Shown here: positions 1 through 46,522 of the stretch, one piece after another | Position numbering within the stretch: position 1 is the first letter of the stretch | Layout: each line of letters starts with the position of its first letter | NCBI GenBank assembly: GCA_028282005.1 | Contig: JANQIV010000151.1 | Span: 1-46,522 of the forward strand | From: Melioribacteraceae bacterium | Lineage (GTDB): Bacteria; Bacteroidota; Ignavibacteria; Ignavibacteriales; Melioribacteraceae | Direction: 5' to 3' | Length of the DNA stretch: 46,522 nucleotides | Position numbers and translations under genes: made by a program | Notes under the pieces: model-generated | The model's database searches: none | The model's input: the letters and a program-made list of their open reading frames with translations, nothing else | Told to the model about the DNA's origin: nothing

Positions 1-487
1 TTTGTTTTGCACGGGTTATTGCCTTTTTTACAGCATCATTTTTTTTCATCAGTGCGCTTGCGATTTCACTTACGCTTAAACCACCGATGAGCTTTAAGCT
101 GAGCATTATTTGCTCAATTGTGGTAAGCTCCGGATGGCAGCAAGCGAATATCATTTTTAACTGGCCGTCTTTTAACCCGCTCGTAATCGAGGTCTCGTCA
201 ACATCAATTTCCTGTGTGGCAAACTCTTCAGGGAATTCGTAATCAACAGATTTTTTTTCTCTTCGTAATTGGTCGATAATCGAGTTGTTTGCAACACGGT
301 AAATCCAGGCTGAAGGATTTTCCGGGATATATTGATAACCCCAAACCCGCATTGCCTTTTCAAGCGACTCGCTCACAGCATCTTCAATTAAATCGATTTT
401 TTGAGAAGAATATTTATTTGTAAGTGCTGATACTATTTTACCGTACTCATGCCGGAAAAGATGTTCTATGGAAGTTTTTACATTCAA
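1..487 (-). CDS. ECF sigma factor, ECF42-like (partial, N-terminal part)
   Basis: The minus strand encodes about 162 residues running off the left edge. Sigma region 2 is visible (DLIEDAVSESLEKAM, then PENPSAWIYRVANNSIIDQL), followed by the linker FACCHPELTTIEQIMLSLKL and the beginning of the region 4 helix-turn-helix (GGLSVSEIASALM). The ACCHP linker is characteristic of ECF42 sigma factors, which usually carry a long C-terminal TPR extension and sit next to a YCII/DGPF-type gene; both would lie outside the window. No ATG is available: the best start is TTG at 487, just after an in-frame stop. A terminator hairpin separates it from the next gene, so it is probably transcribed alone. Family call is firm; the target promoters are unknown. 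Confidence 0.85.
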   Translation of the reverse strand, partial: MNVKTSIEHLFRHEYGKIVSALTNKYSSQKIDLIEDAVSESLEKAMRVWGYQYIPENPSAWIYRVANNSIIDQLRREKKSVDYEFPEEFATQEIDVDETSITSGLKDGQLKMIFACCHPELTTIEQIMLSLKLIGGLSVSEIASALMKKNDAVKKAITRAKQ

Positions 488-501
488 GTTGGTTTACCAA
501 T

Positions 502-540
502 AAAAAAGGATTGCTCTAATCTATGCGAACAATCCTTTTT
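502..540 (-). terminator. Intrinsic terminator for the hydrolase fusion gene
   Basis: On the minus strand AAAAAGGATTG and CAATCCTTTTT form an 11-bp stem around a 16-nt loop and run into a T tract. It lies about 30 nt beyond the stop of the 571-2469 gene and just ahead of the sigma factor gene. Confidence 0.75.
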
Positions 541-570
541 AATCAATAACTTAAAAGTATTTTAGAGTTT

Positions 571-2469
571 TTACTTAAGATGTAAATCAAACCACTTTGC
601 TGACTCTTTTGTAGCGTTTGATGTGTAATTGTCTTGATCATAGAAATCAAACTGGCTTGCGCCTTCAATCCAAATGATATTTTTTGCTGATTGCAGTTTG
701 TCATAAAAAAGTTCTGTGCCTTGCGGAACTGCTGCAGTTTGGCTGTGAATAATCTGAATTGGTGTTTGAATTTTATCGGCAACTTTAATCGGATCAAATT
801 CCAGCCAGCCTTTCCACGCCATTAACGCAAATTGGTTGCCCCATTCTTCAATTGCTCCTCTTTCCGGATTGAGATAATAATCAAAAGGGCCAAACATTGC
901 CGCTGTGTTGTCTTTATCGCTAGCCGCGATTACGTAATCTACTTCGCCGGTTTCTGCAAATTTTTGTTTCGCATTGTTTGCTTTCGAAATTAAATTGTTT
1001 ACACCTTCTTCGCCACCGTAAATGGCTTTAACTATTTCCGAGTTATGAAGCCACGGGGCAACAAAGTTGACGGCTTTCATTTTTGCTCCGTTAGCTAAAG
1101 CAGTGCTCATGTATCCTGCACTTGCACAAACTGCCAACCCGCCGATGTTTTCTTTTTCAATGAAAGGTAATGACTGCAGATAATTAACAGCATTGATAAT
1201 ATCTTGGCTTTTCAGTTCAGGTGATTCAAAATTTCTTGGTTGTCCTTCACTTTCTCCATAGTTGCGGAAGTCAAAGGTCAATACCACGAATCCATCTTTA
1301 GCTAACTTTGCCGCGTAGTGATCAGGCATTTGTTCTTTTACAGTTGTCCACGAACCGGTTACGACAATTCCTTTGTAAATATTTTCTTCGGTGAAATCTT
1401 CCGGCAAATGGAGCTTACCAACCAAAATTAATCCGTTACTTTCAAACTCAACCTTTTGGGTTTTTTCCGAAGAGCTGACATTAAAACTGCTTTGTAGATT
1501 GATTCCGAAAGCATCTGCTAAAATGAATGGATCAAAATATTCCGTGAATTGCTGAACTTTGCCGTTGTTGATTTCAAATAATCCAACATAATTATTATTG
1601 TAATCACCACCACTTTTCATTGGAATCAGTCCGCGGTAATTAACAATTACTAAATTCGGTTTATGTGTAGCAAATATTTTTTTCGGGAATTTCATTGAAT
1701 GAAAATTTTCAGGTAAACCTTTGTACTGGTTGTAAATTGTATCTTTGCCGTTTAATTCTTTTGGAAAATTCTCAGGAGACAAAGGCATTATTTGTTTTCC
1801 GTCGTCAGCCCAAACTTTAATGAATGATTGAATATCCATATTTTCAAGCGAAGTAAAAAATTCTTTAACGGCTTCCTCCGCTTCTTTTGTTACTTCAGTT
1901 AGATTGAATATTACGCCTTCTACAACATTTTTTTGCGCGAGCTCGGGAAGCTTTGTATTGCCTTCCTGCATTTGAAAGTTGAATTTTATTTTATCGATCA
2001 GCCAATTTCCGTTTTCGTTTTTTGATAAGTTATAATCATAAGTTCCCACTACTACCCAAACATTGTCATTACTTTCGTTTGGCAAATAGTGTAAAGCCAA
2101 TCCGTGAAATTTTACGTCTGCTTTGTTTTCTTTTACATCTGTTGTAAAATTTCCTATTTGGTGATGTGTGCTTTGAAAGCCGGGTAACAAACCTTTCCAG
2201 GCATCAGCTATTTGCTGAGGAGTAAGCGTTGCGGGTTCACCTCCTGCCATTGATGTGTAATCCAGTAAAACATTTTCTGCCAAAGCATTTTTTACTTTTT
2301 CCCAGTTACGGGCATCAACATCCGCAAAAAAGTTAGTGATGGTTTCAACTATTTTTTCTTTTTCCATTTTTGTTTCACCTCTATTTATAAAATTTTTAGA
2401 TGCACTGATATAATTTGTCAAAAGAAATGAAAGCAAAAACACTGTTAATAATTTTGCCGACTTTTTCAT
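571..2469 (-). CDS. Secreted SnoaL-SnoaL-alpha/beta hydrolase fusion
   Basis: 632 residues. Residues 1-24 look like a signal peptide. Two NTF2/SnoaL-like domains follow (about 36-165 and 192-325), then an alpha/beta hydrolase of the YcjY/dienelactone-hydrolase type (about 340-632). The hydrolase shows the oxyanion-side TGSW, the DFRNYGESEG strand-turn and a nucleophile elbow at CASAG (Ser450), where the usual first Gly is Cys; this variant is common in YcjY-like proteins. The three-domain order is unusual because SnoaL proteins are normally single-domain. A second good start exists at Met35, preceded by AGAGGTGAAAC, which would give a cytosolic form without the signal peptide. An AraC gene lies directly upstream on the same strand and is a plausible regulator. 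The substrate cannot be inferred. Confidence 0.8.
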   Translation of the reverse strand: MKKSAKLLTVFLLSFLLTNYISASKNFINRGETKMEKEKIVETITNFFADVDARNWEKVKNALAENVLLDYTSMAGGEPATLTPQQIADAWKGLLPGFQSTHHQIGNFTTDVKENKADVKFHGLALHYLPNESNDNVWVVVGTYDYNLSKNENGNWLIDKIKFNFQMQEGNTKLPELAQKNVVEGVIFNLTEVTKEAEEAVKEFFTSLENMDIQSFIKVWADDGKQIMPLSPENFPKELNGKDTIYNQYKGLPENFHSMKFPKKIFATHKPNLVIVNYRGLIPMKSGGDYNNNYVGLFEINNGKVQQFTEYFDPFILADAFGINLQSSFNVSSSEKTQKVEFESNGLILVGKLHLPEDFTEENIYKGIVVTGSWTTVKEQMPDHYAAKLAKDGFVVLTFDFRNYGESEGQPRNFESPELKSQDIINAVNYLQSLPFIEKENIGGLAVCASAGYMSTALANGAKMKAVNFVAPWLHNSEIVKAIYGGEEGVNNLISKANNAKQKFAETGEVDYVIAASDKDNTAAMFGPFDYYLNPERGAIEEWGNQFALMAWKGWLEFDPIKVADKIQTPIQIIHSQTAAVPQGTELFYDKLQSAKNIIWIEGASQFDFYDQDNYTSNATKESAKWFDLHLK

Positions 2470-2566
2470 TTTTTTATTCCTTTCCGATTTGTTTGATTTT
2501 CTACAACAAATATAAACCAGTGAAGCTAGGCTATGATAACAGCATTCAAAGAATGTATGACAAAAA

Positions 2567-3466
2567 TCAAAGGGAGGTATTATCCCTGAATTGTTGGGGT
2601 GTAAACGAGGTCATTTTTTTGAAGAATGCGTTAAAATGTGTCGGTTCAACGAAGTGTAATCTGAAAGCAATTTCTTTAATTGATAATTCGGTTTGACGAA
2701 GCAATGATTTTGCGGAGGTAATAATTTGCTGTTGAATTATTTGCGAAGCTGTTTTACCTGTTATCCTTTTGGCAACGGCGTTTAAGTGGTTGGGATGAAT
2801 ACTCAACCTTTCTGCGTAAAATGAAGTCTGCCTAATTTCCGTATTTTCCTCTTCGTTTGTTAGCGAAGTTTCCACCAGTGTTTGAAAACGGGAAACCAAA
2901 AGAATATCGGCTGTTCTATTATCCTGTTGTTCTTTCGCGGGAATATTTAACTTTTCAAAATAGCGTTTAGTCAAAAGCAGAAGCAAATGGGTATAGGTTT
3001 GAATAAAGCGAAATTTGTCATTGTTTTCAGAATGGTATTCGTCATTTATTTTTTGAAATAAGTTGTCGGCTAATTCGGCATCACTTTCCGGTAGATTAAA
3101 TGGAATTGATTTATCAATTCTGAAAAAGGGAAAATCGATTATAAAATTCTGCCAGTTCGGATTCATGCTCACAAAGTCTTTATCGAAAATAATGTACCAG
3201 CCCTGCCAGTCTTCTTTAATCTCCCATGTAATTATTTGATAAGGTGAATTAAAAAAAAGGTTTGAATTAAGTGACTGCCCCATAACTTCCTTGTTGCTTC
3301 CCGAATGCCTCAAAGCAACAGCGTAAAATTCATGTCTGAACGGTTCCTGTTTTAAGTTGACCGTTTTCATGTTGTCTTCAAACTTTCGTATATCATAAAA
3401 AGCATGTCTCGGCGGAGAAATATTTATTTCTTTGCAGTAATCTGATATTTTGGTAATCGTTTCCAT
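2567..3466 (-). CDS. AraC family transcriptional regulator
   Basis: 299 residues. The C-terminal 100 residues form a double helix-turn-helix of AraC/XylS type: LSIKEIAFRLHFVEPTHFN followed by FFKKMTSFTPQQFR, the classic signature near the end. The N-terminal 200 residues look like a cupin-type sensing domain (PFRHEFYAVALRHSG, then a beta-rich stretch). The gene is 97 nt upstream of the secreted hydrolase fusion and on the same strand, so it may control it. The ATG start at 3466 is the only reasonable one. The effector is unknown. Confidence 0.88.
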   Translation of the reverse strand: METITKISDYCKEINISPPRHAFYDIRKFEDNMKTVNLKQEPFRHEFYAVALRHSGSNKEVMGQSLNSNLFFNSPYQIITWEIKEDWQGWYIIFDKDFVSMNPNWQNFIIDFPFFRIDKSIPFNLPESDAELADNLFQKINDEYHSENNDKFRFIQTYTHLLLLLTKRYFEKLNIPAKEQQDNRTADILLVSRFQTLVETSLTNEEENTEIRQTSFYAERLSIHPNHLNAVAKRITGKTASQIIQQQIITSAKSLLRQTELSIKEIAFRLHFVEPTHFNAFFKKMTSFTPQQFRDNTSL

Positions 3467-3594
3467 AATTAGCGAAATGAATGTACCAAATAATTTATAA
3501 AAATGATTTCATTGAAGTAATGAGGAACCGCATTAATTCATCAGTCCCCCAAAACGACTTATAAATTAGGTAGAGTATCTATAGGGGTTTGAGA

Positions 3595-4035
3595 CTATTT
3601 CATATTTTTAATTCTTCTTTTTTCTTCTTCAATAGAAACATCTTCAATATGAGTTGCAATCCACCAAATGTTACCAGTTGAATCCTTAACTCCCCCGTAG
3701 CGTTCACCGGCGTGATACATGTCTGTTGGTTCCATCACCGAAACTCCGCCCGCTTCAATTGCCTTTGCGTAAACACTGTCACAATCTTCAACATACAAAT
3801 ATATTGAAGCAGGCATTGCACCGAATTCTTCATTTGGTTCTCCGGCCATTATCATTGAATTACCGACTTTGAGCTCGGCATGCATTACTGACCCATCGTT
3901 CCTGTCAAACTTGCATTTTAATTCTGCGTCAAATGCTGTTTGCAAGAATTTTATAAATTCGTTTACGTTTTTCAGAATTAAATAAGGCGTTATTGTGCTG
4001 AAGCCTTCTCTTATAGGTGAAACTTTCTGATTCAT
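3595..4035 (-). CDS. VOC family protein, PhnB-like
   Basis: 146 residues with the glyoxalase/bleomycin-resistance fold of the PhnB subgroup: TITPYLILKNVNEFIKFLQ at the start, the GSVMHAELKVGNSMIMAGE strand pair and the closing YGGVKDSTGNIWWIATH. PhnB-like proteins often lack a clear enzymatic role. It is flanked by intergenic palindromes (the element at 4060-4160 is immediately upstream), so its own promoter must lie in or near that element. It shares strand and neighbourhood with two hydrolases and two AraC regulators, but an operon is not evident. Confidence 0.85.
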   Translation of the reverse strand: MNQKVSPIREGFSTITPYLILKNVNEFIKFLQTAFDAELKCKFDRNDGSVMHAELKVGNSMIMAGEPNEEFGAMPASIYLYVEDCDSVYAKAIEAGGVSVMEPTDMYHAGERYGGVKDSTGNIWWIATHIEDVSIEEEKRRIKNMK

Positions 4036-4059
4036 ATTTCCTCTCAGTGATATTTTGTA

Positions 4060-4160
4060 GTCATTTCGAACACCCGATTTTGTCTGGGTCTGAGAAATCC
4101 GATGCTTCCCAGATTATGAGATTTCTCAGTCGTCCCCAAAACGGACTTCTTCGAAATGAC
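4060..4160. repeat. Cloverleaf-like intergenic palindromic element (copy A)
   Basis: Outer arms GTCATTTCGAA and TTCGAAATGAC enclose three inner hairpins: ACCC/GGGT, TGAGAAATC/GATTTCTCA and GTCC/GGAC. The outer arms and the GAGAAATC/GATTTCTC stem recur at 37757-37842, which marks it as a dispersed repeat family. Confidence 0.8.
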
Positions 4161-4182
4161 AAATGCTATAATGATTCTATTA

Positions 4183-5193
4183 TTAATTACTTTTAACAAA
4201 ATTAAATATTTCTTTGTTCAGAATTTCCGGCTGGTCTTCCATTATAAAGAGATGCGAATTTTCAACACGCTTTATTTCAATGAGCTTGTTTGCTTCCGAA
4301 GCCCCTTGCCAGCTTAATTGAAAATACGGCTTTACATATTGGTTTTCTTCTTGGGACAAAAATTCTTCGTCGAAAGAAGGGACTAAAACCAAGGCCGGGA
4401 CTTTTAAGTCTTTAAATCTAACAGTGATATCCGAAGCAATTAATTCGCAAAGATACTGCACCAAAACCGGGATAGGTACCACTGCAGATTTCTCCCAAAT
4501 TTCTTTTCCTTTTGCCGGGTCTTTTGAGTATTGATCCGCAAGGAAATTCCCGTTATGCCACGTTTTTACTTTCACAAATTTAAACCACTTCGGAGCCATA
4601 ATATTATCCGCGTACCAAACACGCTGGCTTAAACTAAAATTTTGAGAGGCGTTGTAATATTTTGCCATTCCACCAATAATTATAATTGAACTGATTAGCT
4701 CAGGATATTCGTAAGCAAGCCAAAACGCTATTTGAGTTCCCTGCAGAAAGTTTGCAACAATAACAGGCTTTTCAAGATTTTCATTTTTTATTAAATCTAC
4801 AATTCCTTTTATAACTCCGTTATTCCAAACATGATCACCGTAACTTGTTCCTTTTGGTGGCATTGGCGGGGCTTGTGTTTCGCTAAAGCCTGGAATCGTG
4901 ATTGCATACATTGTGTAATTATCTAAGTTTGATTTCATAAATGATTGATAAATATCGCTGCCGAATCCCCAGCCGGGGATCAAAATCATATCAGTTTTGC
5001 CCGTACCCATTTTTGCAACTTTAACAAGTTCACCAAGTTTTGAAGTTTTGTACCCTTCCGGCAATACAAGATTATTTATTGACGAATCCTGAAGCTCCGG
5101 GTCAAACTGCCGCGACTGTGCATTGAAATTAGGATTGAAAACAAAAAATAATATTGTGATGATTAATAAGGCTTTGGCTATTACAAATTGCAT
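4183..5193 (-). CDS. Exported alpha/beta hydrolase-fold protein lacking the nucleophile serine
   Basis: 336 residues with an N-terminal signal peptide (1-25). The fold is clear: LIPGWGFGSDIYQSF, then ITIPGFSETQAP, the elbow region PVIVANFLQGTQIAFWLA and the following EYPELISSIIIIGG. In active members the elbow reads GHSxGG; here it reads ANFLQG, so the catalytic Ser position is Phe149. The acid candidate (Asp275 in PSFDEEF) and the His (His314 in ENSHLFIM) are still in place. One base (TTT versus TCT) separates it from an active elbow, although the flanking glycines are also altered, which favours a genuine non-catalytic protein over a read error. Its stop is only about 20 nt from the palindromic element downstream. 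Confidence 0.8.
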   Translation of the reverse strand: MQFVIAKALLIITILFFVFNPNFNAQSRQFDPELQDSSINNLVLPEGYKTSKLGELVKVAKMGTGKTDMILIPGWGFGSDIYQSFMKSNLDNYTMYAITIPGFSETQAPPMPPKGTSYGDHVWNNGVIKGIVDLIKNENLEKPVIVANFLQGTQIAFWLAYEYPELISSIIIIGGMAKYYNASQNFSLSQRVWYADNIMAPKWFKFVKVKTWHNGNFLADQYSKDPAKGKEIWEKSAVVPIPVLVQYLCELIASDITVRFKDLKVPALVLVPSFDEEFLSQEENQYVKPYFQLSWQGASEANKLIEIKRVENSHLFIMEDQPEILNKEIFNFVKSN

Positions 5194-5341
5194 TTTTCCC
5201 CCAATAATTTATTTGAGGAAATAAAATATGATAATCGATCCCATTAAATCGTCAAGACTTATAAGTATTGTCAACAAAATCTTACTTAAAGTTGGTGGTT
5301 ATGTTAAGAAATTGTTAAGACAATATTAATTTTCAATTTAA

Positions 5342-5357
5342 GTCGTTTTAATGCGAC
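5342..5357. promoter_or_regulatory. Operator-like palindrome, site 1
   Basis: GTCGTTTTAATGCGAC has GTCG/CGAC arms around a central TTAA. It ends 7 bp before the -33 TTG of the promoter at 5365-5395. Site 2 follows the same GTCGYWTTAAWRCGAC pattern 126 bp downstream. Confidence 0.6.
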
Positions 5358-5364
5358 AATTATA

Positions 5365-5395
5365 TTGACAACCATGCTGTGTTTTTTTAAGTTTG
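5365..5395 (+). promoter_or_regulatory. Promoter, TTG-N20-TAnnTTTG type
   Basis: TTG (5365-5367, within TTGACA) and TAAGTTTG (5388-5395) are separated by exactly 20 bp, matching the Bacteroidetes -33/-7 layout. Transcription would start near 5402, giving a leader of about 100 nt for the gene at 5505. Confidence 0.6.
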
Positions 5396-5467
5396 TAATG
5401 TATTATATAAGCTAATCTCAACTAATAAGGAGCTCATATATCTAATTAAAAAAAAATATTCATCCAT

Positions 5468-5483
5468 GTCGTATTAAAGCGAC
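5468..5483. promoter_or_regulatory. Operator-like palindrome, site 2
   Basis: GTCGTATTAAAGCGAC matches site 1 at 13 of 16 positions and keeps both arms and the TTAA core. It lies in the predicted leader, 21 bp before the start codon at 5505. The 126-bp spacing from site 1 is about 12 helical turns, so both face the same side of the DNA. Confidence 0.6.
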
Positions 5484-5504
5484 ATCTAAATAGCAGGGTG
5501 CTAT

Positions 5505-6083
5505 ATGAAAGAATCGTCATTAAGAGTCCAGCCAAATTACCAACATGCACAAAATTTGTTGCAGGTAATAATTACTTTGATGGGGTTTCTTCTTACGCTT
5601 TACATGGTAATCCTATTAAAAAGGCAAACAAAACATGAAACTTCCCCTTACCTTTACCCTAGTTGTTTTGTTTCAAGTCAATCAATTTCAGGCGATAATA
5701 TAAATCCTGATTTTGAAAGTGTTCATGTGGCTTATAAAAATCAGCTTGAAAACTACAAAATACCCTATTCAGAGAAACACTTAAATCTCAAGATTAGCAA
5801 CGATAGTAAATCAGTTGCCGAAAATTGTACTATCACAGCCCAGGCTTTTATTGAACCTGGTAAATATCTTGAAGAACAACATGTTAAGGATGCATATCTT
5901 TCGTGGACTGTAACAAAGATTGATTACATCTCTCGAAATAAAGATGTTTTAGTAAACATTGGCGAAATCAGTTGTTTCCCTTATATGAAAATCTTAATAA
6001 CTGTGGCTTACGAAGATTTTGAAGGGAACGAACTCTTCAAAGAAAAAGAATACGAATTTGGTTTTAATGCGTCACCCATTTAA
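5505..6083 (+). CDS. Unknown single-pass membrane protein
   Basis: 192 residues, no family recognised. A single hydrophobic helix spans about residues 19-38 (LLQVIITLMGFLLTLYMVIL), followed by KRQTKH, so the N-terminus is probably outside and the remaining 150 residues cytosolic. The soluble part alternates short beta-like strands (LNLKISNDSKSVAENCTITAQAF, in two pieces) and resembles an immunoglobulin-like sandwich, but this is weak. It is followed after 20 nt by the HTH/deaminase-like gene, so the two form an operon. It does not look like a HigB-type toxin. The gene is preceded by the operator pair and promoter described above. Confidence 0.75.
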   Translation: MKESSLRVQPNYQHAQNLLQVIITLMGFLLTLYMVILLKRQTKHETSPYLYPSCFVSSQSISGDNINPDFESVHVAYKNQLENYKIPYSEKHLNLKISNDSKSVAENCTITAQAFIEPGKYLEEQHVKDAYLSWTVTKIDYISRNKDVLVNIGEISCFPYMKILITVAYEDFEGNELFKEKEYEFGFNASPI

Positions 6084-6103
6084 TAACAAACTGATAAAAG
6101 CAA

Positions 6104-6973
6104 ATGGAAGAAAACAAAACTGTTGGTCAATACATACGTAAGTATATACTAGATAAGTACAACATGACCCAGCAGGATTTATCAAAAAAAATCAATGTGT
6201 CTCGTCAGACAATTAACCAAATCATTGCAGGGAAAATAGATTTGTCGCCTGCAATGGCTCATAAGTTGTCAAAACACTACGGCGAGACAGTTGACTTTTG
6301 GCTGGGTCTAAAAAATCAAGGGCAGTTTTATAACGGTCAAAGTGTATTTGACTGTGAAGACCCTGTAGTATCTTCGTGGAAAAAATATGGGTATCATACT
6401 CTTGTTGATCATGAACTAATTGACGGCATAAATAGCGGGATATTCGGGAGAAACTTCAATATTGATTGTGTTCAGCCTGCAAGTTATGACATACGTGTTG
6501 GTTCTCAGGCTGAAATAATTAATAACGGTAAATATAGAAAAATTGATATTGAGAAAGAAGAAAGTATAGCCATTAAACCCGGCGAACAAGTAAAAATAAG
6601 TTCCTACGAATATTTTGAGTTCCCTCTATTTTTACTTGGCAGATTAGGCCCAATGACTGATCTACAGTTGAATAACATTAATACTTTGTACGGTCTTCAA
6701 ATTGATCCCGGTTTTAAAGGAGTACTCGGAATAAATCTCGTAAATAACAGTGACGAAGAATATCCTCTTGATTATAAAATGAAATTTGTTTCCGCTGAAA
6801 TTTATTTCTTAAACGTAATGCCTAAAAAAGGATATCAAAAGAAGAAAAATAATTTAGATGACATTGATAATGAACATAAATTAAATAGCAAAGATCTTGA
6901 AAAGATTTCACCAAATGATAAAAAAGAAATCAAAGCAATGATGAAAAGATTAAGCGAAATATTAGGCGAATGA
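6104..6973 (+). CDS. HTH (HigA-like) fused to a dCTP deaminase/dUTPase-like domain
   Basis: 289 residues. Residues 8-72 form an XRE/HigA-type helix-turn-helix (MTQQDLSKKINVSRQTINQI, then the HigA hallmark DFWLGLKNQ). Residues 122-240 have the trimeric dCTP deaminase/dUTPase fold: QPASYDIRVG, IKPGEQVKI, LLGRLGPMTD and the nucleotide-pocket strand QIDPGFKGVLGINLVNNS. In active deaminases the last strand carries the catalytic Glu (LE-F/L-x-N); here that position is Asn211, so deamination is unlikely and a nucleotide-sensing role is more plausible. The tail (245-289) is Lys/Glu/Asp-rich and helical. As the DNA-binding member of the operon, it is the natural candidate to bind the two GTCG palindromes upstream. 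Confidence 0.82.
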   Translation: MEENKTVGQYIRKYILDKYNMTQQDLSKKINVSRQTINQIIAGKIDLSPAMAHKLSKHYGETVDFWLGLKNQGQFYNGQSVFDCEDPVVSSWKKYGYHTLVDHELIDGINSGIFGRNFNIDCVQPASYDIRVGSQAEIINNGKYRKIDIEKEESIAIKPGEQVKISSYEYFEFPLFLLGRLGPMTDLQLNNINTLYGLQIDPGFKGVLGINLVNNSDEEYPLDYKMKFVSAEIYFLNVMPKKGYQKKKNNLDDIDNEHKLNSKDLEKISPNDKKEIKAMMKRLSEILGE

Positions 6974-7033
6974 TAAAAAGATTTTCACTGAGAGATTGTT
7001 TATTCAAAGCCAATTTTTTAATGGATTATAATT

Positions 7034-8188
7034 TTATCTTGAATGATTGATTTGATTTTTGAACTGTACAGGAGTTTTTCCTGTAAATTTTTTGACCGCA
7101 TTATTAAAAGAAGTTTTGTTATTAAAACCAGCTTCAAACGCTAAGGCAAGTAAAGTGTAATCTTTATTGTCCGGTTCGTTTAGTTTTCTTTTAAACTCAT
7201 CTACTCTGTGTTTGTTAATGAAGTCATAAAACGTAAGCTCAAACTTTTCATTTAAAATTTGTGAAACATGATGCGGGTGTGCATCAAGCAGATTTGCAAA
7301 CTCGTTTAGTTTTATTGAGCTGTTCAAATATGGTTTTTCTTCTCCCATTAATTTTTGGATATCAGCTTCAATTTTTGTTGCAAGACTTTCAGTTAAAGTA
7401 GATTTCTCATACTTCCCGTTGGATCTTATTGTGTTTAATTGGGAATAAATTTCCGGATTAAAAAATGACTTAATTACAATAGAATAAACAACCACAGCCA
7501 TTCCAATTGTTAAAATATAATCCGCAGCAAAATAATATGTTGCTCCGAAACCGGATAACATTCCGTAGCTCATCCAGGCAATTGTGAAAACAGCAAAAGC
7601 TACGAGCAATTGTTGCAACCACTTCAAATTGACTCTTTGAATTGTTGAAAAATGGTTTTTGAGTTTTGAGTCATATGATTTTACAAGCGAATTAGTTAAC
7701 AAAGTATAAATGAGAAGATGCGGTATTTGCAGTAAATAAATAATAACTAATTCAATCCTCGGTTCGTTTGAAATAGCAGTATACAATCTTTCAATCATTT
7801 TTATTTTTATTTGCGGATCTAAAAAATAAAAAGGCAGATAAGCAAAGAAGTGAAGTGTAAACGGTAGAAGATGGAATAAATAATTTTTTACTGAGAAACT
7901 ACCATTGTCATTTAATAAAAATCTTGCATAAAAATAAAGCAGCGGACCAAACAAATAAACCAAAGGGTGAGTTAATGCAAAAAGAAAAGGGAAATTAATT
8001 AAGTGTCTCGACCAAAAAGCAACAATTTCAATTAGCCTTAAAGAAAAGACCAAAACGAATAACGCCAAAAATATATTTGCCGATTTATTTCCGCGTTTAT
8101 TAAAAAGCAAAAGTAGAAATAAAAAGATTCCCTGAAACGCGCCGAACAAGCAGACTATATGCCATATGTTTAACGAAGGAGTAATCAT
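7034..8188 (-). CDS. Membrane-anchored AraC family regulator
   Basis: 384 residues. The first 240 residues carry about seven hydrophobic helices (starting WHIVCLFGAFQGIFLFLLLL), like the 7TM-type AraC regulators common in Bacteroidetes. A short linker leads to the C-terminal AraC helix-turn-helix (about 290-380), with SIKLNEFANLLDAHPHHVSQ, the helix YTLLALAFEAGFNNKTSFNN and the closing FTGKTPVQFKNQ. The DNA-binding part would lie in the cytoplasm. The gene is convergent with the deaminase-like regulator and separated from it by 60 nt. The target is unknown. Confidence 0.85.
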   Translation of the reverse strand: MITPSLNIWHIVCLFGAFQGIFLFLLLLFNKRGNKSANIFLALFVLVFSLRLIEIVAFWSRHLINFPFLFALTHPLVYLFGPLLYFYARFLLNDNGSFSVKNYLFHLLPFTLHFFAYLPFYFLDPQIKIKMIERLYTAISNEPRIELVIIYLLQIPHLLIYTLLTNSLVKSYDSKLKNHFSTIQRVNLKWLQQLLVAFAVFTIAWMSYGMLSGFGATYYFAADYILTIGMAVVVYSIVIKSFFNPEIYSQLNTIRSNGKYEKSTLTESLATKIEADIQKLMGEEKPYLNSSIKLNEFANLLDAHPHHVSQILNEKFELTFYDFINKHRVDEFKRKLNEPDNKDYTLLALAFEAGFNNKTSFNNAVKKFTGKTPVQFKNQINHSR

Positions 8189-8336
8189 GAAATGAAAATA
8201 TAATGATGTAATTTAGAATTGCAAGATTATAAAAAAATGCGACCCCTTTTATTTAGAGCCGGAATTAAAATTATTTGTTCTAACTGTTTTTTAAGTGTAA
8301 CCCATTGATTAACTAGGCAAGATTATGTTTATAACT

Positions 8337-8717
8337 TTATCCCGTTTTTTGAAGCATTATCAAATTACCGAAGGAATCTTCAAAGATATTCTCTAATCCC
8401 CATTCTTTTTTTGTTAGGTCATCTCGAAATACAACACCCTTGTTTTTCAATCTTTCGATTTCCCCTTCAAGATCATCAACCCCAAAAACCATAACGGGTA
8501 AACCGGTAGTGAATAATTTTTCTTGATAATCTTTTGCGAAGGAATCTCCTCTGGGCTCAAGAAGCAATGCTGTCCCATTGATATCATCCTTTGAAACTAC
8601 AATTGCAAGTTGTGCATCAGGTACAAATTCTTTAGAATGAAATCCAAGTATTTCTGTATAAAACTTGTGTGCTTTTATAGGGTCATCTACAAATATGCTG
8701 GTCAATGCGATTCTCAC
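8337..8717 (-). CDS. VOC family (glyoxalase-like) protein
   Basis: 126 residues with the two beta-alpha-beta-beta-beta units of the vicinal oxygen chelate fold: MRIALTSIFVDDPIKAHKFY opens the first and the second closes with IFEDSFGNLIMLQ. The FEDSFGN motif before the last strand is typical. The start is GTG at 8717, supported by an AAGGAG Shine-Dalgarno 6 nt upstream. It has no co-directional partner close by. The substrate is not predictable; members include glyoxalases, dioxygenases and resistance proteins. Confidence 0.83.
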   Translation of the reverse strand: MRIALTSIFVDDPIKAHKFYTEILGFHSKEFVPDAQLAIVVSKDDINGTALLLEPRGDSFAKDYQEKLFTTGLPVMVFGVDDLEGEIERLKNKGVVFRDDLTKKEWGLENIFEDSFGNLIMLQKTG

Positions 8718-8883
8718 TCAAGGCTCCTTTCTTATATCATTGTTAATGGTTCAACCGACGATTGAAAATATAACAAAAAAAACAGTTTGATTAAGATTAT
8801 AAACGGCCTTAATATTTTATTTTCTGTTATGAAATATTTTGTGATAGCCGAGTAAATTTTTCACTTTCGCGAAATACTCATCC

Positions 8884-8951
8884 GCTGAGGTGGGGTTCGT
8901 GGTAACTAACGAAATCCCCCAGCCTCTCTTCTTTGACTTCGTCGAAATGAC
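8884..8951. repeat. Degenerate intergenic palindromic element
   Basis: GAGGTGGGGTTCG pairs with CGAAATCCCCCAGCCTC, and the right end is TCGAAATGAC, the same terminus as the elements at 4060-4160 and 37757-37842. The left terminus is decayed. Confidence 0.55.
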
Positions 8952-8977
8952 ACTATTCTATTGAAATGAAGTACTAA

Positions 8978-9127
8978 CTAATCTGTTTTATCTTTCTCCA
9001 AGTGTTCAAGACGTTTGGTTATTTCTTCAAGGCGGGTTTGCATTTTTCTTTTGTTTAAGTCCGGGAGAGATCGTATTGCCCTTATTTTGGCTAGTGAACT
9101 CTCCCAAGTTGCGAATAATTGATTACA
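8978..9127 (-). pseudogene. Remnant of an XRE-regulator C-terminus
   Basis: The minus strand has an open frame, with no start codon until near the end, that reads into MQTRLEEITKRLEHLEKDKT. This matches the coiled-coil tail LQTRLEEITKRLEQLENN of the intact regulator at 11225-11578. At the DNA level 9003-9042 equals 11250-11289 in 39 of 40 bases. The helix-turn-helix part is missing, so it is a fragment left by duplication or recombination. A tiny 21-residue peptide from the internal ATG cannot be excluded. Confidence 0.65.
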
Positions 9128-9183
9128 TCATTAAATCTAGAAAATATTTTACCGTTTCAGTAATTTTTAAAGCTATGTCTTTG

Positions 9184-10023
9184 TTACTTCATAAGCAGCA
9201 ATTTCTTTGTAATACTTACGTTTTCGCCACCCAAATGGTAGAAATATATTCCCGAGGATAACCCTCCGGCATTCCATATAATTTTGTAAGATCCTGGTGT
9301 ATATTCGCGTTGTCCAAGAACTTCTACTAACTGGCCTAACATATTGTAAATTCTTATTGAATATGATCCGGCTTCCTTTATACTAAAGCCAATAGTTGTA
9401 GAAGGGTTAAACGGATTCGGGTAATTCTGGCTTAACGAGAATTCATCGGGCAATTCCTTTGATTCCTCAATTAAGTTATTAGACTTCTTGGAAAGCGCAA
9501 GCGTGTCAATCTTGAATACTGTTGCAATTACTGTTACACTATCAATACTCATCGTAGAAAGATTTCCTGAGATTAATAGAAAGCCATTGTTCTTTGCGGG
9601 AGCTGAGCTAACAGTAATGTCGGCATTTTTAATTGTAACGTTTTTGAATTCACCGTTATCTCCTTCATTAACAAGTAAACCTATCTTAGTATTACTTGTA
9701 TCATTTATTTCAATATCAAGTTTTAATGAATCTATATGATACCCGCCGCCGTCAAATTTTCTATCGGACCAATCAAATCCAACTTTCCATGATTCACCCA
9801 AGCTTTTCATATTTATGTCATTTGCCAAAGCCCAATAAGAGCTTGTTGACCCTATTATTCCTATGGAATCCCAATCAGCCGCATTATAAATTAAATATGG
9901 GTCTGATTGAGTTCCGCTGCCGCTTATGTCCTGCTCGGCTAAAGCGAAAGCAACAGTATTAAGCAGATGCAGCAGAGCAAAGACAATAATTAGTGCCGAA
10001 GCAATTTTTATTTTCTTTAACAT
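9184..10023 (-). CDS. Secreted T9SS cargo protein with beta-helix-like domain
   Basis: 279 residues. Signal peptide at 1-29. The central part begins GSGTQSDPYLIYNAADWDSI, a motif that opens GLUG/beta-helix-like surface domains, and continues with strand repeats (GEFKNVTIKNADITVSS). The C-terminal 80 residues are a T9SS type A sorting domain: QNYPNPFNPSTTI, SIRIYNMLGQLVEVL, GIYFYHL and KKLLLMK at the end. The protein is therefore expected to be exported and cleaved or anchored at the surface. It lies 21 nt after the repeat-bearing secreted protein, on the same strand, and probably forms an operon with it. Confidence 0.85.
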   Translation of the reverse strand: MLKKIKIASALIIVFALLHLLNTVAFALAEQDISGSGTQSDPYLIYNAADWDSIGIIGSTSSYWALANDINMKSLGESWKVGFDWSDRKFDGGGYHIDSLKLDIEINDTSNTKIGLLVNEGDNGEFKNVTIKNADITVSSAPAKNNGFLLISGNLSTMSIDSVTVIATVFKIDTLALSKKSNNLIEESKELPDEFSLSQNYPNPFNPSTTIGFSIKEAGSYSIRIYNMLGQLVEVLGQREYTPGSYKIIWNAGGLSSGIYFYHLGGENVSITKKLLLMK

Positions 10024-10044
10024 TTATAAACCTCAACAAATTTT

Positions 10045-11124
10045 TTAGTTATTGACTTCTTTTTTCAATAAATCTATTTCCTCTTTTAATCCGTCTATGG
10101 TTTGGTTCTGTTGAATAATATATAATGTCATTTCTTCAATTTTTTGGAGAAGTTTAACCTGCATTTCTCCAATGTTTAATCCATTTTCTTCAACTTCTTT
10201 TGCAGAAGGGATATCAGGCAAGTGTTTATTTTGTTTGATGAACTCGCTTACTTCAGTTATTGATCTTAAATTAAAATCATCTTCAAAAACAAAATCAGGC
10301 CAACCCGAGGTTGTAACTTCAACTTCTTTTGCCGTTATTGTACCGTTTACAGCTAGTTCAGACTGGGGTGTAGTTGTACCTATACCTACATTTCCGGTGC
10401 TTGTTATTCTTACAGCTTCTTGGGCTAGACCAGTACCAAATAATAACTCGGCTCCAGCCTTATGAGTTTGGATATCAAGCTTATTGGCATCATGTCCCCA
10501 GCGGATAAGTCCGCCGAAATTATCAGATGTGCTGCCAAATACTAATCCACCGGCTTCGCTATCACCGGCAAGTATATTAATGCCTGCATTCCCGCTTCCT
10601 TCAACTACCAGTTCATCAGCAGAGCCAACCGGAGTTGCTCCGCTGCTGTCCGATAAAACATGCAATAGGCCTGTTGGCGATGTTGTCCCAATTCCAACTT
10701 TACCGGAACTATTAATCCGCATGGCTTCCTGGGCAAGACCAGTACCAAATAATAATTCAGCTCCAGTTTTGTGTGTTTGAATATCAAGTTTATTGGCATC
10801 ATGTCCCCAGCGGATAAGTCCGCCGAAATTATCAGATGTGCTGCCAAATACTAATCCACCGGCTTCATTGTCACCGGCAATAATATTAATACCTACATTC
10901 CCGGTTCCTTCAACTACCAGTTCATCGGCAGAAGTTACAGGACTTGCTCCGCTACTATCCGATGAAACATGTAAAAGGCCTGATGGTGATGATGTACCGA
11001 CGCCAACATTGCCGTTATTATAATAGATATTAGTTCCTGTAGAATCCCATTGAGCAAAAGAAGGTTTTGATACTACTAATAAAATAAGTAGTAAGGAATA
11101 GGAAAAGAAATTTATTGATCTCAT
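10045..11124 (-). CDS. Secreted tail-fibre-like repeat protein
   Basis: 359 residues with a signal peptide (1-24). Two tandem 103-residue repeats follow, each with a GNVGIGTTSP-type turn, a LLHVxSDSSGA strand and the block GGLIRWGHDANKLDIQTHK. The C-terminal 100 residues contain FVFEDDFNLRSITEVSEFIK and HLPDIPSAKEVEENGLNIGE, then a coiled coil up to the end. This tail is widespread in Bacteroidetes proteins that resemble phage tail fibres and may trimerise the product. There is no T9SS domain, so export beyond the periplasm is uncertain. It sits between the XRE regulator and a T9SS protein on the same strand. Confidence 0.82.
   Translation of the reverse strand: MRSINFFSYSLLLILLVVSKPSFAQWDSTGTNIYYNNGNVGVGTSSPSGLLHVSSDSSGASPVTSADELVVEGTGNVGINIIAGDNEAGGLVFGSTSDNFGGLIRWGHDANKLDIQTHKTGAELLFGTGLAQEAMRINSSGKVGIGTTSPTGLLHVLSDSSGATPVGSADELVVEGSGNAGINILAGDSEAGGLVFGSTSDNFGGLIRWGHDANKLDIQTHKAGAELLFGTGLAQEAVRITSTGNVGIGTTTPQSELAVNGTITAKEVEVTTSGWPDFVFEDDFNLRSITEVSEFIKQNKHLPDIPSAKEVEENGLNIGEMQVKLLQKIEEMTLYIIQQNQTIDGLKEEIDLLKKEVNN
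10412..11029. repeat. Tandem direct repeat, two 309-bp units
   Basis: Units at about 10412-10720 and 10721-11029 lie inside the tail-fibre-like gene. A stretch including CATGTCCCCAGCGGATAAG and the following 60 bases is the same in both units. The period is exactly 103 codons, so loss or gain of a unit keeps the reading frame. Confidence 0.85.
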
Positions 11125-11224
11125 AACTAACTCCCTTTAAATATGTTGAATGTGTGGTTTGAAGTATTCTTAAAATATATTTTAAGAATTTAAACTGCTA
11201 AAAACTTTCTATTAAGTTTTAATA

Positions 11225-11578
11225 TTAAGAGATAGTATTATTTTCTAGTTGTTCAAGGCGTTTGGTTATTTCTTCAAGGCGGGTTTGCAGTTCATAAATT
11301 TGCCGGGGATCAATATTCTCTCTTACGAGGTTGTCTGTTGCTGGTTCTCTCTGGTATTTTATGCCTGTAAGCAGCCAATTAATGTCGCAGCCGTCGAGAG
11401 CCAATTTGGTAAGTAAATCTACCCCCATTCCGTTTCTGCCGTTTGCGTATTGGCTTAGTGATTTCTGCCGGACATCAATTTTTCGTTCTAATCTTGCCAA
11501 AGTGCCGTATTTTTCCTCGGCGTATTCTCTAAGCCGGGCGCCTTGCTCAACGTATTTTAACCGCTTTTCTTCTTCCAA
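11225..11578 (-). CDS. XRE family helix-turn-helix regulator
   Basis: 117 residues. The helix-turn-helix spans about 14-70 (GTLARLERKIDVRQKSLSQY, then ANGRNGMGVDLLTKLALDGC and the CI-like INWLLTG). The C-terminal 30 residues are a coiled coil (LQTRLEEITKRLEQLE), probably for dimerisation. No ATG fits: the start is TTG at 11578, with an in-frame stop two codons upstream and AGGA 10 nt away. It lies 100 nt ahead of the secreted-protein genes on the same strand. The C-terminal coding sequence is duplicated as a fragment at 8978. A 3-bp-spaced AAGT/ACTT dyad overlaps the promoter at 11622-11652 and could be its operator. Confidence 0.8.
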   Translation of the reverse strand: MEEEKRLKYVEQGARLREYAEEKYGTLARLERKIDVRQKSLSQYANGRNGMGVDLLTKLALDGCDINWLLTGIKYQREPATDNLVRENIDPRQIYELQTRLEEITKRLEQLENNTIS

Positions 11579-11621
11579 AGGTCATAAATCCTAAATGGTT
11601 GCAAATTTTACATCTAAAGTC

Positions 11622-11652
11622 TTGACAAGTGATACTTATCGATGTATATTTA
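11622..11652 (+). promoter_or_regulatory. Promoter, TTG-N20-TAnnTTTR type, overlapping a small dyad
   Basis: TTG at 11622-11624 and TATATTTA at 11645-11652 are 20 bp apart; read as a sigma-70 promoter it is TTGACA-N17-TATATT. The dyad AAGTGATACTT lies between the two boxes, a typical place for a repressor. The likely transcript starts just before the hairpin block at 11688. Confidence 0.55.
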
Positions 11653-11687
11653 CATTTTAAAAGTTTGATTTTAATCCAAATAAAAAA

Positions 11688-11755
11688 GGGGGTTGGCCAG
11701 GATAAACGGGTTTCCACTAATCGCCAAATTATTGTTGCCTGCCGGGCCTTCCTCC
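11688..11755. other. GC-rich hairpin block, possible structured RNA
   Basis: GGGGGTTGGCC (11688-11698) pairs with GGCCTTCCTCC (11745-11755) as plus-strand RNA, with one G-U pair and a symmetric UU/UU internal loop. The 46-nt interior includes TTGGC/GCCAA and a GGATAAAC/GTTTCC dyad. On the minus strand the block is followed by CCCCCTTTTTTATT, which looks terminator-like. It stands out from its AT-rich surroundings. I do not recognise a known RNA family. Confidence 0.4.
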
Positions 11756-11854
11756 ACTCCTTTAAATAACTGCTTATTTGATTTTTAAGCAATTAATTAT
11801 GCAAAATATTGATAAGATGTAAATAAAGCAACTCGTGTGTGCATCTTTTTGTTT

Positions 11855-11899
11855 GTCATTGCGGGTGAACCGCTGATAACAGTTTGAACGAAGTAATGA
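11855..11899. repeat. Degenerate GTCATTGCG palindromic element
   Basis: GTCATT at the left and AATGA at the right flank a GCGGGTGAACCGC hairpin and a GAACGAAG stretch. This resembles the widespread GTCATTGCGAGC-type intergenic repeats. Decayed, low confidence. Confidence 0.4.
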
Positions 11900-11973
11900 A
11901 TGGGTCGAAATTATTTCGCTTTTTTTATTGTCGGAACACTTGCAATGGCATTTGTGAAAACGGAGAACTACCA

Positions 11974-12291
11974 ATGAAAGAATTAATGACGCTTGATATT
12001 AAATACCCCAAAAGGATTGAAATACTTGTACGAGTTCAGTGCAAAAAATGTAAGGGAACCGGCTTTATTTTAGCTGATGAAGCGAAAGACATTAGAGAAA
12101 GGTACAGAAAAATTGTCAGCTCAGACCACTCATTAGAGGAAAAGAAAGCTATCGACAAAGAAATCCTGGACTTCGAGTTGACGCACAGATACAATCCACT
12201 CGCTCAATTTGCCAAGTGCGAGACTTGTGAAAACACCGGCCAACTTGTAAAATATATTGATGTAAAAAAGCTGATCAATAGCGAAGTGTGA
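11974..12291 (+). CDS. Small zinc-finger protein with DnaJ-like CxxCxxxG motifs
   Basis: 105 residues. Two metal-binding motifs, VQCKKCKGTGF near residue 25 and AKCETCENTGQL near residue 85, resemble the CxxCxGxG repeats of the DnaJ zinc-finger region and are split by a charged helix (SLEEKKAIDKEILDFEL). Together the four cysteines could bind one zinc. The start is ATG at 11974, with GGAGAA 7 nt upstream; a longer frame back to 11884 has no ribosome site and an unlikely composition. It is not a J-protein, since no HPD is present. Role unknown, perhaps protein or RNA binding. Confidence 0.65.
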   Translation: MKELMTLDIKYPKRIEILVRVQCKKCKGTGFILADEAKDIRERYRKIVSSDHSLEEKKAIDKEILDFELTHRYNPLAQFAKCETCENTGQLVKYIDVKKLINSEV

Positions 12292-12325
12292 AAACAGAAT
12301 TCAGTCAGCCGCGATGTATTAATTA

Positions 12326-12682
12326 TTAAAGTCCCTGAACAGCTTTTGGCGATGGTCCGTATTGGTTTTGCCCTAAATTTCCTTCAGTAACCATTAGAAC
12401 TAAAAACCAAATTCCACCGATCAATGGTACAAATGAGATGAAAAACCAAGCACCGCTTTTCCCGATATCGTGCAGTCTTCTTACGGAGACAGCAATACTT
12501 GGAACAATTACGCCAATTAAATAAATAGCATAAAACACAGCACCGGTTCCAATAATGGTGTCAATAACAAGTAAAGCAATTCCGAAAATGATGTTAAATA
12601 ATACAAACATCCAGTATTCTTTACGTCTGGCTCGGCCGTTAAAATTTGCGTAGTTCTTCATAACTTTGATATACCACTCCAT
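12326..12682 (-). CDS. DUF805 family inner-membrane protein
   Basis: 118 residues. The family hallmarks are present: NFNGRARRKEYWMFVLFNII at the N-terminus, three to four hydrophobic helices, the central VRRLHDIGKSGAWFF and the C-terminal GPSPKA. DUF805 proteins are small membrane proteins of unknown function. It is convergent with the zinc-finger gene (34-nt gap), and a spacing of about 200 nt separates it from the patatin gene, which lies on the same strand upstream. Confidence 0.9.
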   Translation of the reverse strand: MEWYIKVMKNYANFNGRARRKEYWMFVLFNIIFGIALLVIDTIIGTGAVFYAIYLIGVIVPSIAVSVRRLHDIGKSGAWFFISFVPLIGGIWFLVLMVTEGNLGQNQYGPSPKAVQGL

Positions 12683-12880
12683 GATATTCCCTCCATGTTA
12701 ATTTATGTTTTTTTAATGCTCAGTGTCTCAAAGGAATTCAGTAATGAAGCCAATTGCCCTCATGACTTCAAATGAAGATAAAGAAAAGTATACAATATTT
12801 ATAGTTTTAGCAAATGATAATTATATGATGTGATATAGCTAAAGATATGATGTTAAAGATTGTTGGGTTTACTACTGTGT

Positions 12881-15580
12881 TTAAAAATTATAACCTATTG
12901 AAAAGTAAAAGAATGTTTCACCCCAGCTAATTGAATTATCGGGTAGTAAATTTCTGAAATTAAAACTTTTTCCCACTGAGAAATCTGCCGGTCCTATGGG
13001 AGTATCAAGTGATAGTGTGCCGCCTATTCCATGCCTGAAATCCTTAAATCGTATTTGTTCGCGTTCGGTCCAGATTGATCCTGTATCGTAGCGGAGTTTT
13101 AAATATGAATCAAAGAATATTTCAAAAGGAAGGTTGAGCCTGTATTCAATTCCGGTTTGAAAAATTTGTCTTCCTCTAAAGTCATAATCGCGGAATCCGA
13201 AAAAGTTATTTTGTCCGCCGAAAGAAAACTGCTGGCTTAATGGCAGTGTTTCATCTGCAAAACCGATCTTGAAATTGAACATAACTATATTACTCGGATT
13301 GAACGCAATATGGTTTTTGTATTCAGCAAAGAACTTTGTATAGCTTGCTTCGCCGCCAAAAAAGCTTTGTGCGGTTTCGTAATAAGCATTCATCAAAAAT
13401 CCGTCGGTAGGGTAAGGGATTCTATCTTGTGAGTCCAAAGTTAGTCCGAATTTTATAGAGGCTACGTTAAGATTGTATTCATCTACTGTTTCGTTATTTG
13501 TATTTTCAATTTGATCGCGGGTGAATTTTCCTTCAATAAAAAGTTTTCCGTACTTCTGTACTTGTGTTCCCAATGCAGCAGAAAAACCTAATCTTGACTC
13601 TTTGTATTCGCCGGTTTTTTGTCTAAGTATTTTATTTTTACTGGAAGTTGAATCGTCTGCGTAAGTGTTAATATCCCTGAACTCATAAAATCCCCGGATG
13701 TTGTAAGTGAGATAAGTATTAAATATCCGGTTGGCTTTATGTTCAAAAATAAATTTCAAATTTCTTGATCCCGCCAAAAGTGTTGTCCCAAGCTCAGTTG
13801 CAGATCCGAATATATTTTCATCCCTTAAATCCATTGAAAACTGGGTGAAGTATTCGTTGTCAACTCTTAGACCGAAACGCATTAACGCGGAGGGTTTCTC
13901 TTTAATTTTTATATGCAGCTTATTTTCGTTGTTTTCTCTAATTACATGAAGCTCAATCTCTTCAAAAAGATTTACACTTTTAAGATTATTAAGAGCTTTT
14001 TCAATTTCATCATATTTGAAAAAGCCGTTGTTCTTAAAATTGAATTCGCGTTTTATTACTGAGTCATTAGTTTTTGTATTTCCGTCTATAGTAATATCTG
14101 AAATGTACCCTTCGTTAATACGCACAACGAGCAGTCCGTTGTTGTCGTAAAAAGAAACACTTTGTACACTTGCTAATGAATAACCTTTAGCTCTATAGAG
14201 CTTCATTAATTCGATCAATTGTTTTTGAACCAGTTTGGGATTATAAGGTTTATTCATAACTTCATTAATAATTGAATATGCTTCTTCTTTTTCGATTTTA
14301 GTGATACTTGTTAAATCGATTTTATTGACGATTGTATTTAATTCCTCAGATATTTTTAATTGGGAATTTACTTCATTGACAATAATTTCGGCACTAATAT
14401 CTTTGTGATTTCCCAACTCATAAATTTTGTTGATCTGATATAGAATTTCATTTCCTGAAACTTCATCAGTGTTTGCCAATCTTGAGTAAACCATTTTTTC
14501 AATTTCGCCGGGATCATCTCTCAATTGCAGATCAGCAAAGATTTTTTCTTCCGCGAAACTTTTCAATAATGTAGTTTCATAATTTGATTTAATACTATCA
14601 ACTGTCGATAATGAATAATTATAACCAAAGTTTATCAATGATTTCGCTTCAGAGAAGCTTGTGTTATCAAATTCTTTTATCTGAGGGGAGATAACAAAAT
14701 CAGCATCGCTAAGCTGTTGTGAGTTTAATATCTTCATTGGGATGCTGACAATTTGATCGGCGATAGTCCATGGATAATTTAATTCCTCTTTGGATCGCAA
14801 TGAGCTAGTTGTATTAACTGCTAAAATAAAATCGGGATCAAAGCTTTCAGCAATTTTAACTGGAATATTCGCAACAAGTCCGCCATCAACCAATAGTAAA
14901 GAATCAAGATTTACCGGTGGAAGCAGAAACGAAACGCTTGAGCTTGCGCGCATAGCTTTACTCAATGATCCTGAATTGAGAACTATCGTATTGCCATTTA
15001 CAAGATCAGTACAAACAGCTCTGAATTTGTACTGCATACTATCGAAACTGCCGTTTGCATTTATCGGAGCATTTAATGTTAGAAGTGTCAAAAAATTTGA
15101 TACATCATGGCCAGTGTTTAATGCAGTTGGAATTACAAGCGAAAGCCCATCCAGCCTTAATGCAAGTAAAGCTTTGTCTTCGGTTATCTTTTGTTCAAGA
15201 AAAAGCTCTTTTCTGTCAGTTTCCTCTAATGAAAAGAAATCATTCCAATTTGTTGCACGCACAATCGAGTCGAGCTCGTTAATGCTGTAACCGGCAGAAT
15301 ACAGCCCGCCGATAATACTTCCGATGCTTGTCCCGACAATGTATTCAATAGGGATTTGTTTTTCTTCAAATGCTTTTAATACACCGATCTGTGCAAAGCC
15401 CCTTGCACCGCCGCCGCTAAGGGCAACGGCGACTTTGGGTTTATTAGAAATCTCTTTTGTTGTTAATCCGAATGGGAGCGGCTTTTCAACCAAATCTAAT
15501 TCAAGGGGATATCTTTCCTGAGCAAATAGAATTGATAGAAAACAAATTAAGAACAAAACCTTTTTGAAAACGGCAAACAT
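12881..15580 (-). CDS. Patatin-like phospholipase fused to a BamA-type barrel
   Basis: 899 residues from ATG 15580; a GTG nine bases further upstream is a weaker start. Signal peptide 1-20. The patatin domain (about 48-300) has the oxyanion loop SGGGARGFAQIG, the nucleophile elbow GTSIGS (Ser85) and the catalytic Asp in DGGLVANIPV (Asp232). POTRA-like repeats follow (about 435-560, VRINEGYISDITIDGN), then an Omp85/surface-antigen barrel to the end (SFGGQNNFFGFRDYDFRGRQ). The architecture matches FplA/PlpD-like proteins (type Vd secretion). The outer-membrane location is well supported; the lipid substrate is not known. It lies 19 nt after yidC on the same strand. Confidence 0.92.
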   Translation of the reverse strand: MFAVFKKVLFLICFLSILFAQERYPLELDLVEKPLPFGLTTKEISNKPKVAVALSGGGARGFAQIGVLKAFEEKQIPIEYIVGTSIGSIIGGLYSAGYSINELDSIVRATNWNDFFSLEETDRKELFLEQKITEDKALLALRLDGLSLVIPTALNTGHDVSNFLTLLTLNAPINANGSFDSMQYKFRAVCTDLVNGNTIVLNSGSLSKAMRASSSVSFLLPPVNLDSLLLVDGGLVANIPVKIAESFDPDFILAVNTTSSLRSKEELNYPWTIADQIVSIPMKILNSQQLSDADFVISPQIKEFDNTSFSEAKSLINFGYNYSLSTVDSIKSNYETTLLKSFAEEKIFADLQLRDDPGEIEKMVYSRLANTDEVSGNEILYQINKIYELGNHKDISAEIIVNEVNSQLKISEELNTIVNKIDLTSITKIEKEEAYSIINEVMNKPYNPKLVQKQLIELMKLYRAKGYSLASVQSVSFYDNNGLLVVRINEGYISDITIDGNTKTNDSVIKREFNFKNNGFFKYDEIEKALNNLKSVNLFEEIELHVIRENNENKLHIKIKEKPSALMRFGLRVDNEYFTQFSMDLRDENIFGSATELGTTLLAGSRNLKFIFEHKANRIFNTYLTYNIRGFYEFRDINTYADDSTSSKNKILRQKTGEYKESRLGFSAALGTQVQKYGKLFIEGKFTRDQIENTNNETVDEYNLNVASIKFGLTLDSQDRIPYPTDGFLMNAYYETAQSFFGGEASYTKFFAEYKNHIAFNPSNIVMFNFKIGFADETLPLSQQFSFGGQNNFFGFRDYDFRGRQIFQTGIEYRLNLPFEIFFDSYLKLRYDTGSIWTEREQIRFKDFRHGIGGTLSLDTPIGPADFSVGKSFNFRNLLPDNSISWGETFFYFSIGYNF

Positions 15581-15599
15581 GTTACCCACTTTTCAGAAA

Positions 15600-17474
15600 T
15601 TAAAATTTTCTTTTCTTCGGTTTTTTCTGTGCATCTTTTTGAAGCTTTTGCTGCTTTTCGGCTGCTTCAGTCATTCTCTGCATAAATCCTTTTTTTCTTT
15701 TAGATTTATCTACCGGTACAAGTTCACCATCAGATTTTGATTTGTTAATCAAATTTTGCTGAACGATTGAAAATAAGTTGAACATAAAATAGTATAGGTT
15801 CAATCCGGAAGGGAAGCCCATAAACATGAATGTAAACATTGCCGGCATCATGTAAACCATTGCTTTCTGGCTTGGATCCTTCATTGTCATTTTTTGCTGG
15901 AAGAACATCGTAATTCCCAATAACGGTGCTAATCCGGTGATTTTATCAATTCCGAAAAGCGGAATTTTAAAGCCGATATCATAAATAACATCAGGTGCGG
16001 AAAGATTAGTAATCCAGAACATAAACGGTTCATGACGGATTTCAATTGCGACGTTAAACAAACTCCAGAGCGCAATCAAAATAGGCATCTGCAAAAGCAT
16101 CGGCAAACAACCACCCATTGGATTTATTCCGTAAGTGGAATACATATTCATTGTTTCTTTCTGAACACGCTGCGGATCATCTTTATATTTTTCTTTTAAC
16201 TCTGCAATTTTTGGTTGAAGCATTGACATCTTTTTCATTGATTTATAACTCTGCTTTGTAAGCGGGTATAGCGCGAATTTGATAATCAATGAAAAGACAA
16301 TAATTACAAAACCATAATTAGGAATGAATGTGTGTAAAAACTTGAACAATGGTAAAAGGATGAATTCCGAAATAGGACGGATAATAAATTTTAATCCGAA
16401 GAAACTGCCGAAATCAAATAGTGCTTCGTAGCTTCTGCCATATGATTCGAGCAAATCATAATCAATTGGCCCCATATATAAATTAAAAGAATTTTTCTGC
16501 AGACGAGTATTATTGAATGGTACTTTTAAACTAGTATTGTAGTATTCCCTCATTCCGTACTGCGGGTGAGGAATTGTTTGTCCTTCAATAATTGCACCGC
16601 CTCTGTCGTTAGGGATATCTGGCGAAATAATAATTGCAAAGTATTTATTTTTAACTCCAACCCAGTCAATCTTTCCATTAAACTCTTTTTGCACAACTTC
16701 ACCATCGCTATCAGCTTCAACAATTATTTGCTCTTCAGCTGAATAAACACTAGCGTTAGCATAATTTGCTTCATCTTCAGAATTCTGTTCAACGAAATTA
16801 ATACCGTTTGCCCATTCAACATCGTATCTGTAATTACTAATTACATCATCCATGTTTTCTAATTCTACGTCAACTTTAGAGGCATAGTTATTTCCGTAAA
16901 AGGTGAATATTTTTCTAATCAATTGATTTTTTTCGTTGGAATATTCGTAAGTAATTTTTAGTGAATCATCTGTGGCTACTGTGTATGCATAATTATCTAA
17001 GTCGGGATCGAAATCAATTTTGGATGTATTTATGTACTCGCCTTCTTTGGTAACAAAAACAATATTAAAATCGCCGCCATCTTGAGGATTAACAAGTTGT
17101 ACATGTCTATCATAAAAATTTGATGTGTCTTCAATATTTCTGTAGTACCAAGTGTTGTGCTCTTTCAAATAGTACTTTCTAATTCTGGCACCTTTGCTGG
17201 TTAACTCTATTTTTGCCAGATCGGTATCAATTGTAACTATTCTTTCTTTTTTATTTGAGGAGAAAGCGGAGGCTATTTCATCAGTTTCTTCTTTTAAGTC
17301 TTCTCTAACTTGCTTTTCGGTTTCAGCTTTTACATCAATTGGTTTGGGAGTTTCAACCTGTGTAGTATCCGTAGTTTGAGTTTGTTGCGGTTGTGGTTCG
17401 GGAGAATTTATGTAAAGCCATACGACTAAAATTATCCCAATAAGTATAAAAGCAAGCGTAGTTTGTTTATCCAT
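15600..17474 (-). CDS. yidC: Membrane protein insertase YidC
   Basis: 624 residues. The N-terminal helix (7-25) is followed by a large periplasmic beta-sandwich domain (about 60-350) and the conserved insertase core: FIPNYGFVIIVFSLIIKFA, YPLTKQSYKSMKKMSMLQPK, GINPMGGCLPMLLQMPI and the last helices. The positively charged tail KKPKKRKF fits ribosome contact. It inserts membrane proteins, alone or with SecYEG. It stands in the conserved order rpmH-rnpA-yidC; the yidD gene usually found between rnpA and yidC is not in the 131-nt gap. Confidence 0.97.
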   Translation of the reverse strand: MDKQTTLAFILIGIILVVWLYINSPEPQPQQTQTTDTTQVETPKPIDVKAETEKQVREDLKEETDEIASAFSSNKKERIVTIDTDLAKIELTSKGARIRKYYLKEHNTWYYRNIEDTSNFYDRHVQLVNPQDGGDFNIVFVTKEGEYINTSKIDFDPDLDNYAYTVATDDSLKITYEYSNEKNQLIRKIFTFYGNNYASKVDVELENMDDVISNYRYDVEWANGINFVEQNSEDEANYANASVYSAEEQIIVEADSDGEVVQKEFNGKIDWVGVKNKYFAIIISPDIPNDRGGAIIEGQTIPHPQYGMREYYNTSLKVPFNNTRLQKNSFNLYMGPIDYDLLESYGRSYEALFDFGSFFGLKFIIRPISEFILLPLFKFLHTFIPNYGFVIIVFSLIIKFALYPLTKQSYKSMKKMSMLQPKIAELKEKYKDDPQRVQKETMNMYSTYGINPMGGCLPMLLQMPILIALWSLFNVAIEIRHEPFMFWITNLSAPDVIYDIGFKIPLFGIDKITGLAPLLGITMFFQQKMTMKDPSQKAMVYMMPAMFTFMFMGFPSGLNLYYFMFNLFSIVQQNLINKSKSDGELVPVDKSKRKKGFMQRMTEAAEKQQKLQKDAQKKPKKRKF

Positions 17475-17605
17475 ATCAAATCCAGTTTTTTGACATCCCT
17501 TACGACGTCAGTCTTAATTTTTTATTTCGATCTTTAAATTTGAAATTATTGTTTGGCAATAAATTACGGGTGGAAATATAAGTAATATCTGTAACAATCA
17601 TGAGA

Positions 17606-18010
17606 TTAAATAACCGGTTTAACTTTTCCAAGTAATTCTTTTATATCAGGCATAATCTCATTTAATGAGCTCTTCGGGGAATTTTTTTGATTCAAATAAT
17701 GAGGTGATAAAACCAAAAGGAGAGTTTTGTTTCCCGTAGTTATTTTCTCCTGCAAAATATTTTTGTTTAGCCTGAATGACTCCCTCAGCAGCCTTTTAAT
17801 CCTATTTCGCCAAACAGCTGTTCCGGCTTTTTTTGAAACAGCAAACGCAACTCTGTATCCAAAAGGAGTTGCCTCAGAGTTATTAAAATAAATGGCTTTG
17901 AATTTTTTACTGACGGAGTGGATTGTAGTGCCTTGAGAATAAACTAAAATGAAATCATTCTTTTTTTTTAGCCTTTCAAGTTTTGAAAGGCCATAAGTTT
18001 TGATATCTAT
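17606..18010 (-). CDS. rnpA: Ribonuclease P protein component
   Basis: About 134 residues that match RnpA throughout: YGLSKLERLKKKNDFILVYS at the start, FGYRVAFAVSKKAG, and the signature WRNRIKRLLRESFR. It binds the RNase P RNA and helps to process tRNA 5' ends. The frame has no ATG, GTG, TTG or CTG between an in-frame stop (18017-18019) and the conserved N-terminus; the first candidates are ATA codons at 18010 and 18013. It overlaps the rpmH stop, so translation is probably coupled. The start at 18010 is a guess: either a rare AUA start is used or the sequence has an error. The identity of the protein is secure. Confidence 0.88.
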   Translation of the reverse strand: MDIKTYGLSKLERLKKKNDFILVYSQGTTIHSVSKKFKAIYFNNSEATPFGYRVAFAVSKKAGTAVWRNRIKRLLRESFRLNKNILQEKITTGNKTLLLVLSPHYLNQKNSPKSSLNEIMPDIKELLGKVKPVI

Positions 18011-18153
18011 TATTCGTCACTCACTGTTAGTTTTTTTCTGCCTCTAGCTCTTCTTCTCGCTAAAACTTTTCTTCCGTTTTTGGAAGCCATTCTTGCTCTA
18101 AAACCGTGCTTATTTTTTCTTTTTCTATTACTAGGTTGAAACGTTCTTTTCAT
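18010..18153 (-). CDS. rpmH: Ribosomal protein bL34
   Basis: 47 residues, [20 protein letters not shown] onwards, with the canonical [19 protein letters not shown]. Start at 18153, with GGAG 7 nt upstream. It is a structural protein of the large subunit. The C-terminal SDE is slightly longer than usual and overlaps the beginning of rnpA. The upstream promoter is at 18182-18212. dnaA, which often stands next to rpmH, is not here. Confidence 0.97.
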
Positions 18154-18181
18154 AATTATCTCCACTTTTTACCAAAGAGCA

Positions 18182-18212
18182 CAAAATTAACTAAATAGAA
18201 ATTAATAAACAA
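18182..18212 (-). promoter_or_regulatory. Promoter for rpmH-rnpA-yidC
   Basis: On the minus strand TTG (18210-18212, part of TTTG) and TAATTTTG (18182-18189) are exactly 20 bp apart, giving TTTG-N20-TAnnTTTG, a full match to the Bacteroidetes-type consensus. The leader to rpmH would be about 20 nt. Confidence 0.7.
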
Positions 18213-18473
18213 ATAAAAATAGTTTGTAAGTGTATATTTAAAAGGAAGATGGCGGCTCAATCTATTCGCAGCCCAGCCACAACCTGCAAACAATTTCACC
18301 GCCACAATTTTGAAAGGAGTAATATTTTCTAAAGGGTGTCTATCATAATTTACTATATAGGCTGCACATTACGTGCCAAAAAAGAATCCCCTTTATAAGT
18401 CATTTTCGCAATAAATAAAGAACTAAAAATTTGTTGATTGTATCAATTTGAAACTCAATCCTAAAAAAGAACA

Positions 18474-18498
18474 ATGGGGATACAATTTGTATCCCCAT
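18474..18498 (-). terminator. Intrinsic terminator of the thioester protein gene
   Basis: ATGGGGATACAA and TTGTATCCCCAT form a perfect 12-bp stem around a single base, followed on the minus strand by TGTTCTTTTTT. It begins 8 nt after the stop codon. Confidence 0.85.
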
Positions 18499-18506
18499 CA
18501 ATTTAA

Positions 18507-21500
18507 TTACTTAACCAATACCATTTTCTTTATTAGATTTACATTTTCACCAGCTAATTGGTAAATGTAAATTCCAGATGCAAAGTTAGCCGCATCAAAT
18601 GTAACTTGATGTGATCCAGCTATCATTTCTTCGTCTAATAATGTTCTTATAACTTGACCAAGAATATTGTAAATCTTAAGTGTGAATCTGCCGTCTTCTT
18701 TCAACTTGAATTGTATTGTTGTCGAAGGATTGAAAGGATTCGGATAGTTTTGCGCTAATTCAAATTCAGTTGGTAATTCTTCTACATCTTCTACATCAGT
18801 AATTACTTGTCCGTCATTTTTCAGAATTTGACCGTCTGATGTACCGGCGTATAATGTACCGGTTTCTTTGTTCAGCAAGATTGAACTTACTTCAGTTCCT
18901 GCCAATCCAACTGAATTCCAAGATATACCGCCGTCATTTGTTGTGTAAACACCGTTTGCAAATGTGCTTATGTATGCATTGTCATTATTGTCGATTGATA
19001 CTGAATAAACATATAATGCTGGTAAACCAAAGTTTGATTCGTACCAATTAACTCCGCTATCATCAGAGAAGTAAACGCCGTCTCCGTAAGTACCCGCATA
19101 AAGCTCATCTTGTGAGTTTATAGCTAACGTCCAGATGAAATCATAACCAACATCCAATTTATTCCAGCTATCGCCGCCATTGGTTGATTTATAAATTCCG
19201 CCGCCAATAGTTGCTACGAATATATTATCACTTGAGTTTATTACTAATGCGTTTATTGCTAAGACATTCAAGCCGTTATTTGCTTCGTCCCAATCACTTC
19301 CGTCATTAGTTGACTTGAATACTCCAGTGCCCCAAGTTCCTACAAAGATATTACCATTTGAAGCAACTGAAATACCTCTTACATCATATCCGGTTAAGAT
19401 TAATGACCATGTATCACCATTATCGTCGCTTAAGAATAGGCCTTGCTCAGTAGCAACATAAATATTACCGGTTGGTTCATCTGTATATATTTGCCAGATA
19501 AATGCTGCAACCATGCCATCATTTATCTTAGTCCATGTTTCACCGTCATCTTCTGATCGATAAATGTTTCCGCCCCAAGTACCGGCAAGTATATTTCCAT
19601 CTTTGTCATTAGATAAAGAATAAACGATTTCATTAAATCCGAATGAGCCAGTGCTATTCCATGTTTGACCGCTTCCGCCGCCTGATCCGCCACCGGAACC
19701 ACCGCTTCCACCGCCAGTACCAGTGTTGCCGATTGTTACTGAAGCTGAATCGTAATCATCTTCATCTTCGTCACCATTGTTTGGAGTTGAGTCTGGGTCT
19801 GTAATATCTGAAGAGTAGATTTCAGCAACGTTTACTAAAGTAGTGTCAACCGGAATGTTACCGATGAAATCACAAATGTTAAATTGTGCACCACCGCTTC
19901 CTACTAAGTTTTTACAAATCATTTGACCAGTAACTACACCGCCAACCATGTTTACATTAGCATATGGAGCCAATATAGTTCCAGGTACACCAACTTGGTT
20001 GATTTTTAGATTTTTAGCATTATAGAAGTTGTAGATAATGTTTTCGCAACCTTTTTGCAGGTTTCCAGCTTGACCGTTTAAGTGAATGCCGCCGCTCCAG
20101 TCATCAATATTTTTTCCTTTAATATTGATTAGAACTACTGAACCTTCAGGGTAGTCAACTACTAATGAAGTAGCGTTTTCTAAATCTTCAGCTTTTACTA
20201 AGAATATGTTTAAGAAAGGATCATTACCTTCTAAGAATAATTGACTAAATTCAAATTTAGTTGTACCGTTAACTGCTTTATTTTTTATTTCGTTTGATAA
20301 GTTTTTCAAATATGTTTTTGCTGCACTAAAATCAATTGGTCTGTCTTTTCTTAAATCACCATCAACAGAAACTAAGTTGATTGGAAGATTAGTTGATTTA
20401 CCGTAAACTGCATTACCGAAGTATACTCTACCACTTTCAAATGTTAAGTTTCTATTTACGATAAGTACATCTTCGCCTGTTGTAGTTAATTTATCACCAA
20501 CACTGTAGTTAGATAATGATGCATTTCTACCAACCGCCATTTTACCTTCTGTATCAGATGAAGGCATTGTTACATCTCTGAAGACGAATACGTTGAAGCC
20601 TGTAGCGGGACCAATATTTAACGTTGTAGTTGAAGCTGTTTGAACATCAACAAGTACAGTAATTGTTAATGTCTTTTTAGCGCCGCTTGCTATTTCACCA
20701 ATTGTCCAGATGCCGGTGTTGTCGTCAAAATCGTTTGCTGGGTTAGCTGATATAAAGTTTAAGCCGTCAGGTAAGAAGTCTTGTACTTTTACGCCGGTAG
20801 CTGTTTTAGGGCCGTGATTTGTTACTTCAATAGTGAATGTTACTTGATCGCCATCTTCCGGATTGTCGTTATCAACAGTTTTAACTAAGCTTAAGTCAGA
20901 TTCTTCAGGATCCGGACCGTCGCATACTTGAGGTGTCCAAGTATATTTTTTAGATACTTTGCCACCAAGTTGGTTATCATTACAATCGTAAACTTCAACA
21001 AAGAATTCTAATTCTACTAATGTATCTGTTGGTTTTACGCCTGGCCATTCACCAGTAATTGAGAAAGTTGTATCACCGCTAATCCAGAAATGTTCGTAAT
21101 GAACTGAATTATCTGTATCGTCGTCTTTTGGATTAATTACTTGCCATCCTGTAACGACTCTTGCTCTACTTGGATCAGGAGTAACATCAATAGCGATATT
21201 GCTTAAAGTAATATCAATTTTGTTGTGTTCACATAATTCTTCATCCGGACCTAAATCTAAAATCCAGCTAGTTGTACATGCGTTCGGGTCTTTTCCATTT
21301 TTAATTAAATGGTATCCGTATTTATCTTTTCCGTTATAAGGATTTGTTGCATATCCACCAGGTACTTCAGCAGTAAATGTTCCAACACCAGCTAAAGGAA
21401 TAAATCCGTTTGGTAAATTTTGTTCTTCAACAGTGTACTCTCCATTTATAGGAACTAATAAACCGTTGTTACTGAAACCCGGATTATTATAAGTAAAGAT

Positions 21501-23435
21501 TAGATCACCACTTTGATCGTATTCACCAACAGCTGTTCCGAATTCACTTGTTACGGTAATTTTATAATTATTTGGCAATTCATTCGGAGTTGGAATTTCA
21601 ACTTCATTTTCGTTGAACCATTTTTTATCGAAGTAAATATGTTCTACGCATCTTTGGTTTACATTGTTAGCAGACGCTGTCGCTGTTTTTCCGTCAAGCA
21701 TCCAAACTAAGTTTGAAGAACCATCCCAAGTTACTGTAAAATCTGAGTTAGGGAAGAAATCTGTTCTTCCAGGATTGAATGTTGTTGTTTGACCTCTATC
21801 TTCTGGAGCAGGTGAGAATTTGTTATTGTCTCCAACTGGAATTTCAACAGCATCACCATTTGGATTGTTATAACCAAAATGAGCTGTAAAGGAACCATCA
21901 CCGTTATCAACAACACATTCTAAAATCGGAGAAATTTTATCTCTTTCAGGTACACATGTTAAGAAGCCTTCATCAACTGCGCCATCAACAAAGTTTTCAT
22001 TAACTGCTGTAGCAGCATCGTTTAATTGACTAATTGTAAATGAAGTTGATCCGCCGCCAAGTGCAGTTTCAGCTAAATCTAATAATTCTTCAACTGATTT
22101 ATTTGCTAATGGACCGGTTGTGATAATTAATTCTGTAAATTCTCTATTGTTAACACCAAGCACGCCAGCTTTTTCATATTCAACATTTAATTTAAGCGCG
22201 GCAACTTGTCCGGCAAAAACAGTAATATTGCCTGTTGGATTTGTGTAATCTTGAGTTAATGCTGAAGGTGATCCGCCTTGAGGTAAGAAATCTTTAACCG
22301 CTATTGCAGAAGTCAATGTAATTGTATTACCAACACCGATAGTCATTCCACTTGGGAATATATTAGCAAAATTGTTATCTCTAATTTGACCCGGAGTTGA
22401 GTTAGAAGGAGAACCCCAACCTCCTTGAGTAGATGTTGTAAATCCTGTAAGGTCGCATTCACCGGAACCATCTTTCCAATTAACGATTCCTTCAACAGAT
22501 CTGCTTGCATTAGTTGGTGTAGCTAAAACTAATTTTTGATATTTATTTGGCTCGATACAGTGAATATATCTTGTTCCTTGCGGAATAACTACATCAGCTG
22601 TAGCAGTAATTGTTGATGTAAAAACATTATTTTCTTGTGACAATGTAATTGGGCCGGCAACGCCAGTTGCATCTGTAACTGCTGAAGTTGAGCTCAATGT
22701 GCCTGCTGTTGTTGATAAATCAACAGTCAAATTGTTAATTGGAGTATTATCTTCATCCAAGGCTTTTACAGTAAATTCTGCATCTTCGCCTATACTTCTA
22801 AATTGTATCGGAGGAATAATTGAAAGAGTTGGAACCGGAGTTGAATTTCCAGCATTAGCTAATGCATCATTAACAATTGCAATCGCTCTGTTTTTGATAG
22901 TTGAGCTGTTTTCAATTGTAGTTACATCCATTCCATCTGAAAAATACCAGATAGCGGCTTGGACCGCAGAAGCTTCTTTAGAAATATCAGACAAAGCGCC
23001 TGAATAAGGTAAACTTTTGTATGGTACATAATTATTTAAAATGTAAGTAATCTCAGGAGGAGTTTGTCCGTCAGCTTTGTAAGTGTGTGGATTATCGTTT
23101 CTGAAAAATGCTATTCTGTGTGCAATATCGATACAATAAAACTTTGCATCGTTTCCTGAAATCTCACCTTTAAAGAATCCGGCGTTAACATTAAACTTTT
23201 TGCTTGGATTGTATGGATCAACAAATTTTATGTTTTTGTACTTATCCAATCCAAAAACTTTCATATCGCAATTATTGCCATCCTGTGTTTTTTGAAGAAA
23301 ATAGGATGCTGGTTTAATTTCATTGGCTACATTTGTAGTGCCGGTTGAATCAATAATTGAATTTGCTAAAATGAAGTTCGAAAAAACAAAGAATGATAAA
23401 AGAAGCTTTGTAAAGAGTATCCCTCTCTTTTTCAC
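18507..23435 (-). CDS. Giant T9SS surface protein with thioester (TQXA) domain
   Basis: 1642 residues from a GTG start with a GGAGG ribosome site. Signal peptide 1-25. A thioester domain (about 55-190) carries Cys101 in FYCIDIAHR and Gln159 in VQAAIWYFSD, the pair that forms the internal thioester in Gram-positive TQXA adhesins. An invasin/Ig-like domain (205-285) and a Bacteroidetes-type module (about 300-490, with TQGGWGSP and DFLPQGG) follow. Later come a DUF11 domain (843-935), a choice-of-anchor A domain (940-1190, GFNVFVFRDV), a Gly/Ser linker (1234-1257), BNR/propeller repeats (1260-1540, GGDSWNKL type) and a T9SS sorting domain (1555-1642, NYPNPFNPST). A covalent surface adhesin is the most likely role. 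Confidence 0.9.
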   Translation of the reverse strand: MKKRGILFTKLLLSFFVFSNFILANSIIDSTGTTNVANEIKPASYFLQKTQDGNNCDMKVFGLDKYKNIKFVDPYNPSKKFNVNAGFFKGEISGNDAKFYCIDIAHRIAFFRNDNPHTYKADGQTPPEITYILNNYVPYKSLPYSGALSDISKEASAVQAAIWYFSDGMDVTTIENSSTIKNRAIAIVNDALANAGNSTPVPTLSIIPPIQFRSIGEDAEFTVKALDEDNTPINNLTVDLSTTAGTLSSTSAVTDATGVAGPITLSQENNVFTSTITATADVVIPQGTRYIHCIEPNKYQKLVLATPTNASRSVEGIVNWKDGSGECDLTGFTTSTQGGWGSPSNSTPGQIRDNNFANIFPSGMTIGVGNTITLTSAIAVKDFLPQGGSPSALTQDYTNPTGNITVFAGQVAALKLNVEYEKAGVLGVNNREFTELIITTGPLANKSVEELLDLAETALGGGSTSFTISQLNDAATAVNENFVDGAVDEGFLTCVPERDKISPILECVVDNGDGSFTAHFGYNNPNGDAVEIPVGDNNKFSPAPEDRGQTTTFNPGRTDFFPNSDFTVTWDGSSNLVWMLDGKTATASANNVNQRCVEHIYFDKKWFNENEVEIPTPNELPNNYKITVTSEFGTAVGEYDQSGDLIFTYNNPGFSNNGLLVPINGEYTVEEQNLPNGFIPLAGVGTFTAEVPGGYATNPYNGKDKYGYHLIKNGKDPNACTTSWILDLGPDEELCEHNKIDITLSNIAIDVTPDPSRARVVTGWQVINPKDDDTDNSVHYEHFWISGDTTFSITGEWPGVKPTDTLVELEFFVEVYDCNDNQLGGKVSKKYTWTPQVCDGPDPEESDLSLVKTVDNDNPEDGDQVTFTIEVTNHGPKTATGVKVQDFLPDGLNFISANPANDFDDNTGIWTIGEIASGAKKTLTITVLVDVQTASTTTLNIGPATGFNVFVFRDVTMPSSDTEGKMAVGRNASLSNYSVGDKLTTTGEDVLIVNRNLTFESGRVYFGNAVYGKSTNLPINLVSVDGDLRKDRPIDFSAAKTYLKNLSNEIKNKAVNGTTKFEFSQLFLEGNDPFLNIFLVKAEDLENATSLVVDYPEGSVVLINIKGKNIDDWSGGIHLNGQAGNLQKGCENIIYNFYNAKNLKINQVGVPGTILAPYANVNMVGGVVTGQMICKNLVGSGGAQFNICDFIGNIPVDTTLVNVAEIYSSDITDPDSTPNNGDEDEDDYDSASVTIGNTGTGGGSGGSGGGSGGGSGQTWNSTGSFGFNEIVYSLSNDKDGNILAGTWGGNIYRSEDDGETWTKINDGMVAAFIWQIYTDEPTGNIYVATEQGLFLSDDNGDTWSLILTGYDVRGISVASNGNIFVGTWGTGVFKSTNDGSDWDEANNGLNVLAINALVINSSDNIFVATIGGGIYKSTNGGDSWNKLDVGYDFIWTLAINSQDELYAGTYGDGVYFSDDSGVNWYESNFGLPALYVYSVSIDNNDNAYISTFANGVYTTNDGGISWNSVGLAGTEVSSILLNKETGTLYAGTSDGQILKNDGQVITDVEDVEELPTEFELAQNYPNPFNPSTTIQFKLKEDGRFTLKIYNILGQVIRTLLDEEMIAGSHQVTFDAANFASGIYIYQLAGENVNLIKKMVLVK

Positions 23436-23749
23436 ATTTCCTCCGCTTGATTTAATTAATAAAATTCTTTCAATTGTGGTTTTTTAGGCAAAATAGATGC
23501 CAATGCAGAAACTTAATTTTTGAGTTATAATCGAATATTTTTAGGCATTATTTAATAAATAAAGTGTATCAAAATGATAATATAATTTAGCAAAATGTTA
23601 CTAGGCACTGATATTAGATTTCTATTAATAGTTGTCGAGAACAACAAAAAAGCAATTCGGTAATTTTGATAGCAATATAATAAATCAAATGAATGATTTC
23701 TGAAATAGTTCGGTTCGGAAACTAAATATTTGTCCTTTTTTGAAACAAA
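23436..23749. other. AT-rich intergenic region upstream of the thioester protein
   Basis: 314 nt between two minus-strand genes. It must hold the promoter of the large secreted protein, but no clear TTG-N20-TAnnTTTG match was found. A short GTTGTCGAGAACAAC dyad is present near 23627. No gene was seen. Confidence 0.5.
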
Positions 23750-25174
23750 TTACATTTTAGTCAATAACGCAACATTTTCAATATGATATGTATGCGGAAA
23801 CATATCCACCGGCTGCATTTTGATTAATTCGTAACCGCTTTCAGTTAACAGCTTTACATCTCTGGCTTGAGTTGTCGGGTTACAGCTTACATAAACGATT
23901 TTTTTGGGGGAAAGTGTAATTATATCGTTTACGGTTTTAGGATTCATTCCGCTTCGTGGGGGGTCAGCAATTATTATATCAGGTTTTTCAAGTTCAGTTT
24001 TGTTAACAAAAGGGAGGAAAGATTTATTTAGATCGACTTGAAAAGATTTTACATTAGAAATGTTATTTATTTCACAATTTGTTTTTGTATCCGAAACAGC
24101 AGATTCAACACTTTCAAAACCATAAACCTTCGCTGCACTTTTCGAAACATAGATCGAAATTGTGCCTGCTCCGGAGTAAAGGTCGTAAACAATTTCACTT
24201 CCTTTTAATTCAGCAAATTCAAATGCGAGCTGATAAAGTTTTTCGGCTTGAAGTGTATTTGTTTGAAAAAATGAATTTGCACTAATTTTGAATGAAAAAT
24301 CGCCAATTTTATCAGAAATGGTACCGTTTCCATGATAAATTCGTTCATAATCACCAATGGCAACATTAGCTTTTTTCTCATTAATATTGTTAATGATCGT
24401 TGTAATTTCCGGAATTTCTTTAATCAAAAAATTTGAATATTCAGTGAACAATCGTTTGTTATTTTTTGATGTGACAAGATTTGCCATCAAATCTTTTGTC
24501 TTGTAGCCGCTTTTAATAACCAAATTTCTCAAATACCCTGTATGTGTGTTCGTTGAATAAATAGTGGTATTTCTCGATTTGAAAAAATCCCGGGTGAAAT
24601 TTAGAATTTTGTTACTAACTTCAGATTGTAAAAAACACTCATTGATATCGAGTACTTTATCAAAAATTCTAGGTATGTGAAGCCCTAATGCAAAATTTCT
24701 GTCAGCTACTTCTCCATTTTCAGTGATTTCATCTTTTGTTAGCCAGCGCTTATCAGCAAAAGAATACTCCATTTTGTTGCGATAAAAGAAAATATTTTCA
24801 GAAGCAGCAATGGGTAAATATTCAAAATCACTTATTCCGCCGATCCTTTCAAAGATATCTTTAACCTGCTCCGCTTTGTATTTTAGTTGAAAATTATAAT
24901 CCAGATTCTGCTGTTTGCAGCCGCCGCATGTTCCGAAATATTTGCATCTTGCTTGGACTCGTTGGTCAGATGGGCTGATTATTTCTTCAACATTTGCTTC
25001 GGCGTAGCTCGACTTTTTCTTTTTAATTATTGCTTTAACCTTATCGCCTGGGTATGAGCCATTAACAAAAATAGCAAATTTTTTATCAGAGTTATCAAGT
25101 GTTATTTTGCTAATTCCTTTTCCCTCAAAAGCGTAATCAGTTATTTCAAGATCAATTAAATCGCCTCTTTTCAA
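23750..25174 (-). CDS. rlmD: 23S rRNA (uracil-C5)-methyltransferase, RlmD/RumA family
   Basis: 474 residues. An N-terminal TRAM domain (1-65) is followed by the iron-sulfur motif Cys77-x5-Cys83-x2-Cys86 (CKYFGTCGGC) with a fourth Cys in the ECFLQ segment. The C-terminal SAM-methyltransferase domain has VYDLYSGAGTISIYVSK, ADPPRSGMNP and the catalytic VSCNPTTQARD. The family makes m5U in 23S rRNA (position 1939 in E. coli) or related sites; which site is modified here cannot be told. Start is TTG at 25174, overlapping the TGA of the preceding methyltransferase gene (TTGA) behind GAGAGGAA, so the two are translationally coupled. Confidence 0.9.
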   Translation of the reverse strand: MKRGDLIDLEITDYAFEGKGISKITLDNSDKKFAIFVNGSYPGDKVKAIIKKKKSSYAEANVEEIISPSDQRVQARCKYFGTCGGCKQQNLDYNFQLKYKAEQVKDIFERIGGISDFEYLPIAASENIFFYRNKMEYSFADKRWLTKDEITENGEVADRNFALGLHIPRIFDKVLDINECFLQSEVSNKILNFTRDFFKSRNTTIYSTNTHTGYLRNLVIKSGYKTKDLMANLVTSKNNKRLFTEYSNFLIKEIPEITTIINNINEKKANVAIGDYERIYHGNGTISDKIGDFSFKISANSFFQTNTLQAEKLYQLAFEFAELKGSEIVYDLYSGAGTISIYVSKSAAKVYGFESVESAVSDTKTNCEINNISNVKSFQVDLNKSFLPFVNKTELEKPDIIIADPPRSGMNPKTVNDIITLSPKKIVYVSCNPTTQARDVKLLTESGYELIKMQPVDMFPHTYHIENVALLTKM

Positions 25175-25881
25175 TTATTCCTCTCCATTAATAATACTTC
25201 GAATCCTATGTATTTATCGCTACCCATTTTCAAATATGCATTACTTTGATGACTTATTTGTGCTAATAGTTTTTTGTGGTAACTTTTTTCCCTTTCGGAT
25301 AAATTCTGCATCACATTTTCTAATTTTGACTTGCCAATTTTATAATAGTCAATTAATGAAGATGAAAAATCCTTTCGAGCAATAACATTGAATTTTCTTT
25401 CTTCATAATATTTTGTAATTTCATTTGAATTCAACGGATTCAAATTTGATGTTTCAAAAATGTCTTCTACAAAAGTTGGAACTTCATTTTCTTTTTTGGT
25501 TATCTCACCGACACATAATATTCCGGTTGGTTTCAATATCCTTTTAATTTCTTTAATTATTTTATTTCTTCTAAAATCTGAAATTGAAGCCTGAGCATAT
25601 ACAAAATCAAATTCAGAATTATCAAAGTCAGTGACTTCATAATCCATCAACCTAATTTTTACATCTTCATTTTCCAAATTCACTTTTGAATTCATTAAAG
25701 AATCATAATCCTCCACTATCAACTCAACCTGGCTATTTTCAATTTTATTTATTGATTGCACCGCAAATTCGCAGAATGCACCAACTACTAAAATCTTTTT
25801 ATCTGCCAAGTTAGTAAGAGATAAAAACATTTCAAGTTGGTTTGTTGAGCCTGGTATAAAAATTTTATCACTTTGAAACAT
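25171..25881 (-). CDS. Class I SAM-dependent methyltransferase
   Basis: 236 residues. The order of strands fits a class I methyltransferase: KKILVVGAFCEFAVQSI (motif I, with Phe-Cys-Glu in place of the usual Gly-rich turn), VELIVEDYDSLM, FDFVYAQASISDF and IKRILKPTGILCVGEIT (post-motif). The substrate is unknown. It overlaps the start of the RlmD gene by 4 nt and should be co-transcribed with it, so a role in RNA or translation is possible, though this rests on position alone. The altered motif I could weaken SAM binding. Confidence 0.75.
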   Translation of the reverse strand: MFQSDKIFIPGSTNQLEMFLSLTNLADKKILVVGAFCEFAVQSINKIENSQVELIVEDYDSLMNSKVNLENEDVKIRLMDYEVTDFDNSEFDFVYAQASISDFRRNKIIKEIKRILKPTGILCVGEITKKENEVPTFVEDIFETSNLNPLNSNEITKYYEERKFNVIARKDFSSSLIDYYKIGKSKLENVMQNLSEREKSYHKKLLAQISHQSNAYLKMGSDKYIGFEVLLMERNN

Positions 25882-26070
25882 TGTTTCCTTTCATTTTTAA
25901 GATTTAAAAATAGGTAATATTTAGCAGAAATATTGATTGCAGTAAAATAATTATGAATAATTACGATAATAAACTGACGAATAGCGTATAATGCTAAAAG
26001 ATAAAATGGTGAGTGAAAAATAGAAAATATTGAGCAAACAATAAAAAGGTACTTTCAAGATCAATTTTTA

Positions 26071-27234
26071 TTGAAAGTACTGATGGAAAATACTCCGGAC
26101 TCAATCTATTTTAAAGATCTTGAGAGCAGGTTCATAAAAGTCAGCAAAGGAACTCTCCGCAAGTTTAAAGTTAGCTCAGAAGAAGAATTGATAGGTAAAA
26201 CTGATTTTGACTTTTTTGACAATAAACATGCAACCGAAGCCCGTGATGATGAACTGGAAGTCATCAAAACCGGAAAAGCTTTTGATAACAAAGTTGAAAA
26301 AGAAGTGTGGCCAGATGGTAGGGTAACGTGGGTTTCAACCTCAAAGGTTCCTTTGAAAGATAATGAGGGAAATATAATTGGTACTTTCGGTATAACCAGA
26401 GATATAACTTCATACAAAGAAGCCGAAGAAAAAATAAAAAGTTATGTTAAAGAGTTAGAGTTAAACAAAGCATTGATTGAGGAAAAGGCAAAAGAATTAG
26501 GGAATGTGAACAGCAAACTTATCAATTCGGAAAAAAAATTGAAAAAAATGAATGCTAACAAAGATAAATTCTTTTCAATTATTTCTCATGATTTAAGAAG
26601 TCCGTTTTCATCACTACTAGGTCTTTCAGATTTTCTCAAATATGAATTAGGTGATATGGATAAAGAGGAAATCCAGCAATATATCTCTACACTTAATAAA
26701 TCTGCTCATGGAATTTACAAGTTGCTTGATAACCTCTTGCATTGGTCCAGTTTGCAAACCGGCAGATTGGAATACAAACCGGAAGAACTTAACCTGCGCG
26801 AATTAATTTTGAATATACTTCAATTGTACAATTCTAAAGCTTTTGAAAAAGAAATTACATTGACTATTGAGATAGCTGTTGATTCGATAGCTTATGCAGA
26901 TAATAATATGATTGATACTGTTGTTAGGAATTTGCTTAATAATTCGATTAAGTTTACAGAAACAGGCGGTGAGATCACGATAACAACAAAGAAAACTGAT
27001 GATGAAATTATAGTTTCTATTTCTGATAACGGAGTTGGTATCAATAAAAAAGATATTACTAAACTTTTCAGAATAGAAGAGCATTTTACCAACCTAGGAA
27101 CAGCAAATGAATCCGGAACCGGGCTCGGTTTGATTCTCTGCAAAGAATTCATTGAAAAGAACGGTGGCAAAATTTGGGTTGAAAGCAAAGAGGGAAAAGG
27201 AACAACTTTCTTTTTTTCTTTGCCGAAAGCATAA
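26071..27234 (+). CDS. PAS-domain sensor histidine kinase
   Basis: 387 residues counted from TTG 26071. The N-terminus carries one PAS domain with PAC motif (MENTPDSIYFKD, GTFGITRDITSYKEAE), then a coiled coil (118-165) and the H-box FSIISHDLRSPFSS (His173). The ATPase domain has NLLNNSIKFTETGG, SDNGVGINKKD and GTGLGLILCKEF. No membrane helix, so it is a cytoplasmic kinase. The open frame continues upstream from 26071 as NIEQTIKRYFQDQFL, and an ATG lies out of frame at 26006, separated from it by an A5 run; the true start may be that ATG if the run is misread. No response regulator is next to it. Confidence 0.88.
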   Translation: MKVLMENTPDSIYFKDLESRFIKVSKGTLRKFKVSSEEELIGKTDFDFFDNKHATEARDDELEVIKTGKAFDNKVEKEVWPDGRVTWVSTSKVPLKDNEGNIIGTFGITRDITSYKEAEEKIKSYVKELELNKALIEEKAKELGNVNSKLINSEKKLKKMNANKDKFFSIISHDLRSPFSSLLGLSDFLKYELGDMDKEEIQQYISTLNKSAHGIYKLLDNLLHWSSLQTGRLEYKPEELNLRELILNILQLYNSKAFEKEITLTIEIAVDSIAYADNNMIDTVVRNLLNNSIKFTETGGEITITTKKTDDEIIVSISDNGVGINKKDITKLFRIEEHFTNLGTANESGTGLGLILCKEFIEKNGGKIWVESKEGKGTTFFFSLPKA

Positions 27235-27238
27235 ATTA

Positions 27239-27646
27239 TTACGGTAACTTCGATTTCACCAAATTAAATAATAACACTCCAACCACAGCTCCAACAAAAG
27301 TTGCGATTGCAGCAAACTCACCTGCTCCAAGTTGAGCAAAAATTGGCCCCGGACAAGCACCGGTTATTGCCCACCCGATTCCAAAAAGTATTCCACCGAT
27401 TACAGTACCTTTGTTTAAGTCTTTACCTGAGTATACTAGGCTTTCGTTTGAAATACTTTTTACTTTCAATTTCTTCAATAACTGAACTGCGATAATTCCA
27501 GTAATAACCGCGGTGCCAATTATCAAATACATGTATGGTTCTTCAAAACGAAACATTTTTTGAATTCTGAACCAACTTATAACTTCTGACTCTGTAAGAA
27601 TTATTCCAAATATGCTTCCCAAAACTATTGATACGATATTATTCAT
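27239..27646 (-). CDS. YeeE/YedE family half-transporter (C-terminal half, DUF6691-like)
   Basis: 135 residues with four hydrophobic helices and the conserved GWAITGACPGPIFAQLGAG motif, whose Cys98 lies in the second half of TsuA/YeeE-type thiosulfate carriers. In full-length members both halves are fused; here the other half is the next gene upstream (27661-28140), 14 nt away. It probably forms a heterodimeric channel for reduced sulfur. Convergent with the histidine kinase, with a 4-nt gap. Confidence 0.87.
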   Translation of the reverse strand: MNNIVSIVLGSIFGIILTESEVISWFRIQKMFRFEEPYMYLIIGTAVITGIIAVQLLKKLKVKSISNESLVYSGKDLNKGTVIGGILFGIGWAITGACPGPIFAQLGAGEFAAIATFVGAVVGVLLFNLVKSKLP

Positions 27647-27660
27647 TTCATTTTTTTCAG

Positions 27661-28140
27661 TTAATTGAAAACATAATAATTAAAAAAAGTAAAAATAAGT
27701 CCGCCAACAAAGAAAGCTATTGTAGCAAACAAACTAGATTTTTGCAGCATTGATAAACCGCTAATTGAGTGGCCTGAAGTACAGCCGTTTGCATACCTTG
27801 TCCCAAAGCCAACTAGAATTCCGCCAATGAAAAGTTTTATTAATCCTGCTAAACTGTAATAATCATCCGGAAGAAATTGAGCATTTTCTTGGGAAAGAAA
27901 TTGTGTGGAAATTACGGCTCCGAGCACAATTCCGATTACGAAATAAAACTTCCATTTATGTTCTTTAAGATCGTAACCAAGAATTTTTGTCTTATTTTTA
28001 GGGAGAACTATTGAGCAGATATGAATCAAAGAAGAGGACAGCCCAAATATTTTATTGCCAACTAAAAGAATGGTTGGCACAAAAAGTCCGATAAGCAAAC
28101 CATAAACTAGCCAATCAAGATTGTCAAAAATAACATCCAT
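27661..28140 (-). CDS. YeeE/YedE family half-transporter (N-terminal half)
   Basis: 159 residues with four hydrophobic segments and the signature GFGTRYANGCTSGHSISGLS (Cys120). In TsuA this Cys is one of those that pass sulfur from thiosulfate across the membrane. It overlaps the OsmC gene by one base and precedes the other YedE half, so these three, with MetZ just upstream, form one transcription unit. Import of reduced sulfur for assimilation or removal is a reasonable inference. Confidence 0.87.
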   Translation of the reverse strand: MDVIFDNLDWLVYGLLIGLFVPTILLVGNKIFGLSSSLIHICSIVLPKNKTKILGYDLKEHKWKFYFVIGIVLGAVISTQFLSQENAQFLPDDYYSLAGLIKLFIGGILVGFGTRYANGCTSGHSISGLSMLQKSSLFATIAFFVGGLIFTFFNYYVFN

Positions 28141-28568
28141 TATGCACCATCATTTTCGCTGATTTCAAAAGAGTATTTTATTTCAACAGTCTTTTCAATT
28201 ATAGCTGCTACAGAACAGTATTTTTCCATTGATAGATTAACCGCACGTTCAACTTTTGAATGATCTAATTTACCCGTTAGTTTGAAAACTACATTTATAT
28301 ATTCAAACAAGGAAGGAACTTTATCTTTTTCTCTTTCAGCATCAATTTCAATTTGGAAATCATCAATTTGTTGTTTTTGTTTTTTTAGGATACTGATTAT
28401 ATCAATAGCGCTACAGCCTCCAATTCCCATGAGCAATAACTCCATTGGCCTTGCACCTTGATTGTGTCCGCCAATACTTTCTGCGGCATCAATGTTTACC
28501 GGGACATCCGAACTACCTTTTGCCCGGAAATGAAAATCATTATCAACTCTATTTAATTCAATTTTCAT
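28140..28568 (-). CDS. OsmC family peroxide/persulfide-type reductase
   Basis: 142 residues with the OsmC fold and both redox cysteines: Cys52 in GIGGCSAIDI and Cys118 in MEKYCSVAAI. The GGHNQGARPMELLLMGI turn places it among the YhfA-like branch rather than OsmC or Ohr proper. Family members reduce organic peroxides or protect against reactive sulfur species. Its position between MetZ and the YedE pair favours a role in sulfur chemistry. The gap to MetZ is 8 nt; the overlap with the next gene is 1 nt. Confidence 0.87.
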   Translation of the reverse strand: MKIELNRVDNDFHFRAKGSSDVPVNIDAAESIGGHNQGARPMELLLMGIGGCSAIDIISILKKQKQQIDDFQIEIDAEREKDKVPSLFEYINVVFKLTGKLDHSKVERAVNLSMEKYCSVAAIIEKTVEIKYSFEISENDGA

Positions 28569-28576
28569 CAGTTCTC

Positions 28577-29743
28577 CTATTTTGAATTTTCAAGCGCTTG
28601 AAGAATGTCTTTATGAACTTCATCAACATTTTCTAACCCAACAGAGACACGAAGAAGTCCGGGATAAATACTTACTTTCTCTCTTTCTCCGTCAGTAAGT
28701 TTTGAGTGAGTTGTAGATGCCGGGTGTGTAACGATAGTACGAGTATCACCAAGATTCGCAGTAATAGTTAGCATTTTTAAAGAATCAATAAATTTTTGTG
28801 CTCGTTCGTATCCGCCTTTAACAATAAAAGTTATAATGCCTCCGCCTAGCTTCATTTGTTTTTTAGCAAGCTCGTACTGAGGATGAGTCTCCAAAAATGG
28901 GTACTTTACAAATTTTATTTCCGGATTTCCGTTTAAGAGATTCGCAAGTTTGAATGCATTTTCGCAATGCTTCTCCATTCTAACAGCAAGTGTTTCCAAA
29001 CTTTTTGAGAGAACCCATGCGTTAAAAGGCGACATGGATGGGCCTGTTTGTCTCGCGAAAAATCTTATCTCTTGAATCAGATCAGCTTTCCCAACAATCA
29101 CACCGCCGATTACTCGTCCTTGTCCGTCAATAAATTTTGTTGCAGAGTGAGTTATTAAATCAGCACCATAGTCTGCCGGATTTTGTAAATACGGAGTTGC
29201 AAAACAATTGTCCACATTCAAAATTAGGTTATGTTTTTTCTTTAATTCGCAAACCCATTCTAAGTCAATAATTTCTAGCCCTGGATTTGAAGGAGTTTCA
29301 ATAAAAATCATCTTTGTATTTTCTTTGATATTTTTTTCCCATTCCTCAGGAGTACTCGCATCTACATAAGTGTAATCAATTCCCCATTTGGGCAGAATCT
29401 TTGTCAAAATTTGATGTGATGAACCAAACAACGAACGTGAAGCAAGAACATGATCTCCGGAAGAAAGCAAGGCAGCAAAACCCGCAAAGACTGCAGCCAT
29501 TCCTGATGCAAATGCAAAGCCATCTTCCGCATTTTCTAAAGTAGCAATTTTTTCAACAAACTCTGATGTATTTGGGTTTGAAAATCTTGAATATATATTT
29601 CCGTCAACCTCATCTGCGAACAAAGCTCTCCCGTGCTCTGCATTTTCAAAGGTAAAACTTGATGTTAAAAATAGTGGAACTGAGTGTTCTCTGAATTGTG
29701 ATTTGTCTGTTTGTATTCTAACTGATTTAGTTTCTTTATCCAT
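28577..29743 (-). CDS. metZ: O-succinylhomoserine sulfhydrylase / trans-sulfuration enzyme
   Basis: 388 residues of the Cys/Met metabolism PLP family. The cofactor lysine is Lys203 in HSATKFIDGQGR, and the Asp in NVDNCFATP is Asp178. The GQGR motif after the lysine distinguishes MetZ-type sulfhydrylases from most cystathionine gamma-synthases. It would make homocysteine from an activated homoserine and sulfide. A terminator-like hairpin lies only 25 nt upstream of its ATG, which suggests that transcription into it is regulated. Being in a sulfide/persulfide gene run, it may consume sulfide. The subfamily assignment is fairly sure, the exact substrate less so. Confidence 0.85.
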   Translation of the reverse strand: MDKETKSVRIQTDKSQFREHSVPLFLTSSFTFENAEHGRALFADEVDGNIYSRFSNPNTSEFVEKIATLENAEDGFAFASGMAAVFAGFAALLSSGDHVLASRSLFGSSHQILTKILPKWGIDYTYVDASTPEEWEKNIKENTKMIFIETPSNPGLEIIDLEWVCELKKKHNLILNVDNCFATPYLQNPADYGADLITHSATKFIDGQGRVIGGVIVGKADLIQEIRFFARQTGPSMSPFNAWVLSKSLETLAVRMEKHCENAFKLANLLNGNPEIKFVKYPFLETHPQYELAKKQMKLGGGIITFIVKGGYERAQKFIDSLKMLTITANLGDTRTIVTHPASTTHSKLTDGEREKVSIYPGLLRVSVGLENVDEVHKDILQALENSK

Positions 29744-29768
29744 TATTGAATCCTATTGTTTAATAAAA

Positions 29769-29796
29769 AAGTCTTTCTCCTGCTGGAAAAAGACTT
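29769..29796 (-). terminator. Terminator/attenuator hairpin in the metZ leader
   Basis: On the minus strand AAGTCTTTTTCC-AGCA-GGAGAAAGACTT forms a 12-bp stem with one mismatch and is followed by TTTTTTATTA. It ends 25 nt before the metZ start codon, too little for a separate promoter with leader, which implies an attenuation or readthrough switch. Confidence 0.7.
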
Positions 29797-29909
29797 TCTG
29801 AATTTGTTCACGGAAATAAGAATTATTTTATAAATATGCAATAAATTTATCGTTAACTTTTTAATACATGGATGAAACTAAAATTTATTAGAATATATTT
29901 TCAATAATT

Positions 29910-30095
29910 CTAATTTGAAATTCCAATTTTCTTCAAGATGTCATCCATTAAACACCATTTTGTAAGGGATGACTGCAATAAATTTATTCCCACAAATGCT
30001 GTAAATAAAAACCAATATGGACTTATAAAATATCCCAGTGCTATGCTAGCCAGAACAAAAGTTCCTGCAATTGCTCTAATTATTCTTTCTCTCAT
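29910..30095 (-). CDS. DUF2892 small membrane protein
   Basis: 61 residues: MRERIIRAIAGTFVLASIAL, a second helix and CLMDDILKKIGI at the end. This is the DUF2892 (YgaP-type transmembrane) family. In YgaP the same domain follows a rhodanese that carries persulfide sulfur; here the rhodanese part is absent. It stands between the PII-like gene and metZ, so a role with sulfur handling is suggested by family and context. The Cys in CLMDD is conserved in many members. Confidence 0.85.
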   Translation of the reverse strand: MRERIIRAIAGTFVLASIALGYFISPYWFLFTAFVGINLLQSSLTKWCLMDDILKKIGISN

Positions 30096-30143
30096 TTTAT
30101 ACCTCTTTTTTATGTAACGCAGATTTTAAATCTGCCTACTGTT

Positions 30144-30452
30144 TTAAATAAAATATTTTTCTACGGCTAATTGAAAAACTCTAATTGGATTGTTGCATTG
30201 ACAATCCTTGGAAAACTCTTTAATTGCTTGAACTAATTGGTCAGCGGTTACATCACTCATAAAAGTGAAAAACAGTTTTCCTTCCATAGCATCAAGAGTA
30301 TTTCCAAACCAGTTTTCACTTTCATCTGTATTTTCAAATAGTTTGAAATTATTCACGTCGGTTTCACTATATGACGGCACTTTATTTTCCTTGAAAATTT
30401 TACGAAGTTGTTCAGCATATTCTTCAATTGTTATTACTACAAGCAGTTTCAT
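30144..30452 (-). CDS. PII-like / DUF3240-like small protein in the RND operon
   Basis: 102 residues. The predicted strand-helix pattern (MKLLVVITIEEYAEQLRKIF, LFFTFMSDVTADQLVQAIKE) fits a ferredoxin-like, PII-type fold. Similar small proteins lie next to heavy-metal RND exporters. A CxC pair (DCQCNN) near residue 84 could bind metal or be modified by sulfur. It overlaps the RND gene by one base. The family assignment is moderate; it may regulate the exporter. Confidence 0.55.
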   Translation of the reverse strand: MKLLVVITIEEYAEQLRKIFKENKVPSYSETDVNNFKLFENTDESENWFGNTLDAMEGKLFFTFMSDVTADQLVQAIKEFSKDCQCNNPIRVFQLAVEKYFI

Positions 30453-33400
30453 TATTTGGCCTCCTTATTTTCGTATTTCTTTCTTTCAGTCATGTAATAA
30501 ATCAATGGAACAATTAACAGAGTTAATGCAGTTGATGCGATCGATCCGCCCATCAATGAAATTGCAAGTCCTTGAAAAATTGGATCGAGTAAAATTACAA
30601 ATGCGCCAATTACAACTGTGCCGGCGGTTAATAAAATAGGGGTAGTACGAACAGCACCAGCCTCAATAACTGCTTGTTTAATTGGGATTCCTTCTTTTAG
30701 TCTTAAGTCGATAAAGTCGATTAGCAGTACAGAGTTACGAACCATAATTCCGGCAAGTGCAATCATACCTATCATTGATGTAGCAGTGAAGAAGGCATCG
30801 AAGATTAAATGACCGACAAGTATCCCAACTAATGATAACGGGATTGCAACCATCATTACAATAGGTACCCTGAATGACTGGAACCATCCGATTATCAGCA
30901 TATAAATAATTACAAGTACTACTGCAAACGCTGCTCCCAAATCTCTAAATACTTCGTAAGTAATTTGCCATTCACCATCCCACTTCATTGTAATTTCCTC
31001 TTCTAAAAATGGTTGATGCGAATAAAGGGTTTTCATTTCAGTTCGATTAGCTTCGTTCATTTCAGCTATCTTTTCGTCGATATCCAAAATTGCATATACA
31101 GGACTTTCTAATTTACCGGCAACATCTGCAGTAATGTAAACTACTCTCTGCTGATTTTTACGGTAGATATTTTTATCCTGCAATTGCTCTTTAATAGTTA
31201 CTAATTCTGAAATTGGAATCATATTTCCGGTTTGTGACATTACAGCGATGTTTTTCAAATCTTCAATTGATGATCTTTCTTCTTCGGGCAGATTTAAGAA
31301 AATAGAAACCGGCTCTAATTCTTCCGGCTGGTAAATTGAAGAGGCTTGAATTCCATTTAGTGAAACAGCCACAGCTTGCACAACCTGCTGAGATGAAACT
31401 CCTGCCAGCATTGCTTTTTCTTTGTTTACTTCAAATTTGTATTCTATTTGATCATCTTCAACTAGCCAATCAACATCAACAACACCTTCAGTGTTTTCAA
31501 AAACTTCTTTGATTTCTTTTGCAGTTTCAATTTGCTTTTTATAATCCGGTCCGTAAATCTCAGCAACCAATGTTGATAGTACCGGTGGGCCAGGAGGCAC
31601 TTCAGCTATTTTTATATTTGCATTAAATTTATCTGCTATGGCTTGTAAAGGTTCTCGAACTCTTTTTGCGATGTCATGACTTTGTTCGCTTCTCTCGCTT
31701 TTTCCTAAAAGATTTACTTGAATGTCTGCAACGTTTGAACCTTTGCGTAAATCGTAGTGTCTTACTAATCCGTTAAAGTTTATTGGCGCTGCTGTGCCGG
31801 AGTAAATTTGATAGTTAGTTACTTCCGGTTGCGTTCTTAAATATGAAGCCAATTCTTTCGCAACAACATTTGTTCTTTCGAGTGTTGTGCCTTCAGGCAT
31901 GTCGATGATAACCTGGAATTCATTTTTGTTATCAAACGGAAGCATCTTTACAGCTACTAGTTTGAAATAAACCAACGACATTGAAGCTAGCAAGAGAAGT
32001 GTCACACCACCGATGAACAACCATCTGTATAAACTGTTATTTATTACCGGACGCATTGTTCTTTCATAAGCCTTGTAAATAAAGGTCTCTTTTAGATCGT
32101 ACTTCTTTTCGCCTTCTTTGTTTTTGGGATCATGCTTCAAAAACCTGTATGCGAGCCATGGCGTGATTATCAATGCGACAATCAATGAAAAGATCATTGC
32201 CAAAGAAGCCCCAATAGGCATTGGACTCATGTAAGGTCCCATCAATCCGGAAACAAAAGCCATAGGCAGTACGGAAGCGATAACAGTAAATGTCGCAAGA
32301 ATTGTTGGATTACCTACTTCGTTTATTGAGTTGATTGCTGCCTGCATAAACGGCAGTCTTTTCATTTTGAAATGACGGTGCATGTTTTCCGCAATAATGA
32401 TAGAATCGTCCACCACTATACCCGTCACAAACACAAGTGCAAAAAGGGTGATACGGTTTAGCGTGTAATCAAACATGTAATAAACAAAAAGAGTTAAAGC
32501 AAAAGTGATCGGCACAGAAGCAAAAACTACAAGTCCGCCTCGCCAGCCCATAGCAAGTGTAACGATTATAGTTACAGCGATAATTGCACCGAATAAGTGT
32601 TTTAATAATTCGCTTACTTTTTCAGAAGCTGTTTCACCGTAATTTCGTGTTATCTCAACATTTACGTCTGACGGGATTAAAACACCTTTTAGTTCTTCAG
32701 TTTTTGAGATGGCTAATTCAGCGATCTGCATTGCATCTGTTCCTTTTCTTTTTGAAACAGATATTGTAACTGCCGGATAATCTTTCACAATCAGTTCATT
32801 ATTTTGATTTCCAATACCTACTCCGTAACTCACATAATCTTTAGCTTCTTCAGGCCCATCTAAAATTTCGGCTACATTTTTTAAGTAAACCGGACTGCCA
32901 CCAAATACGCCGATTACTAAATTTTCAACATCTTCTTTTGATTCAAAAAAGTTTCCTGTCTCAACTAAATACTCTGTATCCCTTTGGCTAAACTTACCTG
33001 CGCTCGATTGTTGATTTGATCCTTGCAGTGTTTGAATTAAATAAAGAGGATCAATCGAGTAACCTTTCATTTTATTTTTGTCTAATTCAACTCTAATCTG
33101 TCTGCTTCTTCCACCGATTAATTTTGTATCCGCAACATCAGTTATCTTTTTGATTTCATTATTTAGTTCGGCAGCAATTCTTCTTAATTGAAAATCGTCA
33201 TAGTTTTCGCTCCAAAGTGTTAAAGCCAGAATCGGAACGTCGTCAATTGTTTTTGATTTTATAAACGGGAAAGAAACGTTGCGCGGAAATTTATCCATGT
33301 TGCGCATAATTTCATTGTAAAGTTTCACAAGACTTTCTTCCTGGTTTTCGCCAACATAGTATCGTACTATCAACATTGCCATTTCATTCATTGAAGTTGA

Positions 33401-33658
33401 GTAAACATATTCAACGCCGTCGATGTTGGAGATTATTTTTTCCAGCGGAATAGAGATTCTTTTTTCAACTTCTTCCGGGCTTGCTCCATGATACTGAACA
33501 AAAATATTTGCAATCGGCACACTTATTTGAGGCTCTTCTTCACGTGGAGTTAAGTAAGTACTGTAAACTCCAATCACCAACGCTGCGATCATTATCAGAG
33601 GAGTAAGCTTTGAGTTTATAAATGTTTGTGCAATACTTCCGGCTATACCTGCTTTCAT
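30452..33658 (-). CDS. RND efflux transporter permease
   Basis: 1068 residues with the full RND architecture: twelve transmembrane helices in two halves and two large periplasmic loops. The proton-relay pair is Asp417/Asp418 in VVDDSIIIAENM on helix 4, as in the HAE (AcrB-like) branch; the CusA-like heavy-metal branch has a different helix here, so a metal substrate is not shown by this motif. The N-terminus MKAGIAGSIAQTFINSKLTP is typical of a Bacteroidetes/Epsilonproteobacteria subgroup. It overlaps the adaptor gene by 4 nt (ATGA). The substrate is not known. Confidence 0.93.
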   Translation of the reverse strand: MKAGIAGSIAQTFINSKLTPLIMIAALVIGVYSTYLTPREEEPQISVPIANIFVQYHGASPEEVEKRISIPLEKIISNIDGVEYVYSTSMNEMAMLIVRYYVGENQEESLVKLYNEIMRNMDKFPRNVSFPFIKSKTIDDVPILALTLWSENYDDFQLRRIAAELNNEIKKITDVADTKLIGGRSRQIRVELDKNKMKGYSIDPLYLIQTLQGSNQQSSAGKFSQRDTEYLVETGNFFESKEDVENLVIGVFGGSPVYLKNVAEILDGPEEAKDYVSYGVGIGNQNNELIVKDYPAVTISVSKRKGTDAMQIAELAISKTEELKGVLIPSDVNVEITRNYGETASEKVSELLKHLFGAIIAVTIIVTLAMGWRGGLVVFASVPITFALTLFVYYMFDYTLNRITLFALVFVTGIVVDDSIIIAENMHRHFKMKRLPFMQAAINSINEVGNPTILATFTVIASVLPMAFVSGLMGPYMSPMPIGASLAMIFSLIVALIITPWLAYRFLKHDPKNKEGEKKYDLKETFIYKAYERTMRPVINNSLYRWLFIGGVTLLLLASMSLVYFKLVAVKMLPFDNKNEFQVIIDMPEGTTLERTNVVAKELASYLRTQPEVTNYQIYSGTAAPINFNGLVRHYDLRKGSNVADIQVNLLGKSERSEQSHDIAKRVREPLQAIADKFNANIKIAEVPPGPPVLSTLVAEIYGPDYKKQIETAKEIKEVFENTEGVVDVDWLVEDDQIEYKFEVNKEKAMLAGVSSQQVVQAVAVSLNGIQASSIYQPEELEPVSIFLNLPEEERSSIEDLKNIAVMSQTGNMIPISELVTIKEQLQDKNIYRKNQQRVVYITADVAGKLESPVYAILDIDEKIAEMNEANRTEMKTLYSHQPFLEEEITMKWDGEWQITYEVFRDLGAAFAVVLVIIYMLIIGWFQSFRVPIVMMVAIPLSLVGILVGHLIFDAFFTATSMIGMIALAGIMVRNSVLLIDFIDLRLKEGIPIKQAVIEAGAVRTTPILLTAGTVVIGAFVILLDPIFQGLAISLMGGSIASTALTLLIVPLIYYMTERKKYENKEAK

Positions 33659-34725
33659 AATTGCACCTCTACTTTTTGACCTTCTCTGATGTTTTCGCTA
33701 ACTGCAATTATAGTTTCACCAAACCCTAACCCGGACAATACTTCGACGCCTTCACTATTTGATTTTCCAACTCTTACCCATCTCAACATTACTTCGCTGT
33801 TTTGATTGACTGTGTAAACACCTTTGAGCTGTCCTCTTTCAATTAAATAACTTTTTGGAATTACTACTGATTCCTTTTTGCCTTTTTCTAAAATCACATT
33901 CGCGTACATGCCTGACTTTATTTCAAAATTACTATTGTCAACTTTTACAAGTAGAGTAAATTGCCTGCTTGCCGGATTTGCACCTGCATCAATTTGAATT
34001 ACTGTTCCTTCAAACACTCCATTAGGAATTGCATCAACAATTACTTTTACTTTGTCATTTTTACTGAAAAGTTTTATTTCGCTTTCTGGCACTGATGCTC
34101 TAACTTTTACTGCACTCAAGTTTTCAACTGTCAATAAAGGCATTCCCGGGTTAGCCATATCGCCGGTTTGAACGAATTTCTTTGTAACGTATCCTGTAAA
34201 AGGTGATTTTATTTCAGCGTAAGTCAATGTGTTTTCGATTTCGTTTTTCATTTCTTCAACTGCGTTTAACTTTGCTTTTACCATTTTGTAGCCGGAAGTA
34301 ACATCATCCATTTCCTTCTGCGTAGCGCTTCCTTTGTCAAATAAGTTTTTGATTCTGTCATAATTCTTTTTAGTGTTTGTGTAAGCCGCCCTTGCCTCGA
34401 CATAGCCAGCTTCAATCTGTGCTTTCTTTGCAAGCAGATCTTTGTTATCTATTTTAATTATTGTTTGTCCTTTTGAAACCTTGTCGCCTTCTTCAAAAGG
34501 AAGATTCGCAACTCTGCCCATCAACTTTGTACTAAGCGTTACTCTTCTTTCACCTTCAACATTTCCTGCAAAAGAATAAGTTTGCGCTGTTTGTTTTTGC
34601 TCGACTTTATAACCCTCTACTTTAACTGCAGTTCTGCTGTCATCATTGCTTTCATCCGAACCGCAACCAAAAAATAAAACAGTAAATAAGATTAGTGTTA
34701 CCATAGTTGTTAATTGTTTTTTCAT
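33655..34725 (-). CDS. RND efflux periplasmic adaptor (MFP)
   Basis: About 356 residues from the ATG at 34725, which has GGAG six bases upstream; a start 12 bases earlier (34737) is also open. The N-terminus ends in a lipobox (LFFGC), so the adaptor is a lipoprotein. The barrel-sandwich hybrid is split by an alpha hairpin (SKGQTIIKIDNKDLLAKKAQ; KSPFTGYVTKKFVQTGDMAN), followed by the beta-barrel and membrane-proximal domains. It links the permease to TolC. Adjacent genes overlap or are within 25 nt. Confidence 0.92.
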   Translation of the reverse strand: MKKQLTTMVTLILFTVLFFGCGSDESNDDSRTAVKVEGYKVEQKQTAQTYSFAGNVEGERRVTLSTKLMGRVANLPFEEGDKVSKGQTIIKIDNKDLLAKKAQIEAGYVEARAAYTNTKKNYDRIKNLFDKGSATQKEMDDVTSGYKMVKAKLNAVEEMKNEIENTLTYAEIKSPFTGYVTKKFVQTGDMANPGMPLLTVENLSAVKVRASVPESEIKLFSKNDKVKVIVDAIPNGVFEGTVIQIDAGANPASRQFTLLVKVDNSNFEIKSGMYANVILEKGKKESVVIPKSYLIERGQLKGVYTVNQNSEVMLRWVRVGKSNSEGVEVLSGLGFGETIIAVSENIREGQKVEVQL

Positions 34726-34748
34726 TTTGTTCTCCATTTTATAAACTT

Positions 34749-36080
34749 TTAGTCCATTGTTAAATTTTGTTCTAACAGTAATTCTAAATGAAAGACGGAT
34801 ACATTGTAACCATAGACTGCATTCAAATGATTTAACGACGACTCAAACTGCTTAGCTTCTGCGGTCAATAAATCTGAGGTTCTCTCTAAGCCCTCTTCGT
34901 ATCTGTCTTTTATAATTTTTAAACTTTCTTTTGATTGTTCTTTAGCTTTGTCTGCAAGCTCAACTGTTTGCTCCATTGTTTTTAAATTTCTCATTGCGGA
35001 TTCAATTTCAATTTTATTTTTATCTGCTATTTTGTTGTATTGAATTTTTGCGTTGTCCAAATCAGCATTTGATTTTTGTATTTCAGCAACATTTTTAAAT
35101 CCGTTAAAGATATTCCATTGAAGATTCAACCCGATCATCCAACTGTCTGCGTTGCTCCCGAACAACTCACTGTCGTTGTATTCGAATGAACCAAATGCGT
35201 TTAATCTTGGTAGGAATTTGAATTTATTCATAGTGCTCATTTTTTCTAAAGAGCTGATTCTGTATTTCATCGCGAGCATGTCTGATCTTTTATCATTCAC
35301 TTCATTTATATTTAAGCCAACTTCTCCGACAGAAACTTTTGATAAATTATCTGTTGGTTTTATCAATCCGTCTTTTTCAACACCCAATAAAAATTTCAAA
35401 TTATCATTAGCTGTTTTATAATTGTTCTCTGCTTCTAGCAATTTTTTCTTAACGTCATTCAACATTACATCGACCATAAGTAAATCTGATTTGTTGATTA
35501 TGCCTTCATCATAAAAATCTTTTGAAGTGGAATAATGCTTTTGAACTGCTTCTAGCGATTTGTTAATAACATTAATACTTTTTTGAGCGAGAATTAGTTG
35601 ATAGTAATTTTGCTTAATCATAAAAACTACATATTCTTTGGTGCGCTTTAATTTATTTTCCATTGCACTTAAACCGTCTGCAGCGGCGGCTCTGCCGAAA
35701 AATCCGTCAACATTTATCAACGGCTGCGTCACTTCAAATTTTGTAGTAAAATTTTCAATTTCCGGCGGATCGTTTAATAAAGTGGGATTAAAATCAGCTT
35801 GAGTTACAATCTCCTGCTTTAACTTAAATCCGAATGAACTAAGCGGATCGTTTGTTTTAACAAATGTTTCGGATAAAGTAATGCTTGGCAGAAATACAGA
35901 AAGCGAGCTGTTATAATCGCCGGCCATTTTATCTACTTCTGTCTGTGCTAATTTAATTTCATGATTATTCTCTTTTGCTAATTGGAGGGCTTCGTCAATC
36001 GATAATTCAATAACATTTTCCTGCGCATGAATTATCTGACCGGCGAAGAACAATAGAATTAAAAGAATTTTGTTTTTCAT
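34749..36080 (-). CDS. TolC family outer-membrane channel
   Basis: 443 residues with a signal peptide (1-19) and two OEP repeats. Each shows the long helices and the short beta pieces: SIDEALQLAKENNHEIKLAQ, then SIINK-type turns, and NLQWNIFNGFKNVAEIQKSN. It is the outer-membrane exit duct for the RND pump. The gene lies next to the ArsR regulator, with an operator-like dyad in the 71-nt gap between them. Confidence 0.93.
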   Translation of the reverse strand: MKNKILLILLFFAGQIIHAQENVIELSIDEALQLAKENNHEIKLAQTEVDKMAGDYNSSLSVFLPSITLSETFVKTNDPLSSFGFKLKQEIVTQADFNPTLLNDPPEIENFTTKFEVTQPLINVDGFFGRAAAADGLSAMENKLKRTKEYVVFMIKQNYYQLILAQKSINVINKSLEAVQKHYSTSKDFYDEGIINKSDLLMVDVMLNDVKKKLLEAENNYKTANDNLKFLLGVEKDGLIKPTDNLSKVSVGEVGLNINEVNDKRSDMLAMKYRISSLEKMSTMNKFKFLPRLNAFGSFEYNDSELFGSNADSWMIGLNLQWNIFNGFKNVAEIQKSNADLDNAKIQYNKIADKNKIEIESAMRNLKTMEQTVELADKAKEQSKESLKIIKDRYEEGLERTSDLLTAEAKQFESSLNHLNAVYGYNVSVFHLELLLEQNLTMD

Positions 36081-36096
36081 TTTTGCTCCGTTGTTT

Positions 36097-36136
36097 TATA
36101 ATTTTTAATTATAGACATATATAGATGTTTATATGT
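36097..36136. promoter_or_regulatory. ArsR-type operator dyads upstream of tolC
   Basis: Two dyads are adjacent: TATAATTTTTAATTATA (perfect, 36097-36113) and ACATATA-N8-TATATGT (36115-36136). AT-rich imperfect dyads like these are usual for ArsR/SqrR-type repressors. They sit in the 71-nt gap between the arsR stop and the tolC start. Confidence 0.55.
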
Positions 36137-36151
36137 ATTGTATAAATTTTT

Positions 36152-36457
36152 TTATATTTCGCAGCACTCGATAACGCAATCGATTACCTGGTTTAATTTG
36201 TCTTTCTTCATAAAATAATAAGTGTTTTTACCGTCGCGGGTGTAATCGAGAACATCGCGGTCTTTTAGGATTCTTAAATGGTGAGAAACAACTGCTTGCT
36301 CTATGTCAAGATTGCTGAATATTTCGCTAACCGACAATTTTTTACCTTTATCCAAAAGACACATAATTTTTATTCTTATCGGATGTGCGATTGCTTTGAG
36401 AATCTCGGTGGAGGTTCTCAATTTACTTTCGTCCAAATCTTTTACTTTTGTTTTCAT
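36152..36457 (-). CDS. ArsR family regulator with SqrR/BigR-like cysteines
   Basis: 101 residues from ATG 36457, behind GAGAAGGG (an upstream TTG is less likely). The winged helix is complete: ILKAIAHPIRIKIMCLLDKG, SVSEIFSNLDIEQAVVSHHL and the wing DVLDYTRDGKNTYYF. There is no ELCVCDL metal motif. Cys33 (KIMCLL) and the C-terminal cluster Cys94/Cys98/Cys99 line up with the Cys pair of the persulfide sensors SqrR, BigR and YgaV. It leads the co-directional run of TolC, MFP, RND and sulfur genes and is divergent from the SCO/PCu(A)C genes, and probably controls at least the former. Confidence 0.85.
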   Translation of the reverse strand: MKTKVKDLDESKLRTSTEILKAIAHPIRIKIMCLLDKGKKLSVSEIFSNLDIEQAVVSHHLRILKDRDVLDYTRDGKNTYYFMKKDKLNQVIDCVIECCEI

Positions 36458-36576
36458 TTCCCTTCTCAAAATTATTTACAAATGGTCTGATTCAATTTTT
36501 CAAAAAAGGATTCAAACTCGCGCTTTGTTGAACTCAAAGATCATAATTTTGTTATTTTGCATATTCAAAAATCTGG

Positions 36577-37164
36577 ATGTTTATGAAGAATTTAGTATTT
36601 GTCTTTCTGTTGGCCTTTTTCGGATGTGGAAATAATCTTCCAATCGAAGGTGATTTTGGTACTGGACAGTTCGATTTACTTACTCAAAACGGCAAAATGA
36701 TAGAATTTCCAAAATTGATTGAAGGAAAAATATCACTTGTTGGTTACATTTTTACTAATTGCCCGGATATTTGTCCACTGACCACAAATAATATGAAAAT
36801 GGTCCAAAATCGATTAAAAGAGGAAAATATTGAAGGAGTAGAATTTGTCTCGATATCTTTTGATTCTGAAGTTGACCGCCCGGGTGTTTTAAAGAAATAT
36901 GCTGAACTCAGAGATTTGGATGAATCCAGCTGGACATTATTAACCGGTGAAAAAGAAGACATCAAAAAATTGATTAAAGAAGTGAGTGTAGTTGCTGTGG
37001 TAGGGGATTCGACAGTTACACCCGACAATGAAAAAATTTATTATTACGTGCATACTGACAGAATCTCACTTGTGGATAAAAAAGGCAACATCAGAAAAAG
37101 TTACATCGGCAGCAATGCCAACATTGAAGAGATGGTAAAAGATGTAAAATCGCTTATTAACTGA
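36577..37164 (+). CDS. SCO1/SenC family copper protein
   Basis: 195 residues. Lipoprotein-like N-terminus (LLAFFGC, Cys17). The thioredoxin fold has the copper-binding motif NCPDICPL (Cys62, Cys66) and the partner His159 in YYYVHTDR. SCO proteins pass copper to, or act as thiol reductase for, the CuA site of cytochrome c oxidase. It is divergent from the ArsR operon, and the PCu(A)C gene follows after a hairpin. A nearby ATG at 36583 is an alternative start. Confidence 0.92.
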   Translation: MFMKNLVFVFLLAFFGCGNNLPIEGDFGTGQFDLLTQNGKMIEFPKLIEGKISLVGYIFTNCPDICPLTTNNMKMVQNRLKEENIEGVEFVSISFDSEVDRPGVLKKYAELRDLDESSWTLLTGEKEDIKKLIKEVSVVAVVGDSTVTPDNEKIYYYVHTDRISLVDKKGNIRKSYIGSNANIEEMVKDVKSLIN

Positions 37165-37177
37165 GTAATTTAAAATA

Positions 37178-37230
37178 TGTCACTCTGAACTTGTTTCAGA
37201 GTCTTGCCCAGAAACAAGTTCGGCATGACA
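37178..37230. repeat. Palindromic intergenic repeat GTCA..TGAACTTGTTTC
   Basis: CTGAACTTGTTTC and GAAACAAGTTCGG form the core of a 20-bp imperfect stem around an 11-nt loop, with outer TGTCA/TGACA. This type of repeat is common in Bacteroidetes genomes. It stands between the SCO and PCu(A)C genes and can fold as a hairpin in their shared transcript. Confidence 0.75.
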
Positions 37231-37248
37231 AATAGTAAAGGAGAATAA

Positions 37249-37746
37249 ATGAAACCATTATTGGCAGTAATCATATTATTAATAACATTCACAGCTTGCA
37301 AAAAGGAAGTTGAAGAAGTAAAACAAAATGAAGAAAAAAAGGTTGACCATAGCGGAATGATGGTTCACAAGCCATGGATACGTCCAGCCTCAACCGGAAC
37401 AAACACTGCGTTCTTCGGAACGATAATGAACCACACTGACGTAAACGACACGCTATTAAGTGCTTCTTTTGAAGGAGCGGAAGTTGTTGAAATTCACGAG
37501 ACCTACATGAAAGAAGAAGATATGATGGGAATGCGCAGAATCGAATTTATTGCTATTGAGGAAAACAGTGCTTTCAAATTAAAGCCGCGTTCTTTCCATA
37601 TAATGCTTATTAAATTAAAAGAAGATTTAGCCATTGGCGACAAAAAATCAGTAACACTGAATTTCAAACATTCCGGTGAAATAAAGGTTGAAGCAGAAGT
37701 AAAAGATATGCCCGGCGGTGATGAAATGGATCATAGCCATCATTAA
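37249..37746 (+). CDS. Copper chaperone PCu(A)C
   Basis: 165 residues. Lipoprotein (FTAC, Cys17). The PCu(A)C signature H-x3-M...M...HxM is present: His83 (EIHETYM), Met87, the Met92-95 cluster and His117-x-Met119 (SFHIML). It delivers Cu(I), usually with a SCO protein, to the CuA centre. The His/Met-rich C-terminus (DEMDHSHH) could also bind copper. Start ATG 37249, with GGAG at a proper distance. Confidence 0.92.
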   Translation: MKPLLAVIILLITFTACKKEVEEVKQNEEKKVDHSGMMVHKPWIRPASTGTNTAFFGTIMNHTDVNDTLLSASFEGAEVVEIHETYMKEEDMMGMRRIEFIAIEENSAFKLKPRSFHIMLIKLKEDLAIGDKKSVTLNFKHSGEIKVEAEVKDMPGGDEMDHSHH

Positions 37747-37756
37747 TTTTTAAAAA

Positions 37757-37842
37757 GTCATTTCGAACGGAGTGAGAAATCTGGTTAATTAAGTTTTGAG
37801 ATTTCTCACCCCGATCAAAAAAGACCGGGGATTCGAAATGAC
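37757..37842. repeat. Cloverleaf-like intergenic palindromic element (copy B)
   Basis: Outer arms GTCATTTCGAA/TTCGAAATGAC enclose an 11-bp stem (GTGAGAAATCT/AGATTTCTCAC) and a CCCCG/CGGGG hairpin. The element at 4060-4160 has the same arms and a similar GAGAAATC stem. It separates the convergent PCu(A)C and RsgA genes and could end transcription in both directions. Confidence 0.82.
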
Positions 37843-37848
37843 AAATTT

Positions 37849-38922
37849 CTAATGGCGTTTCTTGTTTTTAAAGTGTTTATCGTACGATTTCTTTATTTCT
37901 TTCCATTTTCTTTTTTCTGCTAAATAAGCGTTATGGTCAACAAGAGTTTCAAGATACTTTTGTTCTTTATGAAGCTTTATGTAATTGTCGTATTTCTTCT
38001 GTTGAAGAGTACCGTTTTCCAATGCTTCTAAAACAGCACAATCAGTTTCATGAATATGTGTACAGTCAGCATATTTACAGTTTTGAGATAACTCCTCAAA
38101 ATCATCAAAAGTGTTTGAAAAACCGTCATCGCTAAACCAGAGTTTTATTCCACGCATTCCCGGTGTATCTATTACGATTCCACCATCCTGCAAAAGAAAT
38201 AATTCACGGCTTGTAGTAGCGTGTCTTCCCCTTGAATCTGATTCACGTATTTCTATAGTTTTTTGTTTTTCTTCGCCGATCAATTCATTTATTAGTGAAG
38301 ATTTCCCAACACCGGATGATCCAATGAAAATATATGTTTTGCCCTTTTCAATATTGTGCGAAAGTACTTCTATACTTTTTGGATCATTTATATTTGTTAT
38401 AATTATCTTTACTTCCGGAAAATTATTTTTCACTTCGTCTATTTTTGATTCGACATCATCGCATAAATCTGCTTTACTCAATATTACAATCGGTTCTGCA
38501 CCACATTGGTAAATCATCACAAGATAACGCGACAATCGATTGATATTGTAATTTTCATTCAGACTCTGCACAACAAAAGCGTAATCAATATTTGCAGCGA
38601 TTATTTGCTCTTGTGCTTTTTTATCAACAGCTTTTCTCGATAAAACAGTTTTACGCTCAAGAACATCGTGAATAATTCCTTTGTGTTCGTCTTCAAAAAT
38701 ATTCATAACAACCCAGTCGCCGGTTTTTGGCAGTTCCGACTGATCATTCGCGAACATTAATTTCCCGGTTATTTCAGCTACAATTATTTCATTTTCAGTT
38801 GCCACCAAGTAATTGGTTTTATTTTCCTTTATTACTCTTCCAACCTGCAAACCATTATTTTTGAACTCTTCAAATTGCTCTTCAAAAAAGGGATTCCACC
38901 CGTAATTAAATAACTTTTCCAA
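37849..38922 (-). CDS. rsgA: Ribosome biogenesis GTPase RsgA (YjeQ)
   Basis: 357 residues. An N-terminal OB domain is followed by the circularly permuted GTPase: SKAD (149-152, G4), then the P-loop GSSGVGKS (201-208) and DTPG further on. The C-terminal zinc motif CKYADCTHIHETDC is present. It assists late 30S maturation. Start TTG at 38922; no ATG is near. It is convergent with the copper chaperone, with the palindrome in between. Confidence 0.95.
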   Translation of the reverse strand: MEKLFNYGWNPFFEEQFEEFKNNGLQVGRVIKENKTNYLVATENEIIVAEITGKLMFANDQSELPKTGDWVVMNIFEDEHKGIIHDVLERKTVLSRKAVDKKAQEQIIAANIDYAFVVQSLNENYNINRLSRYLVMIYQCGAEPIVILSKADLCDDVESKIDEVKNNFPEVKIIITNINDPKSIEVLSHNIEKGKTYIFIGSSGVGKSSLINELIGEEKQKTIEIRESDSRGRHATTSRELFLLQDGGIVIDTPGMRGIKLWFSDDGFSNTFDDFEELSQNCKYADCTHIHETDCAVLEALENGTLQQKKYDNYIKLHKEQKYLETLVDHNAYLAEKRKWKEIKKSYDKHFKNKKRH

Positions 38923-39239
38923 CGTTATTATTCCTTAAAATTTTCTAAAATTTAAACTAGTGTAAGTCCTCAAAAAGAGGATAAGGTAGATTCAGTAAAA
39001 CGTGCTGAACCCTTAGCGGACTTTGTCGGCAATTATTGGTTTGTTCATAAAAATAAGGCTTAAAAAAGCTCCTAAAATTTGTGAATCAAATTTAACTTTA
39101 TTTTCACTAAATTAAAAAGGAAAATTATTTGACGAAAAAGACATGTCATCTGTTTTGAACTTTTTGTGAATCTTTTCTGTATTGGAATAATCAAAAGGTT
39201 ATTACTGTCTAATTAGTTTACTACGTTGGAAGGAAAAGA
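38923..39239. other. Divergent intergenic region
   Basis: 317 nt between rsgA and the receptor gene. It contains a small TCCTC-AAAAA-GAGGA hairpin (38967-38981) and a TTCAG/CTGAA dyad. No promoter of the TTG-N20 type or other gene stands out, though the promoters of both genes must lie here. Confidence 0.5.
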
Positions 39240-41672
39240 ATGAAAAAAATTTTTACTGCACTAGTTGTTATTATATTTATTTTGTCTGTAAATCTAGATG
39301 CACAGCAAAGAGGAAATAGAACGCCTAATAAAATTTCCGGTAAATTATTAGACATCGTTGATAACCACCCTTTACAATACGCAAATATTATTTTATTCCA
39401 GACTTCTGATAGCTCCCAAGTAAGAGGAGCAGCTGCAAATGAATATGGTGAATTTTTGATAGAAAGGTTCAAGCCGGGCAATTATTACTTAAAATTAAGT
39501 TTCATCGGTTATAAAGATAAAATAATCGATAACATCGAAATAGCCCGAGGCCAGCATTTATCTCTAGAAAATATTTATCTTGAAAGAGACCAGTTTAACA
39601 CGGATGAAATTGTAGTATCTGACGAACGCTCACCAATCTCTTACGACATTGATAAAAAAGTAATTAATGTAGATCAGCAGCTTACAGCTCTTTCCGGCAA
39701 CGCGGTTGACATTCTTGAAAATGTGCCGTCCGTTTCTGTCGATATCGAAGGTAATGTTTCACTGCGAGGAAGCGGTAATTTTCAGCTATTAGTTGATGGA
39801 AAACCCTCAATTCTTGATGCCAATGACGCATTACAGCAGATTCCCGCAAGCTCAATTAAAAATATCGAAATAATTACAAATCCCTCGGCAAAATATGATC
39901 CCGAAGGTACGGCCGGAATAATTAACATCATAATGAAAAAAAATGAGAATAACGGTCTGCACGGATTGTTGGATATGAACGGCGGATTAAATGACAAATA
40001 CGGCGGAGAGGTTTCTTTGCAGTATATTCAAAATGGATATCAATTAAGCGGTGCGGTAGATTATAACAAAAGATTTTTTGATGGCGACCGTGATGAAAAC
40101 AGATGGACACTTTTTGAAGGAAACAGGTCATATATTGATAATATCGGGACAACAAATCGTGGTAGAGATTCTTACGGCTTCAAAGCTGCGATAGATTTTA
40201 AGATGTGGGAAAAAGCAAATTTAAGACTTAGCTCAAGATTTAGCGATGGTACTTTTTCCAGCAACTCAAACCAGTTTTTTACAGAATTTTCAGATTTGAA
40301 TCCACAGAGAATTAATTACAACAGTTTCACTGAAAGAGAACGCGGTGGAAACAGATATGCTATTAATCTAAATTTTGAACAATCTTTTTCCGGAAAAGAT
40401 CACAAGTTAACCTTTGAATCATTCTTTCAAAGAAGAAATTCTGAAGAATTCACATTAACGGAATTAACTGAAGCCAATTCAATTGTCAGCGGACAAAGAT
40501 CAACTGAAGACGGGCCAGGGCAAAGATTCAATTTAAAACTTGATTACACACTGCCGTTAAACTCAGATTCAAAATTTGAAACCGGATATCAAAGCCAGTT
40601 TAATACTTCCGATGATATCACCGGTTTACTAGAATACGATGTTGACAGAGAAGAATATGTTTTTCAAGATCAGTTCAGCAACAGTACTACTTATGATAAA
40701 AATATCCACGCAATTTATTCAACTTACTCGGGCAACATTGCCAGTCTCGGTTACCAATTTGGATTGCGCACAGAATATACAGACAGAGAAGTAAGTGTCG
40801 AAAAAACAAACGAGTCTTTCACAATTGACAGATGGGATTATTTCCCGACAGTTCATTTTTCTTACAAACTGTCGAACAACAATCAACTAATGACAAGCTA
40901 CACAAGAAGGATCAATCGCCCGCGCGGCTGGTACTTAGAACCTTTTGATACCTGGATGGACGCGTTCAATTTGAGAAGAGGAAATCCGGCACTCGATCCT
41001 GAATATATTGACTCCTACGAATTGGGATTTCAGACATTGATTGGAAATGTAGTTTTTTCTGTTGAAGCTTATTACAAAATCACAAACAATAAAATTGAAA
41101 GAATCAGAACTGTCTACGATGACAACATCACACTTCACTTAACGGAAAACGTTGGGAAAGATTTCTCATTAGGAAATGAATTGATGCTCAATTTTGATTT
41201 GATCAATAATTGGAATGTTAATCTGCTCGGTAATGTTTATAGATATGAAATTGAAAGTGAAAGAAACGGATTGCCGTTTGAAAGCGAAAGTACAAACTGG
41301 TCATTGAGATTTAATAATTCAATAAAATTACTAACTAACACTTCATTCCAAGTAAACGGTCAATACAATAGTCCGACTGTGACTTCGCAAGGAAGGCGAG
41401 AAGGAAGTTTCGCTTTGAATTTAGCTGTAAGGCAGGACTTGTTTGACAAAATCCTATCTGCAACTTTGCAAATAAGAGATGTACTCAGTACAAGGTCAAG
41501 AGAGTTCACAACTGAAACTGACAATTATTTCAGCAATACTTTTATGGAATTTGAATCGCCAATGGTTATGCTGAATTTAAAATACAATATCAATCCGATC
41601 AAAAAGAACAATGGTGGCCGGAACAGGTCAGGAAATGGTGGTGGAAACGATTTCGGTGGCGAAGAGTTTTAA
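39240..41672 (+). CDS. TonB-dependent receptor, Bacteroidetes barrel type
   Basis: 810 residues. Signal peptide (1-21), a CarboxypepD_reg-like domain (28-110, KISGKLLDIVDNHPLQYANI), a plug domain (about 125-235, with NVDQQLTALSGNAVDILENV and GTAGIINIIMKKN), and an outer-membrane barrel of the PF14905 type to the end. The C-terminus is Gly/Asn-rich (GGRNRSGNGGGND). The ligand is unknown; these receptors take up siderophores, glycans or other large substrates. AGGAAAAGA before the ATG serves as ribosome site. It overlaps the convergent sufE gene by 4 nt. Confidence 0.93.
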   Translation: MKKIFTALVVIIFILSVNLDAQQRGNRTPNKISGKLLDIVDNHPLQYANIILFQTSDSSQVRGAAANEYGEFLIERFKPGNYYLKLSFIGYKDKIIDNIEIARGQHLSLENIYLERDQFNTDEIVVSDERSPISYDIDKKVINVDQQLTALSGNAVDILENVPSVSVDIEGNVSLRGSGNFQLLVDGKPSILDANDALQQIPASSIKNIEIITNPSAKYDPEGTAGIINIIMKKNENNGLHGLLDMNGGLNDKYGGEVSLQYIQNGYQLSGAVDYNKRFFDGDRDENRWTLFEGNRSYIDNIGTTNRGRDSYGFKAAIDFKMWEKANLRLSSRFSDGTFSSNSNQFFTEFSDLNPQRINYNSFTERERGGNRYAINLNFEQSFSGKDHKLTFESFFQRRNSEEFTLTELTEANSIVSGQRSTEDGPGQRFNLKLDYTLPLNSDSKFETGYQSQFNTSDDITGLLEYDVDREEYVFQDQFSNSTTYDKNIHAIYSTYSGNIASLGYQFGLRTEYTDREVSVEKTNESFTIDRWDYFPTVHFSYKLSNNNQLMTSYTRRINRPRGWYLEPFDTWMDAFNLRRGNPALDPEYIDSYELGFQTLIGNVVFSVEAYYKITNNKIERIRTVYDDNITLHLTENVGKDFSLGNELMLNFDLINNWNVNLLGNVYRYEIESERNGLPFESESTNWSLRFNNSIKLLTNTSFQVNGQYNSPTVTSQGRREGSFALNLAVRQDLFDKILSATLQIRDVLSTRSREFTTETDNYFSNTFMEFESPMVMLNLKYNINPIKKNNGGRNRSGNGGGNDFGGEEF

Positions 41673-42088
41673 GCTATTGTTTTGTAAGCAATAGCCATTC
41701 TTTGAATTTCCTTCAGCATTGCTCCAAGCCCATTTTTACGCGTCGGGGAAAGATGATTAGCAATTCCCAACTTGTTTAAAAACTCAGGAGGTGTTTTTAA
41801 TATTTCATCAGGTGTTTGATTTGAGTAAACTTTGATTAATAACGCAATCAATCCTTTTACAATCATTGCGTCGCTGTCAGCTTCAATTACAACTTTACCG
41901 TCTTCAAATTTAGCGTTTATCCACACTTGCGATTGGCAGCCTTCAAGCTTATATTTCTCTGTTCTTACTTCCTCGGAAACTGCAGGTAACTCTCTGCCGA
42001 GTTTAATAATGTGTTTATATCTGTCTTCCCAATCCTGGTATTCTTCAAATTCTTTTATTAGCTGATCTTGTGTCTCTTGTATAGTCAT
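41669..42088 (-). CDS. SufE family sulfur acceptor
   Basis: 139 residues. The sulfur-receiving cysteine is Cys51 in KLEGCQSQVWI, within the conserved SufE core; the later IEADSDAMIVKGLIALLIKV is also typical. SufE accepts persulfide sulfur from SufS for Fe-S assembly. No other suf gene is in the window. It converges on the receptor gene. Confidence 0.92.
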   Translation of the reverse strand: MTIQETQDQLIKEFEEYQDWEDRYKHIIKLGRELPAVSEEVRTEKYKLEGCQSQVWINAKFEDGKVVIEADSDAMIVKGLIALLIKVYSNQTPDEILKTPPEFLNKLGIANHLSPTRKNGLGAMLKEIQRMAIAYKTIA

Positions 42089-42184
42089 TTTAATTCTCTT
42101 ATTTCAAAAAATGGAAATGCAAAATGAAAAAGATGAACGAGAAAAGCAAAGTGAATGTTTTACGATTATATAACATTGCATAAA

Positions 42185-42215
42185 TTGATATCAAAACTCA
42201 TAAAATGTATCTTGC
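42185..42215 (+). promoter_or_regulatory. Possible promoter for PEP carboxylase
   Basis: TTG (42185-42187) and TATCTTGC (42208-42215) are 20 bp apart, a partial match to TTG-N20-TAnnTTTG. It lies 30 nt before the start codon. Confidence 0.35.
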
Positions 42216-42244
42216 GCCTTCAATAAATAAAGAAAGTGGTTTTT

Positions 42245-44791
42245 ATGGATAGAGAACAAATTGTAAAAGAATTCGAGAAATCGGTAAAAAATAAATTTGA
42301 TGTTTATAACAGTCTCTTTTTGAATTTGCCATTTAGGAAAATTCAAAACATAGGCATACTTGTTCCGATACTTCATCATTTCAGTAAAAACGGTTTGGAT
42401 GAAGGGAAAGAGCCCTTGGAGATTTTGGACGCGTTTTTTGAAAGCCAGGCCGATATAATTACCGAAGAAGATAAAATTGATTTCATGTTTCGTGTAATTC
42501 AATATGTTGAAAGACAAGTTGTGCTTTACGACAGCGTTGAAGACTCTGCATATTCACATATGCAAGGCTTGGGCAATCAGCTTACATTTAAAGAGTTCAT
42601 CAGGGTAATTCAAAATAAAGAAAGCAATGAAACAATTTCGGAAAAGCTTTCGGATTTTAGTGCGCGTATTGTTTTTACTGCACACCCTACTCAGTTTTAT
42701 CCACCGTCAGTTTTGCATATAATCAGCAAGTTGAGAAGGTTAATCACAGAAAATGATATCAACGGTATTGATTTAACATTGCAGCAGCTTGGCTTAACAT
42801 CATTCACTAATAAAAACAAACCAACTCCTTTTGATGAAGCAAAGAATATAATCTACTTTTTGCGACATGTCTTTTACGATGCGGTTGGTGTTCTTTATTC
42901 AGATGTAAAAAAGAGCATTAAAAATAGAGACTTCGATAATCCCGATATTATTAAACTTGGTTTTTGGCCGGGTGGTGATCGAGATGGTAATCCATTTGTA
43001 ACTTCAGACATTACTTTGAAAGTGGCTGACGAGCTACGAATGAATTTGATGAAATGCTATTACAAAGATGTGAAGGAACTCTCACGTAAATTGACTTTCA
43101 GAGAAGTAGAAGAGATTATTCTCGATTTACGATATGCTATTTACGCCACAATGTTCGATCCTTCGAAGACATTAGAGTTTAATGAAATCGTTAATCCCCT
43201 TTATATCATTAGGGAAACTCTGATCAATAAATACAATGGCCTTTATCTTGAGGAGCTGGATAATTTAATCGACAAAGTAAAAATATTTAAAACACATTTT
43301 GCTACCCTGGATATCAGACAAGATCACAGCGTGCATAAAAGTGCAATAGAGCAAATCCTTATCAAGCAAAATCTTATAAAAGAAAGTATTGATGAGTTAA
43401 GTAAAGAAGAGCTAAAAGATATTCTTCTAAATAAAGATATTAAAATCAGCCACAGCCAATTCAGTGATGAATTAGTCAAAGATACGATCAATACGATTTC
43501 ACACCTAAAACAGATACAGAATAAAAACGGTGAAGAAGGCTGTAACCGATACATCATCAGTAACTCTGAAGATATTTTCTCTGTGTTGTTTGTTTATGCG
43601 CTATTCCGTTGGTCGGGTTGGAACAAAGAGAACATTACTTTTGATATAGTCCCTCTTTTTGAAACAATGGATGGCATGAGTAATTCCGAAGCTGTAATGA
43701 CAGAACTATTTAGTATTCCAGATTACAGGAAGCAGGTTGAAAAAAGGAATAATAAACAAACAATAATGCTTGGATTTTCCGACGGTACAAAAGACGGCGG
43801 TTACTTAAAAGCTAACTGGGCGATCTTTGAAACTAAAGAGAAGCTTACAACAGTTTGTAAGCAACATGAAATTAAAGCAATATTTTTTGACGGACGCGGC
43901 GGCCCTCCGGCACGGGGTGGTGGAAAGACACACAGTTTCTATGCAGCACAAAGTCGTGAAATTGCGAACAATGAGATTCAATTAACTATCCAAGGGCAGA
44001 CTATAAGCAGTAAATACGGTACACAGGATCACTTTGTTCACAACAGTGAACAGCTTCTTACTGCTGGCTTAGAAAATATTTTCCGTGGCCAAGATCATAT
44101 TGTTTCAGAAGAATCAAGAAAACTAATTGAAGAACTTGCTCAGATTAGTTTCGAAAAATATACTGAGCTAAAAAATCATGAAAAGTTTATTCCGTATTTG
44201 GAAAACAAAAGTACGCTGAAGTATTACGGTAAAGCTAACATCGGTAGCAGGCCCGCTAAAAGAGGGGCAAAGAAAAAACTAGAATTGAAAGATCTTCGTG
44301 CTATTTCATTTGTGGGTTCTTGGAGTCAGTTAAAACAAAATGTACCAGGTTATTACGGAATGGGTACGGCTATTAAAACTCTGATTGACGACGGCAAGCT
44401 TGAAGATTTAAAAAAGCTATTCAATGAAGTTCCGTTCTTCAAAGCACTGATACTCAACAGCATGATGTCGCTTTCAAAATGCTACTTTGAGTTAACCAAC
44501 TACATTGCAAAAGATGAAGAGTACAAAGATTTCTGGAAAATTCTGTTCGATGAATTTAAACTCTCGAAAGAAATGACACTGCTGATTTCAGACTACAAAT
44601 ACTTGATGGAAGAAGAACCGGTATCGCGAAAGTCAATAGAAATAAGGGAAAGAATAGTATTACCGCTTTTGATTATCCAGCAATATGCTTTGCAAAAGAT
44701 AGAAAAAGAATCTGAGGAGAAGGAAACTTATGAGAAAATCGTAAAACGTTCTTTGTACGGTAATATAAATGCAAGCAGAAATTCAGCTTAA
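42245..44791 (+). CDS. ppc: Phosphoenolpyruvate carboxylase
   Basis: 848 residues from ATG 42245; a GTG at 42236 is less likely. Hallmarks: the catalytic His in FTAHPTQF (His147), GGDRDGNPFVT (about 243-253), and the loop FFDGRGGPPARGGGKTH. It fixes bicarbonate onto PEP to give oxaloacetate. The DGRGGPPARGGG loop, in place of the proteobacterial HGRGGSxxRGG, marks the Bacteroidetes-type branch, and the C-terminus does not end in the usual QNTG. This feeds the TCA cycle, whose isocitrate dehydrogenase is encoded 1.1 kb downstream. Confidence 0.95.
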   Translation: MDREQIVKEFEKSVKNKFDVYNSLFLNLPFRKIQNIGILVPILHHFSKNGLDEGKEPLEILDAFFESQADIITEEDKIDFMFRVIQYVERQVVLYDSVEDSAYSHMQGLGNQLTFKEFIRVIQNKESNETISEKLSDFSARIVFTAHPTQFYPPSVLHIISKLRRLITENDINGIDLTLQQLGLTSFTNKNKPTPFDEAKNIIYFLRHVFYDAVGVLYSDVKKSIKNRDFDNPDIIKLGFWPGGDRDGNPFVTSDITLKVADELRMNLMKCYYKDVKELSRKLTFREVEEIILDLRYAIYATMFDPSKTLEFNEIVNPLYIIRETLINKYNGLYLEELDNLIDKVKIFKTHFATLDIRQDHSVHKSAIEQILIKQNLIKESIDELSKEELKDILLNKDIKISHSQFSDELVKDTINTISHLKQIQNKNGEEGCNRYIISNSEDIFSVLFVYALFRWSGWNKENITFDIVPLFETMDGMSNSEAVMTELFSIPDYRKQVEKRNNKQTIMLGFSDGTKDGGYLKANWAIFETKEKLTTVCKQHEIKAIFFDGRGGPPARGGGKTHSFYAAQSREIANNEIQLTIQGQTISSKYGTQDHFVHNSEQLLTAGLENIFRGQDHIVSEESRKLIEELAQISFEKYTELKNHEKFIPYLENKSTLKYYGKANIGSRPAKRGAKKKLELKDLRAISFVGSWSQLKQNVPGYYGMGTAIKTLIDDGKLEDLKKLFNEVPFFKALILNSMMSLSKCYFELTNYIAKDEEYKDFWKILFDEFKLSKEMTLLISDYKYLMEEEPVSRKSIEIRERIVLPLLIIQQYALQKIEKESEEKETYEKIVKRSLYGNINASRNSA

Positions 44792-44840
44792 CTGCTGATG
44801 TGAGATTTGAGTATCAAGATATGAGATAAATCTTTTTAAA

Positions 44841-44866
44841 GTCATTCCGGACTTGATCCGGAATCT
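44841..44866. repeat. Short intergenic palindrome GTCATTCCGG type
   Basis: ATTCCGG and CCGGAAT flank ACTTGAT, preceded by GTC. It resembles the TCATTCC...GGAATCT repeat half that is dispersed in many genomes. Located between the PEP carboxylase and DinB-like genes. Confidence 0.65.
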
Positions 44867-44893
44867 ATTTTTGAAATATCAAAAGAATAGAAT

Positions 44894-45391
44894 ATGAGCA
44901 GCTTTACAGAATATAAACATAAAGGCGTTCGAGCTTTGGTAATTCTTCATGAAAAACATTTGCGTTCATTTTATGAAACATGGAAAAAAGCGAAAGAACT
45001 GAATATTGAACTACCTGAGACTGATGATCCGGATTACGAAAATCTTGAAACACTATTGCGTCATCCGTTACGGTCAGCAAGAGGCTATTTAACATGGATT
45101 TGTGAAAAACTAAACCTTGATGACCCGCAAATAAATGAACCACCCGAAGTTGAAAATATAACTAAACAAGCACTACCTTATCTTGAACATCTTTTAGGGC
45201 AATGGAAAAAACCACTGAAAAATGTTACAAGTGAACAACTTGATAATCAAGCTTATCAATCTCGCTGGGGGGCAAAACTTACTATTGAATCAATGCTTGA
45301 GCATGCTGTAATTCATCCAATAAGGCATGAGTTTCAGTTGCTTGATTTGATCACAAAAAAAATGAAAGCCTATGAAAAAAGTATTCATTAG
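44894..45391 (+). CDS. DinB/YfiT-like four-helix protein
   Basis: 165 residues, predicted all-helical. Spaced His residues (LHEKHLRSFY near 20, HAVIHPIRHEFQLLDLI near 140) resemble the metal-binding helices of the DinB family, whose members include thiol-dependent transferases. The match is at fold level only. It overlaps the following gene by 20 nt, so the pair is translationally linked. The function is not known. Confidence 0.6.
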   Translation: MSSFTEYKHKGVRALVILHEKHLRSFYETWKKAKELNIELPETDDPDYENLETLLRHPLRSARGYLTWICEKLNLDDPQINEPPEVENITKQALPYLEHLLGQWKKPLKNVTSEQLDNQAYQSRWGAKLTIESMLEHAVIHPIRHEFQLLDLITKKMKAYEKSIH

Positions 45392-45767
45392 CTCCACTTT
45401 AAGAACAGAATGGAACCGCAGTTTCAATGAAAAACTTTGTGAAAGTATTGAATCAAATGAGATTGATTGTTTTCTTCCACAAAGAGATGCTGACCCAAGC
45501 AGCGTAGAGCAGATATACTTAACCAATAAAAAAGGTATTGACGAATCTGATGTGGTACTGTCTGTCGTAATTAATGAGAGCCCTAATGTCGGCTGGGAAG
45601 CAGGTTATGCATTCGGAACAGAAAAGAAAATAGTACTGCTTTCTTCGAGCAACCACACTATGCCGGATATGTTTGTTGGTATGGATATAAATGTAAAAAA
45701 AGTTATCGCTGAAAATCCGGATGATATTGATTCCTATATTGATGAGTTAATTAAAAAACTATTTTGA
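45372..45767 (+). CDS. Nucleoside 2-deoxyribosyltransferase-like protein
   Basis: 131 residues. The N-terminal strand MKKVFISST, the turn CFLPQRDAD, SDVVLSVV and especially NVGWEAGYAFG (Glu76) fit the nucleoside deoxyribosyltransferase/Toll-like superfamily (PF05014). The Glu is the expected nucleophile. Small relatives either exchange nucleobases or cleave NAD-like nucleotides, so the role is open. It overlaps the DinB-like gene. The family call is moderate. Confidence 0.7.
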   Translation: MKKVFISSTLRTEWNRSFNEKLCESIESNEIDCFLPQRDADPSSVEQIYLTNKKGIDESDVVLSVVINESPNVGWEAGYAFGTEKKIVLLSSSNHTMPDMFVGMDINVKKVIAENPDDIDSYIDELIKKLF

Positions 45768-45911
45768 TAGTTATCTAATGTCAATATCGGAATGCCGACT
45801 AATTCTGTTTTCAATTTTTACCAAAGATTCTTAATTTGGGCTTTCGAATGTAGACCGAAAATTTTCTAAACTACCTTCATTTGTTTTTCATCAAATTTAA
45901 GGAATTCATTA

Positions 45912-46522
45912 ATGGCTGAGTACAAAATTATCTGGACAAAAATTGACGAAGCGCCTGCATTAGCAACTTTTGCTTTTTTACCTGTTGTTCAAGCATATTT
46001 AAAAGGGACTGGAGTAGATATTGAAACGAGAGACATTTCTTTGGCAGGAAGAATAATTGCTAACTTTCCTGATAAACTTACCGAAGAACAAAAAATTCCG
46101 GATTACTTAACTCAACTTGGTGAATTGGCTAAAACTCCCGAAGCAAATATTGTTAAGCTTCCGAACATTAGTGCCTCAATTCCACAGTTACAGGATGCTA
46201 TTAAAGAACTTCAGGAAAAAGGTTATGTTATTCCAAGTTACCCAGAGGAGGCAAATACAGAAGAAGAAAAAGCATTGCAAGCTAGATTTGCAAAAGTACT
46301 CGGCTCAGCTGTAAATCCTGTTTTAAGAGAAGGTAACTCAGATAGGCGGGCAGCATTATCAGTCAAAAAGTTTGCTCAAAAACATCCGCACAGAATGATG
46401 AAAACTTGGCCGGAGTCAGGTTCAAAAGCCTGTGTTGCTCACATGACTGAAAATGATTTTTACGGTTCGGAAAAATCTGTAACAATGCAAAAAGCTGACG
46501 GTGTTAAAATCATATTTAAAGA
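45912..46522 (+). CDS. icd: Monomeric NADP-dependent isocitrate dehydrogenase (partial)
   Basis: The first 203 residues of a protein of about 740. The segments [38 protein letters not shown] and [10 protein letters not shown] are specific to the monomeric type (Idh-II), not the dimeric Icd. It converts isocitrate to 2-oxoglutarate with NADP. It continues beyond the right edge. Start ATG 45912. Confidence 0.93.

Follow-up and report, generated by a model that had tools for sequence, protein, structure and literature searches.

Ribosome-mediated attenuators of the trp, his and ilv type combine a leader ORF containing regulatory codons with mutually exclusive 2:3 and 3:4 pairings, in which segments 2 and 4 are alike. 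Cysteine leader ORFs were reportedly the subject of a mycobacterial study by Canestrari in 2020. A general account of ribosome-mediated amino-acid attenuators is given in PMC1183508. For cysteine, the passages of PMC8632094 on the uORFC-8-2 motif place it before cysS in Rhodobacterales and predict Cys-tRNA attenuation, and those of PMC1262725 on actinobacteria describe cysteine leader ORFs before sulfur genes, without conserved terminator hairpins. RNA control has also been described for metZ itself, since PMC9373788, where it deals with Sinorhizobium, reports a SAM-II riboswitch before metZ and predicts premature termination for S. meliloti metZ. Clues to leader-peptide attenuation in a flavobacterium are presented in parts of PMC9723704. 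Our literature search, conducted with most subscription journals outside its scope, showed, among the papers listed, none on a Cys attenuator of metZ and none on attenuators in Ignavibacteria.

Here we describe a hairpin ahead of metZ in a 46,522-nt stretch of DNA (the window) from a draft assembly of 271 contigs, together with the metZ leaders of related genomes. Ten relatives resemble the trp/his/ilv type in their regulatory codons, their exclusive 2:3/3:4 pairing and the likeness of segment 2 to segment 4. They differ from it in that the predicted signal is cysteine and the target is the metZ operon, and the window differs further in having neither regulatory codons nor segment 2. The relatives' leaders share with uORFC-8-2, as portrayed in the motif description of PMC8632094, a Cys-codon leader ORF followed by an intrinsic terminator, but that motif belongs to another gene and phylum and has tandem Cys codons at positions 14-15, whereas the window has the terminator only. 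Compared with the actinobacterial leaders, as far as these are set out in PMC1262725, Cys codons again lie near the end of the leader ORF with sulfur genes downstream, but the relatives also have an antiterminator segment, as well as the intrinsic terminator that is missing from the actinobacterial leaders. SAM-II at Sinorhizobium metZ, in the portrayal of PMC9373788, and SAM-I at Cyclobacteriaceae-type metZ loci likewise place RNA control ahead of metZ; these, however, are ligand riboswitches, and neither the window nor any of the 10 attenuated relatives gave a SAM match.

The hairpin ahead of metZ

The features of the locus, in the order of transcription, are as follows.

29910-36469, minus strand: efflux gene row, which includes an ArsR-type regulator and ends in a YgaP-like TM gene
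29910..30095, minus strand: YgaP-like TM (DUF2892-type) gene, last in that row and next upstream of the terminator
29800..29909, minus strand: 110 nt from the upstream stop codon to the hairpin; the relatives' site of the leader ORF and segment 2, neither found here
29766..29799, minus strand: predicted terminator hairpin with a 15-bp stem (segments 3 and 4) and an AGCA loop (folding and our own scan; counterpart in 10 relatives)
29765..29770, minus strand: T6 run, partly within the stem (sequence)
29744..29764, minus strand: spacer from T6 to the metZ start codon, 21 nt (sequence)
28577..29743, minus strand: metZ, a PLP enzyme of Cys/Met metabolism; among NCBIfam models, O-succinylhomoserine sulfhydrylase fits best, slightly below its cut-off (profile match)
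28140..28568, minus strand: OsmC-family gene (profile match)
27661..28140, minus strand: YeeE/YedE-type sulfur transport half (profile match)
27239..27646, minus strand: second sulfur transport half, DUF6691 / Sulf_transp (profile match)

The efflux row comprises an ArsR-type regulator, an outer membrane efflux protein, an HlyD/RND-type adaptor, a 1068-aa membrane protein whose sequence and setting suggest an RND permease, a 102-aa protein that matched no family, and the YgaP-like TM protein.

The hairpin reads AGAAAGTCTTTTTCC-AGCA-GGAGAAAGACTTTTT on the minus strand (29799-29766), and the metZ ATG begins at 29743. Its fold reached -17.9 kcal/mol over 61 nt (z -5.3), which none of 200 shuffles equalled; for the 177-nt leader as a whole z was -4.3, and again 0 of 200 shuffles matched the fold. 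Our own terminator scan (stem of at least 11 bp with 3 or more G-C pairs, and a T-rich end), applied to both strands of the 46.5-kb window, gave two strong terminators, at 29765-29799 and 18472-18500, both on the minus strand, and none in each of six shuffled sets. The second of these lies directly past the stop of a 1642-aa gene and is ordinary in appearance. A simple consensus scanner did not return the metZ hairpin, probably because the stem uses up most of the T run; between 25000 and 36000 it gave 6 terminator-like sites, with 6.7 expected. The terminator core, AAAGTCTTT-N3..14-AAAGACTTTTT, occurs a single time in the 4.09-Mb assembly, ahead of metZ. With a stable 15-bp stem followed by a U run (T6 in the DNA), the hairpin has both elements of an intrinsic terminator and is predicted to be a true one. 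A hairpin with T6 on the metZ coding strand had been pointed out in an earlier note on this DNA, and this is confirmed here; the distance of 25 nt to metZ given there is corrected to the 21 nt of 29764-29744.

Rfam returned zero families at threshold in the window, and its list at E<=5 over the leader held weak sub-threshold matches only. SAM-I, SAM-II and T-box gave no covariance-model match in the window and were absent from the leader list at E<=5, in agreement with the previous failure to recognise a SAM, SAM-II or T-box leader. The earlier note also held that no promoter can follow the hairpin. This is too strong, as only the start site must follow and promoter boxes may overlap the hairpin; no convincing promoter was found. 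The promoter scan made use of a TTTG box. Its -7 consensus was that given in the promoter passages of PMC9723704. For a TTTG/TAnnTTTG-type promoter in the window, the spacer scan scored no higher than shuffles (p 0.97); p<=0.02 was reached in just 2 of the 10 relatives, and we claim none. These values also speak against a metZ transcript that begins a few nucleotides before the hairpin, which would then be a 5'-end stem stabilising the mRNA. A TTGCAT-N-TTATTTCC stretch just upstream, by eye like the one before the L004 and L034 leaders, would suit such a start, and we consider this explanation very improbable.

Predicted cysteine attenuators in ten relatives

MetZ was searched in overlapping sets: 79 genomes of the window's family, 164 of its order, 391 drawn evenly from the class, and 22 of f19, a second family. 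The strict terminator scan was applied to 33 loci and to 79 of 80 further ones, from which L109, with 41 nt between its match and a contig end, was omitted; one MetZ search had 36 matching genomes, 6 of which were given no locus. L006-L031, which are MetZ paralogues with 38-43% identity, were left out, and L062-L065 are repeats of L003, L041, L034 and L037. Two hairpins that the strict scan missed were recovered by eye: that of L037, which lies beyond the 140 nt scanned, and that of L004, whose stem probably uses the tail.

A MetZ match at E<=1e-110 was present in 9 of the 79 genomes of the window's family, the window's own genome counted. In five of the other eight (L003, L004, L032, L033, L034), a terminator lies directly 5' of metZ and is accompanied by a leader ORF with Cys codons; L035 shows a hairpin but no leader, L005 shows neither feature, and L036 is truncated at its start by a contig end. 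At E<=1e-150 the order added a single match, L041, which has no terminator and no leader and lies closely behind another reading frame. All five f19 matches at E<=1e-185 (L037-L040, L042) have the terminator and a Cys leader, with a terminator-to-metZ distance of 102-145 nt in L037 and L039. This arrangement was not found in L043-L061, the other class members examined. The genes downstream of metZ are common to the window and the attenuated relatives of its family.

In the ten related genomes, which come from two families, three features precede metZ: the terminator core shared with the window, a leader ORF in which 1-4 codons specify Cys, and, at the stop of that ORF, segment 2. The leader ORFs are 15-30 codons long, and their peptides are MNYYMKIIQAILNEICKCNNLNC (L003), MLKGRQNICCTNFGMWMHCICEEDL (L004), MILSLTKILFTKRRMLSCGCKILMLRE (L032), MLRSLYLSHQLYWSVSCMCKKET (L033) and MINGILNNCWCMNPF (L034) in the window's family and MPSQVNQIVSCCLKIFKPS (L037), MKSEVFNISMMCCLMLSSPS (L038), MHYAAKQNMVCHRPRRFVAGCLRIFESP (L039), MPSQINHSHSVVCRRPRRFLAGCLTIVDSP (L040) and MKSAYLHTTPCRTGPLHR (L042) in f19. 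Cys accounts for 22 of the 218 leader residues after Met1, and the Cys counts of single leaders against shuffles are modest (p 0.002-0.22). Because the leader ORFs were selected for Cys, the position of Cys is a fairer test than its count. A Cys stands 7-8 residues before the leader end in 10/10 leaders, which 0 of 20,000 within-peptide permutations reached; when one leader per genus is taken, this holds for 6/6, and 45 of 20,000 permutations reach it.

Segment 2 at the leader stop is similar in sequence to segment 4 (GAAAGAC-type), and its pairing with segment 3, the 5' arm of the terminator, was better than that of shuffles in all ten leaders (p 0.000-0.042). When the 3' arm was kept unpaired, the predicted fold joined segment 2 to segment 3 in nine of ten; in L004, segment 2 pairs with the leader start instead. 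MAFFT leader alignments misplace segment 2, so the 2:3 pairing was judged by per-sequence duplex energy and no covariance model was made. One pair of the terminator stem alternates between A-U (7 rows, the window among them) and G-C (4 rows). Rfam gave no family for the 10 attenuated leaders and no SAM-I, SAM-II or T-box in L003, L004, L032-L035, L037-L040 and L042.

With Cys codons at a fixed distance from the leader stop and an exclusive antiterminator segment both present, the relatives' metZ leaders are built like ribosome-mediated attenuators and are predicted to respond to the supply of Cys-tRNA, and the ribosome reading the Cys codons can be predicted as the sensor. We infer that a shortage of Cys-tRNA would hold the ribosome on the leader ORF and keep segment 2 free, which would then pair with segment 3 and let RNA polymerase continue into metZ and on to the sulfur-transport genes. 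With a ribosome at the leader stop, segment 2 would be covered and the terminator would form from segments 3 and 4.

Other leader signals were also seen. SAM-I matches (Rfam, relaxed thresholds included) were confined to L066, L068, L081 and L089. In L068 (bacterium bin.11) and L081 (uncultured Cyclobacteriaceae), 2 of 79 scanned loci, the region ~45-132 nt before metZ holds a SAM-I riboswitch and then a leader ORF ending in a Cys run (MSLRCCCCCC and ...FCGINCCCC); the terminator scan found none there, and in these two metZ may respond to SAM as well as to cysteine. In the Flavobacterium loci L124 and L128, unrelated terminator-like hairpins (AAAACCTGCAAGATT...) lie ~44-78 nt before metZ, and no Cys leader accompanies them. 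As to other amino-acid genes of the window's genome, 10 of its 11 PF00291 loci were inspected by eye and showed no Cys leader; three of these lie at most 325 nt from a contig end and have a short upstream region. At the start of contig G000:C222 (L150), a strong GC-rich hairpin with T7 stands at the contig edge a short way ahead of a PF00291 gene that by eye looks threonine-synthase-like, and this hairpin could be another leader terminator.

The window leader against the relatives' pattern

The window's terminator has the position and the core of the relatives' metZ terminators. The 110 nt before its hairpin contain zero ORFs with Cys codons, and the best duplex with the 5' arm in the place of segment 2 has only -2.3 kcal/mol, which is worse than 99.4% of shuffles (p 0.994). 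No outstanding partner of the 5' arm was found within 400 nt upstream of the hairpin. Both the Cys-codon leader ORF and the exclusive antiterminator segment are absent from the window as far as these searches go, and a working attenuation switch in its genome is not supported. The probable attenuation switch of the earlier note therefore holds as a prediction for ten relatives, which have terminator, Cys leader and antiterminator, but is not supported for the window, where neither a Cys ORF nor segment 2 was found. Likewise, the sensor that had been left unnamed finds a candidate in the relatives, in a ribosome on Cys codons; the ORFs before the window hairpin have no such codons.

A weak partner of the 3' arm lies just upstream of the window hairpin (-7.9 kcal/mol; p 0.045 in 60 nt, at least 0.105 in longer stretches), and control other than Cys attenuation might conceivably act through it. 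This partner would fit a switch that is still functional through an unrecognised sensor, be it an RNA-binding protein, a distant antiterminator, or a TTG/GTG-started frame that passes through the hairpin and ends at the metZ start. Indeed, a frame of 22-32 codons crosses the hairpin to a TAATG overlap. However, such a frame was present in 305 of 1000 shuffles and is not counted as evidence, and the lack of an outstanding 5'-arm partner within 400 nt also argues against a switch of this kind, which we regard as distinctly unlikely.

The missing leader and antiterminator, together with the location of the hairpin 110 nt past a co-directional stop codon, would also suit a hairpin that has nothing to do with attenuation and simply ends the efflux/DUF2892 operon as its 3' terminator, with a metZ promoter that overlaps or follows the hairpin. 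In three relatives, however, the efflux-DUF2892 genes run within ~20 nt into another gene, cyclase-like by eye, with no terminator between. The match of core and position to the relatives' metZ terminators includes L004, where the nearest large upstream reading frame points away from metZ, so that the hairpin is not needed by the upstream gene. As the promoter scan gave nothing outstanding either, we think an ordinary 3' terminator unlikely.

The MetZ tree (30 rows) places the window in a well-supported clade of 15 rows that contains all 10 attenuated rows, branching within the clade being not settled. Since the efflux row meets a different gene in the three relatives, the efflux-metZ junction looks newer, and it seems special to the window's lineage. 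In G084, one of those three genomes, metZ and its Cys attenuator are on a separate contig (L032, L144). From these few genomes we infer loss of the module rather than its original absence, the leader having probably been lost together with or after the efflux-metZ junction. L005, L035 and L041 are also without a leader, so that more than one loss, or parallel gain, is required.

A putative relic between two operons

The explanation we favour, and hold to be somewhat probable, is that the window hairpin is a relic terminator of an ancestral cysteine-leader attenuator, which has lost its leader and would now stand sensorless between two operons. We read it as a relic because the core is unique in the genome before metZ and common to 10 relatives, while the leader and segment 2 are missing. 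The predicted terminator, its counterparts, the relatives' leaders with their pairing and the absence of leader parts from the window are all read from the sequences themselves. Segments 3 and 4 would have been kept, with the leader ORF and segment 2 gone and the efflux operon directly upstream. Such a hairpin would be unregulated and probably a partial terminator, ending most efflux-operon transcripts. Basal metZ transcription would pass it, from the efflux operon or some other promoter, and the terminator would lower transcription into metZ at any cysteine level.

A wider version can be offered only tentatively. A Cys-tRNA attenuator may ancestrally have governed a metZ-osmC-yeeE/yedE operon in the class; here the sensor would have been lost and the terminator kept, leaving the operon dependent on readthrough from the efflux operon, which is possibly responsive to sulfur or metal stress.

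In the relatives, a complete predicted trp-type attenuator would tie the metZ sulfur operon of a little-studied Bacteroidota branch to cysteine supply. The ten predicted switches and the one putative relic would form a natural before-and-after set, which lets one ask what role a sensorless terminator plays.
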